Assembly: GCA_018436925.1 (NCBI GenBank) | Contig: JAHDKI010000020.1 | Location: forward strand, 89,501-153,500 | DNA from: Syntrophaceae bacterium | Lineage (GTDB): Bacteria; Desulfobacterota; Syntrophia; Syntrophales; Smithellaceae | Length of the DNA: 64,000 nt | Reading direction: 5' to 3' | Shown here: one piece after another, positions 1-64,000 of the stretch | How positions within the stretch are numbered: position 1 is the first letter of the stretch | How the letters are laid out: the number at the start of each line of letters is the position of its first letter | Notes under the pieces: generated by a model | What the model saw: the letters and a program-made list of their open reading frames with translations, nothing else | What the model was told of the DNA's origin: nothing | Databases searched by the model: none | Translations under genes and position numbers: made by a program

Positions 1-2
1 GC

Positions 3-923
3 ACGCTTCCGTTGACGGCCACGCCTTGTTTCATCACTCAGCCGGATGAGGCCGACAAGCTGGTCTGGAACAATCTTTGTACGCAGAATCTGGCCAAGTT
101 CGTGCACGATCTGATTACGGCTCACAAAAATTCTCAAAAGCGCCTCAAACCCGAAGACCGCAAGAAGAAAGTGGTCGGCGTCGTCGCCCGCGGCTGCACC
201 ACGCGATCGATCATTATTCAACTTCAGGAGCGGCAGTATGAACGCGATGAGGTGTGCATTCTGGGCGTTCCCTGTGACGGATACGTGGACGGCAAGGAAC
301 TGAAAATCCGGATCGGCGGCGCCGATATTGTGGACGGTTCGATCGACGGCGGACAGATGACCATGAAGACCTCCGACGGGGATAAGACGGTCGCCCTCAA
401 GGACGTTCTGGCCGACTGCTGCGTCACCTGCCGTTTCAACAACCCGATTATTTCCGATGTGATGATCGGATCACCCGCTCCGGCGATGAATCCGGATGCG
501 GAATACGACGACGTCAAGGAATTCGAATCTAAAACGATCGACGAACGATGGGCGTACTTCACCGGCGAAATGTCCAAATGCATGCGCTGCAATGCCTGCC
601 GGCAGGCCTGTCCTTCCTGTTACTGTCCGACCTGCTTCGCGGAGCAAAGCCAGCCGCAATGGGTGGGCATTGGGGAAGATGCTTCCGATACGCAAGTCTT
701 CCAATTCATGCGTTTATACCATATGGTCGGCCGTTGCGTAGACTGCGGATCCTGTGTTGCGGTTTGCCCCATGGGCGTGGATCTGCGCAAGTTCCTCAAG
801 AAAATCGATAAGGACTGTTTCGAGTTTTTCGGAAACCGCGCCGGTTCCAGCATGGAAGACATGCCGCCTTTGGGCAAGTTCGATGAACATCACGACAAGG
901 GAGATTTTGTCTACAACCCGTAA
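3..923 (+). CDS. flxC: FlxC-like 4Fe-4S dicluster protein of Flx-Hdr operon 1 (5' truncated)
   Basis: This gene enters from the left edge, so its start is missing. Alignment by eye with the paralogue at 8380 suggests about 45 residues are cut off; the first complete in-frame codon is at base 3. The N-terminal half resembles the FrhB-type fold (VVARGCTTRS, then VCILGVPCDG) and carries a DCCVTC cysteine group followed by NNP. The C-terminal half has two 4Fe-4S sites (CMRCNACRQACPSCYC and CVDCGSCVAVCPMG). In Flx-Hdr systems this subunit is thought to relay electrons between the NAD(P)H module and the Hdr core; that role is inferred from family and neighbours. The downstream hdrC begins 25 bases after the stop, so the genes are surely co-transcribed. 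The DCCVTC group is reduced to a single Cys in the second copy at 8380. Confidence 0.8.
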   Translation, partial: TLPLTATPCFITQPDEADKLVWNNLCTQNLAKFVHDLITAHKNSQKRLKPEDRKKKVVGVVARGCTTRSIIIQLQERQYERDEVCILGVPCDGYVDGKELKIRIGGADIVDGSIDGGQMTMKTSDGDKTVALKDVLADCCVTCRFNNPIISDVMIGSPAPAMNPDAEYDDVKEFESKTIDERWAYFTGEMSKCMRCNACRQACPSCYCPTCFAEQSQPQWVGIGEDASDTQVFQFMRLYHMVGRCVDCGSCVAVCPMGVDLRKFLKKIDKDCFEFFGNRAGSSMEDMPPLGKFDEHHDKGDFVYNP

Positions 924-948
924 TTTGTTTGAAATGGATGGAGTTTAC

Positions 949-1476
949 ATGGAAACTTTTCTGGAAGAAGTCAACAAAAAGATACACGGCGTTCCGCTGC
1001 AGGCCTGTTATCACTGCCGAAAGTGCACGGCCGGCTGTCCCGCTGCGCCCTACATGGAGTACAACCCCAACAAAGTCATCAAGATGATTCAGAACGGGCA
1101 GAAAGAAAAGGTTCTGTCCAGTTCGACCATCTGGCTTTGTCTGTCCTGCGAGACCTGCATCACCCGTTGTCCGAATCAGGTGGACATCGCACGGATGATG
1201 GATGTTCTGCGTCAGATGGCGATAGAACAAGGCGTTGCCGCAAAGGAAGCGAATGTTCTGAAGTTCCATGAAGCCTTCCTCTCCAGCATCAAGTTCGGCG
1301 GCCGCGTCCATGAAATGCTCATGACCGTTCATTACAAATTGAAATCCGGCGACTTGTTTGGAGACGTGGACATTGCTCCGGCGATGTTCCTCAAAGGCAA
1401 ATTGTCGCTTTTGCCGCCGCGGACAAAGGATCTGAAATCAGTAAAGAACATTTTTGAGAAGACCAAAACAACGTGA
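949..1476 (+). CDS. hdrC: HdrC-like heterodisulfide reductase subunit C
   Basis: A cytoplasmic ferredoxin-like subunit of about 175 residues with two 4Fe-4S motifs: CYHCRKCTAGCP near residue 24 and CLSCETCITRCP near residue 65. This is the pattern and length of HdrC, which carries electrons from HdrA to the HdrB active site. The ATG at 949 is chosen because GGAG at 940-943 lies five bases before it; an in-frame ATG at 934 has no ribosome site. It sits between flxC and hdrB on the same strand. Hdr homologues in bacteria that lack coenzyme M and B act on an unknown disulfide or only as electron conduits, so the physiological partner cannot be read from the sequence. Confidence 0.88.
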   Translation: METFLEEVNKKIHGVPLQACYHCRKCTAGCPAAPYMEYNPNKVIKMIQNGQKEKVLSSSTIWLCLSCETCITRCPNQVDIARMMDVLRQMAIEQGVAAKEANVLKFHEAFLSSIKFGGRVHEMLMTVHYKLKSGDLFGDVDIAPAMFLKGKLSLLPPRTKDLKSVKNIFEKTKTT

Positions 1477-1541
1477 AGGAATATCGCGCGTCGGGCCTGA
1501 GGCCTGATGCGCTGGAACAAGCATAGAAGGAGGCTACTCTC

Positions 1542-2390
1542 TTGAAAGTTTCATATTATCCGGGTTGCTCGCTGCATGGAATGGGGAAAGAATACGATCA
1601 GTCCATGAAGGCTGTCAGTCGTGCCCTCAACATTGAGCTCAAAGAAATCGACGATTGGTCCTGCTGCGGAGCGTCCGCCGCGCATAACACGAATTTCGAC
1701 CTGTCCGTCGCTCTGCCCGCGCGCAACCTGATTGCGGCGGAAAAAGACGCCATGGACGTGATGGTTCCCTGCGCGGCCTGCTTCAACCGTTTCAAAATGG
1801 CCGAACATCATTTGAAGGCCGACCCGGACCTGAAAACGCGAATCGAAGGCGCAGTGGGGGCCAAGTATCAAGGTGGCATCGCCATCCGCAACCCGATCGA
1901 CGTCATTTACACTGAAATCGGAATTGACGCCCTGACGGCGAAAGTGGTCAAGCCGATGACCGGATTGAAGCCTGTTTCCTATTACGGCTGCCTCCTGCTG
2001 CGGCCGCCCGAGGTCTGCCAGTTTGAGAATTATGAAAATCCCTTCATGCTCGACAAGATGATGGGCGCCATCGGAGCGGACGTCAAAAACTGGTCCTATA
2101 AGACGGACTGTTGCGGCGGGTCGCTGTCGGTCAGCAAGACGGCCATTGTCGTGGATATGTGCGACAAACTGATGGGCGCGGCTCGTGAAGCGGGCGCCAA
2201 CTGTGTGGTCACGGCCTGCCCGATGTGCATGGCCAATCTGGAAATGCGTCCCAGTCCGAACATGAAAATGCCGGTGTTCTATTTTACGGAACTGCTTTCA
2301 CTGGCCATGGGCCTTCCCGGTTCGGCTGAAACGTTTAAGTCGCATCTGACGGACCCGCAACCCCTGCTGAGTCAGCTGCGGCTCATTTGA
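1542..2390 (+). CDS. hdrB: HdrB-like heterodisulfide reductase subunit B
   Basis: A full-length 282-residue HdrB with two CCG domains. The first is built from YYPGCSLHG, WSCCGAS and VPCAACF; the second from SYYGCLLLR, TDCCGGS and TACPMCMAN. In archaeal Hdr these cysteines bind noncubane 4Fe-4S clusters that cleave the CoM-S-S-CoB disulfide; in bacteria the substrate is unknown. The start is TTG at 1542, supported by AGGAGG at 1528-1533, and the protein then opens with the standard YYPGC block. It follows hdrC by 65 bases and precedes flxB. Separate HdrB and HdrC here contrast with the fused HdrC/HdrB protein in the next operon. Confidence 0.92.
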   Translation: MKVSYYPGCSLHGMGKEYDQSMKAVSRALNIELKEIDDWSCCGASAAHNTNFDLSVALPARNLIAAEKDAMDVMVPCAACFNRFKMAEHHLKADPDLKTRIEGAVGAKYQGGIAIRNPIDVIYTEIGIDALTAKVVKPMTGLKPVSYYGCLLLRPPEVCQFENYENPFMLDKMMGAIGADVKNWSYKTDCCGGSLSVSKTAIVVDMCDKLMGAAREAGANCVVTACPMCMANLEMRPSPNMKMPVFYFTELLSLAMGLPGSAETFKSHLTDPQPLLSQLRLI

Positions 2391-2458
2391 GGTGAATTCA
2401 AGAAAACCCGACGCTCTGAAATTGAATGGTTGGATAAAAAAATAAACTAGGGACAATT

Positions 2459-3481
2459 ATGGAAAAACGTTTGATCAAAAAAGATGCACTGGCGGGCATT
2501 GCCAAAAAAATGGCCGGAGACGTCCTGGTATGGGCGCCTGTGAAGCAGGAGGACAACGTTCTTTTTAAACCGCTGCGGGCCGACGATGAGCCTTTTTTTG
2601 CTTATCTCAACTCCAAAAATGCGCCGAAAAATGTTTTCTTTCCGCACACCGAAACCCTGATGAAATATACGCGGACGGAGAAAGGCATGGTTTTTTCCGA
2701 GGAAGTCAACGATGCCCCGCAGTCGGTGCTCTTCGGCGTCCGACCCTGTGACGCGCATAGTTTTGTCCTGTTGGACAAACTTTTCGATCAGGAAAAATAC
2801 AAAGACGGCTACTACATCGCCAAGCGACGGAACACGACGGTCATCACGCTGGCCTGCGTCAAACCGCCCTATACGAGCTGTTTTTGCACCTCGGTGGACG
2901 GAGAGCCCGTATCGTCGGACGGCGCGGACATTTTGCTGACCGATATCGGCGGCGATTATCTGGTGGAGTTCGTTACGGAAAAAGGCGAGAAACTGGCCAA
3001 ATATTTCGGCGACACGCAAGCCGATGCGGCGGCGGACGCCAAGAAAAATGAAATCGCCGCCAAGGCCAAAGAAGCCATTGCCTCGAAAATACCCGCTCAC
3101 GAAGTGAAACCGATTTTGGATAAGAATTTCGACAATCCCTTCTGGGACACCATTCATCGCAAGTGTCTGGCCTGTGGAACCTGCACCTACCTGTGCCCCA
3201 CCTGCCACTGTTTCGACATCAGCGATGAAGTCACGGAGGTCGAGGGCGTGCGAATCCGCTCGTGGGATTCCTGCATGTTTCCCTTGTTCACGAAGGAAAC
3301 GTCGGGACACAACCCCCGCACGTCGCAGAAGGAAAGATGGCGTCAACGCGCCATGCACAAATTTAAATATTACATCGACATGTTCAATGCCATTGCATGC
3401 GTGGGCTGCGGAAGGTGTGTGATGTACTGTCCCGTGAACATCGATATCCGTAAAATCGTAACCGACATATCAAAATTATAA
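2459..3481 (+). CDS. flxB: FlxB-like 4Fe-4S dicluster subunit (AsrA-type)
   Basis: This 340-residue protein is related to the A subunit of anaerobic sulfite reductase and to FlxB. The N-terminal part contains VFFPHTETL and the FGVRPCDAHSF block typical of the family. The C-terminus has two clusters, CLACGTCTYLCPTCHC and CVGCGRCVMYCP. It most likely relays electrons between the flavin subunit FlxA and the rest of the complex. The paralogue at 9258 aligns over its full length. The ATG at 2459 follows an AGGGA ribosome site, and the stop lies 15 bases before flxA, so the pair is translated together. An isolated sulfite reductase role is unlikely because no catalytic AsrC is nearby. Confidence 0.85.
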   Translation: MEKRLIKKDALAGIAKKMAGDVLVWAPVKQEDNVLFKPLRADDEPFFAYLNSKNAPKNVFFPHTETLMKYTRTEKGMVFSEEVNDAPQSVLFGVRPCDAHSFVLLDKLFDQEKYKDGYYIAKRRNTTVITLACVKPPYTSCFCTSVDGEPVSSDGADILLTDIGGDYLVEFVTEKGEKLAKYFGDTQADAAADAKKNEIAAKAKEAIASKIPAHEVKPILDKNFDNPFWDTIHRKCLACGTCTYLCPTCHCFDISDEVTEVEGVRIRSWDSCMFPLFTKETSGHNPRTSQKERWRQRAMHKFKYYIDMFNAIACVGCGRCVMYCPVNIDIRKIVTDISKL

Positions 3482-3495
3482 CCAGGGAGTTCGTA

Positions 3496-4335
3496 ATGCA
3501 AAACCCGTATATTCCTTATCCTGTTGTTGTGGATAAAATCATTACCGAAGTCGATACCAAGGACATCAAAACCTTCCGCTTCAAGTTCGTCAATCCGGAA
3601 GACGAAGCGAAATATGCCTACATCCCGGGACAATTCGGCGAACTCTCCATTTACGGGAAAGGCGAGTCTCCCATCGGCATTGCGTCTTCGCCGACGCAGA
3701 AAGGCTACATTGAATTCACCGTTCAGAAAGCCGGCGTGGTGACAACCGCTTTGCATGAAATGGAAGAGGGGACGTTGATGGGCATCCGCGGTCCTTTGGG
3801 CAATTCCTGGCCGCTGGAGTATCTGGAAGGGAAGAATATCGTCATCGTCGGCGGCGGGTTCGCCTTCACGACGCTTCGATCCATGATCAACTACGCGCTC
3901 CACGAAGACAACCGCAAGCGCTTCGGAAACATCACGGTCGTTTACGGCGCGAGAAATCCCGGCCTGCTCCTTTACAAGGAGGAACTCGAAGCCTGGTCAA
4001 AGCGCTCCGATATCAACCTGAATGTGACCGTGGACAAGGGCGATGCCACCTGGAAAGGGCGCGAAGGGTTTGTTCCCGCGGTCTGCAAGGACGTGGCCCC
4101 CAGCAAGGACAACGCCGTCGCGCTCATCTGCGGGCCGCCCGTCATGATTCGTTTTACTCTGCCGGTGTTTTTTGAACTGGGGTTTTCCAAAGAGAATATC
4201 ATCACATCGCTGGAAATGCGCATGAAGTGCGGCATCGGCAAGTGCGGCCGCTGCAACGTCGGAAGCAAGTACGTCTGCAAGGACGGACCGGTCTTTTCGC
4301 TGGCCCAGCTCGACGAGCTGACGCCGGAATATTAA
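3496..4335 (+). CDS. flxA: FlxA-like FAD/NAD(P)H oxidoreductase
   Basis: A 279-residue ferredoxin-NADP reductase-type flavoprotein. It has an FAD-binding barrel (YIPGQFGELSI, then SPIGIASSP), a nucleotide-binding region starting with IVIVGGGFAFTTLRS, an ICGPPVM block, and a C-terminal 2Fe-2S site (CGIGKCGRCNVG, then CKDGPVFS). This is the layout of the electron-transfer subunits of dihydroorotate dehydrogenase, sulfite reductase and FlxA. The expected role is NAD(P)H oxidation or NAD(P)+ reduction for the Hdr complex. It is the last gene of operon 1 and is followed by a strong terminator. The copy at 10339 is very similar throughout, including the 2Fe-2S site. Confidence 0.88.
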   Translation: MQNPYIPYPVVVDKIITEVDTKDIKTFRFKFVNPEDEAKYAYIPGQFGELSIYGKGESPIGIASSPTQKGYIEFTVQKAGVVTTALHEMEEGTLMGIRGPLGNSWPLEYLEGKNIVIVGGGFAFTTLRSMINYALHEDNRKRFGNITVVYGARNPGLLLYKEELEAWSKRSDINLNVTVDKGDATWKGREGFVPAVCKDVAPSKDNAVALICGPPVMIRFTLPVFFELGFSKENIITSLEMRMKCGIGKCGRCNVGSKYVCKDGPVFSLAQLDELTPEY

Positions 4336-4369
4336 GACATCACCGGATGCACCAACTTTTCACCGAATA

Positions 4370-4396
4370 AAAGGGACCGGCGGGGTCCCTTTTTCG
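4370..4396 (+). terminator. Rho-independent terminator of Flx-Hdr operon 1
   Basis: Perfect 8-bp stem AAGGGACC/GGTCCCTT (4371-4378 and 4384-4391) with a 5-base loop, running into a T-tract. It lies 34 bases after the flxA stop and separates the two Flx-Hdr operons. Confidence 0.85.
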
Positions 4397-4464
4397 TCCG
4401 CGGCGAAGTTCCGTCTGAAAAATACAAAAAGACGAGAGATTTGGAATTGCCGTTTTATTTTGAA

Positions 4465-4482
4465 TATGCTAGCTCAAGCATA
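4465..4482. promoter_or_regulatory. Inverted repeat in the operon 2 upstream region
   Basis: TATGCT and AGCATA (6-bp arms, 6-base spacer) lie 31 bases before the start of the HdrD-like gene in an AT-rich stretch that must hold the operon promoter. It could be an operator. No convincing -35/-10 pair was found and the match is short, so this is tentative. Confidence 0.3.
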
Positions 4483-4513
4483 ATTTGATTTTAAAAGTTA
4501 CGGGAGATATTGC

Positions 4514-5689
4514 ATGTCACAGACAGTCACCCCTTTTCTCGAGATGTCCCAGGCGATTATGGAGGCGGGCGGCGAGGCGCTGAAAAAATGCTATCAGTGC
4601 GGCACCTGCTCGGGAACCTGCCCCTGGACGCCGATCACCCATTTCAATATCCGCAAGCTGGTGCGTTACGGCCAGCTGGGCCTCGACGGCATTGAGGAGT
4701 TCATGTGGGGCTGTTCCACCTGCAAATTCTGCGTGGACCGGTGTCCCCGCGGCGTGGAACTCATCGACATCGTGACGGCCATCCGAAATGTTTACAGCGG
4801 CGGCGGCATGCTGCCTCAGAGCCTGCGGGCGTTTGTCGGGTCCATGTCGGCGCGCGGCAACCCCTGGTCGGGCGATCAGGCCAAGCGCAACGACTGGGCC
4901 AAAGACCAGTATCCCCTTTATGCACCGGGAACGGAGTATCTGTTCTGGACCTGCTGCACGGTGTGCTACGATCCGCGCAATACGAAGCTTGCGAAAGCGA
5001 CGGCGGAAATTCTCAAGCTCTCCGGCGTCAGTTGGGGCATTCCTTCGGTCGAGGTCAACTGCTGCGGAGAGAGTTTGAAGAAAGTCGGCGATCTGGAATT
5101 GTTCGACCGGTTGAAAAGCGCCAATCGGGATTACTTTAAAGCCAACCAGGTATCGAAAATCATCACCGTGTCGCCCCATTGTCTGGCGGCATTCAAAAAA
5201 GACTATGGCGAGGATTATGAGGTCTTGCATTTCAGCGAACTCATCGCCCGCCTTGTGCAGGAAGGAAAGCTCTCGCCTAAAAAGGATCTGGGCGGCGTCA
5301 AAGTCACCTATCACGATCCCTGTTATCTGGGCCGGCACAGCGGCGTTTACGACGCGCCGCGGGACGTTTTACGGTCCATCCCGGGCGTGGAGTTTGTCGA
5401 AATGGAACGCAGCCGCGAGCAGAGTATGTGCTGCGGCGGCGGGGGCGGCGGGCTTTGGATGGAAAAGCTCAAAGGCGAACGGTTAAGCGATTTGAGAATT
5501 GAAGAAGCAATGGCGACCGGTGCGACCGTTTTGGCGACTGCCTGCCCCTATTGCATCACCATGTTTGAAGACAGCGCACGGACGCTCAACGTTGATGAGC
5601 AGATCAAAATCAAGGATGTGACCGAGCTGTTTTTAGAAAGCCTGGGCATCAACATTGATGAGCCGGTTGTCGACACCTGCGCCCTCTAG
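4514..5689 (+). CDS. Fused HdrC-HdrB (HdrD-like) iron-sulfur subunit
   Basis: A 391-residue protein that joins an HdrC-type ferredoxin domain to HdrB-type CCG domains. The N-terminus has CYQCGTCSGTCP and CSTCKFCVDRCP. Two CCG domains follow: TCCTVC...NCCGES...SPHC, and DPCYLGRHSG...MCCGGGGGG...ACPYC. The second resembles HdrD and GlpC-type Fe-S proteins. It begins operon 2 directly ahead of hdrA and takes the place of separate HdrB and HdrC. The likely role is the terminal electron-accepting or disulfide-reducing site of the complex; the substrate is unknown. Whether a noncubane cluster forms in both CCG domains cannot be decided here. Confidence 0.85.
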   Translation: MSQTVTPFLEMSQAIMEAGGEALKKCYQCGTCSGTCPWTPITHFNIRKLVRYGQLGLDGIEEFMWGCSTCKFCVDRCPRGVELIDIVTAIRNVYSGGGMLPQSLRAFVGSMSARGNPWSGDQAKRNDWAKDQYPLYAPGTEYLFWTCCTVCYDPRNTKLAKATAEILKLSGVSWGIPSVEVNCCGESLKKVGDLELFDRLKSANRDYFKANQVSKIITVSPHCLAAFKKDYGEDYEVLHFSELIARLVQEGKLSPKKDLGGVKVTYHDPCYLGRHSGVYDAPRDVLRSIPGVEFVEMERSREQSMCCGGGGGGLWMEKLKGERLSDLRIEEAMATGATVLATACPYCITMFEDSARTLNVDEQIKIKDVTELFLESLGINIDEPVVDTCAL

Positions 5690-5767
5690 GGCCCCGAAGG
5701 CCAGAAAAATGTCAATGACGTCCTGTCGCGGCAAGGCGTTGAGAAGTCAGGAAATCTAGGAGAGACT

Positions 5768-7717
5768 ATGAGCAGAATTGGTGTTTTTGTTTGCCACTGC
5801 GGTTTGAATATTGCCAAGACCGTTCGCGTCAGCGAACTGGCGCAGTTTGCCGCCACGCTGCCGGACGTGGTGGTGGCGAAAGACTACAAATTCATGTGTT
5901 CCACGCCGGGCCAGGAGATGATCGCCAACGACATCAAAGAACACCGGCTCGACCGCGTGATCGTCACCGCCTGTTCGCCTTTGATGCACGAGCAGACCTT
6001 TCGCAAGGTCCTTTCGGCCTCCGGCCTCAATCAATACCTTTTGACGATCGTCAATATCCGTGAACAGGTCTCCTGGGTCACGCACGACATCGACGAAGGC
6101 ACGGCGAAATCCAAAGCGCTGCTAAACGGCGCCGTCAACCGGGCCAGGCTTCTGGCGCCTTTGACCTCTCGCGTGATTGACGTGAACCCGGATGTGATGG
6201 TCGTGGGCGGCGGGATCGCCGGCATTCAGGCGGCCCTGGAACTTGCCAATACCGGACGGAAAGTCTATCTTGTCGAAAAGAACTCCACCATCGGCGGGCA
6301 CATGGCCCAGTTTGACAAAACCTTTCCCACGCTGGATTGCTCCGCCTGCATTCTCACGCCCAAAATGGATTCCGTGATGCAAAACAAAAACATCACGCTG
6401 ATGACATCCTGCGAAGTGAGCGAGGTCAAAGGGTATGTCGGCAACTTCGACATCACCGTGAAACAGAAGGCGCGTTACGTCGATCACGACAAGTGCAACG
6501 CGTGTCTGGCCTGCACGGAGAAATGTCCGGGGAAGGGCGTCTCTGAATGGGACGAGGGGCTGGTCAAAAGAAAAGCGATCTATATTCCCTTTCCGCAGGC
6601 CGTGCCGCAGAAACCGATCATCGATCGCGACGCCTGCACCTATTTTATCAAAGGCAAATGCCGTCTGTGTGAAAAGGTCTGCGAACAGAAGGCCATCGAT
6701 TTCGAACAGCAAGACACCTTCTCCACCATGAAAGTCGGCGCCGTCATTGTGGCCACCGGCTATGATCTGATGGACACCAAGCCCCTGGTGCAATACGGGT
6801 ACGGAAAGTACCCCGGCGTCTATAACGCTCTCGAAGTGGAACGGCTTTTCAATTCCGCGGGCCCCACCGGAGGCAAGGTGACAATGCGCGACGGCAAGGA
6901 ACCGCAGGCCATCGCCATTTTGCACTGCATCGGCAGCCGGGATAAAAACAACTACGAACACTGCAGCCGGGTGTGCTGCATGTATTCGCTCAAATTCGCC
7001 CATCTGTTCAAAGAAAAAACCTCGGCCGACGTCTATCAGTTCTACATCGACATGCGGGCCGCCGGGAAAGGCTATGAAGAGTTTTATAACCGCATCATTG
7101 AAGAAGACGTGAAATTCATCCGCGGCAAAGGCGCGCGAGTGGCCGAAAGCGCCGATGAACCGGGCCGTCTGATTGTGGAAGCGGAAGACACGATCACCGG
7201 AAAGTTTATCAAACTGCCGGTGGATATGGTCGTGTTGTCGCCCGCGATGAAGCCGCGCGCCGATTCCAAAGACCTAGCGAGGCTCTTTAATCTGAGCACG
7301 GACAAGTACGGCTTCTTCATGGAGCGGCATCCGAAGCTTGCGCCTTTGTCCACCATGTCGGAAGGGATTTTTATCGCCGGGGTTTGCCAGAGCCCGAAAG
7401 ACATTCCGGATACGGTGGCGCAGGCCAACGGCGCGGCGGCGGAAGCCCTCACCATCGTCGTGAAAGACAAAATGGAGCTTGAAGCCACCACCGCCATGGT
7501 GAATCCCGCCTCGTGCTGCGGTTGTCAGAACTGTGTCCGCGTGTGCCCCTATGGCGCGCCGTTCTTTAAGGAAGACAAAGGCGTTTCGGAAATCAATGAA
7601 GCCCTGTGCAAGGGCTGCGGTCTTTGCGCATCGGTCTGTCCGTCGTCGGCGATTATCGCCAGGCATTTTACAAATGAACAGGTCTTGGCGGAAATGGAAG
7701 GCCTCATGGAGTTTTAG
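5768..7717 (+). CDS. hdrA: HdrA, flavin-containing core of heterodisulfide reductase
   Basis: A complete 649-residue HdrA. It has an N-terminal domain with VCHCGLNI, an FAD Rossmann motif (VVGGGIAGIQAA, about residue 145), the DCSACILTPKM cysteine group, two central 4Fe-4S motifs (CNACLACTEKCPG and CRLCEKVC), and a C-terminal ferredoxin pair (CCGCQNCVRVCP and CKGCGLCASVCPSS). HdrA is the site of flavin-based electron bifurcation in methanogen Hdr; the same role here is inferred. The ATG follows TAGGAGAG. The cysteine that is selenocysteine in some HdrA proteins is ordinary Cys here. The next gene, flxD, lies 231 bases away because of an inserted palindromic element. Confidence 0.95.
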   Translation: MSRIGVFVCHCGLNIAKTVRVSELAQFAATLPDVVVAKDYKFMCSTPGQEMIANDIKEHRLDRVIVTACSPLMHEQTFRKVLSASGLNQYLLTIVNIREQVSWVTHDIDEGTAKSKALLNGAVNRARLLAPLTSRVIDVNPDVMVVGGGIAGIQAALELANTGRKVYLVEKNSTIGGHMAQFDKTFPTLDCSACILTPKMDSVMQNKNITLMTSCEVSEVKGYVGNFDITVKQKARYVDHDKCNACLACTEKCPGKGVSEWDEGLVKRKAIYIPFPQAVPQKPIIDRDACTYFIKGKCRLCEKVCEQKAIDFEQQDTFSTMKVGAVIVATGYDLMDTKPLVQYGYGKYPGVYNALEVERLFNSAGPTGGKVTMRDGKEPQAIAILHCIGSRDKNNYEHCSRVCCMYSLKFAHLFKEKTSADVYQFYIDMRAAGKGYEEFYNRIIEEDVKFIRGKGARVAESADEPGRLIVEAEDTITGKFIKLPVDMVVLSPAMKPRADSKDLARLFNLSTDKYGFFMERHPKLAPLSTMSEGIFIAGVCQSPKDIPDTVAQANGAAAEALTIVVKDKMELEATTAMVNPASCCGCQNCVRVCPYGAPFFKEDKGVSEINEALCKGCGLCASVCPSSAIIARHFTNEQVLAEMEGLMEF

Positions 7718-7719
7718 GT

Positions 7720-7842
7720 ATGACGTTTTAAAAATCCCATATGCTGCGTTGCGCTGCGTTCGCGTTGCTGCGGCCTACGGCAAAGTAGGCCTCGCGCCCC
7801 GATACTCGCGCGCCTTGCCTCTGGAATTTTTCTTAACGTCAT
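7720..7842. repeat. Nested palindromic element (REP/MITE-like) inside operon 2
   Basis: Imperfect terminal inverted repeats (TGACGTTTTAAAAATCC at 7721-7737 against GGAATTTTTCTTAACGTCA at 7823-7841) enclose a GC-rich core. The core contains a perfect 7-bp hairpin, GGCCTAC/GTAGGCC (7772-7778 and 7785-7791). The element begins three bases after the hdrA stop and has no coding capacity. The structure suggests a mobile, non-autonomous palindromic repeat. No second copy was recognised in this window. Confidence 0.6.
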
Positions 7843-7948
7843 TAAAAGACCGTGTAGAAAAAGGTCTGTCGGGCGCCACGCATCGGGGGCACTTTTGAAC
7901 GACCTGAATTGAAGCTATAAGGTTTGTTTATAAGAAAGGATAATTTTC

Positions 7949-8362
7949 ATGTCATTTGAACCGAAGATTCTGGGCATTGCCTGCAACTGGTGCACCTATA
8001 CCGGCGCGGATCTGGCCGGAACGACAAGATTGCAGTATCCGCAGAACCTGCGCGTGGTCCGTGTGATGTGCTCCAGCCGAATCAATCCGTCGTTCATCTT
8101 CAAGGCCTTTCAACTGGGCGCCGACGGCGTGCTGGTCGGCGGCTGCCATCCGGGCGACTGTCATTACAACACCGGCAATCTTTACGCCCGCAGGCGGCTG
8201 GCCGTCACCAAGAAGATTCTGGAATTTTCCGGAATGGAGCCGGGGCGATTCCGCGTGGAATGGATTTCCGCTTCCGAAGGCAATAAATTTGCCGAGGTGG
8301 TGAGAGAGTTCACCGAAGAGATCCGTAATCTGGGTCCCCAGACCAAGTTCAAGATTTCATAG
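7949..8362 (+). CDS. flxD: FlxD / MvhD-family hydrogenase iron-sulfur subunit
   Basis: A 137-residue MvhD-family protein. It shows the family motifs NWCTYTGAD near residue 13, MCSSRINP near residue 51 and GGCHPGDCHY near residue 75, whose cysteines bind a 2Fe-2S cluster. MvhD passes electrons from a donor module (hydrogenase, formate dehydrogenase or Flx) to HdrA. No hydrogenase gene is present here, so the donor is most likely FlxABC. The start has the ribosome site AAGGA at 7936-7940. It follows hdrA across the palindromic element and precedes flxC by 17 bases. Confidence 0.92.
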   Translation: MSFEPKILGIACNWCTYTGADLAGTTRLQYPQNLRVVRVMCSSRINPSFIFKAFQLGADGVLVGGCHPGDCHYNTGNLYARRRLAVTKKILEFSGMEPGRFRVEWISASEGNKFAEVVREFTEEIRNLGPQTKFKIS

Positions 8363-8379
8363 TAAATCCGGGAGACAAT

Positions 8380-9246
8380 ATGGCAACGAGCTTTAAGCAA
8401 ATTGAAGAAAATCTGAAAACCGAAGCCGGAAAGCTTCTGGACGCGGGCAAAGTGTCGATGGTTCTGGCCTACGGCAGGGGCTATGATGAAAAGCATCCGC
8501 TTCCCTATGTCGCCAGAAGCTTGGCGGATGTGGACGGCATGGTTTTCAATGAATACTGCACGGCGAATTTGGCCCGTTATCTGGTCCGATACCCGCGCGG
8601 CACCAAAATCGGCATTGCCGCAAAAGCGGCCGACAGCCGGGCGGTGATCCAGCTTATTCAGGAAGACAAGGTCAAACGCGATGACCTCGTGATTCTGGGC
8701 ATTCCGGTTTACGGAATGAAAAATGCGAAAACGGATGAAGCGATCGACGCAAAAACGACCTGCGGCCTGTATAATCCCGTCATTTACGACGTTCTGTTGG
8801 GCGAAGAAGTGCACGGCCAGCCGGTTTTATCGCCGTATGAGGTTCTGGAAAAAGTCGAAGCGATGGGCCAAGACGAACGCTTTGCCTTCTGGAAAAAAGA
8901 GCTCGACCGCTGCATCCGCTGTTACGCCTGCCGCAAGGCCTGTCCGATGTGCTATTGCGATCCGTGCTTTATCGATCAGAACAAGCCCAAGTGGGGGGAA
9001 AAGTCGCCGGAGACGGGCGGAAACCTGATGTATCACTTGACGCGCTTTCATCATCTGGCGGGCCGCTGCATCGACTGCGGCGAGTGTTCGCGCGCCTGTC
9101 CTGTGGATATTCCTCTGTACTTGTTCCATAAAAAAGTGGCCAAGGAATGCGAAGAGATGTTCGGCCAGGCTGCCGGCATGAGCATTGACGAAAAACCCGC
9201 CCTGATCAATTTCCGGGTGGAGGATTCAGATAAAATTCTGGAGTAA
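8380..9246 (+). CDS. flxC: FlxC-like 4Fe-4S dicluster protein, second copy
   Basis: A 288-residue paralogue of the truncated gene at the window start. The N-terminal FrhB-like part has FNEYCTANLARYL and VILGIPVYG, and the C-terminus has two cluster motifs (CIRCYACRKACPMCYC and CIDCGECSRACPVD). The DCCVTC group of copy 1 is replaced by a single Cys (KTTCGLYNP), so this copy may bind one cofactor fewer. It sits between flxD and flxB, separated by 17 and 11 bases, in a tightly packed operon. Its role as an electron relay between FlxAB and HdrA is inferred from the Flx-Hdr system known from Desulfovibrio. Confidence 0.85.
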   Translation: MATSFKQIEENLKTEAGKLLDAGKVSMVLAYGRGYDEKHPLPYVARSLADVDGMVFNEYCTANLARYLVRYPRGTKIGIAAKAADSRAVIQLIQEDKVKRDDLVILGIPVYGMKNAKTDEAIDAKTTCGLYNPVIYDVLLGEEVHGQPVLSPYEVLEKVEAMGQDERFAFWKKELDRCIRCYACRKACPMCYCDPCFIDQNKPKWGEKSPETGGNLMYHLTRFHHLAGRCIDCGECSRACPVDIPLYLFHKKVAKECEEMFGQAAGMSIDEKPALINFRVEDSDKILE

Positions 9247-9257
9247 GGAGCTTCGTT

Positions 9258-10295
9258 GTGTTGAAAAAAACAACTGTGCAAAAACTATCCGATCTGGCCG
9301 CCGGGTTGATGGAAAAAGGGGCGCTGATTGCGCCGGTCCGCGAGGAGGCGGGTCACAACTTCCGTGAGATCTCCGATCCGGCCGCAGTGGATTTAGATTT
9401 CTACAACACGCTTCTGAGTCCAAAGTCGGTTTTCTTCCCGCACACGGAAGATTTCATCCGCTACAAAACCGGCGCCTCCATTGCCGAGGCGGTCTGCGTC
9501 GAGCCGGATATCCGTCCGACTGTCCTCTTCGGCGTCCGTCCCTGCGATGTGAAAAGTTTTGAAATCATGGACATCCATTTTACCGGCACGGGCAAAGTCG
9601 ATCCTTACTGGGCCAAAAGACGCGAAGCGGCAACGATTTTCGGGTATGCGTTCGACCCGAACACGCCTGCCGACCCGGCGGATTTCTATTCGACGCTGGG
9701 CATCGGGGCCGCCGATCCTGAAGGAAGCGATGTGTTCATGATCCGTAAAGACCAGGATCTTTTGCTTCAGGCCGTCTCGCCCAAAGGCGAAAAACTGCTT
9801 TCAGAGCTTCCGTCGCTTTCGGATGCTTCTGCCGACGATCAGAAATATTTCGACGGCACCGTCGCGGCCGGCCGAACGTTTAAAACGCGTTTCACCTGCG
9901 TCGAGGCCGAACCGATTGCCAAAAAGTTCGAGGACCTTTTCCATAACGCGGCGTTTTGGGAAAAAGTGTCCGAAGCCTGCTTAAGCTGCGGCGCCTGCAC
10001 CTTTGTCTGCCCGACCTGCTATTGCTTCGACATCTGCGACGAGACGCTTTTCAGCCAGGGAACGCGCCGTCGTGTCTGGGATTCCTGTATGTTTACGGAT
10101 TTCACGCTCGAGGCCAGCGGCCACAATCCCCGAACAAAGGTGTATCAGCGCCTGCGCCAGAAGATCAGCCACAAGTATTCCTATCACATCCGAAAATACG
10201 GCCCGATCTCCTGCGTCGGCTGCGGCCGATGCACGCGCAACTGTCCGGTGAACATCGATATCTTCTCGATCGTGAACGAAGCCATGAAGGCCTGA
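9258..10295 (+). CDS. flxB: FlxB-like 4Fe-4S dicluster subunit, second copy
   Basis: A 345-residue paralogue of the gene at 2459, with the same VFFPHTEDF and FGVRPCDVKSF blocks and C-terminal clusters CLSCGACTFVCPTCYC and CVGCGRCTRNCP. Translation starts at GTG 9258, preceded by AAGGAG at 9245-9250; a TTG codon follows immediately. The central region (about residues 130-220) differs most from copy 1, including the stretch where copy 1 has CFCTSVDGEP. It is expected to bridge FlxA and FlxC. As in operon 1, flxA follows directly. Confidence 0.85.
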   Translation: MLKKTTVQKLSDLAAGLMEKGALIAPVREEAGHNFREISDPAAVDLDFYNTLLSPKSVFFPHTEDFIRYKTGASIAEAVCVEPDIRPTVLFGVRPCDVKSFEIMDIHFTGTGKVDPYWAKRREAATIFGYAFDPNTPADPADFYSTLGIGAADPEGSDVFMIRKDQDLLLQAVSPKGEKLLSELPSLSDASADDQKYFDGTVAAGRTFKTRFTCVEAEPIAKKFEDLFHNAAFWEKVSEACLSCGACTFVCPTCYCFDICDETLFSQGTRRRVWDSCMFTDFTLEASGHNPRTKVYQRLRQKISHKYSYHIRKYGPISCVGCGRCTRNCPVNIDIFSIVNEAMKA

Positions 10296-10338
10296 GGCGG
10301 CGCCGAAGACAAACGAAATAAAATTATTGAGGATCGAT

Positions 10339-11199
10339 ATGTGTTCAAATAATCCCTACATTCCCATGCCGGTCGAGATTGTCCAAATCATCGACGAAGT
10401 GGATACCCATGACATCAAGTCTTTTCGCCTGAAATTTCTCAATCCGGAAGATGAAGCGGCTTTTCAATATTTGCCGGGCCAGTTTGCCGAGCTCTCCATT
10501 TACGGCAGGGGCGAATCGCCCATCGGGATCGCCTCATCACCGACGCAGAAAGGCTATGTCGAATTCACCGTGCAGAGGGCGGGCGCCATTGTGCCGGGAT
10601 TGGTGACGGCGGCTCTGCATGATATGGACGAAGGGGCCAAAATCGGCCTGCGCGGACCGATGGGGAATTCCTGGCCGATTGACTTTCTGGAAAAGAAGAA
10701 CATTGTCGTGGTCGGCGGCGGTTTTGCCTTTACCACCCTGCGGTCGCTGGTCAACTATATGCTGCATGAAGACAACCGGTCGCGTTTCGGCAAGATCACC
10801 GTCATTTACGGAGCCAGAACCCCCGGCTTGCTTTGTTATAAGGACGAACTGGCCGCCTGGGGGAAGCGCGACGACATTCAGACTGTCATCACCGTGGATA
10901 AAGGCGATGAAGCCTGGACGGGCAGGGAGGGGTTTGTTCCCAACGTCTGCAAGGACGTCGCGCCGTCTCCCGATAACACCGTGGCCGTCATCTGCGGTCC
11001 GCCCATCATGATCAAGTTTACGCTTCCGGTTTTTTTCGAACTGGGCTTTTCAAAGGAAAACATTCTGACGTCGCTGGAGATGCGCATGAAGTGCGGCATC
11101 GGCAAATGCGGCCGCTGCAACGTCGGATATAAATATGTCTGCACGGATGGTCCGGTGTTCTCGCTGGCCGAACTGGAGGCATTGCCTCGAGACTTTTAA
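10339..11199 (+). CDS. flxA: FlxA-like FAD/NAD(P)H oxidoreductase, second copy
   Basis: A 286-residue flavoprotein close to the gene at 3496. It has an FAD site (YLPGQFAELSI and SPIGIASSP), a nucleotide site (VVVGGGFAFTTL), ICGPPIM, and a C-terminal 2Fe-2S site (CGIGKCGRCNVG and CTDGPVFS). The ATG at 10339 is preferred over an in-frame TTG at 10327 because GAGG at 10329-10332 is correctly spaced for it. One visible difference from copy 1 is a four-residue insertion (VPGL) after QRAGAI. It is the NAD(P)H-facing end of the operon 2 complex. A secreted EF-hand protein begins 13 bases downstream. Confidence 0.88.
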   Translation: MCSNNPYIPMPVEIVQIIDEVDTHDIKSFRLKFLNPEDEAAFQYLPGQFAELSIYGRGESPIGIASSPTQKGYVEFTVQRAGAIVPGLVTAALHDMDEGAKIGLRGPMGNSWPIDFLEKKNIVVVGGGFAFTTLRSLVNYMLHEDNRSRFGKITVIYGARTPGLLCYKDELAAWGKRDDIQTVITVDKGDEAWTGREGFVPNVCKDVAPSPDNTVAVICGPPIMIKFTLPVFFELGFSKENILTSLEMRMKCGIGKCGRCNVGYKYVCTDGPVFSLAELEALPRDF

Positions 11200-11212
11200 A
11201 GGAAGGTCGATC

Positions 11213-11617
11213 ATGAGAAAGAAACAGGCGGTATTGGCAATCCTTTTGCTGTCGGTGGCCGTGGCCTTTGCCGCTGATGATCTTTTCAGAAAGATCGATA
11301 AGGACGCCGACGGCAAGGTCAGCTGGCGGGAATATTCGGATGCCGTCGACGATAAGTTTGCTCAACGCGACACAAACAAGGACGGAGTCCTGACCGCTGA
11401 TGAAATGAAATCCGTCGCAACAGTCGGATCGGACAAAGCCATCAAAAAGATCGACGCCAATGCCGACGGCAAGATTAACAAACAGGAATTCGTAACCCGA
11501 GCCGCCCTTCAGTATAAAAAAATCGATAAAAACCAGGACGGCTTCATCGACGTTAAAGAGTGGAAAGCCGCCCAGTCCTCTCCCAAAGCGCCCATGTTCA
11601 TCCTCTTTACTTTTTAG
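11213..11617 (+). CDS. Secreted EF-hand calcium-binding protein
   Basis: A 134-residue protein with an N-terminal signal peptide (MRKKQAVLAILLLSVAVAFA, probable cut after AFA) and four EF-hand loops: DKDADGKVSWRE, DTNKDGVLTADE, DANADGKINKQE and DKNQDGFIDVKE. All have the acidic 1, 3, 5 and 12 positions needed for calcium. It probably acts as a calcium buffer or sensor in the periplasm. The ATG at 11213 follows AAAGGAAGG, and the gene begins 13 bases after flxA, so it should be transcribed with the cytoplasmic redox operon. That is odd, because nothing in the Flx-Hdr complex is known to need calcium. Its partner is unknown. Confidence 0.82.
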   Translation: MRKKQAVLAILLLSVAVAFAADDLFRKIDKDADGKVSWREYSDAVDDKFAQRDTNKDGVLTADEMKSVATVGSDKAIKKIDANADGKINKQEFVTRAALQYKKIDKNQDGFIDVKEWKAAQSSPKAPMFILFTF

Positions 11618-11782
11618 TTGCCGTAAGCTGTTGTTCGCCCGCGCTATTGCATTTCCGGGCGTTTCAATGAACCAGCCTGTCCGGAACGGTTCGGCGGGGA
11701 AATATACTATTAAAAGGCTTGCATTTGAAGGCGATTCATCTTAAAAAGCAATCGTTTCTCAATGCGTGAACAAGGAGTGCCT

Positions 11783-12607
11783 ATGTGGGATTATACAGAT
11801 AAAGTTAAAGAACATTTTCTCAATCCGCGCAATGTCGGCGAGATTGAAAACCCGGACGGCGTGGCTGAAGTCGGGTCGATGGCGTGCGGCGACGCTTTGA
11901 AACTGACCTTCAAGCTTGACGAAAACAAGCGTATTTCCGACGCGAAATTCAAGACATTTGGTTGCGCGAGCGCCATTGCATCCTCCTCGGCGCTTACCGA
12001 AATCATCAAAGGGATGACTGTAGAGGAGGCTCTGAAGGTCACCAACCAGGATATCGCCAAATATCTGGGGGGGCTGCCGGATGAAAAAATGCACTGCTCG
12101 GTGTTGGGCAAGCAGGCTCTTGAAAAAGCCATAGAAAATTATCAAGGTGCGCCGCCCATTGAAGCCGGCGCGAAAATCATCTGCGAGTGCTTCGGGGTGA
12201 CCGACAAGGAGATTGAGCGGGCGGTTCGGGAGAATAATCTCACAACCGTCGAAGACGTCACCAATTACACCAAGGCGGGCGGCGGTTGCGGCCTGTGTCA
12301 TGACGCGATCGCCCAGATCATCGAGCAGGTGAAAGCCGAGCCGAAAAAAGAAGAAAAACCCAGACTGACCAATCTTCAGAAAATCAAACTCATCGAAGAA
12401 ACGATTGATCGGGAGATCCGCCCGTCACTAAGGCAGGACGGCGGCGACATCGACATTATCGATATCATCGGCGATCGCGTGCTGGTGGCCACGCGCGGCG
12501 CCTGCGCGACCTGCAAGGCGGCCGATATTACGCTTAAGCATTTCGTCGAACACCGGCTTCGCGAAATGGTGTCGCCTCAGATCACCGTTGAGGAGGTTTC
12601 CAAATGA
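11783..12607 (+). CDS. nifU: NifU, Fe-S cluster scaffold protein
   Basis: A three-domain NifU of about 274 residues. The IscU-like N-terminus has the three cluster cysteines (SMACGD, FGCASA, HCSVLG). The central BFD-like 2Fe-2S domain has CECFGVT and CGLCHD. The C-terminal Nfu domain has ACATC. The protein builds and hands over Fe-S clusters using sulfur from the cysteine desulfurase encoded next. ATG 11783 (MWDYTDKV) is chosen because AAGGAG at 11772-11777 is well placed and NifU proteins normally begin this way; an ATG at 11762 is also in frame. No nitrogenase genes are present, so general Fe-S supply, needed for the many clusters encoded nearby, is the likely job. Confidence 0.95.
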   Translation: MWDYTDKVKEHFLNPRNVGEIENPDGVAEVGSMACGDALKLTFKLDENKRISDAKFKTFGCASAIASSSALTEIIKGMTVEEALKVTNQDIAKYLGGLPDEKMHCSVLGKQALEKAIENYQGAPPIEAGAKIICECFGVTDKEIERAVRENNLTTVEDVTNYTKAGGGCGLCHDAIAQIIEQVKAEPKKEEKPRLTNLQKIKLIEETIDREIRPSLRQDGGDIDIIDIIGDRVLVATRGACATCKAADITLKHFVEHRLREMVSPQITVEEVSK

Positions 12608-13785
12608 AAACCGTCTATCTGGATAACAACGCCACAACGAAGGTCGCGCCCGAAGTGATTGAGGTGATGATGCCCTATTTTTCCGAGTTATACGGCAATC
12701 CCTCGAGCATGCACACCTTCGGCGGGCAGGTCGGTCGAAAAATCCAGGCGGCGCGCGAGCAGGCGGCGGAGCTTCTCGGGGCGAATCCGGAAGAAATTAT
12801 CTTCACCAGTTGCGGTACGGAAAGCGACAATACGGCCATTCGGTCGGCGCTGACTACCCAGCCGGACAAAAAGCACATTATCATCAGCCGGGTCGAGCAT
12901 CCGGCCATCCGCGCGCTCTGCGCTCATTTGGCTCCGCAGGGTTACCGCATTACGGAACTGCCCGTGGATAAAAACGGCGTCCTGGACCTGGAAAATCTCG
13001 ACAAAGCGCTCACACCGGACACGGCCATCGTCAGTCTGATGTGGGGCAACAATGAAACCGGCGTCATCTTTCCGGTTGAAGAAGCGGCTCATCTCGCGCA
13101 TGAAAAAGGCGTTTTGTTTCATACCGACGCGGTGCAGGCGGCGGGCAAGATTCCCATCAACATGAAAAACAATGTGATCGACATGCTTTCGATTTCCGGC
13201 CATAAGCTGCATGCGCCCAAGGGGATTGGTGTGCTCTACGTCCGTCGGGGGACAAAGTTCGCCCCGTTTCTGATTGGCGGCCACCAGGAAAAGGAACGTC
13301 GGGGCGGCACGGAAAACACGGCGGGCATTATCGGGCTGGGCAAGGCCTGCGAATTAGCCGCGGGAAATCTGAAAAAGGAAAATGAAGGGGTCCGCCGTCT
13401 GCGCGACAAGCTCGAACGCGAGCTTTTGGCGAGAATTCCGCAAAGCCGGGTCAACGGCGATACGGCCAATCGCCTTCCGAACACCACCAATATCAGCTTT
13501 GAATATATTGAAGGGGAGGCGATTCTGCTTTTAATGAACGAGTTGGGAATCTGCGCGTCGTCCGGGTCTGCCTGCACGTCCGGTTCTCTTCAGCCGTCGC
13601 ACGTTCTGCGCGCGATGGGCGTGCCCTTCACCATGGCGCACGGTTCGGTGCGTTTCAGCCTGAGCGTTTACAATACGGAAGACGAAATCGATTTCGTCAT
13701 TGACAAGATGCCGGCCATCATCGCGCGTCTTCGCGCCATGTCGCCTTTCTGGAATCAGGAGGGACAAAGCTGTGCCGCGCAATGA
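12604..13785 (+). CDS. nifS: Cysteine desulfurase, NifS/IscS family
   Basis: A 393-residue PLP enzyme that removes sulfur from cysteine for Fe-S assembly. Visible features are the YLDNNATT start, HTDAVQAAG, the PLP lysine in SGHKLHAPKG, and the catalytic cysteine loop SSGSACTSGS. The ATG overlaps the nifU stop in an ATGA, so the two genes are translationally coupled. The following gene, cysE, supplies the O-acetylserine precursor of cysteine. The order nifU-nifS-cysE therefore joins sulfur supply and cluster assembly. Confidence 0.95.
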   Translation: MKTVYLDNNATTKVAPEVIEVMMPYFSELYGNPSSMHTFGGQVGRKIQAAREQAAELLGANPEEIIFTSCGTESDNTAIRSALTTQPDKKHIIISRVEHPAIRALCAHLAPQGYRITELPVDKNGVLDLENLDKALTPDTAIVSLMWGNNETGVIFPVEEAAHLAHEKGVLFHTDAVQAAGKIPINMKNNVIDMLSISGHKLHAPKGIGVLYVRRGTKFAPFLIGGHQEKERRGGTENTAGIIGLGKACELAAGNLKKENEGVRRLRDKLERELLARIPQSRVNGDTANRLPNTTNISFEYIEGEAILLLMNELGICASSGSACTSGSLQPSHVLRAMGVPFTMAHGSVRFSLSVYNTEDEIDFVIDKMPAIIARLRAMSPFWNQEGQSCAAQ

Positions 13786-13839
13786 CCTCCCAATCAGCAG
13801 ACGAAACCAAAGGCCGAACGATTATTGCGGGACGCATTC

Positions 13840-14832
13840 ATGAAAAAAACCAGCGCCGGCGCAGAGTCCTGTAAAAAAGCCATCAAAAAGACGATCTCCA
13901 CTCGCGAGGATATCCCCGCCATTGTGGATGCGCTTGTGTCCACCTGCAGCAAGGCGGGATGTTTCGATCATGTCAGTGCCGAGCCGATTCCCTACCGGGA
14001 AGCCGTTATCGACATTTTAAGGCGGCTGGCCCTGATTTTGTATCCCGGCTATTTTATCAAAACACGTTTGGATAAAACCAATCTGGAATATTACCTGGGA
14101 CAGCAGGTGAGCGCCTTGTATGATGTGTTGGCCGAACAGGTGGTTTTGGCGATCCGTCATGACTGCATCCGCAAAAACAAAGCGTGTGTCCATTGTGAAG
14201 ATCTGGGGCGCAGCGTCGTGGTGGAGTTTCTCAAAGAGCTGCCCGCCCTGCGCAACATGCTTGCCGGCGATGTCCGCGCCGCGTTCGAAGGGGATCCGGC
14301 CGCTAAAGGCTATGACGAAATCATCTTCAGTTATCCGGGGGTTTGGGCGGTGATGGTCTACCGCATCGCCCATAAGCTCTATCATCTGGATGTACCGCTG
14401 ATTCCGCGCATCATGACGGAATACGCACACAGCCGAACCGGCATCGACATCCATCCGGCCGCACATATCGGAGAGCGTTTTTTCATTGATCACGGCACCG
14501 GTGTGGTTATCGGGGAAACCTGCACCATCGGCGACCGCGTGCGCATCTACCAGGGGGTCACATTGGGCGCGTTGTCGCTGAGCCGGTCGGAATGTAAAAA
14601 ACTCCGGAATCAAAAAAGGCATCCGACCATTGAAGACGACGTCATTATTTACGCCAGCGCGACGATTCTCGGAGGCGAAACCGTTGTCGGCGCCAGGTCC
14701 GTCATCGGCGGAAACGTCTGGTTGACGCAGTCTGTTCCGCCCGACACCGAGGTGTTCATCAAAAAACCCGATCTGGTGTTCGGGGTGAAGAAGGCCGGTA
14801 AACGCGCGTCCCGACGGCTTTGCGGCAAATAA
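13840..14832 (+). CDS. cysE: Serine O-acetyltransferase
   Basis: A 330-residue serine acetyltransferase that makes O-acetylserine from serine and acetyl-CoA. The C-terminal left-handed beta-helix shows the hexapeptide series and the catalytic block around GERFFIDHGTGVVIGET, with QGVTLGALS and GGNVWLTQSVPP following. The N-terminal helical extension of about 190 residues matches the longer SAT type seen in anaerobes and includes HDCIRKNKACVHCEDL, a cysteine-bearing insert. An upstream in-frame TTG at 13825 is possible but ATG 13840 is more natural. It lies 54 bases after nifS and probably ends that operon. Confidence 0.92.
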   Translation: MKKTSAGAESCKKAIKKTISTREDIPAIVDALVSTCSKAGCFDHVSAEPIPYREAVIDILRRLALILYPGYFIKTRLDKTNLEYYLGQQVSALYDVLAEQVVLAIRHDCIRKNKACVHCEDLGRSVVVEFLKELPALRNMLAGDVRAAFEGDPAAKGYDEIIFSYPGVWAVMVYRIAHKLYHLDVPLIPRIMTEYAHSRTGIDIHPAAHIGERFFIDHGTGVVIGETCTIGDRVRIYQGVTLGALSLSRSECKKLRNQKRHPTIEDDVIIYASATILGGETVVGARSVIGGNVWLTQSVPPDTEVFIKKPDLVFGVKKAGKRASRRLCGK

Positions 14833-14919
14833 TTTTTAGAAAAAAAGGTGGATTTTTTTTTCAAGAAGAGTTATTTTGCGCCATCTGTTTTTCAAATAAA
14901 ATTTTTTAAGGGGTGAGCA

Positions 14920-15189
14920 ATGAACAAGGCAGACTTAATCGAAGAAGTGGCAAAAGCGGTGTCTACCAAGAAAGAAGCGGATGCGGCAGTCAATGCGACA
15001 TTCGCGGCAATTCAGAAAGCCCTCAAAAAAGGCGATACCGTAACGCTGGTCGGTTTCGGCACATTTTCCGTGAGCAAACGGAAAGCCCGCAAAGGCAGAA
15101 ACCCCCAGACGGGCGAAGCCATTAAAATCGCCGCCAAGAAAGTTCCTGTCTTCAAGGCAGGCAAGGGCCTCAAAGACGCGGTTAAGTAG
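14920..15189 (+). CDS. hup: DNA-binding protein HU
   Basis: A standard 89-residue HU/IHF-family protein with the [11 protein letters not shown] start and the DNA-binding arm around [21 protein letters not shown]. It forms dimers that bend and compact DNA. AAGGGGTG just before the ATG is the ribosome site. An AT-rich leader without a clear -35 separates it from cysE, and a strong terminator follows, so it is likely a single-gene unit. Confidence 0.97.
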
Positions 15190-15211
15190 TCTGGTCAGCA
15201 ATTCTAAAATG

Positions 15212-15254
15212 AAAAAGGGCCGTTTCATGAATCCATGAAACGGCCCTTTTTCGT
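15212..15254 (+). terminator. Rho-independent terminator after hup
   Basis: AAAAAGGGCCGTTTCATG pairs with CATGAAACGGCCCTTTTT around a short loop. The stem is long and symmetrical with A- and T-tracts on its two sides, so it could stop transcription from either strand. Confidence 0.9.
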
Positions 15255-15344
15255 CGGCGGCAAGAGATTCGACCGGATAGATGTTCAGAAAAGAATCCCG
15301 CCTGTTTATCGTGACCGGAGAAACGGTCATCCGTCGCAGCAAAA

Positions 15345-15384
15345 AAAAAAGGCAGAACCTTTTTCAAGGTTCTGCCTTTTTGCA
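15345..15384 (-). terminator. Terminator of the PEP-CTERM gene (bidirectional form)
   Basis: AAAAAGGCAGAACCTT/AAGGTTCTGCCTTTTT with a short loop lies 27 bases beyond the stop of the minus-strand PEP-CTERM gene. The T-tract in the minus direction comes from the A10 run at 15341-15350. Its symmetry would also stop read-through from hup. Confidence 0.85.
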
Positions 15385-15410
15385 TTCATGGCTGTAACTT
15401 TTAAGCGTTG

Positions 15411-15956
15411 TCAGCTTTTCATCTTTCTGATGCCCGCGATGCCCAGAAGTCCCAACCCCAGAAGGATCAGAGCGGCCGGTTCGGGAACCGCCGTGACGCC
15501 CAGAATCGTCAGATGAGAGATGGCGCCTCTTTGGGGCCAGAAACCGGTTAATTCAATGGTGTCCTGGCCGTTCCAGGCGGTGATGTCGAAAATGTAATAT
15601 GCCGGCGTGCTGTTTCCATCTTTGACATAAAGGTAGAGAGGATTCCCCGTGATGTACGCGCCGCTGATGTAGGAAATTGTCGCATCCTGGGGATCATCGG
15701 GCGTCCTGTCAAAAACGGTACTGTAAGAGGAGGCAAAGCTGCCGCTTTCTTGCATATCGTCAACATCAATCTTGTACAGCTCTTCCAGTGTGCCCGAGAA
15801 GCCAACCTTTGCGGCAATTTCTGATGCGCTCATATTGGCTGTTTCCGATCCCGTCCATGTCGGCGTCGTATCGGGGGTGATCGAAAGCGCCCAAGCATGG
15901 CCGGTCAGAATCATGACCCCGCAAAGAACCATCAGAAGGGAGAAATATTTTTTCAT
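15411..15956 (-). CDS. PEP-CTERM surface protein
   Basis: A 181-residue exported protein with a signal peptide (cut after AWA), a small unassigned middle domain, and a C-terminal PEP-CTERM signal at about residues 157-181: VPEP, a hydrophobic helix, then RKMKS. PEP-CTERM proteins are cut and anchored by an exosortase during passage to the surface and usually accompany exopolysaccharide production. No exosortase gene is in the window. A sigma-54 promoter lies 42-56 bases upstream and GGAG precedes the ATG. The middle domain has no family I recognise. Confidence 0.85.
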   Translation of the reverse strand: MKKYFSLLMVLCGVMILTGHAWALSITPDTTPTWTGSETANMSASEIAAKVGFSGTLEELYKIDVDDMQESGSFASSYSTVFDRTPDDPQDATISYISGAYITGNPLYLYVKDGNSTPAYYIFDITAWNGQDTIELTGFWPQRGAISHLTILGVTAVPEPAALILLGLGLLGIAGIRKMKS

Positions 15957-16279
15957 TAGATTTGCGCTCCTTAAAATTTACTCTGCATGCAAACATCGCA
16001 AAATATGTGCCCGGTATGACACAATGCGTGCGGAGATCAGTTAAATATTCGATATCTCATCGAATAAATTGTAATACGTTATCCGGTTTTCAGTGCGCCT
16101 TCTTCTGTTGATCGTCTCATATGTAAAATATTCCGACGGGCAAACTCTTTCAGGTTAGTTGGAGACATGATAATTCATTGAAACAAGTGACGAATCGGCT
16201 TATCCGCCGCTTTGTAAAAAATGCCGTCGTTTCCCTCCGAACGGCCCCGCTCGGTCGATACGAAACGAGGCGCCCGGCC
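15957..16279. other. Intergenic region upstream of the PEP-CTERM gene
   Basis: No gene is seen. The region holds the sigma-54 promoter, an 8-bp inverted repeat TATTCGAT/ATCGAATA at 16046-16053 and 16059-16066 (a possible activator or repressor site), and a minus-strand CACTGAAAA at 16095-16087 that recurs near the other PEP-CTERM promoters. The distal part also lies downstream of the acyl-CoA ligase, whose stop is at 16280; no terminator was recognised there. Confidence 0.5.
15998..16012 (-). promoter_or_regulatory. Sigma-54 promoter of the PEP-CTERM gene at 15411
   Basis: On the minus strand the sequence reads GGGCAC-N5-TTGC, with the invariant GG (-24) at 16011-16010 and GC (-12) at 15999-15998. 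This matches the RpoN consensus TGGCAC-N5-TTGC in all but the first base. Transcription would begin near 15986, leaving a leader of about 30 bases. It is one of three such promoters, each ahead of a PEP-CTERM gene. Confidence 0.75.
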
Positions 16280-18079
16280 TTATTTATATAGCGCGTCGAT
16301 CCGGTCTTTGAGCTTTTCCAAAACGACGTTGCGCTTAAGCTTCATCGTTTGGGTCAGCATACCGTTTTCCAGACTGAACGGTTCGGGAAGCAGCAGGAAC
16401 TTTTTCGGAATTTCATAGCCGCCGAATTTGCCCTTGAGATGATTGGTGATGGTTGCGCTGATCAGATCAAGCACATCTTGCCTTGCGACCAGCGCTTCTT
16501 TGTTCAGAGGCCATCCCTTTTCTTTGGCGTCATCGAAAAGGACGTCAAAATCCGGAACCACGATACAGATATTGTATGCCCGGTTGATGCCGTAGACCAC
16601 CGCCTGCTGGACGAGCGGCACCAGGCAAATCTCTTCCTCCAGGGAAACAGGGAAGCAGAATTTGCCGTTTTCGAGTTTATATTGTTCCTTGATCCGGCCG
16701 GTGATGAACAAAAATCCGTCTTTATCTAATCGTCCGCGGTCTCCCGTGCGGAAACCGCCGTCCGGCGTCAGGGCGGCTTTCGTGTCTTCAGGGCGGTTGT
16801 GATAGCCTTTCATGACATTCGGGCCGTAAATAATAATTTCACCATCGGATGCGCCTTCTTCGACCACCGACGGGTCGATGACGATTTTCACTTTGTCGAT
16901 GGCTTTGCCTACCGAGCCCAGCCGGTAACTGTAAGAGGCGTTCATCGTGGCGGCGGGCGACGTTTCCGTCAGTCCGTAGCAGTCGTAGATGGGAACGCCC
17001 ACATCGAAGAAAAACTGGGCGATTTCCGGATTCATGGCCGCCGATCCGCTCATGGAACCCATCAGCCTTCCGCCCAGGCGGTCGCGGATTTTCTGAAAGA
17101 CGATTTTATCCGCAATCCGGAATTTAAGGTTGGTCATAAAGTCCGACTGGCCTTGGGCGGCCAGTTCCCGTTTCTTTTTTGCCGCCTCCACGCCCATGAC
17201 GAAAAGCTTTTTGGGAAGCCCGCCTTCCTTGTTCATTTTTGCCCATAAAGCATCATAGATGCGGTTGAAGACACGCGGCACCGAGATAAGCCAGGTCGGC
17301 CGGACCTGGACAATATCGTTGACGATGGTCGATGGGCTTTCGGCCAGGCCCAGCGCCCCGCCCAGACGGATGACGGCGAATAGTTCGCCGGTTTGGCCGT
17401 AGGAATGCGCCCAGGGCAGGATAGCCAGTGTCACGAGTTCGTGGGTGAGAAGTTCGGGATACATCTTCAAGCCGGCATGTGAATTGCTGGTAAAATTGCC
17501 ATGCGAGAGCAAAACGCCCTTGGGGTTGCCGGTCGTCCCAGAGGTGTAAATCAGTTCTGCAATCTCATCGGGCGTGGGGATCTGCGACGCGACAGGCTTG
17601 GCCTGACCTGCTTTTTCCAGCGCGGCCATCGAACCTTCGCCTTGGGCGTCGATGACGAAAATGTGCTTCAATGCCTCGATATCTTTCGGGAAATCTTTGA
17701 TTTTTTCGTAGATCTCAGGCTTTGAGACCAAAAGGACTTTAATGCCGCTGTCGGCAATGATGTATTTCCAGATCTGGACGAGTTCCGCTTCATACATCGG
17801 CACAAAGCGGGCGCGGCACCCCCATGCGGCAAAAGCTGTAACGACCCATTCCACACGGTTATTGGCGATGATACCCACCGCGTCGCCCGTTCCGACGCCG
17901 AGCCCGGCCAGCCCTGCGCGCAGGTTGTCGATGCGGGTGTTGACCTCGCGATAGGTTACCCATTCGTAGAGTCCGTCTTTGTTTTTGGTGCCCAGAAATT
18001 TTCGGTCGGCAAATTTGGCGGCGCTTTCCTGCCACCAGTCAATGAGGTTGTCCGGCTTGTCGAGCGTAAACGTGTGCAT
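16280..18079 (-). CDS. fadD: AMP-forming long-chain acyl-CoA synthetase
   Basis: A 599-residue acyl-CoA synthetase of the FadD15/long-chain type, which activates fatty acids with ATP and CoA. Motifs are the P-loop-like YTSGTTGNPKGV, the linker YGLTETSPAAT, and the GFRTGDRGRLDKDGFLFITGR block. The C-terminal catalytic lysine region lies in the LTQTMKLKR stretch. AGGAG lies six bases before the ATG. It faces away from a second ligase gene at 18588 across a 508-base gap with a perfect palindrome. Chain-length specificity cannot be read from the sequence. Confidence 0.88.
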   Translation of the reverse strand: MHTFTLDKPDNLIDWWQESAAKFADRKFLGTKNKDGLYEWVTYREVNTRIDNLRAGLAGLGVGTGDAVGIIANNRVEWVVTAFAAWGCRARFVPMYEAELVQIWKYIIADSGIKVLLVSKPEIYEKIKDFPKDIEALKHIFVIDAQGEGSMAALEKAGQAKPVASQIPTPDEIAELIYTSGTTGNPKGVLLSHGNFTSNSHAGLKMYPELLTHELVTLAILPWAHSYGQTGELFAVIRLGGALGLAESPSTIVNDIVQVRPTWLISVPRVFNRIYDALWAKMNKEGGLPKKLFVMGVEAAKKKRELAAQGQSDFMTNLKFRIADKIVFQKIRDRLGGRLMGSMSGSAAMNPEIAQFFFDVGVPIYDCYGLTETSPAATMNASYSYRLGSVGKAIDKVKIVIDPSVVEEGASDGEIIIYGPNVMKGYHNRPEDTKAALTPDGGFRTGDRGRLDKDGFLFITGRIKEQYKLENGKFCFPVSLEEEICLVPLVQQAVVYGINRAYNICIVVPDFDVLFDDAKEKGWPLNKEALVARQDVLDLISATITNHLKGKFGGYEIPKKFLLLPEPFSLENGMLTQTMKLKRNVVLEKLKDRIDALYK

Positions 18080-18587
18080 AAGAAACTCCTTTTATTTAAA
18101 CATTCGCAGAGCTTGAAAATCAGCCCGCATCATATGCGACTCACGCCCGTCCTGCCAACAGGTGAAGGCAGTGTATGGGATTTTGAAAAGAAAGACAACC
18201 GAAAGATTTCCATTTAATGAAAAAACGCCTTTGCGCGGAAAAAAAGGCAAGAAAAAGAAACCGCCCCACCCGGATCGTCGGGGCGAATCTGCCTGCTGAA
18301 AGGGGTTGACCGGAAGCCCGGCGTTCGTCATCAAAATTTCGGCTGCGCTGCAGGCAAAGTCATCGTGAAATGAATCGCACGCATCATAAAGAGGCCTTTT
18401 TCGTTTCCGAAAGCCTTTTCGATCCGGCTTCCGGGACCTGTCGAGACGGATGGAATTTCAATTGAAATATGATTCATTTCCCGTTATTCAATCCCGGGAA
18501 GCCGGTGCGGCAAGGATAGCCAGGCTGCGACAAACCGGCGGATAAAAAGACTATTTCCTGCAAAAACAAATCGCGGAGGTGCGGGGG
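18080..18587. other. Intergenic region between divergent acyl-CoA ligase genes
   Basis: No credible gene is seen in these 508 bases. The region must hold promoters for both ligases. The only clear structure is the perfect palindrome ATTTCAATTGAAAT at 18455-18468. No good sigma-70 pair was identified by eye. Confidence 0.45.
18455..18468. promoter_or_regulatory. 14-bp perfect palindrome, candidate operator
   Basis: ATTTCAATTGAAAT reads the same on both strands and sits 119 bases before one ligase start, in the gap shared by two divergent acyl-CoA ligases. Fatty-acid regulators of the TetR and GntR types bind sites of this size, so an operator is plausible, but the regulator is unknown. Confidence 0.4.
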
Positions 18588-20090
18588 GTGAATATAGCGC
18601 AACTGGCGGTAAAGGGATTGGAGTCGGGCGAGCGGGTCAGCATTGTCTTTGAAGGAAGGGACTATACCAACGTTCAGATGGATCAGGCGGCCTGCCGGTT
18701 GGGTAATGCGCTTTCGGCCCTTGGCGTCGAACCGGGTGACCGCGTCATTATGCAAATGCCCAACCGCCCCGAAGTTTTGCAGGCCTTTCAGGCGATCTGG
18801 AAGATCGGGGCGATAGCCGTACCGATCAATTTCCAGGTCGGCGCCGAGGAAATCGCATATATCTATGCCGATTCCGGAGCGAAGATCGTCATCACCGCTT
18901 CGGAATTTATGGAAAAGGTTCGCACCGCGCGCGCCAAAGCGCCAAATATCGAAGAGGTGATTGTCATAGGCGACGTCCCCTTTCCGGATGCACTCTCCTT
19001 TGGGGCGCTTTTGAAAAACCGTTCCGACACGCTCGATCTTTATCCCACCGCAGACGATGACGTGGCGGCTTTGGTTTATACCTCCGGCACGACGGGGCGC
19101 CCCAAAGGCGTCATGCAAACCCACTACGGGTTGTATTTCACGGCCACGAACGTCCAGGCGACTTCAGGCTATCCGCCCGAAACGGTGACAATCGCCATGC
19201 TGCCTTTATGTCATTCCTATGGAATCGGATTGATGAATACCGCGCTTTTGCGCCCCCGGGGCAAAACGGTCGTCCTTCGCGGCTTCGATCTTAAAGCCCT
19301 TTTTTCATCCATCGAAAAATACAAAGTCAACAGTGTTGCGGCCGTGCCGACCATGTATATTTACATGCTCAATGATCCCGAAGCCGATAAGTACGACCTA
19401 AGCTCCGTCAAATACTACATTTGCGGGTCCGCGCCCTTGTCCTTGGAAACCTGGAAGCGTTTCAAGGAGAAATTCGGCGGCGAAATCACCGAAGGATGGG
19501 GACTCACCGAAGCCTGCGCGAATAACTCACTGAATCCCTTAAACGGCCTCAAAAAAGTCGGGTCCATCGGCAAGCCGATCGGCGAGATGTTGATGAAAAT
19601 CGTCAATGAAAAAGGTGAGGATGTTGCTCAAGGACGGGAAGGAGAAATTGTGCTTCGCGGTCCGATGGTGATGAAAGGCTACTGGGGACAGCCCGAGGCC
19701 ACGGCGGAGGTGCTCCGCGGCGGGTGGCTGCACACGGGCGATGTCGGCTATCGGGATGAAGACGGATATTTTTTCATTACCGACCGCAAAAAAGATATTA
19801 TCATCAAGGGCGGCGAAAACATTTCCCCCCGGGCCGTCGAAGAAGTGCTCTACGCGCATCCGGCCGTGTCGGAGGCGGCCGTCATCGGCATCAAAGACGA
19901 TGTTTATGGAGAAGACCTCAAAGCCTTCGTCGTCCTGAAACCGGGCCTGACAGCCTCGCCGGAAGAAATTATCGAGCATTGCAGAGGAAGGCTTAAACGC
20001 TTCTTCGTTCCCAGGGAAGTGGTCCTTCTCGATGCCATGCCCAAATCGCTGGTGGGGAAAATTCTCAAAAAGGAACTTCGAAAAATGTAG
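18588..20090 (+). CDS. AMP-forming acyl-CoA ligase
   Basis: A 500-residue acyl-CoA ligase of the shorter fatty or aromatic acid class. Motifs are YTSGTTGRPKGVMQTH, GWGLTEACANNS, WLHTGDVGYRDEDGYFFITDRKKD and the C-terminal lysine in PKSLVGKILKKEL. The GTG at 18588 is chosen because GGAGG at 18575-18579 is spaced eight bases before it; an in-frame GTG at 18579 overlaps that site. With the divergent fadD-like gene and the SDR downstream, it suggests use of carboxylic acids as CoA thioesters. The exact substrate is not predictable. Confidence 0.88.
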   Translation: MNIAQLAVKGLESGERVSIVFEGRDYTNVQMDQAACRLGNALSALGVEPGDRVIMQMPNRPEVLQAFQAIWKIGAIAVPINFQVGAEEIAYIYADSGAKIVITASEFMEKVRTARAKAPNIEEVIVIGDVPFPDALSFGALLKNRSDTLDLYPTADDDVAALVYTSGTTGRPKGVMQTHYGLYFTATNVQATSGYPPETVTIAMLPLCHSYGIGLMNTALLRPRGKTVVLRGFDLKALFSSIEKYKVNSVAAVPTMYIYMLNDPEADKYDLSSVKYYICGSAPLSLETWKRFKEKFGGEITEGWGLTEACANNSLNPLNGLKKVGSIGKPIGEMLMKIVNEKGEDVAQGREGEIVLRGPMVMKGYWGQPEATAEVLRGGWLHTGDVGYRDEDGYFFITDRKKDIIIKGGENISPRAVEEVLYAHPAVSEAAVIGIKDDVYGEDLKAFVVLKPGLTASPEEIIEHCRGRLKRFFVPREVVLLDAMPKSLVGKILKKELRKM

Positions 20091-20130
20091 GGAGCGGCCT
20101 GTAACCTCCAGGTTATCACGGCCGTTCCCC
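20090..20130. terminator. Hairpin between convergent ligase and SDR genes
   Basis: An imperfect inverted repeat (GGGAGCGGCC with GGCCGTTCCC, inner arms AACC/GGTT) begins at the ligase stop. It could end transcription from both sides but lacks a T-tract. Confidence 0.4.
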
Positions 20131-20194
20131 ACATGCAGTAAACAGCCTCAACAAGACTCAGCATCATCAGGTGTATGCTGTAAACGATCAGCGA

Positions 20195-20995
20195 TCAGGC
20201 GCCTTCGCGGAACAACGACGTGCGGCCGCCGTCCACAACCAGATCGTGACAGTTGACGAAACTGCCTTCGTCGGAGGCCAGATACAGCGCGGCGTAAGCA
20301 ATGTCCTTGTCCAGGCCCGCGCGGGGAAGCGGCGTGGCCTTGGCCAGGCTGGCTTTCAATTTTTCCATCTTCTGAACGTTTTTCTCATCGGAGAGCGTAT
20401 TGGCCACCTGCGAGCCGCCCCAGAAAATCGGCGTCGCGATCGCGCCGGGCGAGATGCTGTTGACGCGGATGCCGAAAGGCCCCAACTGCGTGCCGGCCAG
20501 CCTCGTGATGTGCGTGACCGCCGCCTTGGCCGCCGTGTAAAGATAACCGCCCTGATTCATGCGGATGGCCGCGATGCTTGAATTATTGATAATGCAGCCT
20601 GCGCCCTGTGCTTTCATGACGGGCGCGGCGTGCTTCATGCCGAACACCACAGCGCCCAAAAGCAGATTCATGCTGTAGTTGAAATCTTCCGGCGTGACGG
20701 TTTCCAGTGTGCCTTTGTCCGGTCCGCCCGCGTTGTTGAACAGGCAATCGAGCTTCCCGAAGGTCGAAACAGCCAGATCAATCACGGCTTTGATATCGGC
20801 TTCCACCATGACGTCGCAGCGCGAATACACGACGTTTTGGCCCAGACGGGCGGCAATCGCCTTGCCTTTGTCTTCCGAGCGTCCGGCGATGATCACCTTC
20901 GCGCCCTGGGCGGCGAAGACCTCCGCCGTCGCCTCGCCGATGCCGCTGGTTCCGCCGGTAATCACCGCCACCTTGTTTTCCAGTCTTTTGCTCAT
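20195..20995 (-). CDS. Short-chain dehydrogenase/reductase (SDR)
   Basis: A 266-residue classical SDR with the cofactor motif TGGTSGIG near residue 14, CLFNNAGG, the catalytic serine in NNSSIAA, the YxxxK pair in YTAAK, and the usual SPGAIATP loop. It oxidises or reduces an alcohol/ketone pair with NAD(P)(H). GGAGAC lies upstream of the ATG. It converges with the acyl-CoA ligase at 18588, which fits a hydroxyacyl-CoA or related role, but SDR substrates cannot be assigned from sequence alone. Confidence 0.88.
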   Translation of the reverse strand: MSKRLENKVAVITGGTSGIGEATAEVFAAQGAKVIIAGRSEDKGKAIAARLGQNVVYSRCDVMVEADIKAVIDLAVSTFGKLDCLFNNAGGPDKGTLETVTPEDFNYSMNLLLGAVVFGMKHAAPVMKAQGAGCIINNSSIAAIRMNQGGYLYTAAKAAVTHITRLAGTQLGPFGIRVNSISPGAIATPIFWGGSQVANTLSDEKNVQKMEKLKASLAKATPLPRAGLDKDIAYAALYLASDEGSFVNCHDLVVDGGRTSLFREGA

Positions 20996-21284
20996 ATATT
21001 GTCTCCTTAATCATTGGAATTGATCGTTGCCCGCCGTCCGCCGCGAGCAGAGATAGTACTCCCCGTCCCCGATGTCAAATCAATTCTTGACGCGGATTCC
21101 GGCCTTTTAAATCTTTCTTCAGACAAAGATATGATTTTTCAGAGCGTTTATGATATGAAGGCGTTCAACAAGTCCAAAGGAATCAAGCGCAGCCAAATGG
21201 TTTTCCGCAGCAGCGAGGTTGGAAGAGATCATCTTCACAAGGAAGCTGCACGGCCTAATCCAACGTGAAAGGAAGCACGAAACG

Positions 21285-22682
21285 ATGCGCAAACTGGTTT
21301 TGATCAGTCCCATCGAACGAAAAACAAGCCTGGGCGCCTATAAATCCACATCCATCGCACCGCTTGCCTTGGCCTGCATTGCGGCCCTGACACCCGAAGA
21401 CAAATATCAAATTTCCATCATCGACGAGCACATCGAGCCTGTCAACTATCCGGAGGCCGATCTGGTCGGCATCACTTCCTATACGGCGCATATCCGCAGG
21501 TCCTATGAGGTTGCCGACGAATACCGCAAGAGAAACGTTCCTGTGGTCATGGGGGGAATCCATGTTTCCACCATGCCCGATGAAGCGCTTGAGCACTGCG
21601 ACGCAGTCGTCATCGGGGAAGCGGAAGGCGTTTGGGGCCGGGTTCTCGAGGATTTTGAACAGGGCCGGCTCCAGCGGAAGTACCAAGCCGAACATCTGCC
21701 TTTAGACAACATGCCGTTTCCGAAGCGGCAGTATCTGAAGACCGACCGTTACTTTTGGGGGATGATCCAAACCTCGCGGGGCTGTCCCATGGATTGCAGC
21801 TTCTGCTCTGTGACCATGTTCAACGGCCGGGATTTCCGCCGCAGGAAAGTGGAAGACGTGATTGCGGAGCTGTCGGGCATACCGCAAAAGTTCGTCATCA
21901 TTCTCGACGACAACATTCTGGGCCATGAAGTCAAGGACAGCCGGGGCAATCCGATCGGAAAGGCCTGGCTTCGCGCGTTTTTTGAAGCGGTCATTAAAAA
22001 CAAGATCCGAAAATACTTCTATGTGCAGGCGTCCATGAAATTCGGGGAAGACGTCGGCCTGTTGCAGCTGGCCTATCGGGCGGGCGTTCGCCTGGCGCTC
22101 GTCGGCATCGAATCCATAGAGGAAGCGAGCCTCAAAGCCTATTGCAAAAATCTTAACGCCTCCTACGCAAGGCGAAACTGTTTCCTCGAGCTCATCTCGA
22201 ATATCCGCAAAAGCGGAATCGCCATAGTCGGCTGCTTCATTCTGGGCTCCGATACCGACACGAAAGCGAGCTTCGGCAGGACGCTTGACTTTATCCGGGA
22301 ATCGGGCATCGACATTATCCAGGTGACCAAACCGACGCCGCTGCCCGGCACCCGTTTCTACAAGGAACTCTTCGAGCAAAACCGCATTCTCGACATCCGC
22401 TATCCGGAGGCCTGGAAGGACTATACGTTTACGCGGATGCTGTTCAAACCCCGACAACTGGACATCGAAGATGTCTACGAAGGCTTTCATTACATCAAAA
22501 AAAACTTCTATGCGACGCCTGCAAAGATCAAACGGTTCTTCCGCACTCTTTGGGATACGAAAAGCCTTTCTTCCACGGCGATGATGCAGGTGATCAACCA
22601 TACCTATCAAAAGTCGTTTTTTGATTCCGATTTGTACCGGGACTACGATATGCGGCGGCTCAAAGAGAAATTCAATCCTTAG
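21285..22682 (+). CDS. B12-binding radical SAM protein
   Basis: A 465-residue protein with an N-terminal cobalamin-binding-like domain (about residues 1-130, including GITSYTAHI and VVMGGIHVS) and a radical SAM core with the cluster motif CPMDCSFC near residue 168. Members of this class perform methyl transfers, ring contractions or lipid and cell-wall modifications. The domain pair is clear, but the reaction is not. The ATG at 21285 has GAAAGGAAG upstream and starts the conserved MRKLVLISP. The N-terminal domain lacks the DxHxxG cobalamin motif as far as I can see. It stands alone between an SDR and a membrane protein. Confidence 0.85.
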   Translation: MRKLVLISPIERKTSLGAYKSTSIAPLALACIAALTPEDKYQISIIDEHIEPVNYPEADLVGITSYTAHIRRSYEVADEYRKRNVPVVMGGIHVSTMPDEALEHCDAVVIGEAEGVWGRVLEDFEQGRLQRKYQAEHLPLDNMPFPKRQYLKTDRYFWGMIQTSRGCPMDCSFCSVTMFNGRDFRRRKVEDVIAELSGIPQKFVIILDDNILGHEVKDSRGNPIGKAWLRAFFEAVIKNKIRKYFYVQASMKFGEDVGLLQLAYRAGVRLALVGIESIEEASLKAYCKNLNASYARRNCFLELISNIRKSGIAIVGCFILGSDTDTKASFGRTLDFIRESGIDIIQVTKPTPLPGTRFYKELFEQNRILDIRYPEAWKDYTFTRMLFKPRQLDIEDVYEGFHYIKKNFYATPAKIKRFFRTLWDTKSLSSTAMMQVINHTYQKSFFDSDLYRDYDMRRLKEKFNP

Positions 22683-22841
22683 GGCGCGGATTTCGCAACG
22701 GGGCGCCACAGGGCCTGCGCCGCCGCTTTGCACCGGCCTGTTTGGAGGATCTTCGAATCGTCGCGCTTGAGCCCGGATGGTTCTCATAGATCCGGGTTTG
22801 TGGTATGAACACCATCAAAACAGATTGAAAGGGAGGCTTCC

Positions 22842-23465
22842 ATGAATCACCCCGAACTGACCTCGCAGGCGCTGAGTCTTTTGCGCAGCCCGGACCACTT
22901 TCAGTGGTATGTGATCCCGCTTCTGGCGGCGGTCGTCTTTATGTACGCTCATGAAATCAGCATTCGGAATTGGAAAGGCATCGCCGCCGGTTTGTCGCTT
23001 TATCTGGTGCACTGGTTTTATGAAATCCTCAATGCGTTGATTCAGCACGGAAGCGGACACGCTCTCTGGACGGTGCCTGCCGGAACGTCCTATCTGCTTT
23101 TGGTCGGGGTGGGCATTGAACTGAGTCTGATGTTTTCCGTCGCCGGCCTGATCATGAGCAAGGTTCTGCCCGAAGACCCCAAACTGAAGATTCTGGGCAT
23201 CAACAACCGGATCTTTTTTGCCGTGGTCAACGCGGCGCTGTTTTCGGTGATCGAGATTTTTCTCGCGACGACGCCCGCCTTCCACTGGGTTTATCCATGG
23301 TGGGGCGCGCTGCCGGTTTTCGTCACAGTGTATATTCCTTTCTTCGTTGTGTCTTTTTTGTGCCACGACTGGACGCCGAAAGTGCAGCGTCTTGTGATCG
23401 GCGGGCTTTTCGTGGTGGATGCCCTGCTGATGCTTGTGTTCGCGGGTATCCTGAAATGGATATAA
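22842..23465 (+). CDS. Multi-pass membrane protein of unknown function
   Basis: A 207-residue protein with about six hydrophobic segments (roughly residues 22-38, 47-64, 80-106, 128-145, 152-173 and 186-205). It contains histidines and acidic residues inside or beside segments (MYAHEIS, LVHWFYEIL). GGGAGG precedes the ATG. I do not recognise the family. Neighbours give no clear context: a radical SAM protein upstream on the same strand and a convergent AhpD-like gene downstream. Confidence 0.7.
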   Translation: MNHPELTSQALSLLRSPDHFQWYVIPLLAAVVFMYAHEISIRNWKGIAAGLSLYLVHWFYEILNALIQHGSGHALWTVPAGTSYLLLVGVGIELSLMFSVAGLIMSKVLPEDPKLKILGINNRIFFAVVNAALFSVIEIFLATTPAFHWVYPWWGALPVFVTVYIPFFVVSFLCHDWTPKVQRLVIGGLFVVDALLMLVFAGILKWI

Positions 23466-23523
23466 CGCTTTATTAAGGCGGCTCCAAACGCAAGAAGACT
23501 CCCGCGCCTGGAACGGGAATCAA

Positions 23524-24105
23524 TCAATTGTCATGGTTCCTGTTTGTTGAATCGATGGAGCATTGCGCCGAAAAGCCGGCCGGAGGGACGCCAAGCGCCT
23601 GTAGCAGCCTTGCCCAGTAGTTTACTTGCGCTGCGGTGGACGCCAGAATCACTATTTCTCTTTCGCTGAAATGCCTTTTGAGGCGCGCGATGAAGTCTTC
23701 CTCAAACAGCAGGGCCGCGCCGGAAATCCGCGCTGCGTAGTCCATGGCGATTCGTTCCCGTATGGAGAAGGTCTCAACGCCGGTAATATCCTGTCTTCGC
23801 AGGGCATCCATTTCCCGGGCCGTTATCCCGAATGCGTCATGATCATAGGCGTTCATGTCGATGCAAAACGGACAAGCCAGTAAAAACGACGTCCGAATCC
23901 GGACCAGTTTGAGGATGCGCTTATCAAGCAACTTGTCCTGATGCGCCACGAGCGCCTCCAGGACACCCGACCCGATCGCCGCTTTCGGATACCAGGCCAG
24001 CAGTCTGCCGGGAAGGAGATCGCGGCCCGTCAGCCGTTTGGAAATCCACAGTCCGATTTTCAGAAATAAAGGGATGCTTCCGGGCGGCTCGATGAATGCT
24101 TGCAT
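23524..24105 (-). CDS. Carboxymuconolactone decarboxylase (AhpD-like) family protein
   Basis: A 193-residue alpha-helical protein with the AhpD-type active motif CPFCIDMNAYDH. In AhpD such cysteines act as a thiol peroxidase or disulfide partner; other family members are decarboxylases. A redox role is more likely with an intact CxxC. The ATG at 24105 is chosen because AAGGGG lies upstream; the frame stays open 45 bases further 5'. It is separate from the methionine-cluster genes on the same strand. Confidence 0.8.
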   Translation of the reverse strand: MQAFIEPPGSIPLFLKIGLWISKRLTGRDLLPGRLLAWYPKAAIGSGVLEALVAHQDKLLDKRILKLVRIRTSFLLACPFCIDMNAYDHDAFGITAREMDALRRQDITGVETFSIRERIAMDYAARISGAALLFEEDFIARLKRHFSEREIVILASTAAQVNYWARLLQALGVPPAGFSAQCSIDSTNRNHDN

Positions 24106-24329
24106 AAAAAACCCCTTGCAACCGTGATGTCGGATCATAGGCCATGTCACATCAAAATGGCAACTCTATTCGTCCATGGGCGTCGGTGGTCGGCACGTTG
24201 GTCGCATCCCGCCGCGCCGATTTTGACAAGGGCTGCGCGGCCCACGGGGCAACCCATTATCCTTCGCGATCTGAATTTGCAAAAGCCGGGACAGGCGGGC
24301 TACCTCTACGACGGCTGCTAGCCGGTTGT

Positions 24330-24722
24330 TCATCCCCACAGATACGGCAGGTCGGGCGGTTCTTTCCATCCGTACCGGCTGTAAAAGGCGAAGTCCTTGC
24401 GCAGCAGATTGGACCGGTGCGCGGCGTGGAAAGCCTCGTTTCCGAACCAGGGCGGATAGCTCACCGGGCCGGTGATTTTCATCCTCTGCATGGTGTTGCG
24501 AAAGCCCCGGCTCACCCACTCGTCGATGCACATATTATGATACCGCTTCAAGGCATTGACATGTCCCCGCCACATCTTAACCGCCGGATGATTGCGCCAG
24601 CCGCCGCCATGCTTGATTGCCCGGAGAATCTGATAGGCTTCCACGCGCTGTTTGCCCAGCCGCCGGTAATCCAGCGCTCGCAGGGATTTTTCAAAATCGG
24701 GATAGGGCAGAAAGGTCTGCAT
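24330..24722 (-). CDS. Pyrimidine dimer DNA glycosylase family protein
   Basis: A 130-residue protein of the Pyr_excise (T4 endonuclease V-like) family. The opening MQTFLPYPDF, the LDYRRLGKQRVEAYQIL block and GGWRNHPAVKMW are typical of the bacterial members. These proteins are annotated as UV-dimer glycosylases/AP lyases, but few have been tested. It starts three bases after the MOSC gene stop, which implies co-transcription with the metX-metW-ridA-MOSC run. Confidence 0.8.
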   Translation of the reverse strand: MQTFLPYPDFEKSLRALDYRRLGKQRVEAYQILRAIKHGGGWRNHPAVKMWRGHVNALKRYHNMCIDEWVSRGFRNTMQRMKITGPVSYPPWFGNEAFHAAHRSNLLRKDFAFYSRYGWKEPPDLPYLWG

Positions 24723-24725
24723 GCT

Positions 24726-25160
24726 TTACGAAACGACGCTGATTGAATCCCCGACGCGGATATCGCCTTCAGTCAGCACGCGAACGAAGATGCCTTCCCT
24801 GGGCATGACGCAGTCGCCCACAGCGTGATAAATCGCGCAAGGGGCCAGGCAGGTCTTGCCGATCTGCGACACTTCCACCAGCACATCGTTGCCGATTTTC
24901 AGTCGAGCGCCCAGAGGCAGGGTGAAAAGCTCGATGCCTTCCGTAGTCAGGTTTTCGGCGAAATCGCCGTATTCAACCGGCAATCCCTTTTGGCGGATTT
25001 TCTCAACACTTTCGGACGCCAGCAGGCTGATCTGGCGAACGGTCATATCCAGGTGCGCGTCGTTTTCCAGACCCCGGCCGACCAGCGCCCGGGCGGCCCC
25101 CGCATTGCGCTTTTTTTCGCCCTTTTTATCGCTGAGATTGACGGAGAGAATCTTGCCCAT
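24726..25160 (-). CDS. MOSC-domain protein
   Basis: A 144-residue MOSC domain, the sulfur-carrier fold found at the C-terminus of molybdenum cofactor sulfurases. It has GLENDAHLD, ISLLASES, GDFAENLTTEGIEL and the conserved cysteine region QIGKTCLAPC. Stand-alone MOSC proteins are linked to molybdenum-cofactor sulfuration or N-hydroxylated compound reduction. It sits seven bases after ridA. No molybdoenzyme is in the window. Confidence 0.88.
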   Translation of the reverse strand: MGKILSVNLSDKKGEKKRNAGAARALVGRGLENDAHLDMTVRQISLLASESVEKIRQKGLPVEYGDFAENLTTEGIELFTLPLGARLKIGNDVLVEVSQIGKTCLAPCAIYHAVGDCVMPREGIFVRVLTEGDIRVGDSISVVS

Positions 25161-25167
25161 AAAAACG

Positions 25168-25545
25168 TTAACTCCTTACGGCGATCGCTTCGATCTCAAT
25201 CGGCGCGCCTTTAGGCAGAGCCGCGACGCCGACAGTCGAGCGGGCGGGCGGCACGCCCTGAAAAAAAGCGGTATAAAGATGATTGACAACACCCGCCTGT
25301 CCGATATCGGTCAGATAGATCGTTGTTTTCACCACGTCGTCGAGCGAAAGTCCGTTTTCCTCCAGAAGCGTCCGGAGATTGTGCAGCGCCTGCCGGGTGG
25401 CCTCCGAGATTTCAGTAAGCGTCTGATTGGAGACCGGCTCCACCGGCAGCTGGCCGGAGATGAAAACCAGCCCGCCTGCTTCGATGGCCGGCGAGTAAGG
25501 GCCGAAAACCGGGATTTTTTTCGATTTTAAAGCGGTCTTATTCAT
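25168..25545 (-). CDS. ridA: RidA-family enamine/imine deaminase
   Basis: A 125-residue RidA/YjgF/UK114 protein that hydrolyses reactive enamines formed by PLP enzymes. Family signatures are FGPYSPAIEAGG, VFISGQLPV and the C-terminal arginine stretch PPARSTVGVAALPKGAPIEIE. The ATG at 25545 overlaps the metW stop in ATGA and has GGAC upstream. The methionine-synthesis context fits, because PLP-dependent steps in amino acid metabolism release such intermediates. Confidence 0.93.
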   Translation of the reverse strand: MNKTALKSKKIPVFGPYSPAIEAGGLVFISGQLPVEPVSNQTLTEISEATRQALHNLRTLLEENGLSLDDVVKTTIYLTDIGQAGVVNHLYTAFFQGVPPARSTVGVAALPKGAPIEIEAIAVRS

Positions 25546-26138
25546 AGCATGTCCTTTGTATGGGTTGAGATGACAAAAATAGCGGTTTGCGCCAGCAGGT
25601 TGGGCAGAAGCCGGACCCCGCCGTTCTTTCCTAAAAAAAATCGCTTTTCGATGCGGATGCCTTTCTTGTGGCAATAGTCCAGAAAATCGCGGATGGTCAG
25701 AAACCGGACGTTGGGCGTTTCAAACCAATAGTAGGGAAGGGCGTCGTTGATCGGCGTCCGTCCGCTGAAGGTGAGCGAAAGCCGCACCGACCAGTGGGCG
25801 AAGTTCGGAAATCCCACGATGACCTTGTGTCCCACGCGCAGCGATTCCGAAATGACGTAGTCCGCTTTTTTGATTTCCTGCATGATCTGATTGAGAATGA
25901 CGTAGTCGAAAGACTGGTCCGGATAATCTTCCAGGCCGCTTTCAATGTCGCCTTGCAAAACCGTCAGGCCTTTTTCCACACAGATGTGCATCTGGTCTTC
26001 GTCGAGTTCGATGCCCTGCACCTGCGCCTTTTTCCGGCGGCGCAGAAAGTCCAGAAGTTCTCCCTCGCCGCACCCCAGGTCCAGCACGTGCGCGCGCTCT
26101 TCAATAATTTCCGCGATGATGTGATGGTCAGGTTTCAT
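25542..26138 (-). CDS. metW: MetW, methionine biosynthesis protein
   Basis: A 198-residue SAM-methyltransferase-like protein of the MetW family with the SAM motif VLDLGCGEGELL near residue 18 and the family blocks DYVILNQIMQEI and GFPNFAHWSVR. MetW supports MetX activity in several proteobacteria. It follows metX by 16 bases, the usual metXW order, and its stop overlaps ridA by four bases. Confidence 0.95.
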   Translation of the reverse strand: MKPDHHIIAEIIEERAHVLDLGCGEGELLDFLRRRKKAQVQGIELDEDQMHICVEKGLTVLQGDIESGLEDYPDQSFDYVILNQIMQEIKKADYVISESLRVGHKVIVGFPNFAHWSVRLSLTFSGRTPINDALPYYWFETPNVRFLTIRDFLDYCHKKGIRIEKRFFLGKNGGVRLLPNLLAQTAIFVISTHTKDML

Positions 26139-26154
26139 GTTGTCCTTTTGCGGT

Positions 26155-27276
26155 TTACGTCCGGTCGATGTGCGCCAGGAAGTTTTTGATCAAACGGGTT
26201 TCGTCGTCGATTTCCACCAGAAACGCGTCGTGGCCGTAGGTTGAGGTCAAATCGAAATACGTCGTGTAGGCGTGTTTGCGCTTGAGCAGCCTGACGATCT
26301 CCTGCGACTGATACGAAGGATACAACCAGTCGGACTTGAAGGAGATCACCAGAAAACGCACGGGCGTCTTTTTCACGTCCGGCATGAAGCGCTCGCCGGA
26401 CAGGTCAAAGTAATCCAGCGCCTTGGTGATGTAAAGATACGAGTTGGCGTCAAAGCGCTTGACGAAGTTATAGCCGCGGTAGCGCAGATAGCCTTCCACC
26501 TCAAAGTCCTCGGTGAACTGAAAGCTTAAATTTTCCTTTTTGAGTTTGCGGGAAAACTTCTGCTCCATCGACTGATCGCTCATAAACGTAATGTGGCCGA
26601 TCATTCGCGCCACAGCCAGCCCGTTTTCCGGCTGGCCGGATTCATAGTAATACCCCTTGCGCCAGGCCGGATCCGCCATGATCGACTGGCGGATCACTTC
26701 ATTAAAAGCGATCTGCTGAGGCGAATGCTTAAGCGCCGTGGCAATCGGAATGGCCGAGCGCAGACGGTCGGGATAGCTCGACGCCCACTGCAGCGCCTGC
26801 ATGCCGCCCATCGACCCTCCGATGACGCACAGCAGTTTGTCGATGCCGAGATAATCAATCAAGTGGCGCTGGGCGTCGACCATGTCCGCGATGGTGATCA
26901 TGGGAAAATCCAGCGCGTAGGGCTTTCCCGTTTCAGGATGGATCGACGCGGGGCCGGTCGAGCCTTTGCAGCCGCCGATGACGTTGGCGCATAAAACAAA
27001 ATACTGGCTCGTGTCGAGCGCGCGGCCGGGCCCGATGAGTCCATCCCACCAGCCGGGGGTGGGGTCGTCAGGCAGCAGTCCCGCCGCGTGCGCGTCGCCG
27101 GATAGGGCGTGGCAGACCAAAATGGCGTTGGACCGATCGTCGTTGAGCTCGCCGTAGGTTTCATAGGCAAGCGTTACCGGGCCTAAGCTCTTTCCGGACT
27201 GAAGCTTCAGCCGGTGCGGCGGCTCGGCAAACGTGAAATATTGAGGATGAACCATTCCAAACGATTCTTTTTTCAT
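26155..27276 (-). CDS. metX: Homoserine O-acetyltransferase
   Basis: A 373-residue alpha/beta-hydrolase acyltransferase that acetylates homoserine in methionine synthesis. The nucleophile elbow GGSMGGMQ, the oxyanion region VCHALSGDAHAAG and the C-terminal catalytic histidine in YGHDAFLVE are all present. The ATG at 27276 is used; a second ATG at 27255 is also in frame and neither has a strong ribosome site. It lies 51 bases after nadA and is followed by metW. Confidence 0.95.
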   Translation of the reverse strand: MKKESFGMVHPQYFTFAEPPHRLKLQSGKSLGPVTLAYETYGELNDDRSNAILVCHALSGDAHAAGLLPDDPTPGWWDGLIGPGRALDTSQYFVLCANVIGGCKGSTGPASIHPETGKPYALDFPMITIADMVDAQRHLIDYLGIDKLLCVIGGSMGGMQALQWASSYPDRLRSAIPIATALKHSPQQIAFNEVIRQSIMADPAWRKGYYYESGQPENGLAVARMIGHITFMSDQSMEQKFSRKLKKENLSFQFTEDFEVEGYLRYRGYNFVKRFDANSYLYITKALDYFDLSGERFMPDVKKTPVRFLVISFKSDWLYPSYQSQEIVRLLKRKHAYTTYFDLTSTYGHDAFLVEIDDETRLIKNFLAHIDRT

Positions 27277-27327
27277 ACAGGTTCCGGGTCATCGGATAAT
27301 GCGTCGGGAACATCGCCCCGAACGGGT

Positions 27328-28233
27328 CTAAACAATTTCGAGCATCCTTTCAATGGCGCCTCTGGCGCGGTTCATGGTGTCTTCCGGCACCGAAACCGGA
27401 TGCGCCATATCTTGAAGCGACCAGAGAATTTTTTCCAGGGTGATCCGCTTCATGTTGGGGCAGACCGCGCGGCCGGAGGCCGGATAGAATATTTTTTGCG
27501 GATTCTCCTTCTGCATCCGGTGGATGATCCCCAGTTCCGTGCCGATGATGAATTCACCGGCCGGATCGTCGGAGACGAATTTGCACATCTTTTCCGTGGA
27601 GGCCACACAGTCGGCCAGCGCGGTGAGCGCGGGCGGACATTCCGGATGGACCAGCACCTTGGCGTCCGGATGGTCTTTTTTCGCTTTTTGAATGTCCTCC
27701 GGAAGAATCCGGGCGTGCGTCGGACAGAAGCCCGGCCAGACGATAAACGGATGGCCCAGTTGGTCGGAAATATAACCGGCCAGATACCGGTCCGGCACGA
27801 AGATGATGTCCCGACCGGTTTTCAGAAGATGCCGCGCCATGGCCAGCGCGTTGCCCGACGTACAGCAATAATCGCAAAGCGCCTTGACGGCTGCCGTCGT
27901 GTTGACGTAGCAGACCGTCACCGCGCCGGGATGTTTCGCCTGAAGCGCTTTGAGGCCTTCGGGGTCGATCATGTCGGCCATCGGACAGCCGGCTTTGAGA
28001 TCCGGCAGCAAAACGGTTTTCTCAGGCGAAAGAATCTTGGCTGTTTCCGCCATGAAATGCACGCCGCAAAAAACAATCACATCGGCTTTTGTTTGGGCCG
28101 CCTGCATGCTGAGTCCCAGCGAGTCGCCCACGTAATCGGCAATATCCTGCACCTCCGGCAGCTGATAGTTGTGCGCCAGAATCACGGCGTTTCTTTCTTT
28201 TTTAAGCTTTTGAATCCGGTCTTGAATCTCCAT
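27328..28233 (-). CDS. nadA: Quinolinate synthase A
   Basis: A 301-residue NadA that condenses iminoaspartate with dihydroxyacetone phosphate to form quinolinate for NAD. It uses a 4Fe-4S cluster bound by three cysteines, seen here in LKAGCPMAD, PGFCPTH and RAVCPNM. The HNYQLPEVQD opening is characteristic. AGGAAC lies upstream of the ATG. It begins ten bases after the Rrf2 regulator, so the two are one unit. No nadB or nadC is adjacent. Confidence 0.96.
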   Translation of the reverse strand: MEIQDRIQKLKKERNAVILAHNYQLPEVQDIADYVGDSLGLSMQAAQTKADVIVFCGVHFMAETAKILSPEKTVLLPDLKAGCPMADMIDPEGLKALQAKHPGAVTVCYVNTTAAVKALCDYCCTSGNALAMARHLLKTGRDIIFVPDRYLAGYISDQLGHPFIVWPGFCPTHARILPEDIQKAKKDHPDAKVLVHPECPPALTALADCVASTEKMCKFVSDDPAGEFIIGTELGIIHRMQKENPQKIFYPASGRAVCPNMKRITLEKILWSLQDMAHPVSVPEDTMNRARGAIERMLEIV

Positions 28234-28243
28234 GACGGGTTCC

Positions 28244-28693
28244 TTATTCTTTTTCCGTGTCCGCTATCCTTTGGGGGCTGCCTTTGCCGGCTGCAACACC
28301 CGCCAGCTGGTTGAGCGTGATGCCCGACATTGTTTCGGTCATCGTGTTGCTGAGCCGTTCCCAGACATCCCGGGTTGCGCAGGAGGCGGATCTTGCGCAG
28401 CTTGCCGGTTTTTTCACGCAGGGCACCAGATTCATATCCTCTTCCACGGCGGCCATAATGTCCCGAAGCGAAATCTCCGCAGGATGTCTGGCCAGTACAT
28501 AGCCTCCTTTCGCCCCCCGGATCGAGCGAATCAATCCGGCCGCCCGAAGCGGAATAACAATCAGGCTCAGATATTTTTCCGACAGGTCTTCAGCCGCTGC
28601 AATATCTTTGAGAAAGACCGGACCGTCGGATATCCGGCGGGCCAGCACGGTCATCAGGCGCACGCCGTAGCGTGAGCGGGTGGACAGTTTCAT
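28244..28693 (-). CDS. Rrf2-family transcriptional regulator with Fe-S cysteines
   Basis: A 149-residue Rrf2 protein with the winged-helix start MKLSTRSRYGVRLM, the recognition region EKYLSLIVIPLRAAGLI and the GAKGGYVLAR wing. Three cysteines (PC, SC, SC) with C-x6-C-x5-C spacing resemble the 2Fe-2S ligands of IscR. It probably senses Fe-S or redox state. The ATG at 28693 fits the family start. It is the first gene of a minus-strand run with nadA, whose product is itself an Fe-S enzyme. Confidence 0.88.
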   Translation of the reverse strand: MKLSTRSRYGVRLMTVLARRISDGPVFLKDIAAAEDLSEKYLSLIVIPLRAAGLIRSIRGAKGGYVLARHPAEISLRDIMAAVEEDMNLVPCVKKPASCARSASCATRDVWERLSNTMTETMSGITLNQLAGVAAGKGSPQRIADTEKE

Positions 28694-28820
28694 AAAACCC
28701 CTATGACGCCGATACACTATTTTGCTGGTAGGAATTAGAGCACAAAGGCCGGTTTGTCAAGCATTATACTTGAAAAAGGCAGGATATTCAGGACAAAACA
28801 ACGCCGGCCTTACGCAGATC

Positions 28821-30053
28821 TTAAAGCCGGTAGAGTTTTCTGGCATTGTCTCGAAGAATCCTGCCGGCAAGGGAGATCGCCGTTTCCTCATCAAGGATTC
28901 CGTCGCGGATCATGCCCGACAGGGCAATCCATAGCGCCTCGCGGGCGGTTCTCGCGGCGACATACATGCCGATTTTACCGTTGCGGTAGCCGGACCCGTA
29001 AAGAATTTTATCCCACAGAGCGGGTTTTTCGAGCCAACGCCTGAGCGTGGCGCCAAGGGTTTGCGGATGGCTGTCGGTGAGCATTCGACCCGAGAAATCA
29101 AAATAGACGCGGTTGGGCAGCAAGCCGCCGCCCAGAGCCAGAAGCTGGGCATGGTCCTCTGCGGGCCAGTTGCCTTCCGTAATGACCAAACAGGTTCGAT
29201 CCGCGCCGCTTGCTGAAATCATTTCCGCCAGGTGCAGGCAGTCGAAATGACCGATGCGGCTTTCAGACAATGAACAACGCCATTGAACAACCAGATTGAG
29301 CGCACCGCATTGCCTGAAGATGCGGCGGATCATCAGGTTTTGAAATCGCCGATAGGATTGCCAGTCGCCGCGGCGGGCTTTTTCAAACAAAGCCGGGCCT
29401 TCGGATTCGGGCACCTCCTCCGTTTTCGCCGTCCGGACCAAGGATAAAAGAAATTCGACGCCGGCCACACCGGTGCGGGCCCACCCGTCAAGAATGTCGT
29501 CCGTCACGGCGGTGTACGTTTCATAGTTTAGAAGCTTTACGCGCCTTTTGACCAGGTGAATATGCAACATGTGTTCGAAGGCGGCAAGATATGAACTGGC
29601 CAGCGGGCTGTCCATGGAAAGATAGGTGTTGTCGAACGGGAAGATAAACGGGTCGGCCGAGCCGATCAGGCGAATGCGCGGATGATTCTTGATGTCCGGA
29701 CAATGAAACGAGTTGGCCATCATGAGTTCGATGCCCGAGGCGTCGAGCGCCGATTCCAAAAGAGCCCTGAAATCGGTTTTTCTGCGGGCATATTCCCGGG
29801 CCAGTCGTTCTTTTTGCGCGGGATCGTCGATGTCGGCGCGGGTAAACCCGTAAATGGCTTCCAATGCGTCATAACAGAATGTCCGCGTTCCGGGGAAGGC
29901 ATAGCCCGCCTCAGCCGGAGAGCGATACGTGTCGATGGCGGTTAAAACTCTTTTTTCCGGCGGAAAGTCTTCAAAAAAGCCGGCCCATCCGGGAAAGGCC
30001 CGATGATCGATCAGCGGCGTGGCGGAAATCGCCTGTCTGAGACGGTCGCTCAT
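28821..30053 (-). CDS. Amidohydrolase-like protein lacking metal-site residues
   Basis: A 410-residue protein with the overall order of an amidohydrolase-2 (PF04909-type) TIM barrel: an N-terminal PLIDH, a LNLVVQW strand, a CLVITEGNWP strand, NRVYFDFS, and a C-terminal KILYGSGY. At every place where active members carry a ligand, this protein differs: PLIDHRAF lacks the second His of HxH, VVQWRCS lacks the QIH histidine, ITEGNWP lacks the strand histidine, and YGSGY replaces the GSD aspartate. It may be a non-enzymatic or non-hydrolytic member. It stands alone, with GGGG before the ATG. Confidence 0.65.
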   Translation of the reverse strand: MSDRLRQAISATPLIDHRAFPGWAGFFEDFPPEKRVLTAIDTYRSPAEAGYAFPGTRTFCYDALEAIYGFTRADIDDPAQKERLAREYARRKTDFRALLESALDASGIELMMANSFHCPDIKNHPRIRLIGSADPFIFPFDNTYLSMDSPLASSYLAAFEHMLHIHLVKRRVKLLNYETYTAVTDDILDGWARTGVAGVEFLLSLVRTAKTEEVPESEGPALFEKARRGDWQSYRRFQNLMIRRIFRQCGALNLVVQWRCSLSESRIGHFDCLHLAEMISASGADRTCLVITEGNWPAEDHAQLLALGGGLLPNRVYFDFSGRMLTDSHPQTLGATLRRWLEKPALWDKILYGSGYRNGKIGMYVAARTAREALWIALSGMIRDGILDEETAISLAGRILRDNARKLYRL

Positions 30054-30173
30054 GGAAACCCCTGTAAAAAATTTGTCTTAAAAAAATTCAGTTAGTGATG
30101 AGGGATGGAACCATTACTTCAGCGTTCACCATTGAACGCGCCTACTTGCCTTCAAGACCGTCCGGCAAACCGG

Positions 30174-30713
30174 CTAACGGTCGGCTGCTTCGCCTGAGAC
30201 GGCGGTCGAGACATACTCTCCGATCAGGACGCCCAACTCCTGCGCGGAAACATCGGCCGTTTTACGCTTCGGACGCGGCCCGGCCGCGGACATCGAGTCT
30301 CCAGGCAGGGTTGCCTGTCGCAGCGTTTTCCCCGTGTAGGCGTCGATCAGGCGAACGTCCGCCGAAAAAGCCGGACCGGACTGGCCGCCGCGAAGATACG
30401 CCTTCAGCACAACCGCGTATCGCTGGCGAAGCGTTGCGTCGCCCGCCTTTTCAATCTGCGGGACCGCCCCGATGTTCATCATTTCCTGAAGCGCCGCGTT
30501 TTCACATTGCGCTGCGGCCTCCGGATGCGTTTTCGCAAGCTGCGGATCCAGGTCGAATCGCTGGATGATCACCTTGCGGTAAACCCCGTCCAGGGCGATT
30601 TCAGGTTCGTCGATGCCGACCGTTTTTAAGGCCGTGCACGACAGCAAAGCGATCATTGCCGCCGCAATCAGTCCGAAGAGGAAAATGCGGCGCATGTGGA
30701 TCGTGTTGTGCAT
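30174..30713 (-). CDS. Predicted lipoprotein, unknown function
   Basis: A 179-residue exported protein with a hydrophobic signal and a lipobox LLSC near residue 26, so it should be lipid-anchored. The mature part starts TALKTVGIDEPEIALDG and has a mixed alpha/beta look with an LRGGQSGPAFSADVRLIDAYTGK stretch, a pattern seen in outer-membrane-associated lipoproteins of unknown role. A second in-frame ATG at 30695 (MRRIFLFG) is as good a start. I do not recognise a family. Confidence 0.65.
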   Translation of the reverse strand: MHNTIHMRRIFLFGLIAAAMIALLSCTALKTVGIDEPEIALDGVYRKVIIQRFDLDPQLAKTHPEAAAQCENAALQEMMNIGAVPQIEKAGDATLRQRYAVVLKAYLRGGQSGPAFSADVRLIDAYTGKTLRQATLPGDSMSAAGPRPKRKTADVSAQELGVLIGEYVSTAVSGEAADR

Positions 30714-30875
30714 GAGTTCGGTCCGGAATCGGGTTTATGAAATCAGCTCGCTACCTACAATAAATTTCGGCCAAACACAACTGTAAAATCGAATCGCTGC
30801 CGGCGGCCGGACGGCCTGCGCACCTGAAGTCATACGGGGAGATTCAGCGCTGAGGGCGGCGGGGCTCAACGAAAG

Positions 30876-32021
30876 TTAGGGCGCCGCCGCGGCCTCTTTT
30901 GCGGCTTGTGACGGAAAGTCGTCTGAAAAAAGATACAATTTATTGCCCGGCGAAATCCGGCCTCCGTTGGAAATGTTGTTCCAAAGATAGATGGCCCTAA
31001 GCGGCACATTGAAACGCGCGGCAATCGCCGTGAGCGTGTCGCCTTTTTTCACCGTGTAAACAAACTGGTCTTTCTGCCGCGTCCAGGCAAGCAGCAGCGC
31101 GTCGAACCGTTTGTTGAAATCCTCTGCGGACCCTTTGGGAACGTAGATGCGATGCGTGCCGGGTGGAAGCGTGTAGCCGCGCAATTGCGGATTGAGATCC
31201 TTGATTGCCTTGAAGTATGTGTTTGCCGCCTGGGCCGCAACCGTGAGAGGCACCGCCTGATCGACGGACACCTCAACCACATCAAAGGTCCGCTGGTCGT
31301 AGAGATCTTCGCGGGACAGCACATATCCGAATCGGTCCGGATTGGACATGATGATCTTGGCCGCCAGAATCCGAAAGACGTAGCGCTGCGTCTCCTCGTA
31401 AAGATGCAGCCGGTAATAGTCCTTGACCTTTTGCACGAGGATTTCGCCCTGAAGCCCGTCTTCACCCATATTGTAAGCCGCGGCGGCCAGCGACCAGGAG
31501 CCGAACAGCGCGTAGAGATCGGCAAGGTATTGGACGGCGGCTTCGGTTGATGTGAAGATGTTTCGCCGCTCGTCGATGTCGTTGTTGATCGTCAGCCCGT
31601 ACTTGGTGCCGGTCGCTTCGATGAATTGCCAGTAGCCCACGGCCCCCTTGCCGGAAGCCGCCTGCGGTCGGAGCGAACTTTCCGCAATGGCGATATACTT
31701 CAGATCATCCGGCAATCCGTAAGACTTTAACACCTGCTCAATATGCGGAAAATAGCGGTTGGCGCGCTTGAGCCACAATAAAATACTGTCGGTATTGTCC
31801 AGTGAAATGAGCATTTCACGTTCGAGGCGCTCACGCACATCCGGGTCGTCGATCGGAACGGGTTCGCCGCAGAAAGTCAGGGGTTGCTTGATCTTGATCC
31901 GTTCAATGAGAACGGTCGCCGGGTGATGCAGGGTAAGCGTTGCCGCAGCGGCGCCCGACGCGTGAAGAAGCAGCATGAAAGCGAGCAAAACGGCCCAAAG
32001 GCATTTGCCGGCGATGGTCAA
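30876..32021 (-). CDS. mltD: Membrane-bound lytic transglycosylase D-like with LysM
   Basis: A 381-residue periplasmic murein hydrolase. After a signal peptide (cut near AAA) comes an SLT domain with the catalytic glutamate in AIAESSLRP, followed by GKGAVGYWQF and AAAYNMGEDG. A C-terminal LysM repeat (YTVKKGDTLTAIAARFNVPL) binds peptidoglycan. Translation starts at TTG 32021, supported by GGAGG eight bases upstream. It follows a small secreted helical protein by 16 bases and is likely co-expressed with it. Confidence 0.9.
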   Translation of the reverse strand: MTIAGKCLWAVLLAFMLLLHASGAAAATLTLHHPATVLIERIKIKQPLTFCGEPVPIDDPDVRERLEREMLISLDNTDSILLWLKRANRYFPHIEQVLKSYGLPDDLKYIAIAESSLRPQAASGKGAVGYWQFIEATGTKYGLTINNDIDERRNIFTSTEAAVQYLADLYALFGSWSLAAAAYNMGEDGLQGEILVQKVKDYYRLHLYEETQRYVFRILAAKIIMSNPDRFGYVLSREDLYDQRTFDVVEVSVDQAVPLTVAAQAANTYFKAIKDLNPQLRGYTLPPGTHRIYVPKGSAEDFNKRFDALLLAWTRQKDQFVYTVKKGDTLTAIAARFNVPLRAIYLWNNISNGGRISPGNKLYLFSDDFPSQAAKEAAAAP

Positions 32022-32037
32022 GGGAAACCTCCTTCAA

Positions 32038-32388
32038 TTATTTCGATTCCGCGTTGGATTTGAAAGGAGACGTCAAGCCGTCTCGTATGCCTTTGACTTC
32101 TTCCACCGCCCCTTGCTTGACTTCTTTTGCGGTTCTGACGGATTCGTCGCGGGCGTCTTTCAGGCCTTTGGGGACCTCTTCTTTTATTTCTTTGGCATCG
32201 CGGACAACCGCTTCCTTGCCGCTCTGATACAGCTTGACGGCCTCGTCTTTGACCTCTCTGGCCGTTTCGCCGACACTTTCGGCCACGGCTTTGCTTTTGG
32301 GCGGCGCGGTCGCATCGGCGGCGAAAACCGGAAACCATGCGCCTGACGCCAAGGCTGCCGCCAGACAACCGATCAATAATATTTTCAT
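32038..32388 (-). CDS. Small secreted amphipathic helical protein
   Basis: A 116-residue protein with a signal peptide (cut after VFA) and a mature part made almost entirely of charged amphipathic helix: repeated EVKDEAVK, AKEIKEEVPK and AKEVKQGAVEEVK segments. The pattern resembles LEA-like or apolipoprotein-like proteins. The ATG at 32388 is selected because AGGAG lies upstream; the frame stays open to 32427. It is cotranscribed with the lytic transglycosylase. The function is unknown; an envelope-stress or wall-associated role is only a guess. Confidence 0.7.
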   Translation of the reverse strand: MKILLIGCLAAALASGAWFPVFAADATAPPKSKAVAESVGETAREVKDEAVKLYQSGKEAVVRDAKEIKEEVPKGLKDARDESVRTAKEVKQGAVEEVKGIRDGLTSPFKSNAESK

Positions 32389-32469
32389 AGACTTGCTCCT
32401 ATAATCAAGGGGAGGGTTTTTTTTCAATCGCCCAGGCGAGTATAGTCAAAAATAAAAATACTTGTCAAT

Positions 32470-32499
32470 GCATAGAACATTCAGGCATAGAAAATTCAG
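32470..32499. repeat. 15-bp tandem direct repeat upstream of the hybrid kinase
   Basis: GCATAGAACATTCAG is followed directly by GCATAGAAAATTCAG, 106 bases before the kinase start. Tandem near-identical sites suggest binding of a regulator on one face of the DNA. A weak -35 (TTGTCA at 32463-32468) overlaps the first unit. Confidence 0.4.
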
Positions 32500-32604
32500 G
32501 CAACACTCAAGGCGTCCTAAGAAAATGCCGAATTTAAGAAAGTAAATCTTTTGATTATTTCCGGCAAAAGATTCGGATGTTCAAGCGGGAGACAACCATA
32601 CGGG

Positions 32605-35600
32605 ATGAAAAATTCGAAAACAGGACGACTAAACCGCACAACCCTGACGATAGCGGCTATGGCCGCGATTCTTCTCATCGTTTGGATTTTGATGACCGTG
32701 TGGTTTGTGGACCACGCGGACCGGCGGATACGCTCCGATTGGCTCGATAGAACGAAACTGGTGGCCAATGCCTTAAACGTCGACCGGATCCGAACGCTTT
32801 CCGGATCGCGAGACGATCTTGCAAAGCCTGAGTATCTCCGGCTCAAGGCGCAATTTTTCGATCTGAAAAAGATTTGCGAGCAATGCCGTTTTATCTATCT
32901 TCTAAGCCGGAAGCCCGACGGCGAGGTCAGTATTCTTTTCGACAGCGAACCGGCCGATTCGCCCGACTATTCCTATCCCGGGCAGATCTATGACGAAGTT
33001 CCGGAAAGTTTTCTGTCCGTTTTTGAAACGGGCACAGACAGCGTCGCAGGCCCTGTCAAAGATCGCTGGGGCTCCTGGATCACCGCCCTGGTTCCGCTGA
33101 AAGATCCGAATACAGGACGTCTGGTGGCCGTTTTAGGCATGGATCTGGATGCGAGATCCTGGCGGCGGCAACTGCTTCATGCCGCTGTGCCGCCCACGGT
33201 TTTGCTTCTTGTGTTCATGGGGTTGCTTTATGCCGGTTTTATTGCGGCGCAAAGGCGGCGGCGCATTGAAGTCTTATTTCCGTTTTGGAGTCGGTATCTT
33301 GACGCCGGTCTAATTTTTGCGGCAGGCGCTTGCTTTACGGTTTTTGCCGCCTGGACGGCCCATCAGATCGAGTATGAATCCCGGGAAGAAAAATTTCTGC
33401 AGGTGGCCGCCATCCGGGCCGATGAGATCGGCAAATCGCTCAAAGATCTTCGGGACGTCAAACTGGAGGGGATGGCGCATTTCATTGAAAGTTCTAAAAA
33501 GATCACGGCTCCGGAATTTAACCGGTATGCGGCCTACCTGATCAAAGATCCGGCGGTGCAATCCTGGCAATGGATTCCGGCTGTCTCGGCGCGGGAGAAA
33601 TCCCGGTTTGAAGCGGCGATACGCGCAGCGGGCCGCCCGGACTTTGTCATCTGGCAGATGAATGAAGCAGGCTTTCGCGAACCGGCCTTTGGCCGCAACG
33701 CGTATTATCCGGTGTTGTTTAACCTGCCTGAAGGATCCGGCTATCCGAATATAGGGTTTGATATCGGCTCGGATCCCCGCTTGCTTGTGGCGCTTAAGCA
33801 TGCCGTCCAAACCGGCATGCCCTCGGTTTCAGAGCCGGAGGGGACGGCATTGCTGGGATCTATGGGAAATCTCCTGATGATCCGGCCCGTCTTTGAAACC
33901 AGTCACAAGAAAGTCTTGCGCGGCTTTGTGTCCGCCGTGATGTGGGTTGACGGCCTGTTGATGCGAAGGCGCGCCGATCAGTATATCCAAATGGAGTTTT
34001 CAATCATCAATCGCGGTGTGTCCCCCGACGATCTGACGACCCTCTACAGGGAGAGCGACGTGTCCGGCAAGGGTTTTGTTCTGAAGCGTCCGCATTTGCA
34101 TTACGGCAGGGTGTTTCTGATCGCCGCCCACGCCGGTCCGGATTTCCTGGCGCTGCATCCGGCGCGGGCGGGTTTGTATGCCGCCCTGACAGGTCTTTTA
34201 TTTACACTGGGCTTAGCGGTTCTGATGCATGGAATCATCCGCCGCCGCGAAGAGCTTGAGCGGCTGGTCGGCAACAGAACGTCGGAGCTCAAGGAAAGCG
34301 AAGAAAGTCTCCGGGAGGCGCATGAAATCGCCCAGATGGGACGATGGGATTTGGACCACGGCCAGAATACCCTGACCTGGTCGGATACGGTCCATGAGAT
34401 TTTTGAAATCGACTCAAAAGCGTTCGGGGCCAGCTACGAAGCTTTCCTGCAGGCGATCCATCCCGAAGACCGCGAGAAAGTCAACTCGGCCTGGCTTGCC
34501 TCGCTGGCGGACAAAAAAACCTACTCCATCGAACACCGGCTGCTGATGAAAGACGGCCGGATCAAATGGGTTTATGAGAAATGCCGCACCCGTTTTGATG
34601 AAGAGGGCCGCCCCGTCCGTTCGGCAGGCATTGTTCAAGACATCACCGAACGCAAACAGGCCGAAGGGCTGCTGGCTGAAAAACAGCGAAAATTAACCTA
34701 CATCCTCGAAGGCACCAATGTAGGAACGTGGGAATGGAACGTTCAAACGGGAGAAACAGAATTTAACGACCGGTGGGCCGAAATCATCGGGTGCACCCTG
34801 GAAGAACTGCGTCCCGTATCCATCGAGACCTGGTTGCGTTTGATCCACCCCGACGACCTTCAAGGCTCCACTGATGCACTCGAAAGGCATTTCCGCAAAG
34901 AGGTTCCCTATTATGAATACGAAGCGCGGATGCGCCATAAAAACGGGCAATGGGTCTGGGTTCTTGACCGGGGCAAGGTGGTAACCTGGACGAAGGACGA
35001 AAAACCGTTGCTGATGGCCGGCACGCATCAGGATATTACAGACCGCAAACAAGCGCAGGAGGCCCTGCAGGAGGCGGAGCGCAAATACCGAACCATCATT
35101 GAGAACAATCAGGGGATCATTTACACGACAACGCCGGACGGTGTCGTCACCTTTGTGTCGCCCAGCTGGGAAAAACTTTTGGGATATTCAAACACCGAGA
35201 TCGAGGGAAAACGGTTCGCGCCGATGATCAACCAGGAAGACTGGCGGCAGTCTGAAAAGGCGATCATCCGGGCCGTAGCATCCGGCGCCCAGCAGGTCGA
35301 GGTGGAATACCGGGCCACCCACAAAGACGGATCAACAAGATGGCATCGTTCCGTCGTCGCGCCGGTGTATGACGATCAAAAACGCCTGATTTCGTTTGTC
35401 GGAAACGCGGTGGACATTACTGAACGCAAGCGGGCGGAAGAGGATCGCGAGGAGGCTCTGGCCGCCCTTCGCGATCGCGAAGTGCGTCTGAATGTTCTGA
35501 TGGAGGCGACCGACGAAGGCATCTGGACGTGGGATGCAGCAACCAACGAACTGATATTGAGTGACGCCATGCTTCGGGCCATGGGATTCGACGAAGGCGA

Positions 35601-38097
35601 CGACACATTCAGCTATCAATGGTTTGTCGACCATATCAGTAAAAAAACAGTCCGCAATTTTGAAGAGGCGATGGCCGCATATCTCGCAGGCCGCAGCAAG
35701 TACTACGAGTTTCAATACCTCATTAAGGATAAAAAGGGCAGGTGGCACTGGTATTGGGCTCGGGGCGTCTGCACCGCCCGCGATGCGCAGGGCCGTCCTG
35801 TGAAATTCATGGGGACGCACCGCGATATTACCCAGCAGAAGAAAATCGAAGAAGACAAAGAGGCGGCGCAGGAAGCGCTGCGCGCCAAAAGCGAAGAACT
35901 GGATCGCTATTTCACGTCGAGTTTGGATCTTTTGTGCATCGCCGACACGGACGGTCACTTTTTACGGGTGAATCCGGAATGGGGCAACATTCTGGGATAT
36001 ACGCCGGAAGAGCTGGAAGGACAATTGTTTCTCAATTATGTCCATCCCGAAGACCTGCCGGCCACGCTGGCGGCGCTTGCCGATCTGGAGGCGCAGCAGG
36101 AAGTCCTGAGCTTTGAAAACCGCTATCGCTCCAAAGACGGGTCTTATCGCTGGATTGAATGGCGTTCTTCGCCGCAGGGAAACCTGATCTACGCCGTGGC
36201 GCGCGATGTCACGTCGCGAAAACAGGTGCAAAAAGCCCTGCTCGACGCCAATCGACGACTGGAGGCGGCCACCCGTCAGGCCAACGAAATGGCTCGCCTG
36301 GCAAGGCAGGCCAACCAGGCGAAAAGCGAATTTCTGGCCAACATGAGCCATGAAATCCGCACGCCGATGAATGCGGTTGTCGGACTGAGCAAACTGCTTT
36401 TAGAAACCCCGCTGGATGCCCGCCAGCGCGATTACCTGAATAAAATTGTCATTTCATCGCGCATGCTGACGGGAATCATCAACGACATTCTGGACTATTC
36501 CAAAATCGAGGCCGGAAAACTGGAGATGGATTATTCCAGCTTCAGCATAAAGGCCTTAATCGAGCAGATGAAAAGCCTCTTTTCTTCGGACGCGCTCGAC
36601 AAAGGCCTGCAACTGAGCTTTCAGGTATCCGAGGATATTCCTTCCATGCTGGTCGGCGATTCGCTCAGGCTGGCCCAGGTTCTGGCCAATCTGCTGGGCA
36701 ATGCCGTCAAATTTACCGAACAGGGGCGGGTTTTGCTCGATATAACCCGGACACAGGGCGATGACGAGCAGGTTCGTCTGCGTTTTGCCGTATCCGACAC
36801 GGGCATTGGTTTGAACGAGAAGGAAATCGGCAGACTGTTCAAGCCGTTTGCCCAGGCCGATTCATCGACGACCCGAAAATACGGCGGCACGGGACTCGGG
36901 CTTTCGATCAGCAGAAAACTCGTCAGCGCGATGGGAGGCATTCTTGATGTCGAATCGACGCCCGGCCGCGGATGCACTTTCTTTTTCGAATTGGATCTGC
37001 TCGTTTCCGGCCAGACCGAGCAAACCGTTGTGCCAGACGATCAAAAGGGCGCGGCGGATCTTTCCGGGCGCGGCCGGCAAACCGTTCCTTCCTTTTACGG
37101 GTGTTCGATTCTGCTGGCGGAAGATAATCTGCTCAACCAGGAAGTCGCCAGGCGGTGGCTGGAGAAAACCGGCGCCAAAGTCACGGTGGTGGAAAACGGC
37201 GCCGAAGCGATTCGATTGGCGACCGAGCGGACCTTCGATCTGGTCCTGATGGACTTGCAGATGCCCGTCATGGACGGCTATGAGGCCGTAAGGCGATTGC
37301 GCAAAACTTTTCCCGATCTGCCGGTGGTCGCGCTCTCGGCGGCGGCCACGCAGGAAGACATGCAAAAGGCCAAGTCTGCCGGCATGAACGCCTATCTGAC
37401 CAAACCCATCGAGGAGGGAAGCCTTTACCGGACATTGTCCGCCTGGCTTAAAGAAAAAGAGCCGGAGACCTTCCTCCGCGATGACGAGCCGGCGCTGCCG
37501 ATCCGTTTGCCTTCGTCATTGGACGGGTTTGATTTCAAGCGGGGCCTGCGTTCGGCCGACGGCGACCAGGCATTTTATCACCGCCTGCTGTTTTTATTCA
37601 GGCAGCAACTCGACGGCGAATTCGCTTCCGCGGAAGAGCTCCTGGAGCGGCCGGACGACGGACAGGCGTCCCGACTCATTCATACAATCAAGGGCGTGGC
37701 CGGAACGGTCGGCCACACGCGTCTTGCCGCAATCGCCGCAGCCATTGATCTGGCCTTCAAAGAACGCCGCCCGGTCACGCCGGATATGCTGGCTGAATTC
37801 CGCGCCGCCATGAAAGACGCAAAAGCCCGTCTGGAAACCCTTCCTCCGCTTTCGGCGCTCTCCTTGAAGATCGGCGAAGCGCAGGGGAAAAAAGCCGTGG
37901 AAAAAATGCTGAGTATGCTGAAAAACAGCGAATATATCGACGAGAGCCTGCTTGCGGATGTTTCGGATTATCTGGACGGCAGGCTGGGCGCGCATGCATC
38001 GCGCAGGCTGATCGACCAGGTGGAAAATTTTGATCTGGATACGGCGATTGCCACGCTTCTGGAACTGGCCGGGCGCGCCGGGGAGCCGCTGTCATGA
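32605..38097 (+). CDS. Hybrid histidine kinase with CHASE, five PAS, REC and HPt domains
   Basis: A very large sensor of about 1830 residues. Order: TM1 (13-35), a cache-like outer domain, TM2 and TM3 (about 195-253), a CHASE domain (about 270-455), TM4 (about 522-543), five PAS/PAC units (about 560-1210), HisKA with phospho-His 1249 in NMSHEIRTP, HATPase (GTGLGLSIS), a receiver with Asp1550 in VLMDLQMP, and an HPt domain with His1693 in LIHTIKG. It can run a complete internal phosphorelay. The ATG at 32605 starts just before TM1. The stop overlaps the REC-GGDEF gene in ATGA, so that protein is the probable target. The ligand is unknown. Confidence 0.93.
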
Positions 38098-39020
38098 CCG
38101 ACTCTGTTTTGCAGGAAAGAGCAACCGTTCTGATCGTTGACGATCAGCCCGCCAATTTGATGATCCTGTCGCGTCTGCTCAAAGACGATTACCGGGTTCT
38201 GGTGGCCAATAACGCCGCCAAGGCCATGGAGATCGCCCAAGGCGACAATCCGCCGGTTTTGATCTTGCTCGATATTGAAATGCCCGGCATGGACGGATAC
38301 GATCTGTGCCGCGAACTGAAGGAAGACGAGCGAACCAGCGGCATCGCCGTCATCTTTGTCACCGCGCGAGACGCCGCTGAAGATGAAGAGATGGGATTTC
38401 GTCTGGGGGCCGTGGACTATATTTCAAAGCCCTATCATCCGGCTATTGTCCGTGCGCGCGTGCGCAACCATGTCAACCTCAAAATCAGAACAGACATGCT
38501 GGAAAAACTATCCAACCGGGACGGATTGACCAACATCCCCAACCGCCGGTATTTCGAAGAAAGACTCGAAGGAGAATGGGCGCGCGCCTGGCGAAGCGGG
38601 CAGCCGCTTTCGGTCGTCATGATGGACATCGACCACTTCAAGCTCTTCAACGATCACTATGGACATGGAGCCGGAGACGACTGTCTGCGCCGGGTGGCCA
38701 GGATTTTGAAAAAGAGCCTGACCCGTTCCATGGACATGATTGCCCGCTACGGCGGCGAAGAATTTGTGGCCATTCTGCCCGATACGGATACAGATGGCGC
38801 GCTTCATGTCGGCGAACAACTTCGTGAGGCGGTGGAAAGAGAAGCCATCCGACATGAGTATTCTCCAACCGCGTCCACGGTGACGATCAGCGTAGGAATT
38901 GCAAGCCATACCGCAGCCGGCCCCCAAAAGGATACCGGCCGCCTGCTGCAAGCCGCCGACCGGGCTTTATATCAAGCCAAGGAACGCGGGAGAAACATGG
39001 TGCTGGTGAGCGAAGACTGA
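38094..39020 (+). CDS. Response regulator diguanylate cyclase (REC-GGDEF)
   Basis: A 308-residue protein with an N-terminal receiver (phospho-Asp60 in LLDIEMPGMDG, DD at 16-17, Lys in YISKPY) and a C-terminal GGDEF domain with the active motif RYGGEEF. An RxxD inhibitory site (RSMD) lies five residues before GGEEF, so product feedback is expected. It makes cyclic di-GMP when phosphorylated. Its ATG overlaps the stop of the upstream hybrid kinase, which is strong evidence that the two form one signalling pair. Surface polysaccharide and PEP-CTERM genes downstream are natural outputs of such a signal, but that link is inferred. Confidence 0.95.
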   Translation: MTDSVLQERATVLIVDDQPANLMILSRLLKDDYRVLVANNAAKAMEIAQGDNPPVLILLDIEMPGMDGYDLCRELKEDERTSGIAVIFVTARDAAEDEEMGFRLGAVDYISKPYHPAIVRARVRNHVNLKIRTDMLEKLSNRDGLTNIPNRRYFEERLEGEWARAWRSGQPLSVVMMDIDHFKLFNDHYGHGAGDDCLRRVARILKKSLTRSMDMIARYGGEEFVAILPDTDTDGALHVGEQLREAVEREAIRHEYSPTASTVTISVGIASHTAAGPQKDTGRLLQAADRALYQAKERGRNMVLVSED

Positions 39021-39124
39021 ATTCGTCCGGTAAAAATCAAAAAATGAAATCAACGCGGCGGAGCCGAACCCCATCCCGGCCGGAATGGGATCATCACGTT
39101 TTCCCGGCTGCCCCGTGATTTGCC

Positions 39125-39153
39125 TTGACAGCGGAAAATGAACTTTTTATAGT
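39125..39153 (+). promoter_or_regulatory. Consensus sigma-70 promoter of the NSS transporter
   Basis: TTGACA (39125-39130), a 17-base spacer and TATAGT (39148-39153) give a near-perfect housekeeping promoter. Transcription would start near 39160, about 47 bases before the ATG. Confidence 0.8.
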
Positions 39154-39206
39154 TCGCCGCGAAAAGAAATCCCGCCGTCGGCATGACGACCACAGAGGAA
39201 AACTTT

Positions 39207-40568
39207 ATGGATGAAAACAGCAAGGGCCGTGAACACTGGGCGACGCGCGCCGGATTTGTTCTGGCGGCCGCCGGGTCGGCCATCGGACTGGGCAATATCT
39301 GGCGCTTTCCCTACATGACGGGAGAACACGGCGGAGCCGCCTTTATCGTCATCTACCTGATTGCCATCCTGCTTCTGGGCTATCCGCTGATCGTCAACGA
39401 AATCATTTTAGGCCGGGCCTCGCAGCGCGATCCCGTGGGCGCCTTCAGGGCTCTGGCGCCGAACAGTCCCTGGTGGCTCGTGGGCGGTTTGGCCGTGTTT
39501 ACGGGGTTTATCATTCTGTCGTACTACGCGGTGGTTGCCGGCTGGTCGCTGGCCTATGTTTACAAGGTGGTCATCGCCACCCAATCGCCGGGAATCGATC
39601 ATGCGAGCGTATTTACCCATCACATCACCAGCGTGTGGGAGCCGATCGCCTGGCAGGCCCTGTTTATGGCGCTGACGGTGGGCATTATCGCCGCAGGCGT
39701 CGTCAAAGGCATTCAGCGATGGGTGACCATTCTCATGCCGATTCTGTTTGTGCTTTTAATCATTCTCATCATCCGGTCCGTGACCCTTCCCGGCGCGGGC
39801 GCCGGTCTTGCCTACTATCTCAAGCCCGACTTCAGCGAAGTGACCGGTCGCACCCTTCTGGGGGCGATTTCCCAGGCCTTCTTTTCACTAAGCCTGGGGA
39901 TGGGCGCGCTCATCACTTATGGAAGCTACCTCAACAGCAAGGATGAAATTCCCGGAAACGCCGCTTATGTGGTGGGGCTCGACACGCTCGTCGCCCTTTT
40001 GGCCGGACTGGCTTTGTTTCCCGCCATCTTCGCTTTGGGATTCGAGCCCGGCGCGGGGCCGGGGCTGGTGTTCATCACGCTGCCCGCCGTTTTCGCCCAG
40101 ATGCCGTTGGGCGGCATTTTCGGCGTGCTGTTTTTTTTCCTTTTGGGGATTGCCGCCCTGACGTCCGCCATTTCCCTTCTGGAAGTGGTAACCGCCTGGC
40201 TGATTGACGAAAAAGGCTGGCGCCGCAGAAACGCCGCCATCTTCATGGGCCTGCTCATCTTTATCGTCGGGCTTCCGGCCACGCTGGGCTACAGCGTGTT
40301 TAAGGATTTTTCGTTTCCCGCCCTGGGGACGGATCTGCTTGACACCTACGACTGGTTTGCCAACAGCATTCTGCTGCCTTTGGGCGGCATCCTGTCGGCC
40401 ATCTTCGCGGGATATATCTGGGGAATTAAAAACGCCGTGCACGAAGCCAATAAAGGCGGCGCCTTTTTCAGGCTGGGAAGAGGGTGGGCGTTTTTGATCC
40501 GCTATATCGTGCCTGTGCTGATTGTCATCATTATGGCCGTGGGCATCTACGATTCGTTTTTCAAATAA
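39207..40568 (+). CDS. Sodium-dependent transporter, NSS/SNF family
   Basis: A 453-residue neurotransmitter:sodium symporter with about eleven to twelve membrane segments. The family signature GSAIGLGNIWRFPY in TM1 is present, with the unwound TM6 region (SLSLGMGALITYGSY) that binds substrate and sodium. Bacterial relatives import amino acids. The ATG at 39207 is chosen because GAGGAA lies seven bases upstream; ATG 39183 has no ribosome site. It has its own consensus promoter and is not part of the kinase operon. Confidence 0.93.
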   Translation: MDENSKGREHWATRAGFVLAAAGSAIGLGNIWRFPYMTGEHGGAAFIVIYLIAILLLGYPLIVNEIILGRASQRDPVGAFRALAPNSPWWLVGGLAVFTGFIILSYYAVVAGWSLAYVYKVVIATQSPGIDHASVFTHHITSVWEPIAWQALFMALTVGIIAAGVVKGIQRWVTILMPILFVLLIILIIRSVTLPGAGAGLAYYLKPDFSEVTGRTLLGAISQAFFSLSLGMGALITYGSYLNSKDEIPGNAAYVVGLDTLVALLAGLALFPAIFALGFEPGAGPGLVFITLPAVFAQMPLGGIFGVLFFFLLGIAALTSAISLLEVVTAWLIDEKGWRRRNAAIFMGLLIFIVGLPATLGYSVFKDFSFPALGTDLLDTYDWFANSILLPLGGILSAIFAGYIWGIKNAVHEANKGGAFFRLGRGWAFLIRYIVPVLIVIIMAVGIYDSFFK

Positions 40569-40877
40569 TCATCCTGCTGACGGATAAAGACGGGGTGCGA
40601 TTATCCACCCTTGCCCCCTCCAAAAGGGGACATAAAAAGCGTTCAAAAAAAATTTAGACATTAAACTTTGAACTTGAAACTTGAAACTTTAAACCTGAAA
40701 CCTGAAACCTGAAACTTTAAACCTGAAACCTGAAACTTTAAACTTGAAACTTTAAACTTGAAACGTGAAACTTTAAACGTGCAACTTGAAACTCAGATCC
40801 CTCTGATCTCTGATCTCTGATTTCTGATCTCTGGTCTCCAATCTCCAATCTCCGATTTCTGCGTGCTGACTTCTGGC
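40569..40877. repeat. Heptanucleotide repeat block 1, with a 58-bp leader shared with block 3
   Basis: No gene. From about 40626 a leader GGGGACATAAAAAGCG runs into heptamer units of the form TTGAAAC, TTTAAAC, CTGAAAC, GTGAAAC (about 40660-40790). A second heptamer series follows, based on TCTGATC and TCCAATC (about 40796-40858). The leader and first units are identical over about 58 bases to 44469-44526. The peptide readings of this tract (SLKFQVSS and similar) are not genes. Confidence 0.85.
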
Positions 40878-42179
40878 CTATTTCATCATCCTGTGGCTGG
40901 CGGCAATCTTTTGAGCAAGCTCGGCGGGAACCTCCGCATCGGCGGCGAACGTTGGCCATTGTGACACCGTGTCGATCACCTGGTCGAGAATTTCCGACGC
41001 GCCTTTAATGCCGAACTGTCCGGAGACGGAAAGAAGATCCTCCCGGGTGAAATCATCCCTTTTGCCGCCGATGCTCATCTGGTGGCGGTTGGTCCACAGT
41101 CCCGACGGATTATAGGCCCAGACCACGTCAAAAGCCGGGGAAAGGCGCCAGGCGCCGTTTTGGTCCATCAGAAAGGCGATATTGCGAGTGTGGTCGTCCT
41201 GATTGCGCGCCGCGACATTGAAGGCCATGCGCCGAAACATCTCCTGCAGCGCCGGGTGCCCCAGGTTCAACTGCTGAATAACCGCCATCGCCTGCTCATA
41301 GCCGTATTCCCCGGCGGCGTTGAAATCGTAATGCGCCAGCGCGCAAAGCGACTGCATATGAACTTTTTCACCCGCGTCGCTCCGGTCGAACCGCCGCGTC
41401 ATGAAATGCGCCCGGCCGCCTTCTTCAAGCAGGCGGCACGGCATCATCGAAATTCCCGCCGCCTGCGCCATTTTGGAATAGGCGTATTCTACGCGGCCGA
41501 AACCCTGCGGATCCCCCAGCGCCTCGTCGTTCACACCGTCGAATTTCAAAATCCAGTGCTCGAAGCCCTCGGGCGCGGAAATCTGACCGGAGAGCATTTC
41601 CTGAGTTCGCGGATTCCAGGCGATCACCGCCTTGGCGCGGTTGCCGCCGGCGGAGGTGCCCACGCGGATGATCGTGTTGAGCGCCTGCGCTTTGGCGCCT
41701 TTGAGGTTTACCGCCCAGTGGGTGCGGTGCTGAAGAATGTCCGAGGCCAGCTGTGTGAGCTCGGCAACCTCGATGGGAACGGCCTTGCGGGCCTGCGGCC
41801 CGAGCGCCGGTTTGAACTCCAGCGCGCCCATGCCGCGCGAGCCCATATAGCACAGACGCTCGACCGGAGAGAAGTCTGCGGCGGAACGGCCCTGTCGCGC
41901 GAGCCACACGTCGATAATGCGATTGCCGAACCGATCGGGCAAAACATCCGCCAGAAGGCCAGGCAGGCCATGAAACGTATCTGGGTTCAGATTAGGGAAA
42001 GAGAAAATGCCGGATTGCAGCGGAAGGGCAATCGGAGAAACTTGCAGGTTCCTGCGGATGAATGCCGGATCATATTCGAAGCGGGCCAGTCTGCGGTCGT
42101 CATCCCAGGCCACTGCGCCCACCTCGCGGCCCCAAAGCATCACCATCGCCACCTGAACTTTTTTTGAAAGCTTTGCCAT
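40878..42179 (-). CDS. hipA: HipA-family serine/threonine kinase toxin
   Basis: A 433-residue HipA-type kinase. The catalytic region NQDDHTRN near residue 340 and the metal-binding SPAFDV are present, as are the N-terminal GLPGLLADVLPD block and the activation region around GTSAGGNRAK. HipA phosphorylates a cellular target (glutamyl-tRNA synthetase in E. coli) and causes dormancy; HipB binds and represses it. Unusually, it is separated from the hipB gene by 180 bases filled with a 22-unit heptamer array. It lacks a clear ribosome site before the ATG, which directly follows the repeat tract. Confidence 0.9.
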   Translation of the reverse strand: MAKLSKKVQVAMVMLWGREVGAVAWDDDRRLARFEYDPAFIRRNLQVSPIALPLQSGIFSFPNLNPDTFHGLPGLLADVLPDRFGNRIIDVWLARQGRSAADFSPVERLCYMGSRGMGALEFKPALGPQARKAVPIEVAELTQLASDILQHRTHWAVNLKGAKAQALNTIIRVGTSAGGNRAKAVIAWNPRTQEMLSGQISAPEGFEHWILKFDGVNDEALGDPQGFGRVEYAYSKMAQAAGISMMPCRLLEEGGRAHFMTRRFDRSDAGEKVHMQSLCALAHYDFNAAGEYGYEQAMAVIQQLNLGHPALQEMFRRMAFNVAARNQDDHTRNIAFLMDQNGAWRLSPAFDVVWAYNPSGLWTNRHQMSIGGKRDDFTREDLLSVSGQFGIKGASEILDQVIDTVSQWPTFAADAEVPAELAQKIAASHRMMK

Positions 42180-42196
42180 TACGTCTCTTTCTCTTG

Positions 42197-42350
42197 CCTT
42201 GATCCTTGCTCCTTGGACCTTGGACCTTGGACCTTGGCCCTTGATCCTTGACCCTTGACCCTTGACCCTTGACCCTTGACCCTTGATCCTTGCTCCTTGG
42301 ACCTTGGACCTTGGTCCTTGATCCTTGATCCTTGCTCCTTGCTCCTTGGA
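42197..42350. repeat. 22-unit heptanucleotide array between hipB and hipA
   Basis: Twenty-two consecutive 7-base units of the form CCTTGNN fill the space between hipB and hipA: CCTTGAC, CCTTGGA, CCTTGAT, CCTTGCT and a few variants. The series CCTTGAT-CCTTGCT-CCTTGGA recurs near both ends and the middle, which suggests expansion by slippage or recombination. It has no start codon or gene of its own. Confidence 0.95.
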
Positions 42351-42359
42351 CCTTTCCCC

Positions 42360-42677
42360 TTAATCCTTTCCCTTTGTCCTCTTTCCCGTCGCGCGTTTGC
42401 GCTCCTGACCTTTGAGTTTTGCCAATTGCAAGGGGCTGACGCCCGGCTGTGGCAGAAAACTCTCCAGGGCGTCCAGCTTGCCCAGAATGCGCAGAACCCG
42501 GATAAGGCTGGCCAGGGTAAAGACCTCGCCCGATTCCATTCTCTGAAGCGTTTTTCGCGCGATTCCGGCCTGTTTTGCCAGCACAGCCTGCTCCATGTTC
42601 CGGTTGAGGCGCTCCTGCGCTAGACGCTGCCCGATTTCAGACAGAATGGCCTGGTCGCTCATCTTGGTCAAATCCAT
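42360..42677 (-). CDS. hipB: HipB-like antitoxin, helix-turn-helix regulator
   Basis: A protein of about 105 residues with an XRE-type helix-turn-helix (QAVLAKQAGIARKTLQRMESG) and a long basic C-terminal tail (KGQERKRATGKRTKGKD). It is the expected DNA-binding antitoxin of hipA and should repress the promoter. The ATG at 42677 is chosen for AAGGCGG upstream; MSDQAI at 42662 is an alternative. It is the first gene of the pair on the minus strand, with an AT-rich region holding inverted repeats upstream. The pair is split by the heptamer array. Confidence 0.85.
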   Translation of the reverse strand: MDLTKMSDQAILSEIGQRLAQERLNRNMEQAVLAKQAGIARKTLQRMESGEVFTLASLIRVLRILGKLDALESFLPQPGVSPLQLAKLKGQERKRATGKRTKGKD

Positions 42678-43162
42678 ATCCGCCGCCTTTTTTCTTGGTG
42701 AAGCGATCATAGCAGCATACGAAATTATATTCAAGTATAAAGATTAATAAATTACTCATAATATAGATATATTTACTAATAAGAGTAATTAATTACACAT
42801 AAAAATATTAATAATCTTATGGGATGAACGAGGGGTGGGGAATGAAAATCCGCATAATTATGATATTTCGAGGATTATGGTTCCTTTTAACGTGCAGAGG
42901 GCGAATCGAGACGTTTAAGTATGAGATTGGATTCTAAGCTTATCGGTGATTGGGTCATTAGGTCGCTAGTGTTTGCTGTGAACCGTCAACCGGCCAACTT
43001 GAAACTTTAAACTTTAAACGTTCAACTTGAAACTCAGATTCTTCTGACTTCCGACTTCTGCCCTCAGAATTCCGCCCCCAAGCCATAAACCATAAACTGA
43101 TAAGTGTCTTAATCGAAATTCCTTCGACGATGATTCGAAAAAGGAGGGAATAAAATGAAAAT
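42678..43162. other. Intergenic region: AT-rich hipB promoter region and repeat block 2
   Basis: Upstream of hipB lies an AT-rich stretch (42720-42822) with an 8-bp inverted repeat AATTACTC/GAGTAATT (42750-42757 and 42783-42790) inside an outer pair AAGATTAAT and ATTAATAATCTT, a candidate HipB operator and promoter. From about 42989 to 43070 is repeat block 2: a short run of TTGAAAC and TTTAAAC heptamers followed by a CTGACTTC-like tail. No gene is seen. Confidence 0.55.
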
Positions 43163-43206
43163 GCACTGAAAAATAGTCTTGACTATATTTCAGTGCTATG
43201 CACAAT
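43163..43206 (+). promoter_or_regulatory. 16-bp inverted repeat overlapping the promoter of the AAA ATPase
   Basis: GCACTGAAAAATAGTC (43163-43178) and GACTATATTTCAGTGC (43181-43196) are near-perfect inverted repeats with one mismatch and a 2-base centre. TTGACT (43179-43184) within it and CACAAT (43201-43206) form a -35/-10 pair with a 16-base spacer. Transcription would start close to the ATG at 43213, so the message may be leaderless and the palindrome an operator. Confidence 0.6.
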
Positions 43207-43212
43207 GGTCGC

Positions 43213-44433
43213 ATGGAAAAAAGAACCCCGTACATCAAGGTGTGGAAAGAATTATCGGCTGAAAAAGCCATGATATTTCTTGCCGGCCCCCGACAGGCAG
43301 GGAAGACGACGCTGGCAAAACTGGTTGCAGAGTCGTTTTCAAACCAGTTGTACTGGAACTGGGACATCCCGGATCACAGAAGAATGTTTCTGGAAAATCC
43401 TTCTTTCTTCACGGCTGTTTCCAGGCGGGATTCCACCAGGCCGTTTATCATCTTCGATGAAATCCACAAATTTCGAGACTGGAAAAACTACCTCAAAGGC
43501 GTTTACGATCAGTTTAGCGGTGAATATCAATTTCTGGTCTCAGGCAGCGGGCGACTTGATCTCTATCAGAAAGGGGGCGATTCCCTGGCCGGGCGCTATT
43601 TCCTGTTTCATCTCTTTCCCTTTACAATGGCCGAAATCAGTGACACCAAACGTTCTTATTCCGAGTTCATAGCAAATCCGCTGGATATCAATATGAAAGA
43701 CTCTAAAAAAAGAGAAGAAAACTGGCGGCAGCTTTCAGATCTGTCCGGATTTCCGGAACCTTTCCTTTCCGGCCGGAAAACAACGTACCGGCGCTGGTCG
43801 AACACCTATTCCCGGCAGTTGATCAGAGAAGACATTCTCGATCTGACAGAAATTAAGTCTGTTCAGGACGTAGAAACCCTCTATACTCTGCTGCCCTCAA
43901 AAATCGGCAGCCCGCTTTCTGCTGTGTCTCTTGCCGAAACCCTCAGGGTTTCATACAACACAGTGAAAAACTGGCTCGACGTTTTAGAGCGCTTCTACCT
44001 TGCTTTCAGCATTCCAACCTGGACGGGGAAGATCGCCCGCGCAATTCAGAAAGAGAAGAAATATTATCTTTGGGATTACAGCCGAATTGAAAACCAAGCG
44101 GCGCGATTTGAAAACATGGTTGCCTGCGATCTATGGCGCGCGGTAACGCTTTGGACCGATCTGGGTATGGGGAACTTTTCGCTGCACTTCATCAAAGACA
44201 AAGAAAAACGGGAAGTGGATTTTCTTATCGCCAAAGACGGAAAACCCGCTTTGCTCGTTGAAACAAAATTATCGGAAAAGCAGCCGGCCAAAGCACTCAT
44301 TGCCTTTCAAAACATGCTGGGCGTGCCGGCGGTTCAACTCAATGATACCGGAGATTCATTTCAGATGATTCCAAACGGGCAGGCACGCATCCTTGTCGCC
44401 CCGGCCTACCACTGGCTTGCAGAATTGCCTTAA
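43213..44433 (+). CDS. AAA ATPase with DUF4143 domain
   Basis: A 406-residue ATPase of the AAA_14/DUF4143 family. Walker A is AGPRQAGKTTL near residue 24, Walker B FIIFDEIHK near 80, and sensor VSGSGRLD near 110. The C-terminal DUF4143 region ends with a nuclease-like EVDFLIAKDGKPALLVETKLS that resembles a PD-(D/E)xK fold (D, then ExK). The role of the family is unclear; it is common in mobile and defence-rich regions. The start could be ATG 43198 or 43213; the promoter spacing favours 43213. It is bracketed by heptamer repeat blocks 2 and 3. Confidence 0.85.
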   Translation: MEKRTPYIKVWKELSAEKAMIFLAGPRQAGKTTLAKLVAESFSNQLYWNWDIPDHRRMFLENPSFFTAVSRRDSTRPFIIFDEIHKFRDWKNYLKGVYDQFSGEYQFLVSGSGRLDLYQKGGDSLAGRYFLFHLFPFTMAEISDTKRSYSEFIANPLDINMKDSKKREENWRQLSDLSGFPEPFLSGRKTTYRRWSNTYSRQLIREDILDLTEIKSVQDVETLYTLLPSKIGSPLSAVSLAETLRVSYNTVKNWLDVLERFYLAFSIPTWTGKIARAIQKEKKYYLWDYSRIENQAARFENMVACDLWRAVTLWTDLGMGNFSLHFIKDKEKREVDFLIAKDGKPALLVETKLSEKQPAKALIAFQNMLGVPAVQLNDTGDSFQMIPNGQARILVAPAYHWLAELP

Positions 44434-44666
44434 AAGATAATCCTCCCCCCGCCCCCCCCCCTCCAAAGGGGGACATAAAAAGCGTTCAAAAAAAATTTAG
44501 ACATTAAACTTTGAACTTGAAACTTAAAACTTTAAACCTGAAACTTTAGACATGAAACTTTAAACCTGAAACCTGAAACCTGAAACTTGAAACTTTAAAC
44601 TTGAAACTTGAAACGTTCAACTTGAAACTCAGATCCTTCTGCCCTCTGATCTTTCCCATCATTTCT
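44434..44666. repeat. Heptanucleotide repeat block 3, with a copy of the 58-bp leader
   Basis: After the ATPase stop comes a C-rich tract, then the same GGGGACATAAAAAGCG leader as in block 1. Heptamers TTGAAAC, TTTAAAC and CTGAAAC follow (about 44500-44628), then a short CTGATC-like tail. About 58 bases at 44469-44526 are identical to 40626-40683. The tract lies directly beyond the stop of the beta-helix lipoprotein gene on the other strand. Confidence 0.85.
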
Positions 44667-46289
44667 CTAATCCAGCGTGTATCCGGTCCGTCCGGCCATA
44701 TCCGGATTGCACGAGCCGCTTCCGGCCAATGGATGCGGGCAGGTGTATTTTGTGTATCCCGGGCGTGGCGTGTCCGAAATAAAATCCCGTCCATCAACGA
44801 CGTGAAACTGCTGCCAATTTGTGCCTGTGGGGCAGGCGCCGGCATAGGAACCCGTGCAGCAGGAATAGGGAACCCCCGCCGCTGTGCACGCCATATTGTC
44901 GCTGTTGTTGTGAAGGTAGAAACGGTTGGGATACATGGTGTCCGTGCTGCATGTACTGCCCGGGCATTGTGAATCGGAGGTACAGGTGTCATATTTATTC
45001 GAACCGCCCAGGCAGTTTCGACCTGATTGATTATTCCAGGCATAAAGCGGATCAACCTCCTGCGAATGACCGCTGCCTAGAGTGCCGGTCATCGTGCCGG
45101 CGCCTGTCTGATCCAGGCATCGGTAACCGTCAACGGCGTTTCCGTGCGCGGCATTGTTCACATTCGTATCGTAAACACTCGATCCGTTGCAATCGCCGAA
45201 ACCGTCCTGCGAACCGATGCAGTTGCCGATTCCGGGGCCGGTGCAGCAGACGGCAGGCGCGCCCGCGCCCGTGCATTGGGAATTCTGCGTGCAGCCATTG
45301 TCAAACCAGCTTCGGCGGTTGTCCAGCACAACCGCCCCCCGTTCCGGCAGCCATTGCGACCACGGTCCTGATACAACATTGCCGGTAATCACATGCGAGC
45401 CGCCGCGCAGCGATAAATAGGATGTGAAAGTATTGCTCACGGACCGGTTAAAACGATTGTTGTAAATTTCATAAGAACGGGTTGCGCGAACGGATTTTTG
45501 GCAGGCCGAGTGAGCCATAATGTAGGCATCGTTAAACGTGTTGTAGCGGATGACGGCGCGAGCGCCGTTGTTGGAGTCCACACTGTTGTGGAAAACACCG
45601 GCGACGTCGGCCATCAGAAATGTGTTGTTTTCCAGAAAAATGGCGTTGGCCGTTCCCCATTGCGGCGCGCTGGTCCAGGAGTGATGTGCCGCCGTGCCGC
45701 CGCCTGCAAATCCGATCTGGCAATAGTTGAAAACGTTTTGATCGATCAGACCGAAAAGCGTCCATGTGCCGACATTCGACAGAGTTGCCACCGATGTAAT
45801 ATCGGCGTAATCCGTTCCCTGAAAAACGTTATGATCGATTCGCCAGCCGCTGCCTGCGCCGCTGATCTGAAAAAGCCGTCCTTGCGGCGCGGAAAGCTTC
45901 AAACCGGAAAGTCTGAAGGGAAAAGCGCCCGTCGAAGATCCGGTGCTGACGTCAAACAGGGGCACGGTTCCGTTACCGCTGATCGTCGTTGTGTCAGGCC
46001 CATTGCCGATAATGCGGATTGCTTTGTTGACGGAAAGGGTCTTTGCGCGCCAATTGGCTTCGCCGGCCGTAATATTAATCGTATCGCCTGGAGAAGCTTG
46101 CGACACGCAGGATGCGACCGATTCGTAATCCGGCGTCGAGGTCCAGGCGGGGCTTGCGCCCGAACAAGACGGCGTATAGTCCGGCGACGATGGGAAAAAC
46201 CCGCCTGATTCGCCGCCCCCGCCGCCGCAACCATTCAGGGCCAATATGCCTAAAACCGCCCAAAGCAAAAATCTGCATGCCGAAGACAT
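44667..46289 (-). CDS. Right-handed beta-helix lipoprotein, family A
   Basis: A protein of about 540 residues with a lipoprotein signal (LNGC, then a run of glycines), so it should be attached to a membrane by lipid. The mature part opens PSCSGASPAWTSTPDYESV and holds parallel beta-helix turns (IRIIGNG, IDHNVFQG, ENNTFL, IYNNRFN). Several cysteine clusters (CCTGPGIGNC, CTSDSQCPGSTC) suggest disulfides and export. It ends with YTCPHPLAG and CNPDMAGRTGY, shared with the paralogue at 49973. It may bind or cut a polysaccharide; no catalytic motif was recognised. ATG 46289 has AGGAG nine bases upstream; ATG 46295 is only three bases from it. Confidence 0.8.
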   Translation of the reverse strand: MSSACRFLLWAVLGILALNGCGGGGGESGGFFPSSPDYTPSCSGASPAWTSTPDYESVASCVSQASPGDTINITAGEANWRAKTLSVNKAIRIIGNGPDTTTISGNGTVPLFDVSTGSSTGAFPFRLSGLKLSAPQGRLFQISGAGSGWRIDHNVFQGTDYADITSVATLSNVGTWTLFGLIDQNVFNYCQIGFAGGGTAAHHSWTSAPQWGTANAIFLENNTFLMADVAGVFHNSVDSNNGARAVIRYNTFNDAYIMAHSACQKSVRATRSYEIYNNRFNRSVSNTFTSYLSLRGGSHVITGNVVSGPWSQWLPERGAVVLDNRRSWFDNGCTQNSQCTGAGAPAVCCTGPGIGNCIGSQDGFGDCNGSSVYDTNVNNAAHGNAVDGYRCLDQTGAGTMTGTLGSGHSQEVDPLYAWNNQSGRNCLGGSNKYDTCTSDSQCPGSTCSTDTMYPNRFYLHNNSDNMACTAAGVPYSCCTGSYAGACPTGTNWQQFHVVDGRDFISDTPRPGYTKYTCPHPLAGSGSCNPDMAGRTGYTLD

Positions 46290-46351
46290 AAGCATTTACT
46301 CCTTGACGTCGATATTAAGCTGTAGAGGTGTTTTGATTTCTGAGCGTTGCG

Positions 46352-46380
46352 ATTACAGTTCTTTTTGCGAAAAATGTCAA
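46352..46380 (-). promoter_or_regulatory. Sigma-70 promoter of the beta-helix lipoprotein gene
   Basis: On the minus strand TTGACA (46380-46375), a 17-base spacer and TGTAAT (46357-46352) precede the gene by about 60 bases. The wider gap 46296-46617 has no gene and otherwise holds only the terminator at 46568. Confidence 0.7.
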
Positions 46381-46567
46381 ATGCTTTGTCGGGCCAATTA
46401 AAGATTGTTCAAGACAGGCAGCGTTTGGCTCGGGCTCATCACACAGCGAGCGTGTATGATTAGGTCAAGGCATGAAGTTGGAGGATATCATTTATAAGCT
46501 TTAAGAATGCGAAACGCAGAAAAGATGCTGTAAAAGAACCCGACAGAAAGACAACAATAATCACCAA

Positions 46568-46597
46568 TAAAAAACCCGCGGCGTTGGCCGCGGGTTC
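46568..46597 (-). terminator. Rho-independent terminator of the PEP-CTERM gene at 46618
   Basis: AACCCGCGGC/GCCGCGGGTT (46573-46582 and 46587-46596) with loop GTTG. In the minus direction it is followed by a T-tract (the A-run at 46569-46574). It lies 21 bases beyond the stop. Confidence 0.9.
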
Positions 46598-46617
46598 TTA
46601 ACGGGAATGATATTGAA

Positions 46618-47247
46618 CTATCTTCTGGCTCTGTGCGCCACGACTCCCAGGCCCAGCAAACCAAAGCCCAGAAGCAACAGCGACATGGGTTCGGGAACCA
46701 AGACCAGCTGGCTTTGTTTCTTCGTTCTGCCGCTGTACAGATTAGCTACGCGAACCTGTCCGATGCCCTGCCAGTTTGCCGAGTTCGCTTCGGCGATCAA
46801 TTCATTTGCTCGTGTGACCATGGCGCTTGTTACGCCCTGGCCGCTGTAGTTTTCATTTTCAAGAATCCAGATAGCCACCTGCAGAGCGCTCATTTCAGCA
46901 TTCGTAAGGCTGTAAGCGCCATACCTGAACTGTGTGTACAAATAAGCGGTCTGAGAGCTGATCGGATCGCCGATCACGCCGGGCTCGACTTCATAAGCGC
47001 CGCCCGTGCCGCCTGCGGTTGCGTAAGTGGCAAGAGTATAACTATACGGTGTGTTTAAAGTAACGTATTCGTTCGTTTCCAGACAAAACGTTCCGAATGT
47101 GCCGAAATCATTTGTGGTTGCCCAGAACATGCCGGCGTTTACACTACCGGGGCCGTCGGTCAAAGTCATCGTATCGGCCATCGATGCTGAACTGAATGCA
47201 AAAAGCATTACAACCGAAATTAAAAGAGCTGCCAGTTTTTTCTTCAT
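46618..47247 (-). CDS. PEP-CTERM protein with a predicted thioester domain
   Basis: A 209-residue exported protein: signal peptide (cut after SMA), a single globular domain, and a PEP-CTERM tail at 184-209 (VPEP, hydrophobic helix, HRARR). The globular domain has GTFCLETNEY with Cys55 and SALQVAIWIL with Gln123, which match the two signature motifs of surface thioester domains (C followed by hydrophobic and polar; LQ-x-A-I-W). If correct, Cys55 and Gln123 form a reactive internal thioester that can bond covalently to an amine on another surface. A sigma-54 promoter lies upstream and a strong terminator downstream. Confidence 0.8.
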   Translation of the reverse strand: MKKKLAALLISVVMLFAFSSASMADTMTLTDGPGSVNAGMFWATTNDFGTFGTFCLETNEYVTLNTPYSYTLATYATAGGTGGAYEVEPGVIGDPISSQTAYLYTQFRYGAYSLTNAEMSALQVAIWILENENYSGQGVTSAMVTRANELIAEANSANWQGIGQVRVANLYSGRTKKQSQLVLVPEPMSLLLLGFGLLGLGVVAHRARR

Positions 47248-47315
47248 TATTCATCCCCTTTTCATTTGAGCTTATGTCGGTTTCTTTACTAACAATCGTA
47301 TCGGCCAAGGAGATT

Positions 47316-47330
47316 GCAACAGCCATGCCA
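47316..47330 (-). promoter_or_regulatory. Sigma-54 promoter of the thioester PEP-CTERM gene
   Basis: Minus strand TGGCAT-N5-TTGC with GG at 47329-47328 and GC at 47317-47316, an excellent RpoN match. The start point would be near 47304, about 57 bases before the ATG. Confidence 0.8.
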
Positions 47331-47621
47331 TGGAACGGGCAGTTGTGGGTAAGCCGCGAGCAAATCTCTTATGTCACTGAAAATATAAAGATAAAATCAA
47401 TCTAAGGCTGAATAGTATTGTTTGAAAAAAATACGGATAGAAAACTTAGATACATGAATTGTAAACTAATCCGACACTGAAAAGCGCCGGTTTGAGGTCA
47501 GTCTTAGCCTTGTATCGAAGCAAATTTAAAATTTCAAAAAAGTGTCGAAAATATTTACGGATCTCACGCTGCTGAAAAACGGCTTCGGCAAATGGATGGT
47601 GAATACAGATACATGCCTATA

Positions 47622-47637
47622 TGGTGTAAAACTTGCT
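47622..47637 (+). promoter_or_regulatory. Sigma-54 promoter of the PEP-CTERM gene at 47714
   Basis: TGGTGT-N5-TTGCT with GG at 47623-47624 and GC at 47635-47636, exactly ten bases apart. It is a weaker -24 box than the other two. Transcription would start near 47648, leaving a leader of about 65 bases. Confidence 0.6.
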
Positions 47638-47713
47638 GCAATGACGAAGAAAAGGGCGCGAAAGTTCCGACAACCAGGCAGGCGGGTAAACAAAACAAGG
47701 AAGGGGCGAGGGT

Positions 47714-48358
47714 ATGAAGAAGAAAATATTGTTATTTTCGTTAATTTGTTTTCTTTCACTGGCCGGCTATGCGTATGCAAACTTTATCAGCAACCCCGGA
47801 TTTGAGTATTACAGTTCATCGGGGAATTTTGACAATTGGACTGAAGGCGGATCGGTTTTAACTAATCTCGATCCGCAGTTTGTTTACGAGGGCAACGCCT
47901 CGGCGTTTTTAAGGATTCCGGGCGGGTCTCTGTATCAGTCGTTCGTCATTACCGAAGGCAGCTTACTGTATTACGGCGCCTGGTTCAAAATCGCCACCGA
48001 TTCCTTCGAATCAAACTGGGACCAGATTCAAATCAGCCTTCAGATCGACAATCTGCAGTGGACAACCATCGGAGGTTCAGTTGGGAATATTCTTAGCGCT
48101 TCAGACTTTACCTGGTATGCCTCCTACCAAAGCTACTTTAGTGACTGGTTCCTGATTGCCAACACCATCGACGTGGCCAGTGTTCCGATGAACGCCAACA
48201 TCAACATCAACGCCCAGAACACCGACACGGAGCTGACAAAAGTATTTGTCGATAATGCATTCGCTTTGTCGGTCTCGGTGCCGGAGCCCGCATCCCTGAT
48301 CCTGCTGGGCTTGAGTTTGCTTGGTCTTGCCGGTGTAAGGCGTCTGTTCAAAAGGTAA
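47714..48358 (+). CDS. PEP-CTERM protein, jelly-roll type
   Basis: A 214-residue exported protein with a signal peptide (cut after AYA) and a beta-rich domain that begins FISNPGFEYYSSSGNFDNWTEGG. This NPGFE...W pattern is typical of carbohydrate-binding-like jelly rolls. The C-terminal PEP-CTERM signal spans about 189-214 (VPEP, hydrophobic segment, RRLFKR). It probably sits in the extracellular matrix. It is transcribed away from the thioester PEP-CTERM gene, and a strong terminator follows. Confidence 0.85.
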   Translation: MKKKILLFSLICFLSLAGYAYANFISNPGFEYYSSSGNFDNWTEGGSVLTNLDPQFVYEGNASAFLRIPGGSLYQSFVITEGSLLYYGAWFKIATDSFESNWDQIQISLQIDNLQWTTIGGSVGNILSASDFTWYASYQSYFSDWFLIANTIDVASVPMNANININAQNTDTELTKVFVDNAFALSVSVPEPASLILLGLSLLGLAGVRRLFKR

Positions 48359-48401
48359 ACTGCTTTCAACCGGCACGCGGAAAAAATGTTGCATGAACAT
48401 C

Positions 48402-48436
48402 AAAAAAGGCGGGGGAAATGCAACCCCGCCTTTTTA
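48402..48436 (+). terminator. Rho-independent terminator after the PEP-CTERM gene at 47714
   Basis: AAAAAGGCGGGG/CCCCGCCTTTTT (48403-48414 and 48424-48435) around a 9-base loop, 44 bases after the stop. Confidence 0.9.
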
Positions 48437-48449
48437 CTTCCCGCCGACC

Positions 48450-48628
48450 TTGACTTCTGACTTCTGACTTCTGCCCTATGGCCTCTGAGCTATGCACTTA
48501 ATCGGCCAACTGCTAACTGCCAACTTGAAACTTTAAACCTGAAACGTGAAACTTTAAACCTGAAACGTGAAACTTTAAACGTGAAACTTTAAACCTGAAA
48601 CTTGAAACCTGAAACGTGAAACTTAATC
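48450..48628. repeat. Heptanucleotide repeat block 4
   Basis: Part of the 363-base gap 48359-48721. It begins with TGACTTC heptamers (about 48450-48472), passes through a CTGCCC-rich link, and continues with a long run of TTGAAAC, TTTAAAC, CTGAAAC and GTGAAAC units (about 48522-48625). It ends 17 bases before the promoter of the next gene. Confidence 0.85.
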
Positions 48629-48644
48629 CCCGCGGCGCTTTTCC

Positions 48645-48672
48645 TTGACATGAGAAATTAACTTTCTATACT
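48645..48672 (+). promoter_or_regulatory. Sigma-70 promoter of the gene at 48722
   Basis: TTGACA (48645-48650), a 16-base spacer and TATACT (48667-48672). The start point is near 48679, and GGAGG at 48706-48710 serves translation. Confidence 0.8.
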
Positions 48673-48721
48673 GAAGCCTCCTGGAAGCATCCGCCTATCA
48701 ATTGAGGAGGTCGCCTGCTTA

Positions 48722-49825
48722 ATGGAAACAAACCGGTTCATTCAGTTTTGCATCAAAGGGCTGGAAAAAGCCCACCTTCCGTCAGAAAACCTTTTTTCCG
48801 CTTCAAGACAGCTTGTGGGCGACCGCATGGTCTATTATCGTGACCGAAGGAATGAATATCGGTTTACCATGAATGCCTTGATGGGACTTCAAAAAGCGAA
48901 AGAGCAGGGCAATGACATCTTTCTGGATCCCGAAGCCGACTTTCATCTCATGGCAAAGCGTATTCATGAAATGGCGCACTCGCCGGAGGATATCGCCGCA
49001 ACCCTCTGGACGGGCAGAGCCATCGGCACACCCATCCCGCAGGCGGCCGAGGCGCTTTTTCAATCCCTGTTGACAGCCGCTCCACGCCTGAAAAACCTTT
49101 CGGCGAAAGGGCTGGCCTGGATGATCATCGCATGCGTGACGGGCGATAAAAAGCATGTTGACCGTGCCGGTACATTGGTCAAACTGGCTGAATCAAAATA
49201 CATTTCCGACGAAACCAAACTGGTTCGCGAGCACACCGCAGGCATTCGGCGCAACTGGTCGTCGTTCGGCGCCCACGCCTATATTGCCTATGCCCTGCTG
49301 CTTTATGCCCGCAGGACCGGCGACGGCCGGGCCGCCGGGCTGGGGCTGCAAATCGTCCGCAAGCTTGTTGAACTTCAGGGGGACGATGGACAATGGGCCT
49401 GGATGTATCATGTTCCCACCGGCAAAGTCGCCGACTTCTATCCGGTGTATTCCGTCCACCAGTATGCCTATGCGCCGTTTTTTTTGTTGGAAGCCGTCGA
49501 TCTTGGGCACAGCGAATTTCGGGAACCGCTGGTTCGCGGCTTTCGCTGGATTTTAGGAAACAATGAAATGAAAGAAACCATGGTTGAACCGAAACATCAT
49601 ATTGTCTGGCGGCGGGTCTTCCGTGCCGGCCTTAATGCAAAACTGGTGAAAATATTTCGGGCGTTAGCTGTTATCCATTATGGTGTGAAAGCGGACATCG
49701 AAAAGCCCCCCGCAATACAGATCGACCGGCAATGCTGGGGCTTTGAAATGGCGCTGCCGCTTTTGGCTTTTGCGGGCAGGAAAGAATTTGATGAACTTTT
49801 TTGTGATCAAAGTTTTTTATCATAA
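48722..49825 (+). CDS. Uncharacterised helical (toroid-like) protein
   Basis: A 367-residue cytoplasmic protein without signal peptide. It is mostly alpha-helical with regularly spaced hydrophobic helices, and conserved-looking loops such as FGAHAYIAYALLLYARR, LQGDDGQWAWMYH and YSVHQYAYAPFFLLEA. These are the style of alpha/alpha toroid proteins (terpenoid cyclases, six-hairpin glycosidases, uronyl epimerases). The GDDGQWAW block is the best hint of an active site. I cannot name the family or a substrate. It has its own consensus promoter and sits between repeat block 4 and a beta-helix lipoprotein gene, so a role in surface carbohydrate is possible. Confidence 0.65.
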   Translation: METNRFIQFCIKGLEKAHLPSENLFSASRQLVGDRMVYYRDRRNEYRFTMNALMGLQKAKEQGNDIFLDPEADFHLMAKRIHEMAHSPEDIAATLWTGRAIGTPIPQAAEALFQSLLTAAPRLKNLSAKGLAWMIIACVTGDKKHVDRAGTLVKLAESKYISDETKLVREHTAGIRRNWSSFGAHAYIAYALLLYARRTGDGRAAGLGLQIVRKLVELQGDDGQWAWMYHVPTGKVADFYPVYSVHQYAYAPFFLLEAVDLGHSEFREPLVRGFRWILGNNEMKETMVEPKHHIVWRRVFRAGLNAKLVKIFRALAVIHYGVKADIEKPPAIQIDRQCWGFEMALPLLAFAGRKEFDELFCDQSFLS

Positions 49826-49904
49826 AGGATGTTCATCATACGTTGGCGAAAGGTTCAGTGATGAAAAATTCTTGCGGCTGCATAAAGCAATGATCAGTCC
49901 AGAT

Positions 49905-49936
49905 GAAAACGCCCGCCCTTCCAAGGGCGGGCGTTC
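49905..49936 (-). terminator. Terminator shared by convergent genes at 48722 and 49973
   Basis: A perfect 13-bp inverted repeat (AACGCCCGCCCTT and AAGGGCGGGCGTT at 49908-49920 and 49923-49935). The T-tract is on the minus side, so it mainly ends the lipoprotein gene; the symmetry also blocks the other direction. Confidence 0.85.
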
Positions 49937-49972
49937 CAGCGCAATGAACAATTTAAAAAAGGTGGAATAACA

Positions 49973-51691
49973 TCACAAGTTGTAACCGCTTGTGCCGGCT
50001 ACATCAGGGCTGCAAGTTCCGGTTAATCCGGCCAGCGGATGCGGGCAGGTGTAAGGTTCAAAGTGTTTGGTCCATGTATTGGTTGCGGTGCATTTATATA
50101 AAGTTCCCAGGGGGCCGTCATTCGTTGCGAAATAAGCCGTGTTCACCGTACAGGTTGCGGGTCTGGCGGATAGCAGGCCTCGGCCGACGCCGGACGTGCT
50201 GTCAAAGGCGCTTGTGAAATTGTAATAGTCACGATTGGCCTTGACGTGATTCTGCGAATCATTAATGACATGAAACGGCACTTCGGTTGTTCCGTCTGCC
50301 CGCTTGTTGTTCCAGGCATAAGCCGGCATCAGGGATTGCTGAGATGGCCGCCCCAGAATATACCCGTTTCCTGATTTCGGGCCCGTGTAATTAAGGTCGA
50401 TATCAATGGTATCAGAACCGACCGACAGAATAGGAAACGTACCTCCGGAAAATCCTTCGCCACAGCCGGATAAGCCGGATGAACTAACGATCGTGGCTTT
50501 ATTCTCGGTGGATAAATCATGACCGGTTGCCGTGAGACGGACTTTCCCTGCGCTGTTATTCGTGCAGGACTCGATCGTGAAAGTCCGCCAGTGCGCCGTA
50601 TCGTCACCCCGGCCGATCTGATCGCGGCAGGGATAACCAGCCTCGTCGCCCACACCTTCATTTCCATCCCAGTAAGAGGTTCCATCGCATTTTCCGCTGA
50701 AATCGGCCGTCGCGTAGCAGCGCACATTATCCAGTGCGATGCCGTAATTGGTCCAGTTGCCTAGGATGTTGTTGTTAAATACCAGGCCCGTGCCGGCCCG
50801 GATGCGGAACGGATAATAATGCCCAGCTCCTTGGTTGTCGATAATATTATTATAAACCTCCCATCTTTGAACCGCCCGGTTGACCCACTGGACGGAATGC
50901 GCCTCGATATAGAGAGCCGAGTTGCTCTGAGTGGTGCCAGAAGTGATAACGTCGTTATAGCGGAAAACGTAGCGTATGCCATAATTGCCGTCGATGACGT
51001 TGGCCGTGCCGTTGTTTGTTCGATTGAAAGAATTTCCTTCAAAAAACACAATTCCGTCTTCGCTTCCCATCGTTTGCGCTTCCGCCCAGACAGCGCTTTG
51101 CGAATTCATTCCTGTGCCGCCACCCGTTACAAAAACTGAGGTATTTATAAATCTGCATGAATGAACCACACCGGTCGGGTGAGCGCCGGAGCGGTTGACA
51201 ACAAGAGCGCGTGTTGACGCCTCGGTTGTTGTAAACTTCACGTGTTCCACAGCAAAACCCTGGCCATCGACGATTATGACGCCCGATGTTGCATCCACCG
51301 TCAGATCAGCAAATCGCGAGCCACCCGTTCCGAGGTGAATCACATGCGTCATCCAACTGTCCGGCAGACTGGTGCGGATGATTGTTTCATCAATACCCGC
51401 GCCGACGATAGACAATTGCTTTGCCCCGAGCGAAATTCGCTCGCGCCAAGTGGCCCGACCCGCCAGAATATGAATGGTGTCGCCGGAAGAAGCCTGAGAA
51501 ACGCAGGATGCCACTGATTCGTAATCCGGCGTGGAAGTCCAAGATGGGCTTGCGCCGGTGCAGGAAGGTGTGAAACCGGGTGACGATGCCGGGACAAACC
51601 CGCCGGAATCGCAACCGCCCCCGCAACTCAGAAAAAAAGCACTTAGGCAAGTCAAAGAAAGCAACCCGAATGTCCTTTTCAAGGATATCAT
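49973..51691 (-). CDS. Right-handed beta-helix lipoprotein, family A paralogue
   Basis: A 572-residue paralogue of the protein at 44667: lipobox FLSC, glycine/cysteine-rich start, PSCTGASPSWTSTPDYESV, a parallel beta-helix with turns like RFADLTVDA, FRYNDVI and VYNNIIDN, and the C-terminal YTCPHPLAG with CSPDVAGTSGY. It is expected to be lipid-anchored and exposed. GGAGGG precedes the ATG. A likely promoter, TTGACA at 51780-51775 with a weak -10 TAGGGT at 51757-51752, lies upstream. Polysaccharide binding or lyase activity is possible but no catalytic residues can be assigned. Confidence 0.8.
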   Translation of the reverse strand: MISLKRTFGLLSLTCLSAFFLSCGGGCDSGGFVPASSPGFTPSCTGASPSWTSTPDYESVASCVSQASSGDTIHILAGRATWRERISLGAKQLSIVGAGIDETIIRTSLPDSWMTHVIHLGTGGSRFADLTVDATSGVIIVDGQGFAVEHVKFTTTEASTRALVVNRSGAHPTGVVHSCRFINTSVFVTGGGTGMNSQSAVWAEAQTMGSEDGIVFFEGNSFNRTNNGTANVIDGNYGIRYVFRYNDVITSGTTQSNSALYIEAHSVQWVNRAVQRWEVYNNIIDNQGAGHYYPFRIRAGTGLVFNNNILGNWTNYGIALDNVRCYATADFSGKCDGTSYWDGNEGVGDEAGYPCRDQIGRGDDTAHWRTFTIESCTNNSAGKVRLTATGHDLSTENKATIVSSSGLSGCGEGFSGGTFPILSVGSDTIDIDLNYTGPKSGNGYILGRPSQQSLMPAYAWNNKRADGTTEVPFHVINDSQNHVKANRDYYNFTSAFDSTSGVGRGLLSARPATCTVNTAYFATNDGPLGTLYKCTATNTWTKHFEPYTCPHPLAGLTGTCSPDVAGTSGYNL

Positions 51692-52143
51692 TCAAACCCT
51701 CCAGGCAATCCGCTTATTCAGTTTTTTGGTTTGGTTTTGTTTCGTGGAAAAACCCTATTTAGAACGTCGACGCTTGTCAAACAATAAATTATGACAAAGG
51801 CATAGAACACATTGGTTAGACACCGATTATGAAGGGTACGCAAGAAGAAATCTATAAATACCTAATAATATTAAAGGCAAGTGAATAATGCGGCGTTCAT
51901 TAGGCAAGCGGCATGATATCTTGCGGCAAATTAAACCAAAAGGTGCGGACAAAGGAACGCCATTCATGCTAGAAGTTCTTAAATATTTGAAAATATAAGA
52001 ATAGTCAGATTCGGTCATTTATTTTAGTTTCGCTTTCGCATCGTTTTGTGCTTCCGGTCACAGACACAACTTTGGATTTCGACGATCTTACCCCCGGATG
52101 GCGGAGAAATAAGCCGCCTATTTAGAAAACCGGGGGTAAGAAC
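51692..52143. other. Divergent intergenic region between two beta-helix genes
   Basis: An AT-rich 452-base gap. It holds the promoter of the minus-strand lipoprotein (51752-51780) and the hairpin leader of the plus-strand gene (52087-52140). No gene is credible; a short open frame at 51827-52018 has no ribosome site and no family resemblance. Confidence 0.5.
52087..52140 (+). promoter_or_regulatory. 5' leader hairpin that covers the ribosome site
   Basis: CTTACCCCCGG (52087-52097) is the exact complement of CCGGGGGTAAG (52130-52140). Inside lies a second hairpin GGCGG/CCGCC (52100-52104 and 52113-52117). The right arm holds the only purine-rich ribosome-site candidate and ends three bases before the ATG. 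Folding would block translation. It is not a terminator, having no T-tract, and does not match a riboswitch class that I recognise. Confidence 0.6.
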
Positions 52144-55089
52144 ATGAAAAGAACCACTTTAAACAATTTTGGCATTGCCATTCTCACCTGCCTTCTCATA
52201 TTGCTTTTCTCTCATGCAGCATTTTCCGCAGAATACTATATTGCTCAAACGGCGGCCGGATCGGCCGATGGCTTAAGCTGTGCCAACGCAAAAGCCGTCA
52301 ACTGGAACTGGACCAGTCCAAACGTTGTTGAAGGCGACACAATTAATCTTTGCGGTACTTTCACATCCACATTGACCATTCCCAGAAGCTTTAATGCACC
52401 GGGCGTGACGGTGAAGTTTCTGCCGGGCGCAAAGTTCAGTGCCCCTTATTGGGGTATAAACGGCGCAATTCGAATAAGCAGTAGAAACTATATAACCATT
52501 GATGGGGGAAACGTTGGTATTATTGAAGCAACGGATAACGGAACGGCAAAGGCAAATCAACAAGATGGCAAAGGAATATACATCAGTGGTGGTTCGAACA
52601 TAACCGTTACGGGCTTAACAATAAAAGACCTGTATATTCGAACACCGGATTCCGATGACCCAAGAAAATATCAAAAGGCGATTCAGGTCGAAAATACTGA
52701 TAGTGTCAACTTGAGTAATCTAGTTATTAACGATGCTTATTATGCAATCTATGCGTATGCGTCATCAGCCAGTAAGTCAGTACTGAATGTATACAAGAAT
52801 GACATTTCTAGAGTATCTACGGGTATCATTGCAGCTTTAGCCGGGGCTGTTAATTATTCCGATGTCTCAATATATGACAACAAAATTTATGACTTCTATG
52901 TTTGGGATGGCTGCTGGAACAGTTGTTCGGTATGGCATCACAACGATGGAATTCACCTATGGGGCAATTATTCCAATAATACGCTTGGCCCTGTGTACAT
53001 CTATAATAATGAAATAGGCGGTGATTTCGGCGCGCGGACGACAGCGCTGATTTTTACTGAAGATTATGTCACACCGATTACTATTTACAATAACGTGCTA
53101 TATACAACTGCTGAAAAAACGACTGATGGATACATTACCCTCGCGTCACGAAAAGCAGGTGCAGTTGCTAATGTTTATAACAACACTATCAAAGGCGCTG
53201 CTTCTAATAATACCGGTGGTAATGGCATCTATATATCTAACGCAAATGGTTGGCTGGTCGATATAAAAAACAACATTATTAAAGACTGTTATATCGCAGT
53301 ATATGATAGCCAAGGCATAAGTGACATTAAGACGGATAACAATATCTTTCACAATATCGGTACTGTGGGGCGTAGTGGCAGTACATGGTATTCCAGTATT
53401 TCATCATGGCAGTCCTATCTAGGCGGTTGCCCCGGAAGCGGTAATGAATGCAACAGCCAGGTTGCAAATCCTCTGTTTGGATCCTCATCGGACTTTAGAC
53501 TGCAATCCACTTCACCCGCCATTGATGCGGGAATCAACCTTGGGGCATTGTTTGCAACCGATAAAGCCGGAAATATTCGTTCCGGTTACTGGGATATCGG
53601 CGCCTATGAATACACGACCGGCGGATCCTATACCCACAGCCTGTCTGTCATGAAATCCGGTTCGGGAACGGTCAGCGGTTCTTACATAAACTGTGGAAGC
53701 ACGTGTTCAAACACGTATTCCAGCGGCGCAACGGAAACGCTTGTTGCCGTTCCCGCAAGCGGTTACACCTTTACCGGCTGGTCCGGGGCATGCAGCGGCA
53801 CGGGAACCTGCAGCGTAACGCTTAATGAAAACAAAACCGTAACGGCGACCTTTGCCGCCATTCCGAATTACACGCTAAGCGTCGGCAAAAACGGCACTGG
53901 ATCGATCACCAGTAACCCATCGGGAATCAACTGTGGATCAACCTGTTCCTACAGCTACCCGCAAGGCGAGCTGGTTACGCTGAGCGCCAACCCCGGTGCC
54001 GGCTACACCTTCTCCCACTGGTCCGGGTCGTGCTCTGGAACAGACACCTGCATGGTCACGATGAACTCGGCCAAATCTGTAACGGCTAACTTCGCAGTGA
54101 TTCCTGTTGTGCCAAGTAATTATTCGCTTACAGTCAGCCTTGCCGGCACCGGCAGCGGCTCTGTCAGCAGTGCGCCTGGCGGCATCAACTGCGGAAGCGC
54201 CTGTTCGGCTGAATATTCCGACGGCGCAAACGTTTCGCTTTACGCAACGGCCTCGGAAAACAGCACCTTTGCCGGTTGGTCCGGCGCGTGCACGGGTTCG
54301 GGCTCTTGCAGTGTATCGATGACTGAAGCGAAAACCGTAACGGCAACCTTCACAGCGGCGCCGGTTGACAACGATAAAAAAACCTTTACCGTCATTAAAA
54401 ACGGCAAGGGCCAGGCCAAGGGCCTGGTTAAAAGCGTAAGCATTGCTGTCGCCGGTGTGAGCCTTGCCTATTCACCTGAGACGGAAGCAATCGATTGCGG
54501 CGATGTTTGTTCCGCTGAATACCCGGAAGGTGTCACCGTTACACTCGAAGCGCTGACCACTGAAGACGGCTATACCTTCGCCGGCTGGTCGGGCGCCTGC
54601 ATGGGTTCGGGTGTTTGCACGGTTACAATCAATGACACAACCTCTGTTACAGCAACGTTCAATAAAACGACCAGCGGCGTTTCATTTGCGGGTGGCGGAG
54701 GAGGAGGCGGTGGCGGCGGATGCTTCATCGCCACTGCGGCTTTCGGATCGTACCTGAACCCCCATGTGAAAGTGCTGCGCGAATTCCGCGACAAGGTGCT
54801 GATGCAGAACGGCCTGGGCAAGCGGTTTGTAAAGCTTTACTACCGACATTCACCGCCCGTTGCCGACTCGATCGCACAGAACGAAACCCTGCGGGCGCTG
54901 GTTCGCCTGGCGCTGACCCCTGTGGTCTATGCGGTGGCCTACCCGAAACAGGCAGGCGCTGCTGTTCTGATTCTTCTTCTGGCGGTTTTCCTGGTGGTGC
55001 GGCGAAAGCGAATGGTAAAGCCCGCCCACGACATGAGCGACACCTATTTTGAACACGGGCCCAGAAAGGCTTTTGTGAGGGTGAGATAA
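52144..55089 (+). CDS. Beta-helix surface protein with Cys-containing repeats and CFI-box C-terminus
   Basis: A 981-residue exported protein. Signal peptide (cut near FSA); a right-handed beta-helix (about 30-495, family B, starting [13 protein letters not shown]); four repeats of about 75 residues (about 500-840), each with a GINCGS..C or similar pair and a [14 protein letters not shown]-like core; a run of ten glycines; then the [11 protein letters not shown] box, a conserved REFRDKVL...LYYRHSPP segment, a membrane helix ([14 protein letters not shown]) and a basic tail. The last part is the CFI-box C-terminal domain, probably an anchoring signal. The leader hairpin suggests translational control. 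The first half is more AT-rich than the second. Confidence 0.85.
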
Positions 55090-55100
55090 CGCGAAGCGTG

Positions 55101-55147
55101 GATAGTTGATAGTGGATAGTTGATAGTTCATAGGTGATAGATGATGG
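55101..55147. repeat. Heptanucleotide repeat block 5
   Basis: Six heptamer units after the beta-helix gene stop: GATAGTT, GATAGTG, GATAGTT, GATAGTT, CATAGGT, GATAGAT. The consensus differs from the other blocks but the period of seven is the same. Confidence 0.8.
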
Positions 55148-55200
55148 AAATAAGAGAAAGATGATAAATTGACAATAAAACAGCGCAGAGGATGATGCAG

Positions 55201-55242
55201 AAAGAGGCCTGTTGGCGGAGCGACAACAGGCCTCTTTTATTG
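55201..55242 (+). terminator. Rho-independent terminator after the gene at 52144
   Basis: AAAGAGGCCTGTTG/CAACAGGCCTCTTT (55201-55214 and 55224-55237) around a 9-base loop, with a T-rich tail. Confidence 0.9.
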
Positions 55243-55328
55243 GTAAAGAATGTATTATGCAGCGCTGCTGGAAAAGACAACTGCAATGTGAAAAAGCAGC
55301 AATGGAATAACCGCCGACTGCCTTTACA

Positions 55329-57248
55329 TCAATGGCTGCGATAATATCGCAGACTGCCCGCGATAAGTAAAAGCAGACTCAGCAAAACAAGTGTTGCCGC
55401 ATAGGGGTGCTTCACGCCATACACAACAGGCGTTAACAAACCCCGCGCAAGAAATCTTAAGGATTCGTGTTTCGCTATAAAAGCGGCCGCGGGCGGTGAA
55501 TACCGGTAGTAGAAACGCACGAACAACCGCCCCGGCGGATTGGCTAACAAGTGTTTGTCGCGGAAGTTGCGCAATGCGAACACATGTGGGTCCATATAAG
55601 ATCCGTAGGCTGCTGTGGCAATAAAACACCCGCCACCGCCGCCGTCGCCTCCGCCGATAATCGGTGTGCTTCCGGAGTCCGGCGAGGTTGTCAACGAACT
55701 TGGTTTGGATGTGCAGGCATTGCTGCTGGCAGTATATTCAAAAGCGCCAATATCCCAGCCTGCGCCCTGACCACGGCAGGCAAAATTAAAGTCAAACGAA
55801 AAAAACGAAGAAAGCGACACACCGGCGTCGATAGCAGCGGCAGACGACGAGGTCGGCCGCAACGAATAATCGAGATTCGGGTTTGCTGCTGTGCTCGCGC
55901 AGTCGTTGTTGGAGCCGGGGCAGCCCCCCAGCGCACTTCTCCAGGATGACAAAGTGCTGTACCAGTTGCTGCCGAAGCGCCCGACTGTATTGAGGTTGAA
56001 AAAGACGTTATTATCCGATGTCACGTTGCTGTTTCCCTGGCTGTCGTAAAAAGCGATGTAGCAATCCATTAAGATATTGTTTTTCATGTCCAATGTCCAG
56101 CCGCCCGAATTGGAAACATAAACGGCGTTTCCCCCTGCGGTTGTCGATGCCGGACCTTTGATCGTATTATTATAAACACGTGCAGAGACACCCGACTTAT
56201 ATGAGTGGAGCGTGACATAACCGTTTGTCGGTCTGTCTGCAGTGGTGTAAAGAAGGTTATTGTAAATCGCCACGGGATAAGTGTAGTCCGATATAAATAT
56301 GTATGCAGTGGTATGCTGGCCGAAATCGCCGCCGATTTCATTGTTATAAATATACACGGGGCCGAGCCGATTGGACGAGTAGTTTCCCCATGTGTGAATG
56401 CCGTCGTTGTGATGCCAGGTGCTGCAACTGTTCCAGCAGCCGTCCCAAACATAGCCGTCATAGATTTTATTTTTATAGATGTAGATATTTGAATAGTTCA
56501 CCGCCCCGGCCAAAGCCGTGACAATGCCCGTTGAAATTTTGGATATATCGTTTTCGTGAATATTCAAATTTTCTTTGGCCGCCGACGAGGCGTAGGCGTA
56601 AATGCCGAAATACGCGTTGCTGATGGTGTTGTTGTTAACGCGGGCATTGTTGCTGTTTATAACAACCACGCCGCGGCCGTGGGCGTTCGAGTCGTTTGAG
56701 TTTGGAACACGTTGATAGATATTCCGAATGGTCAGGTTTTTCACTTCGCAGTTATCGCAAGTGTCCAAATAAACGCCTTCGGCATTTTGCTGAATGCCGA
56801 AGCTGCCTGCAGGCGTTGTTGCAGCTGAACTGCCGTTGTTGGTGCATTCAATAATCCCGTTTGCACCGCCGTCGATCACAATATAGTTTTTGCGTGATAC
56901 ATAAATAGCTGAGGATGAAAGGGCGCCAACGCCCCAGGCCGGTTTGGAAAACCTGGCGCCGTTTTCGAATCGTAATGTTATCGGGTTTCCGGCCGTTCCA
57001 CTTGCCTGAACTTTCGCGGTGGTGGATATTGTTCCGCAAAAGCGAACCGTATCGCCGGGGCTGATTAAAGTTGCGCCATCGCCCCAGTTGGCGGCCGAAT
57101 TAAACCAGTCGATCGAACGGGCATTGCCGCAACTTACACCAGAATCGAATCCGGCGGAGGTTTGCGCAACATAAATATCTTCCGAATGAGAAAAGACGGG
57201 AAAAATCGACATCAACAAAAAGCTGAGCAGAAATATTTTTAGTTTCAT
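55329..57248 (-). CDS. Beta-helix surface protein with CFI-box C-terminus, family B
   Basis: A protein of about 639 residues with a signal peptide (cut near SHS), then [14 protein letters not shown] and a right-handed beta-helix closely similar to the gene at 52144, including [18 protein letters not shown] and IGAYEYT. A short serine/glycine linker leads to [16 protein letters not shown], the [10 protein letters not shown] segment, RYSPP, and a final membrane helix with YYRSH. It lacks the Cys-containing repeats of its relative. The start ATG at 57248 has AAAGGA seven bases upstream; a GTG at 57263 is also in frame. It is likely a surface-exposed, membrane-anchored carbohydrate-interacting protein. 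Confidence 0.85.
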
Positions 57249-57345
57249 GTATTGTCCTTTCACTTCAATGATGACGTCGCGGAAGCGACATCAAAATATC
57301 AGTCAGACAAAGTCAATTTAGAAAATTCGTCATTTCAGCCGCCGG

Positions 57346-59034
57346 CTAGTCTGAGTTTGATCCGGCATTCACGTATTCGTAAGCTCCGATATCCCACTGC
57401 AAGTTGTAGGGTCTGATATTTCCGGTGATGTCTATGCATGTTTTCCCATTTATGCAAGATAATTCTTTGTCGAGGGCCGCGCCTTTGTCTCTGGCAGGCG
57501 ATTGTTTTGAAAGGTTGTAATTACTTGTAAGACGCGGATTTTTATTAAGGCTGTTTCGATCAAGCAGTGTGTCTTCGTTGGCCCGTGATGATTGCCAGCC
57601 TGAAAGGTCGCGATACCAGGTCGAACCGCTTCGGCCGATGAAGGCATTATCATAGAAAAGATTATGGTCGGAAGAAATCGCGCTGGTTCCCTGGTTATCG
57701 TAGATGCCAATATAACAATCGATGATGATATTGTTTTTTATATTGACAGTCGGCTGAGCATTTGCGCGATTGCTCAGATAGACGGCGTTGTTTCTGATGG
57801 CATTGCCTGTTCCGATCAGTGTGTTGTTGCAAATTGTATAATCGTTAGATCCACGTGATATCAAAGCGATCAGTCCATTTTGTGCGCCTGCGAATGTGCT
57901 GCCTTCCACAACATTGTTATACACACGAGCAGGTGTTGTAAAATCCTCAAGAAAAATTGAAGAAGTCGTGTGCGTGCCGAAACTGCCTTGAATACGATTA
58001 TTAAAAATATCAATGGCCAGATGATGGCCCGGGTAGTTTCCCCATGTGTGAATGCCATCGCAATGCATCCATACATCGCCGCCTTCGCAGGTGTATCCTG
58101 TTCCTTTTCCTTCCGGGCAGTCGGGGTAGCCTTTGCATCCCCAGCAGCCCTGCCAGATTTCACCGCCGCCGGTTATGGTGTTTCCGGAAATAGAGGCATT
58201 TGTGATGTTTGCCTTACCGGCAAGCGCGACAACAATGGCCGTGCTATGATTCGATAAACGATTGTTAAAAATACGGATGTTATCCGCATCGGTTGATGAA
58301 GTGTAAGCATAAATGCCTAAATAGGCATCGCTGATGGTGTTTCCGTGTATCGAGATATTGCTTCCGGTTGATGCAATCCAAATGGCCCTGCCGTGTCTTC
58401 TGGCGTCGTTCGACTTGGGCACGCGCCGATAGATTCCCTTGATGGTCAGGTTTTTAACTTCAAAATTGCTGCATTGTCTTAAACCAATGCCGTATGTGTT
58501 GTCCGAATTAGTGCGGGTAAGTGATGGCTCAATCGATTTGCCGGTGGGGGAATACCTGTTGCCTGCGGGTGTTCCATTATCGGTGCATTCAATAGTGCCG
58601 TTTTCACCGCCATCGATAATAAAGTATTCCTTCGATGATGCATTGATCGCCGCGCTGTCATTTGCGCCCCAGGTCGGTGCACTGAACCTGGCATCGGGTT
58701 CAAAAAGAAATGTTATCGGTTTTCCGGGCAAACCGCTTTTCTGAATAAAGGCTTTTGAACTGATTGTTCCGCAAAAATGCACCGTAGCGCCGGAGCCTAT
58801 TTGCCCGGCGTTATTTCCCCAATTGGCTGGATTGTTGAACCATTCAATGGAACGTGCCGACTGGCATGAATTTCCTGTGCCAGTGCCTGTCGAGCCTTGG
58901 GCAACGTAAATGTCGGCAGCCGGGCATGCCGGGGCGTAAACGAAAAGGGAAAACACACTCAAAAAAAAGGACATCAGAAAGATATTTCTGATGCCCTTTT
59001 TTAACGTCAATCCGATGGTATGTTTTGAGTTCAT
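57346..59034 (-). CDS. Secreted beta-helix protein without an anchor, family B
   Basis: A 562-residue secreted protein with a signal peptide (cut near CPA), DIYVAQGSTGTGTG, and a beta-helix of the same family as 52144 and 55329 (GCWGCKGYPDC and [11 protein letters not shown] blocks). It ends just after IGAYEYVNAG, where its relatives continue into a linker and a CFI-box, so it should be released. AAGGTGG lies before the ATG. The next minus-strand gene starts 98 bases after its stop, so co-transcription is possible. The cysteine pattern differs from its relatives in the GCWGC loop. Confidence 0.82.
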   Translation of the reverse strand: MNSKHTIGLTLKKGIRNIFLMSFFLSVFSLFVYAPACPAADIYVAQGSTGTGTGNSCQSARSIEWFNNPANWGNNAGQIGSGATVHFCGTISSKAFIQKSGLPGKPITFLFEPDARFSAPTWGANDSAAINASSKEYFIIDGGENGTIECTDNGTPAGNRYSPTGKSIEPSLTRTNSDNTYGIGLRQCSNFEVKNLTIKGIYRRVPKSNDARRHGRAIWIASTGSNISIHGNTISDAYLGIYAYTSSTDADNIRIFNNRLSNHSTAIVVALAGKANITNASISGNTITGGGEIWQGCWGCKGYPDCPEGKGTGYTCEGGDVWMHCDGIHTWGNYPGHHLAIDIFNNRIQGSFGTHTTSSIFLEDFTTPARVYNNVVEGSTFAGAQNGLIALISRGSNDYTICNNTLIGTGNAIRNNAVYLSNRANAQPTVNIKNNIIIDCYIGIYDNQGTSAISSDHNLFYDNAFIGRSGSTWYRDLSGWQSSRANEDTLLDRNSLNKNPRLTSNYNLSKQSPARDKGAALDKELSCINGKTCIDITGNIRPYNLQWDIGAYEYVNAGSNSD

Positions 59035-59111
59035 GCAACACCACCTTGCAATAAAGGATATGCTTTTATTTATGTAACTAATAACCGTCTTATCATTGTT
59101 TTCACGTTTGT

Positions 59112-59133
59112 CATTCCGGCGAAAGCCGGAATG
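59112..59133. repeat. ATTCCGGC hairpin repeat
   Basis: CATTCCGGC/GCCGGAATG with a GAAA loop (59112-59120 and 59125-59133), followed by a half copy near 59153. Short palindromes of this exact type are scattered through many bacterial genomes. It lies in the 204-base gap 59035-59238, which has no gene. Confidence 0.6.
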
Positions 59134-59238
59134 CCGAATGTTTTAAGTGGTTCCCGGCTTTCGTAACCTGAAGGTCACAAGGCCGGTAAGACCATGCAGT
59201 GCTGCATCAAAATCGATCTGCATACTATTATGAGACCG

Positions 59239-60543
59239 TTAATAAGCCTTAAAGTCGATACTCTTGAATATGTCAAACACATTTTGCTTTGCCTCGGGAA
59301 TTCGCTGCTTAAGAATACTCCTCGACTGAAGACGATTATCATAGGCGGCATCGATAATCTGGAGAATTTCGTCTTTGTCGGAAAGCCTTGGGTCGGCAAT
59401 AAGGCTTTCCATGCCAACCGTTTCGAACACTCCCTTGAATTTCTTACTGTAGGCAATGCCGATTGCAGGAATGCACTGGGATAGAGCTCCGATGCAGGCA
59501 TGCATGCGCGCGCCGATAAAGAAATCGCATTGCCCGATGATGTATTTTATTTCACTTTGGTTATAAAGGCCTGAAGCCAGAAAAAGCATTTGGGGGTAGC
59601 GCGGCTTTAACTCCTTGTAGATGAGTTCGCAAACGGCCGAATCGCTTTCCGAGTTGGCCCCGCTTCCGAAAACATGCGGAACAAGCACAAGGGGAACAGA
59701 TTTAACTTCAATCATGTAATGGATCAAATCGTATATCAGTTCGGCATAGTTTGATTTGAGTCCAAACATGTTTTTCTTGGTATAGCCTCCCATAAATAGC
59801 AGACCGCTCACGTTCAGGCCAACAAGATTTCGGGTCATGGCATCAGGAATGTTCAGAGTGTCGGGGTTATGACCGGCGGATTCATAAGGTTGAACCACAA
59901 ACCCGACATCGTGACAAAAATGCAGCTTTTCGTCGATTTCCTTGTTGCCTGATAGTTGTGCAACTTCAGCCAGGCCCTCCCGATCGCGAGAATAAATCGT
60001 ATGGGATCTGTTGAGAATAAACCTCGCGATAGCCCTGGCTGCGCGGCCGTTGAAAGGGCCGTATGTCTGGGGCAGCAAAATCAACTTTTTGTTCAAAAGC
60101 AAAACAAGAATCTGGGGCAGTGCGACATAAATAAGGCGGCCAAGGCCGTAAATATCGCTGAAGCTATCGCCGCCGGCAATGGATGTTACCACATCGGCGC
60201 GACAAATGTCGTGAAGCCAGGAATTGCGGCGTATAATGAAAGATCTGATCTTTTTAGCGGGTATGATTTTGAGCACCAGGGCGAGAAAAATCAGATAGGC
60301 GATGTTGTTCTTCAGGTAAAACTTTTTCGAGAAGCGAATGTTCAAAAGACGAACTGGAACATCGCCCCGGCTGGATTTAAATTGATAAGTTTTGCCTTCT
60401 TTTCCATAGTCCAGAAGCGTTATTTCGGCATCCGGATGACTGGCTAGGATGCTTTCGATGGTTCCCGCAGTCAACGCGCCCACACCAAGGTTGGATGTTT
60501 CAAAGCTTGAACCCAAAAGACAAAAACATAATGAATATTTCAC
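59239..60543 (-). CDS. Polysaccharide pyruvyl transferase family protein
   Basis: A 434-residue protein of the CsaB-type pyruvyl transferase family (PF04230), which adds a ketal-pyruvate group from phosphoenolpyruvate to a sugar. Family blocks are NLGVGALTAG near the start, VTSIAGGDSFSDIYG, LILLPQTYGPF, RDREG, and GARMHACIGALS near the end. It starts at GTG 60543, with GGAG upstream. It ends a minus-strand operon with an FrhB-like protein, a flippase and a polymerase, which fits capsule or exopolysaccharide modification. Confidence 0.9.
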   Translation of the reverse strand: MKYSLCFCLLGSSFETSNLGVGALTAGTIESILASHPDAEITLLDYGKEGKTYQFKSSRGDVPVRLLNIRFSKKFYLKNNIAYLIFLALVLKIIPAKKIRSFIIRRNSWLHDICRADVVTSIAGGDSFSDIYGLGRLIYVALPQILVLLLNKKLILLPQTYGPFNGRAARAIARFILNRSHTIYSRDREGLAEVAQLSGNKEIDEKLHFCHDVGFVVQPYESAGHNPDTLNIPDAMTRNLVGLNVSGLLFMGGYTKKNMFGLKSNYAELIYDLIHYMIEVKSVPLVLVPHVFGSGANSESDSAVCELIYKELKPRYPQMLFLASGLYNQSEIKYIIGQCDFFIGARMHACIGALSQCIPAIGIAYSKKFKGVFETVGMESLIADPRLSDKDEILQIIDAAYDNRLQSRSILKQRIPEAKQNVFDIFKSIDFKAY

Positions 60544-60629
60544 GAATATTGCTCCATTTATTCCATAAAATGATTAATAAATAATATGATTATTTAAGTG
60601 TGGCTAAAACTGCATCAATCGGAACGGCT

Positions 60630-61886
60630 TTAAAGTAGCGCGTGCGGAAGTGACGCAGGTGCGCGGTAATGGCGCTGTATAATTCTTCTTGCTGTTCCAA
60701 GGATTGTTTTAATCTTATCGATGGTAGGTAAATGGAGCCATTGTGTTGCGAGTTCAAATCCTGGGTATTGGGGTGTGGGTAATCCAAACGCACGCATTGT
60801 AATTAATCTTCCCCATATCTCTTTACGTTTATATAAAAGACCAAATTGAGAGGCGATCAGTGATTGAATGTCAGTGCGCTGAAGCGCGACATAGCCGGCA
60901 GATGCTGCACAAGAAAGAACATCTTCTCCCCGCTTTGTTCTTGTTAATATTAGCGAGTACCCACTATCACTCGATTCATTTTCACGATGCCATGGATCAC
61001 CACAAGAAATGTCTGAATATGCACCAGTGCCGTCCGGGCACAGATAGCATCGATAGGGCCTGAACTTCTGTAAGAACCCCCATGCTTGGCTATAAGTTAT
61101 CTGTTTTGATGCTTCGCCATCTAACATGCTTACATTAAAAAAACCTGGCCAGCCATCACCACGATATCTTACTTCCTTTATCTTCTGCATATCGATTTTC
61201 AATTCTCTTAACAATTCAATATTTCCATAAGTCGAGGGGGTTCCTGCGCAGAATATCGATATAGATAGACCATTATTTTTCAATAATTCACCATTTCTTC
61301 TGCATGCTTTATATAAGCCGGCCACATCACAAGGCTTCCCGATAAATATACAAGGAGCAGGCGCAGATTCAATCTCGCGAAAGCCTGCACAAGGTGAAGC
61401 AGGGGCGTATCGTGAACCAGTTCGTTTCAGTAAATCACTCCGGTTTCTATCAAGAAATATTTCATTAGCGATTGGATTGCTTTGGTTACCCCCGACATGC
61501 AATGTGCCGTGCATGCCCATCTCTTCCATACAATAAAGAGATAAGGCCGTTGCTACGCCACCAGACGACCCTTTGAATCGAATATCTGGATCCACTGCAT
61601 AACCTTCCCAAATTCCATAAATTGGTCCCCATCCTTTTTCATCAATATTGTGAAATGACTTAAAACCAGGTGCAGAAGAAAGCAAATCTACTGCATGGCC
61701 TGGGCATACTTGAAGGCAATCATTGCAACCAATACATTTATCAGAATGGATAAAGGGCCTGATACCCTGGATCGAGTAGTCAATTAGCTCAATGCAGTTG
61801 CTCTTGCATACTGATGCGCATGCGCCACACCCGACACAGAGGCGCCAATCTATTATGTCTTTAAGTGTTCTGATTTTGTTGTGCAT
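60630..61886 (-). CDS. FrhB-like Fe-S protein of a polysaccharide cluster
   Basis: A 418-residue protein with two N-terminal 4Fe-4S motifs (CVGCGACASVCKSNC and CIGCNDCLQVCPG) and a coenzyme F420 hydrogenase/dehydrogenase beta-subunit domain: KGSSGGVATAL, GKPCDVAGLYKACR, IFCAGTPS, CYLCPDGTGAYSDISCGDP. Such proteins in capsule clusters probably reduce a sugar or flavin step; F420 itself may not be used. It lies eight bases after the flippase gene and before the pyruvyl transferase. The same domain occurs in the FlxC proteins at the other end of the window. AT-rich codon use suggests lateral gain. Confidence 0.88.
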   Translation of the reverse strand: MHNKIRTLKDIIDWRLCVGCGACASVCKSNCIELIDYSIQGIRPFIHSDKCIGCNDCLQVCPGHAVDLLSSAPGFKSFHNIDEKGWGPIYGIWEGYAVDPDIRFKGSSGGVATALSLYCMEEMGMHGTLHVGGNQSNPIANEIFLDRNRSDLLKRTGSRYAPASPCAGFREIESAPAPCIFIGKPCDVAGLYKACRRNGELLKNNGLSISIFCAGTPSTYGNIELLRELKIDMQKIKEVRYRGDGWPGFFNVSMLDGEASKQITYSQAWGFLQKFRPYRCYLCPDGTGAYSDISCGDPWHRENESSDSGYSLILTRTKRGEDVLSCAASAGYVALQRTDIQSLIASQFGLLYKRKEIWGRLITMRAFGLPTPQYPGFELATQWLHLPTIDKIKTILGTARRIIQRHYRAPASLPHALL

Positions 61887-61894
61887 AAACGACC

Positions 61895-63415
61895 CTAATT
61901 ATGTGTAATATCGGATGTATATGATGTAAATTGGCTAGCCCGCTTGTGTGTATCATGTAGCATCTTAAGAAGACCGATTGCCCATGCAAAAAAACAAAGT
62001 GCCAGCCCGATTAAAAAATATTTTATTTCCTCAATGTTTAAAAACACATTTAGAAAAAAACCCGGAATGATGACAATTAGCGCTGACCTAATTCCAGGAA
62101 GCCATGTTTTTAAATACTCTCCGACTGAAAAATAAAAAATGCGCTTTGCATAAAGAATTTGAACGGATATGAGAATAATCATAGCGATAAGCGAAGCCAG
62201 GGCTGCGCCGGTAAGCCCCAGAAATTTTGTGGCGGGATAAATTATAATGATGAAGATGAGCGTCCTGGCAATAGATGCGTTTCTGTGAAGGTTGGGTTGC
62301 CCGAGCGCAAAGTATCCTTGTACAATTGTAGTGGCCATCATAACAATTAGAATTGATACAGCCATGATGGCAAAGGGAATGGCTAGTGCGGCATAGTCAA
62401 CTCCATAAACAATTCTTAAAACCGGCTTGGCGAAGAAAATCATGAAGCATGAAAAGGGAATCAGGACGATGCCGGAAAGCTTTGTGGCTAAAAGAATCAG
62501 TCGTTTAATTTCAGAAATGTTATCCTGATGTTTGGAGAACACAGGCAGAAGAATGGGATCGACGATTTTAGAATAAAAAGTGCCTGGCATATCGGCAAGG
62601 CTGCGAACGAGAACATACATGCCAAGTGCTTGCACTGAAAGAATTTTTCCAATCACATAAATATCCAACTGGGCATAAATCATCATTAAAATGGGAAGGC
62701 CGAACATTCTTTTGGAAAACTGAATGACGTTGCCTGCATGTTCTCTGGATATCCTGAACGAAGGAAACATCGGACAAAAAATAAATGAGAGAATCAAGCG
62801 TAAAAAAGATTCCCCAAGATAACCCAGAACCAGCCCCCATACACTTCTGAGATAAAACGAGGCAGCAATGGCAATAATCACACCGCAAATCGCAGCACCC
62901 TGCATCAAAATGACCCACTTCTTGAATCGCAAATCTTTCTCGAGAAGGTGAACACGCGGACTGATCAGGCCGTTTAGCAAAACAACCAAAAAGCCGATTC
63001 GCAGAATGTTGGTTGCCTCGGGTTGGTTGAAATAGATGGCGATATGCGGCGCAGCAAAAAATGCAATTGTATAGAGTGAAAGCCCGCGGATGGAAGAAAT
63101 CCACCAGACAGCATTGATAAAACCTGCCTCGGGACTGTTCTTGTTTTGGATGGTGGACTGACGAAGGCCGATTTGAGTGATTGCTTCAATAACGGCAACA
63201 GATGCCGTAATGGTCGCCATAATGCCGAACGCTTCCGGCGCCAAGAGGCGTGCCAGAATGATATTTCTGATAAAACGTCCGCCGTTTTCCAGAAAACTGC
63301 CCGCAGCAAGAAAACCGCCACCGCGCAGGCTTTTCCCAAGTATATCGTCCTTTTTCGCTGAATAAACGACACTGCGAACTTTTTCAGCAATGCGATTGAT
63401 TATGGTTTTAATCAT
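61895..63415 (-). CDS. Polysaccharide flippase (Wzx-like)
   Basis: A protein of about 506 residues with 12-14 membrane segments, of the polysaccharide transport (MOP) family that flips lipid-linked repeat units across the inner membrane. The opening GGGFLAAGSFLENGGRFIRNIILARLLAPEAFG is typical, followed by FYSKIVDPILLPVFS in the middle. ATG 63415 (MIKTII) is preferred; an in-frame TTG at 63433 is possible and neither has a good ribosome site. It lies 39 bases after a polymerase-like gene, which matches a Wzx/Wzy pathway. Confidence 0.9.
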   Translation of the reverse strand: MIKTIINRIAEKVRSVVYSAKKDDILGKSLRGGGFLAAGSFLENGGRFIRNIILARLLAPEAFGIMATITASVAVIEAITQIGLRQSTIQNKNSPEAGFINAVWWISSIRGLSLYTIAFFAAPHIAIYFNQPEATNILRIGFLVVLLNGLISPRVHLLEKDLRFKKWVILMQGAAICGVIIAIAASFYLRSVWGLVLGYLGESFLRLILSFIFCPMFPSFRISREHAGNVIQFSKRMFGLPILMMIYAQLDIYVIGKILSVQALGMYVLVRSLADMPGTFYSKIVDPILLPVFSKHQDNISEIKRLILLATKLSGIVLIPFSCFMIFFAKPVLRIVYGVDYAALAIPFAIMAVSILIVMMATTIVQGYFALGQPNLHRNASIARTLIFIIIIYPATKFLGLTGAALASLIAMIILISVQILYAKRIFYFSVGEYLKTWLPGIRSALIVIIPGFFLNVFLNIEEIKYFLIGLALCFFAWAIGLLKMLHDTHKRASQFTSYTSDITHN

Positions 63416-63454
63416 TAAGCTTAGAAGTCTCAATATTTCGGCAACGCAAAAGCA

Positions 63455-64000
63455 TCAAGCAGTGTTGATTTCATGAAATGGCGCTTCTTTATGGGCGGAA
63501 GTGGTAATCATGCTTCCGAGTGCGGCAATTAGCGCGAGAAGCATATACCAGAAAGTTGTAATCTGATCGAAATAGGCGACAGACAAAAATGATGTCATAT
63601 GCGCAAAAAGCGTTGCGCCAATTGACCAGATCAAAATCTTTGTGTATTTATCATCAAAATGTTTTAGCGCTTTACCTAAAGTGCTGTAGCAAAATGCAAG
63701 CAGTATCACGAACAGGGTTAGTTTGATAAAACCGCCGTTAATCGCTTCCGATACAAACTGATTGGTGATGTCAATCATGTTAGGATTATCCGGAAGTGTA
63801 TCAAGCCCCCAGTGAGATGTTTTCTTTACACCCATGAACCACCACTCTTGAATGTGGGCCACGGTGGCGTCAATCAACTCCACGCGATGCCAACCAGTGC
63901 CACCAATCAGGTTTCCCAATCTTCCAATTAAAGCCCAGACGGGGGCTTTCATGATTAAATGAAGGCCCACAACGGCTATAAAAATGCCCCATCTGACAAG
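63455..64000 (-). CDS. O-antigen polymerase/ligase-like membrane protein (5' truncated)
   Basis: The C-terminal part (at least 181 residues) of a membrane protein that enters from the right edge; the frame is open to base 64000. It has hydrophobic segments, an outer loop with WWFMGVKKTSHWGLDTLPDNPNMIDITNQFV, and later segments starting GGFIKLTLFVILLAFCYSTLG. This loop-and-segment style is that of Wzy polymerases and O-antigen ligases. Its place before wzx supports a polymerase role. Identification rests on general character, so confidence is moderate. Confidence 0.7.
   Translation of the reverse strand, partial: LVRWGIFIAVVGLHLIMKAPVWALIGRLGNLIGGTGWHRVELIDATVAHIQEWWFMGVKKTSHWGLDTLPDNPNMIDITNQFVSEAINGGFIKLTLFVILLAFCYSTLGKALKHFDDKYTKILIWSIGATLFAHMTSFLSVAYFDQITTFWYMLLALIAALGSMITTSAHKEAPFHEINTA

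Follow-up and report, generated by a model that had tools for sequence, protein, structure and literature searches.

Within the 64,000-nt window (the whole stretch of DNA analyzed here), the minus strand carries a gene for a HipA-family kinase toxin (hipA; 433 aa; positions 40878–42179) preceded by a gene for a helix-turn-helix (HTH) antitoxin (hipB; 42360–42677). HipA combines an N-terminal Couple_hipA domain (Pfam, 1.7e-19) with a HipA_C domain (3.2e-52), which is the architecture of a full-length HipA, and alignment with Syntrophales orthologs (72% identical) shows that the kinase-type motif NQDDHTRN and SPAFD are retained. The open frame of hipB reaches 42734, and the ATG at 42677 is the one that matches homologs; the resulting 105-aa protein scored above the cut-off with Pfam HTH_3 (4.6e-07) and below it with NCBIfam TIGR03070 (couple_hipB), and is 48–53% identical to the HipB of orthologous operons. 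An AT-rich region upstream of hipB contains a 19-nt inverted repeat (42745–42795) that is a candidate HipB operator. Based on domain content and gene order, with the HTH gene upstream, the locus is predicted to be a HipBA-type (type II) toxin–antitoxin operon, which bears out the gene assignments of an earlier note made on this DNA.

The two genes are separated by a spacer of 180 nt (42180–42359), of which 154 nt (42197–42350) consist of 22 perfect heptamers that read CCTTGNN on the plus strand and NNCAAGG on the coding strand, exactly as the earlier note had described (tandem-repeat row and unit listing). The array continues in degenerate form across the hipB stop codon and the last hipB codons (42351–42385), with three to five further units discernible up to about 42385 (CCTTTCC, CCTTAAT, CCTTTCC, CTTTGTC, and CTCTTTC; a period-21 TRF row extends to 42368), and the hipB stop codon itself (TAA; 42360–42362) lies within one such unit, TAAGGGG on the coding strand. 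Chance does not account for the array, since the reversed pattern has no match in the 3.5-Mb genome vs. 55 overlapping matches of the real CCTTGNN pattern. Neighboring units of the hip array are identical in 9 of 21 cases, against 3.7 expected (P = 0.005), an excess that reads as a mark of local unit duplication; the longest run of identical units is at most five.

Because NNCAAGG can contain no stop codon, the spacer is stop-free in every coding-strand frame; it also lacks an in-frame alternative start codon. As the spacer is in addition a multiple of three, no stop interrupts the hipA frame over the 60 codons ahead of its start, as far back as the hipB TAA, which is the sole in-frame separator of the two genes. 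The earlier statement that an in-frame fusion is impossible with a period of seven thus needs correction, although its companion, that such a period can change the spacing of the genes, holds: gain or loss of units cannot shift either gene out of frame and alters spacing only.

A junction of this length is exceptional. Across many phyla, 86 homologous hipBA loci (a few of them entered twice, from two collections) have a gap between hipB and hipA of -74 to +24 nt with a median of -7, and 84 of the 86 values lie between -40 and +20, in agreement with the expectation of the earlier note that the two genes normally adjoin or overlap. Adjacency is usual in HipBA operons rather than strictly defining, and the operon described here shares with typical ones the hipB–hipA order, the HTH antitoxin, and the full-length HipA; it differs in the gap. 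Its three nearest orthologs, the first to be examined, have gaps of 3–6 nt, as do all six orthologs (72–77% identical) found in other genomes among 155 of the order. These 155 genomes yielded no other with this hipBA array, and a plasmid search for a match to the array region, as a sign of mobile spread, returned none. Given the range in the 86 loci, the array is an insertion private to this lineage.

The CCTTGNN repeat class is not specific to hipBA. A genome-wide pattern search located four CCTTGNN units in tandem at about a dozen other sites of the same genome, and eight out of 39 related genomes contain the same fourfold pattern, six of these eight being from the same genus. The array census combined genome-wide searches for the pattern with four contigs (622 kb) and further selected stretches; gene calls around the arrays simply took the longest ORF. 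From nine genomes, 49 arrays were oriented with CAAGG forward and their neighbors scored. Among the 26 arrays that have a sense left neighbor and a scorable right neighbor, 22 start no more than 9 nt from the stop codon of the upstream sense gene, where random placement within these gaps would give 6.1 (KS p = 4e-13), whereas arrays with an antisense left neighbor show at most a weak trend toward the stop (KS p = 0.05). In codirectional gaps CAAGG lies on the sense strand in 21 of 29 cases and on the other strand in eight. In many arrays the stop codon is included in the opening unit (TAAGGTT, TAGGTTC, TAGGGTC), and the hip array, with its overlap of the hipB TAA, is a further example. The gene that follows is convergent for five of the 26 sense-anchored arrays, and for several more the next start is 100–780 nt away; the arrays ahead of convergent genes disfavor an overlap of stop codon and Shine–Dalgarno (SD) sequence as the only seed of these arrays. 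This sense-strand placement behind stop codons is non-random and is not explained by neutral slippage.

The number of units at such junctions drifts over evolution, as seen at the stop codon of an orthologous 621-aa gene (15 loci, of which L222 and L224, read in the wrong frame, were left out of the count): five units are present in this genome, four and about eight in two other species, a degraded remnant in one more, and no array in nine. The supposition that the length of the array can change is thereby supported for arrays of this kind on an evolutionary scale. The class accordingly has the properties of dispersed bacterial heptamer repeats, namely a period of seven, many dispersed copies, a mainly non-coding location, and length variation between related genomes. 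The CAAGG core is nearly constant, with seven mismatches in 850 core positions (170 interior units, all arrays), a figure somewhat biased by the choice of arrays by their perfect units, while NN takes 15 forms. Such constancy exceeds what plain slippage with uniform mutation predicts and is the chief finding for which a neutral reading has no explanation; it hints at selection, or a homogenizing process, acting on CAAGG.

Other heptamer families (AAACNTN, CTCTGAT, TGACTTC, and GATAGTT) occur near the operon and elsewhere. On the plus strand, array A (40614–40861), located 3′ of hipA, consists of a 49-nt leader followed by AAACYTK and then CTCTGAT heptamers; array C (42996–43060), between hipB and an ATPase gene, is a short AAACTTT/CTCAGAT composite copy; and array D (44457–44652) repeats A, leader included, in direct orientation, at 90% identity and with exactly one 7-nt unit fewer. 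The direct repeats (40614–40816 and 44457–44652; 49-nt unique leader plus AAACYTK) are found only here in the genome and bracket hipA–hipB together with the AAA_14/DUF4143 ATPase gene (43198–44433). Directly behind the upstream SNF symporter gene, ten related genomes have a different conserved gene in place of this segment, which may therefore be acquired or excisable. Immediately ahead of the ATPase start is a 16-nt inverted repeat (43163–43196; 94% complementary, 2-nt loop), a possible operator. A GATAGTT array (55101–55145) begins 12 nt past the stop of a 981-aa gene and thus has a different motif at a similar address. The CTCTGAT (40801–40861) and TGACTTC (48451–48473) arrays contain TGA-like units, as do AAACTTG and CCTTGAN, and these heptamer families may be related to one another. 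Separately, stretches within two large genes (46046–46222 and 51442–51624) are 76% identical, which suggests that the genes are paralogous.

An effect of the array through message structure, as had been proposed, finds no support in the order of its units. Compared with dinucleotide shuffles, the RNA of the array has a much stronger predicted fold (z = -5.5), but shuffling the unit order or the NN letters gives equal folding energies; the fold is thus a product of unit composition and gives no evidence of a selected RNA hairpin. An Rfam search of 40500–44700 returned no family. The signals for hipA translation differ from those of relatives. There, hipA starts right after the hipB stop, and an SD-like AAAGGAG or GAGGAGG lies in the hipB tail about 14–17 nt ahead of the hipA start; here, the sequence preceding the hipA ATG is AAGAGAAAGAGACGTA, a predicted weak ribosome site. 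From what is known of translational coupling, reinitiation across 180 nt is unlikely.

We consider it probable that expansion of a dispersed heptamer simple sequence repeat at the stop codon of hipB uncoupled the translation of hipA from that of hipB, without any dedicated switching function. The hip array is a member of a dispersed degenerate family, (CAAGGNN)n on the coding strand, in this Smithellaceae-like genus, whose arrays would arise and expand directly at stop codons. One of them would have arisen at the hipB stop in this lineage and grown, presumably by replication slippage, displacing hipA 180 nt downstream. The toxin gene would then no longer be translated by coupling to, or reinitiation from, hipB and would be left dependent on its own weak ribosome site; since reinitiation over this distance is unlikely and that site is weak, the array would lower or re-set the share of HipA, as a side effect. 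Of this account, the sequences show the repeat class, its position at stop codons, an insertion that sets the locus apart from all homologs, and the turnover of unit number between species. Overall, the array has more the look of a dispersed repeat that happened to settle in a toxin operon than of a switch built for persistence.

An alternative, possible but unlikely, is that the array is a functional post-termination element, in which AAGG motifs pair with the anti-Shine–Dalgarno sequence, hold the 30S subunit after termination, and tune initiation of the next gene, such that the number of units in hipBA would set the toxin dose. The start of arrays at stop codons, the preference for the sense strand in codirectional gaps, and the near-invariant core with its free NN positions would all suit such an element, and the mRNA of the hip spacer contains 24 AAGG motifs at a period of seven, four of them AAGGAG. 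However, reinitiation makes no sense for the arrays that precede convergent genes or lie 100–780 nt from the next start, and presence at the same junction varies among species. Its genus-wide version, according to which (CAAGGNN)n arrays at stop codons generally handle ribosomes leaving the upstream gene through anti-SD pairing, and the number of units controls how much the next gene yields and hence the toxin:antitoxin ratio of hipBA, appears distinctly unlikely.

The earlier note proposed a phase-variable persistence switch, in which slippage alters the unit number within a population and hence the HipA:HipB ratio. We give this only a slender chance, well below that of a dispersed repeat. 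The turnover of units between species and between the paralogous arrays A and D is compatible with a switch, and heptamer arrays upstream of hmw1A and hmw2A in H. influenzae tune expression by unit number (PMC2651432); against this, phase variation was judged unlikely for comparable heptamers (Rehm et al., 2015; PMC4692102). A hip-specific switch is further unsupported because the same repeat class lies behind the stops of many unrelated genes in this and eight related genomes, including places that have no sense gene downstream for it to regulate. In addition, unit number can change the reading frame of neither gene, and the degenerate NN positions leave perfect runs so short that slippage should be limited.

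Two further readings are weaker. The array could be a target or sponge for a CsrA-type RNA-binding protein acting on upstream mRNA stability or downstream translation; CsrA recognizes ACARGGAU, which CAAGGA resembles, and CAAGGA is present in roughly half of the hip spacer repeats (10 AAGGA motifs), but the base after CAAGG is A in just 45 of 170 interior units (T is the commonest), so that the GGA core is mostly missing and this role is very unlikely. Readthrough of the single TAA into a HipB–linker–HipA fusion, as the stop-free, in-frame 180 nt would allow, is scarcely credible, since a spacer is in frame by chance one time in three, its freedom from stops follows from the unit sequence, and no readthrough signal was identified.

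Taken as a dispersed repeat that expanded behind hipB, the array breaks an otherwise nearly always tight junction in an operon where the protein ratio matters, and thereby provides a natural experiment on the requirement for translational coupling in hipBA. Heptamers of other bacteria invite comparison. Those of Xanthomonas and Nostoc (GGGNATC and GGGGA(C/T)T) are dispersed and intergenic, mostly between codirectional genes; on the coding strand, most of them overlap a stop codon or lie no more than 50 bp from one, and their lengths vary between species (Rehm et al., 2015; PMC4692102). CAAGGNN resembles them in its G-rich strand, its dispersal, its stop-proximal position in codirectional gaps, and its length variation between species, but its core, CAAGG, has GG rather than GGG, two positions are free, and arrays reach 22 units. 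The Xanthomonas and Nostoc heptamers form G-quadruplexes from GGG tracts and prefer four units (PMC4692102), whereas the CAAGG core has two G and the hip array 22 units. The recurrence of this placement at stop codons in unrelated heptamers suggests a general cause. The TAACTGA repeats of marine Beggiatoaceae likewise form many intergenic heptamer arrays, for which a translational role has been suggested (MacGregor, 2015; PMC4679880); however, these have invariant units just upstream of start codons, whereas CAAGGNN arrays have two degenerate positions and are anchored just behind stops. In Geobacter metallireducens, also a former deltaproteobacterium, short heptamer arrays are known as GGGACCG x4 and MTYCTGA x5 elements (PMC2700814), the latter resembling the CTCTGAT that flanks hipA, but these are defined elements of four or five units whose motif is not CAAGGNN. 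The hmw1A and hmw2A arrays of H. influenzae (PMC2651432) are similar in that the length between signal and gene can tune expression, and differ in consisting of identical TGAAAGA units in a promoter of surface adhesins, whereas the hip array is degenerate, lies within an operon, and belongs to a genome-wide class. Stop-proximal heptamers are therefore already known, and CAAGGNN of the Syntrophales is a new heptamer family among them, with strong stop-codon anchoring and, in hipBA, an unusual landing site.

Follow-up and report, generated by a model that had tools for sequence, protein, structure and literature searches.

The extracellular role of PEP-CTERM proteins is largely unknown, and the gene described here raises the question of whether one of them, in an environmental Gram-negative bacterium, attaches covalently by means of a thioester domain (TED), and if it does, which two residues form the bond. 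The window, that is, the whole 64,000-nucleotide stretch of DNA that was analysed, encodes a 209-residue protein that appears to carry the self-reactive thioester of Gram-positive attachment proteins. If this is true, thioester attachment, which the papers cited here report in Gram-positive bacteria, extends to environmental Gram-negative phyla; moreover, because a defined reactive bond is visible by mass spectrometry, the bond could be trapped, the adduct found and the target named. The original prediction described a PEP-CTERM protein with a likely covalent thioester adhesin domain, and our results support this interpretation in part. The gene lies on the minus strand, a point on which the original prediction is silent, and it and its parts are the following.

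46618..47247, minus strand: whole gene, a PEP-CTERM protein with a predicted thioester-domain fold (open frame, AlphaFold, fold search)
47176..47247, minus strand: signal peptide, residues 1-24 (from the sequence; boundary SMA/D drawn by eye)
46702..47175, minus strand: predicted TED core, residues 25-182 (AlphaFold core model and Foldseek)
47083..47085, minus strand: codon of C55, the predicted thioester Cys and the only Cys of the protein (invariant in alignments A1, 16/16, and A5, 20/20)
46861..46902, minus strand: predicted helix 2, residues 116-129, with Q123 and W127 in a TQxxPhiW-type motif (alignment, published motifs, model)
46699..46725, minus strand: predicted last strand, residues 175-183, corresponding to strand Q of TEDs (AlphaFold model)
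46714..46716, minus strand: codon of Q178, the predicted thioester Gln (20/20 in A5; equivalent to Gln261/247/267 of SfbI/PnTIE/CpTIE)
46621..46698, minus strand: PEP-CTERM tail, with VPEP from residue 184, a hydrophobic stretch and a basic end (TIGR02595 above cut-off)
47315..47330, minus strand: sigma-54 (-24/-12) promoter-like site, TGGCATGGCTGTTGCA (pattern match; ends 67 bp upstream of the start codon)
46570..46599, minus strand: hairpin followed by a T-run directly past the stop codon, a likely terminator (MFE -25.3 kcal/mol, z -4.97)

The protein combines an N-terminal signal-like stretch, a single cysteine (C55, within TFCLE) and a PEP-CTERM tail, with Q178 lying seven residues ahead of PEP. 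The tail passes the NCBIfam model TIGR02595 (18.7 bits, cut-off 16) and falls just below the threshold of Pfam PF07589 (19.5 bits, cut-off 20.7); together with the signal-like N-terminus, the TIGR02595 match bears out the assignment to the PEP-CTERM proteins. A protein search of its own genome yielded no second full-length copy, only six other places that match from query residue 162 onward, and a profile built from alignment A4 found 11 other places there, each matching from position 171 onward only.

Conservation was examined in two samples. Alignment A1 contains 16 proteins, namely the window protein and 15 from 99 relative genomes, chosen from 33 places found; 15 places whose match is confined to the PEP-CTERM end, from query residue 162, were left out, as were L026 and L029, both of which lack the Cys motif. 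F54, C55, E57, Q123, A125 and W127 are each invariant (16/16), and Q178 is present in 15 of the 16, the exception being L017, which lost its frame upstream of that point. In this protein, which is the same as that of L044, the TED is intact up to strand P, and the frame is lost before the predicted bond Gln and the sorting tail. The second sample consists of 21 loci from named genome contigs, fetched by a pattern around LQxAIW; they span Syntrophaceae/Smithella, Phycisphaerae and other Planctomycetota, Acidobacteriota, Verrucomicrobiota and the alphaproteobacterium Albibacillus, the phylum names being partly our own assignment from the record titles. Alignment A5 comprises 20 cores from five phyla with signal peptide and tail removed (the window protein and 19 of these loci, seven of which, L036, L040-L043, L045 and L046, are the same proteins as rows of A1); L044, which loses its frame ahead of the last strand, was kept out of A4 and A5, and L052, with no Cys region in frame, out of A5. 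C55 and Q178 are both present in 20/20 of these cores, and 18/20 have no other Cys. The fetch pattern covered LQxAIW and so accounts in part for the invariance that residues 122-127 show in A3-A5; C55 and Q178 are free of this bias. Tandem neighbours, which were found by BLAST and not by the pattern, have the Cys and the helix Gln/Trp in all seven examined (one of them, from L036, is the A1 row L028) and the C-terminal Gln in all six that are not cut short. A Phycisphaerales genome (L038) holds a tandem array of five TED-like genes, one of them cut short (141-1004, 4577-5071, 5504-6475, 6581-7414 and 7767-8543), and pairs of such genes also occur in L036, L037 and L048. A scan of the genome contigs with the single protein matched 47 stretches, none of which is a relative.

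AlphaFold modelled the full-length protein (21 rows) with pLDDT 86.2 and pTM 0.80, and the core alone (20 rows) with pLDDT 91.7 and pTM 0.88. Three modelled helices (98-108, 116-129 and 141-156) precede two strands, 165-172 and 175-183; Q123 and W127 belong to the middle helix and Q178 to the final strand. TEDs have this same topology of three helices and then two strands, with the Gln on the last (Miller 2018), and the agreement supports a TED fold. In Foldseek searches against the PDB, TED chains took ranks 1-17 for the full-length model (best E 8.4e-5), and ranks 1-20 for the core were all TEDs or TED-bearing proteins (best E 5.8e-4), with moderate TM-scores (0.43-0.59 by query for the core model); among the matches listed, the rows after the TED chains had a probability of at most 0.08. 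VIA-align likewise recovered the TED beta-barrel and three-helix fold in 13 TED entries, at Z 8.3-11.2, rmsd 3.1-4.7 and 133-165 aligned residues for the full-length model (next best Z 3.0) and at Z 8.1-10.1, rmsd 2.9-3.8 and 124-146 aligned residues for the core (next best 2.7). Among PDB entries, TEDs were found by fold search only: phmmer with the window protein gave nothing against the PDB sequences, and the A1 profile matched 14 of them at E of at least 0.036, no TED among them, the top matches being antibody chains aligned at the signal peptide.

Which glutamine would form the bond can be read from the published motifs and from this fold. Walden 2015 gives the thioester Cys motif as [YFL]C-Phi-zeta, the thioester Gln motif as Phi-Q-zeta-Phi-Phi in a beta context, and a third, helical motif, TQxx-Phi-W, which is incompletely conserved even among known TEDs and whose Gln is dispensable for the bond; known TEDs bond through the thioester Gln to a target lysine (Walden 2015). 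In solved TEDs, strand C carries the Cys, strand Q carries the bond Gln, and helix 2 carries the helical Gln and Trp, which form hydrogen bonds to the Cys backbone (Miller 2018, PMC6194298). F54-C55-L56-E57 fits the Cys motif, as originally proposed for Cys55 in FCLE. LQVAI, which had been proposed as the thioester Gln motif, is present in the sequence but corresponds to the helical motif: L122-Q123-V-A-I-W127 fits TQxxPhiW on helix 116-129 except for T replaced by L, and V124 is not hydrophilic, unlike the zeta position of Phi-Q-zeta-Phi-Phi. If LQVAIW is the helical motif, then the bond Gln is to be expected near the C-terminus, where Q178 is the conserved Gln. The residues around Q178 (KQSQL) depart from strict Phi-Q-zeta-Phi-Phi, and Q178 has the position and the invariance of a thioester Gln. 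In VIA-align, residue 182 of the core pairs with SfbI 265, PnTIE 251 and CpTIE 271; since the thioester Gln of these proteins (SfbI 261, PnTIE 247 and CpTIE 267) lies four residues earlier, each falls on residue 178, an equivalence that presupposes a gapless alignment over the last five residues, and the same arithmetic on the full-length model gives 178, 178 and 177 for CpTIE, PnTIE and SfbI. When residues 25-182 were shuffled 20,000 times, the Cys motif arose in 3.1% of the shuffles, QxxPhiW in 6.6% and both in 0.2%, and strict Phi-Q-zeta-Phi-Phi, absent from the real core, was present in 24%; with such frequencies, the motif letters by themselves are modest evidence, and it is conservation and fold that carry the case. 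The thioester domain thus holds, and the bond probably uses Q178 rather than Q123.

At the level of sequence profiles, Pfam TED (PF08341) gives the window protein 11.6 bits (E 0.4, residues 101-156), short of its cut-off of 22, so the TED assignment rests on fold and homology and not on a Pfam match. Two relatives, L020 and L025, pass that model (28.3 and 26.1 bits, cut-off 22) over a span that includes the Cys motif. The phylum was sampled with a draw of 395 genomes, of which 15 match the core profile and eight match Pfam TED. Ten of the 12 Pfam-TED places in this draw are frames of 235-323 residues with the Cys motif, Q-x-A-[IL]-W, the C-terminal Gln and a sorting tail, nine of the tails with PEP and one with VPVPAA; L086 and L093 were not counted as of the same build. 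L086 has its PF08341 match (39.3 bits) inside a 1090-residue frame of the same phylum, which is not a short sorted TED, and its locus reads in part as Cys-rich repeats. When the window family was aligned with the ten PEP-CTERM TEDs, tails removed, hhalign gave a probability of 95.6% (E 1.1e-8, 86 columns) and paired the Cys residues with each other and likewise the helix motifs, the match spanning the Cys to helix 2 and stopping short of Q178. Against the HMM of the window family, nine of the ten outscore the best of 1000 shuffles. The PF08341 search matched nothing in the protein's own genome, a negative of no weight since it matched nothing in any control genome either. The Pfam-TED relatives and the hhalign result together indicate that sorted TEDs above the Pfam threshold exist in this phylum and that the window protein represents a divergent branch of them; along with the structural matches, this kinship gives good support to the thioester domain of the original prediction.

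The sorting machinery that such a tail calls for is at hand: the protein's own genome has one exosortase (TIGR02602, 125.7 bits, cut-off 105.55) and one PrsR (TIGR02915, 640.7 bits, cut-off 502.6) above cut-off, which lie on the same contig (C15) about 2.2 kb apart. In the phylum draw, exosortase PF09721 is found in 16 of 21 TED-positive genomes and in 142 of the 374 others (Fisher p 8.6e-4, with kinship ignored), and five of the 21 have no exosortase match. A sigma-54 motif stands upstream of most proteobacterial PEP-CTERM genes, in company with PrsR and PrsK (Haft 2006, PMC1569441). Here, TGGCATGGCTGTTGCA is the only match to TGGCAYN5TTGCW in the window (0.20 expected; at least one in 18 of 100 shuffles). 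A -24/-12 site that has its GG and GC and fits at least 9/12 consensus positions lies 35-69 bp upstream of 12 of 15 Desulfobacterota-side TED genes and is absent from the other three, and eight of ten genes from other phyla stay below 9/12; among the 149 open frames of a mixed control set, 13 have such a site, and up to eight of these 13 may be TED genes themselves. The hairpin after the stop codon was not among the calls of a pattern-based terminator scan, which named another one, outside the gene (47490-47471, minus strand). With the sigma-54 site and the terminator hairpin, the gene appears to form a single-gene unit within the PEP-CTERM regulon. Elsewhere, two TED genes adjoin PrsK and PrsR, both above cut-off (L036), and one lies upstream of PrsK (L046); for the kinases near L041, L042, L044 and L045, the 25 best families listed in each case do not include PrsK, and no conserved partner gene is general to the TED loci.

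A second PEP-CTERM protein (47714-48358, plus strand), divergent from the TED gene, has no other Pfam match and no strong sigma-54 site upstream of it, the best one reaching 8/12. The PEP-CTERM genes are flanked by two related, Cys-containing lipoprotein-like proteins (44667-46295 and 49973-51691, both minus strand), which share SPxWTSTPDYESVASCVSQAS and have no Pfam match at 0.01. Farther on, a protein of 981 residues (52144-55089, plus strand) with divergent InlB B-repeats, Listeria-Bacteroides repeats and a weak beta-helix match is a possible surface protein.

The reading that we favour, with a probability of about 0.72, is that the gene encodes a stalkless, exosortase-sorted TED with a Cys55-Gln178 thioester that bonds covalently to the matrix or a neighbouring surface. 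We infer its fold, sorting route and residue assignment from sequence and predicted structure, and the formation and reactivity of the bond purely from homology. The signal peptide would direct export, and the PEP-CTERM tail would hand the minimal, single-domain TED to exosortase. After export, the domain would fold, and Cys55 on strand C and Gln178 on the last strand would join, releasing ammonia, to form a thioester with Q123 and W127 of helix 2 packed next to it. An amine, or some other nucleophile, on a matrix component or a neighbouring surface could then open the strained bond, leaving the protein covalently attached through the side chain of Gln178. Without a stalk, the reactive strand would continue straight into the sorting tail. 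The target is a guess on our part: as these are environmental bacteria, the cell's extracellular matrix or an adjacent cell of an aggregate is the most likely one. The adhesin function and the covalent bonding to target or matrix in the original prediction are inferences.

The alternatives differ in how much of this scheme they change. A thioester between C55 and Q123, as first proposed, would be compatible with the invariance of Q123 (16/16 in A1) and with a TED fold that places Q123 near C55; we nevertheless rejected this pairing on the published motifs and the helical position of Q123, and regard it as very improbable, given that the helix-2 Gln of solved TEDs, to which Q123 corresponds in the model, hydrogen-bonds the Cys backbone and is dispensable for the bond (Walden 2015; Miller 2018), and that it is the last strand that supplies the bond-forming Gln; Q178, which sits there, matches Q123 in conservation. 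The domain might instead have the TED fold with a thioester that is not formed or not used, the Cys and Gln being structural or the Cys a free thiol. The case made here is one of sequence and predicted fold, which leaves room for this reading, but we consider it unlikely: with C55 as the sole Cys in 18/20 cores, an internal disulfide is excluded, and the invariance of the two bond residues and of the helix Gln and Trp across five phyla would be hard to explain otherwise. Furthermore, CpTIE C138A retains its structure (Walden 2015), so the thioester is unnecessary for folding.

The same chemistry could also serve an adhesin for one type of partner cell, such as a syntrophic methanogen, and not for cross-linking the matrix of the cell that makes it. 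Smithella is a syntrophic partner of methanogens, an identical protein ties a same-family relative to Smithella sp. SCADC, and the known TEDs are adhesins. Against this, the protein has no stalk with which to reach another cell, and its relatives occur in Planctomycetota, Verrucomicrobiota and Acidobacteriota; exosortase substrates have been tied to exopolysaccharide, exosortase being thought to move them toward the exopolysaccharide layer (Haft 2006, PMC1569441), and floc formation in Aquincola involves an RpoN-dependent PEP-CTERM protein (PMC9850573). We regard the partner-cell adhesin as a tentative second choice and a matrix cross-linker as our first choice for the function of the Cys55-Gln178 TED. 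A bolder extension, which we put forward as a speculation with low odds, is that exosortase-sorted TEDs are widespread in Gram-negative bacteria as a system for building the matrix covalently. As the reactive Gln lies on a strand that runs into the tail, anchoring, cleavage or pulling of the tail could switch the thioester on; bound covalently through its C-terminus by exosortase and through Gln178 by the thioester, one and the same protein would cross-link the matrix.

In the open-licence literature, we found no paper that links thioester domains with PEP-CTERM or exosortase, although database annotation may already mark such proteins. The part of an isopeptide-bond survey that mentions a thioester domain and exosortase does not describe an exosortase-sorted TED; one PF08341 paper reports TEDs with SpaA stalks in Firmicutes and many Actinobacteria, and another treats TED clusters of fibrillar adhesins.

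Compared with the known systems, the window protein appears nearest to a class I TED in minimal form. With the class I TEDs (CpTIE, SfbI, PnTIE, Cpa; PF08341), it shares the predicted fold (VIA Z 8.1-10.8), the Cys motif, the helix-2 Gln and Trp, the Gln on the last strand, a signal peptide and a C-terminal sorting signal; it differs in sequence (7-18% identity in the fold searches), in having an exosortase-type tail in place of LPXTG, and in having no stalk or isopeptide domains. Where class I TEDs have helix alpha0 (strand D to helix 1), neither model has a helix; a beta-hairpin is modelled there, in the least certain part of the models (pLDDT about 70-79). With the class II TEDs (BaTIE, SaTIE, EfmTIE86), it shares the upper-lobe fold, and BaTIE gives the best VIA Z (11.2 and 10.1); class II is defined by a beta-sandwich insert of about 75 residues between helix 3 and strand P (Miller 2018), whereas the window protein has eight residues between helix 141-156 and the strand at 165, so the insert is absent. 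The same-phylum PEP-CTERM TEDs above the Pfam cut-off (L087-L092 and L094-L097) have the Cys motif, Q-x-A-[IL]-W, the C-terminal Gln and the tail in common with the window protein, whose sequence is too distant for the Pfam TED model to recognise. With other PEP-CTERM/exosortase substrates, it shares a tail above the TIGR02595 cut-off, an exosortase and PrsR in the genome, and a sigma-54 site in a long upstream region of what is apparently a single-gene unit; but whereas most such substrates have little homology to known proteins (Haft 2006, PMC1569441), this one is predicted to have a known reactive fold.
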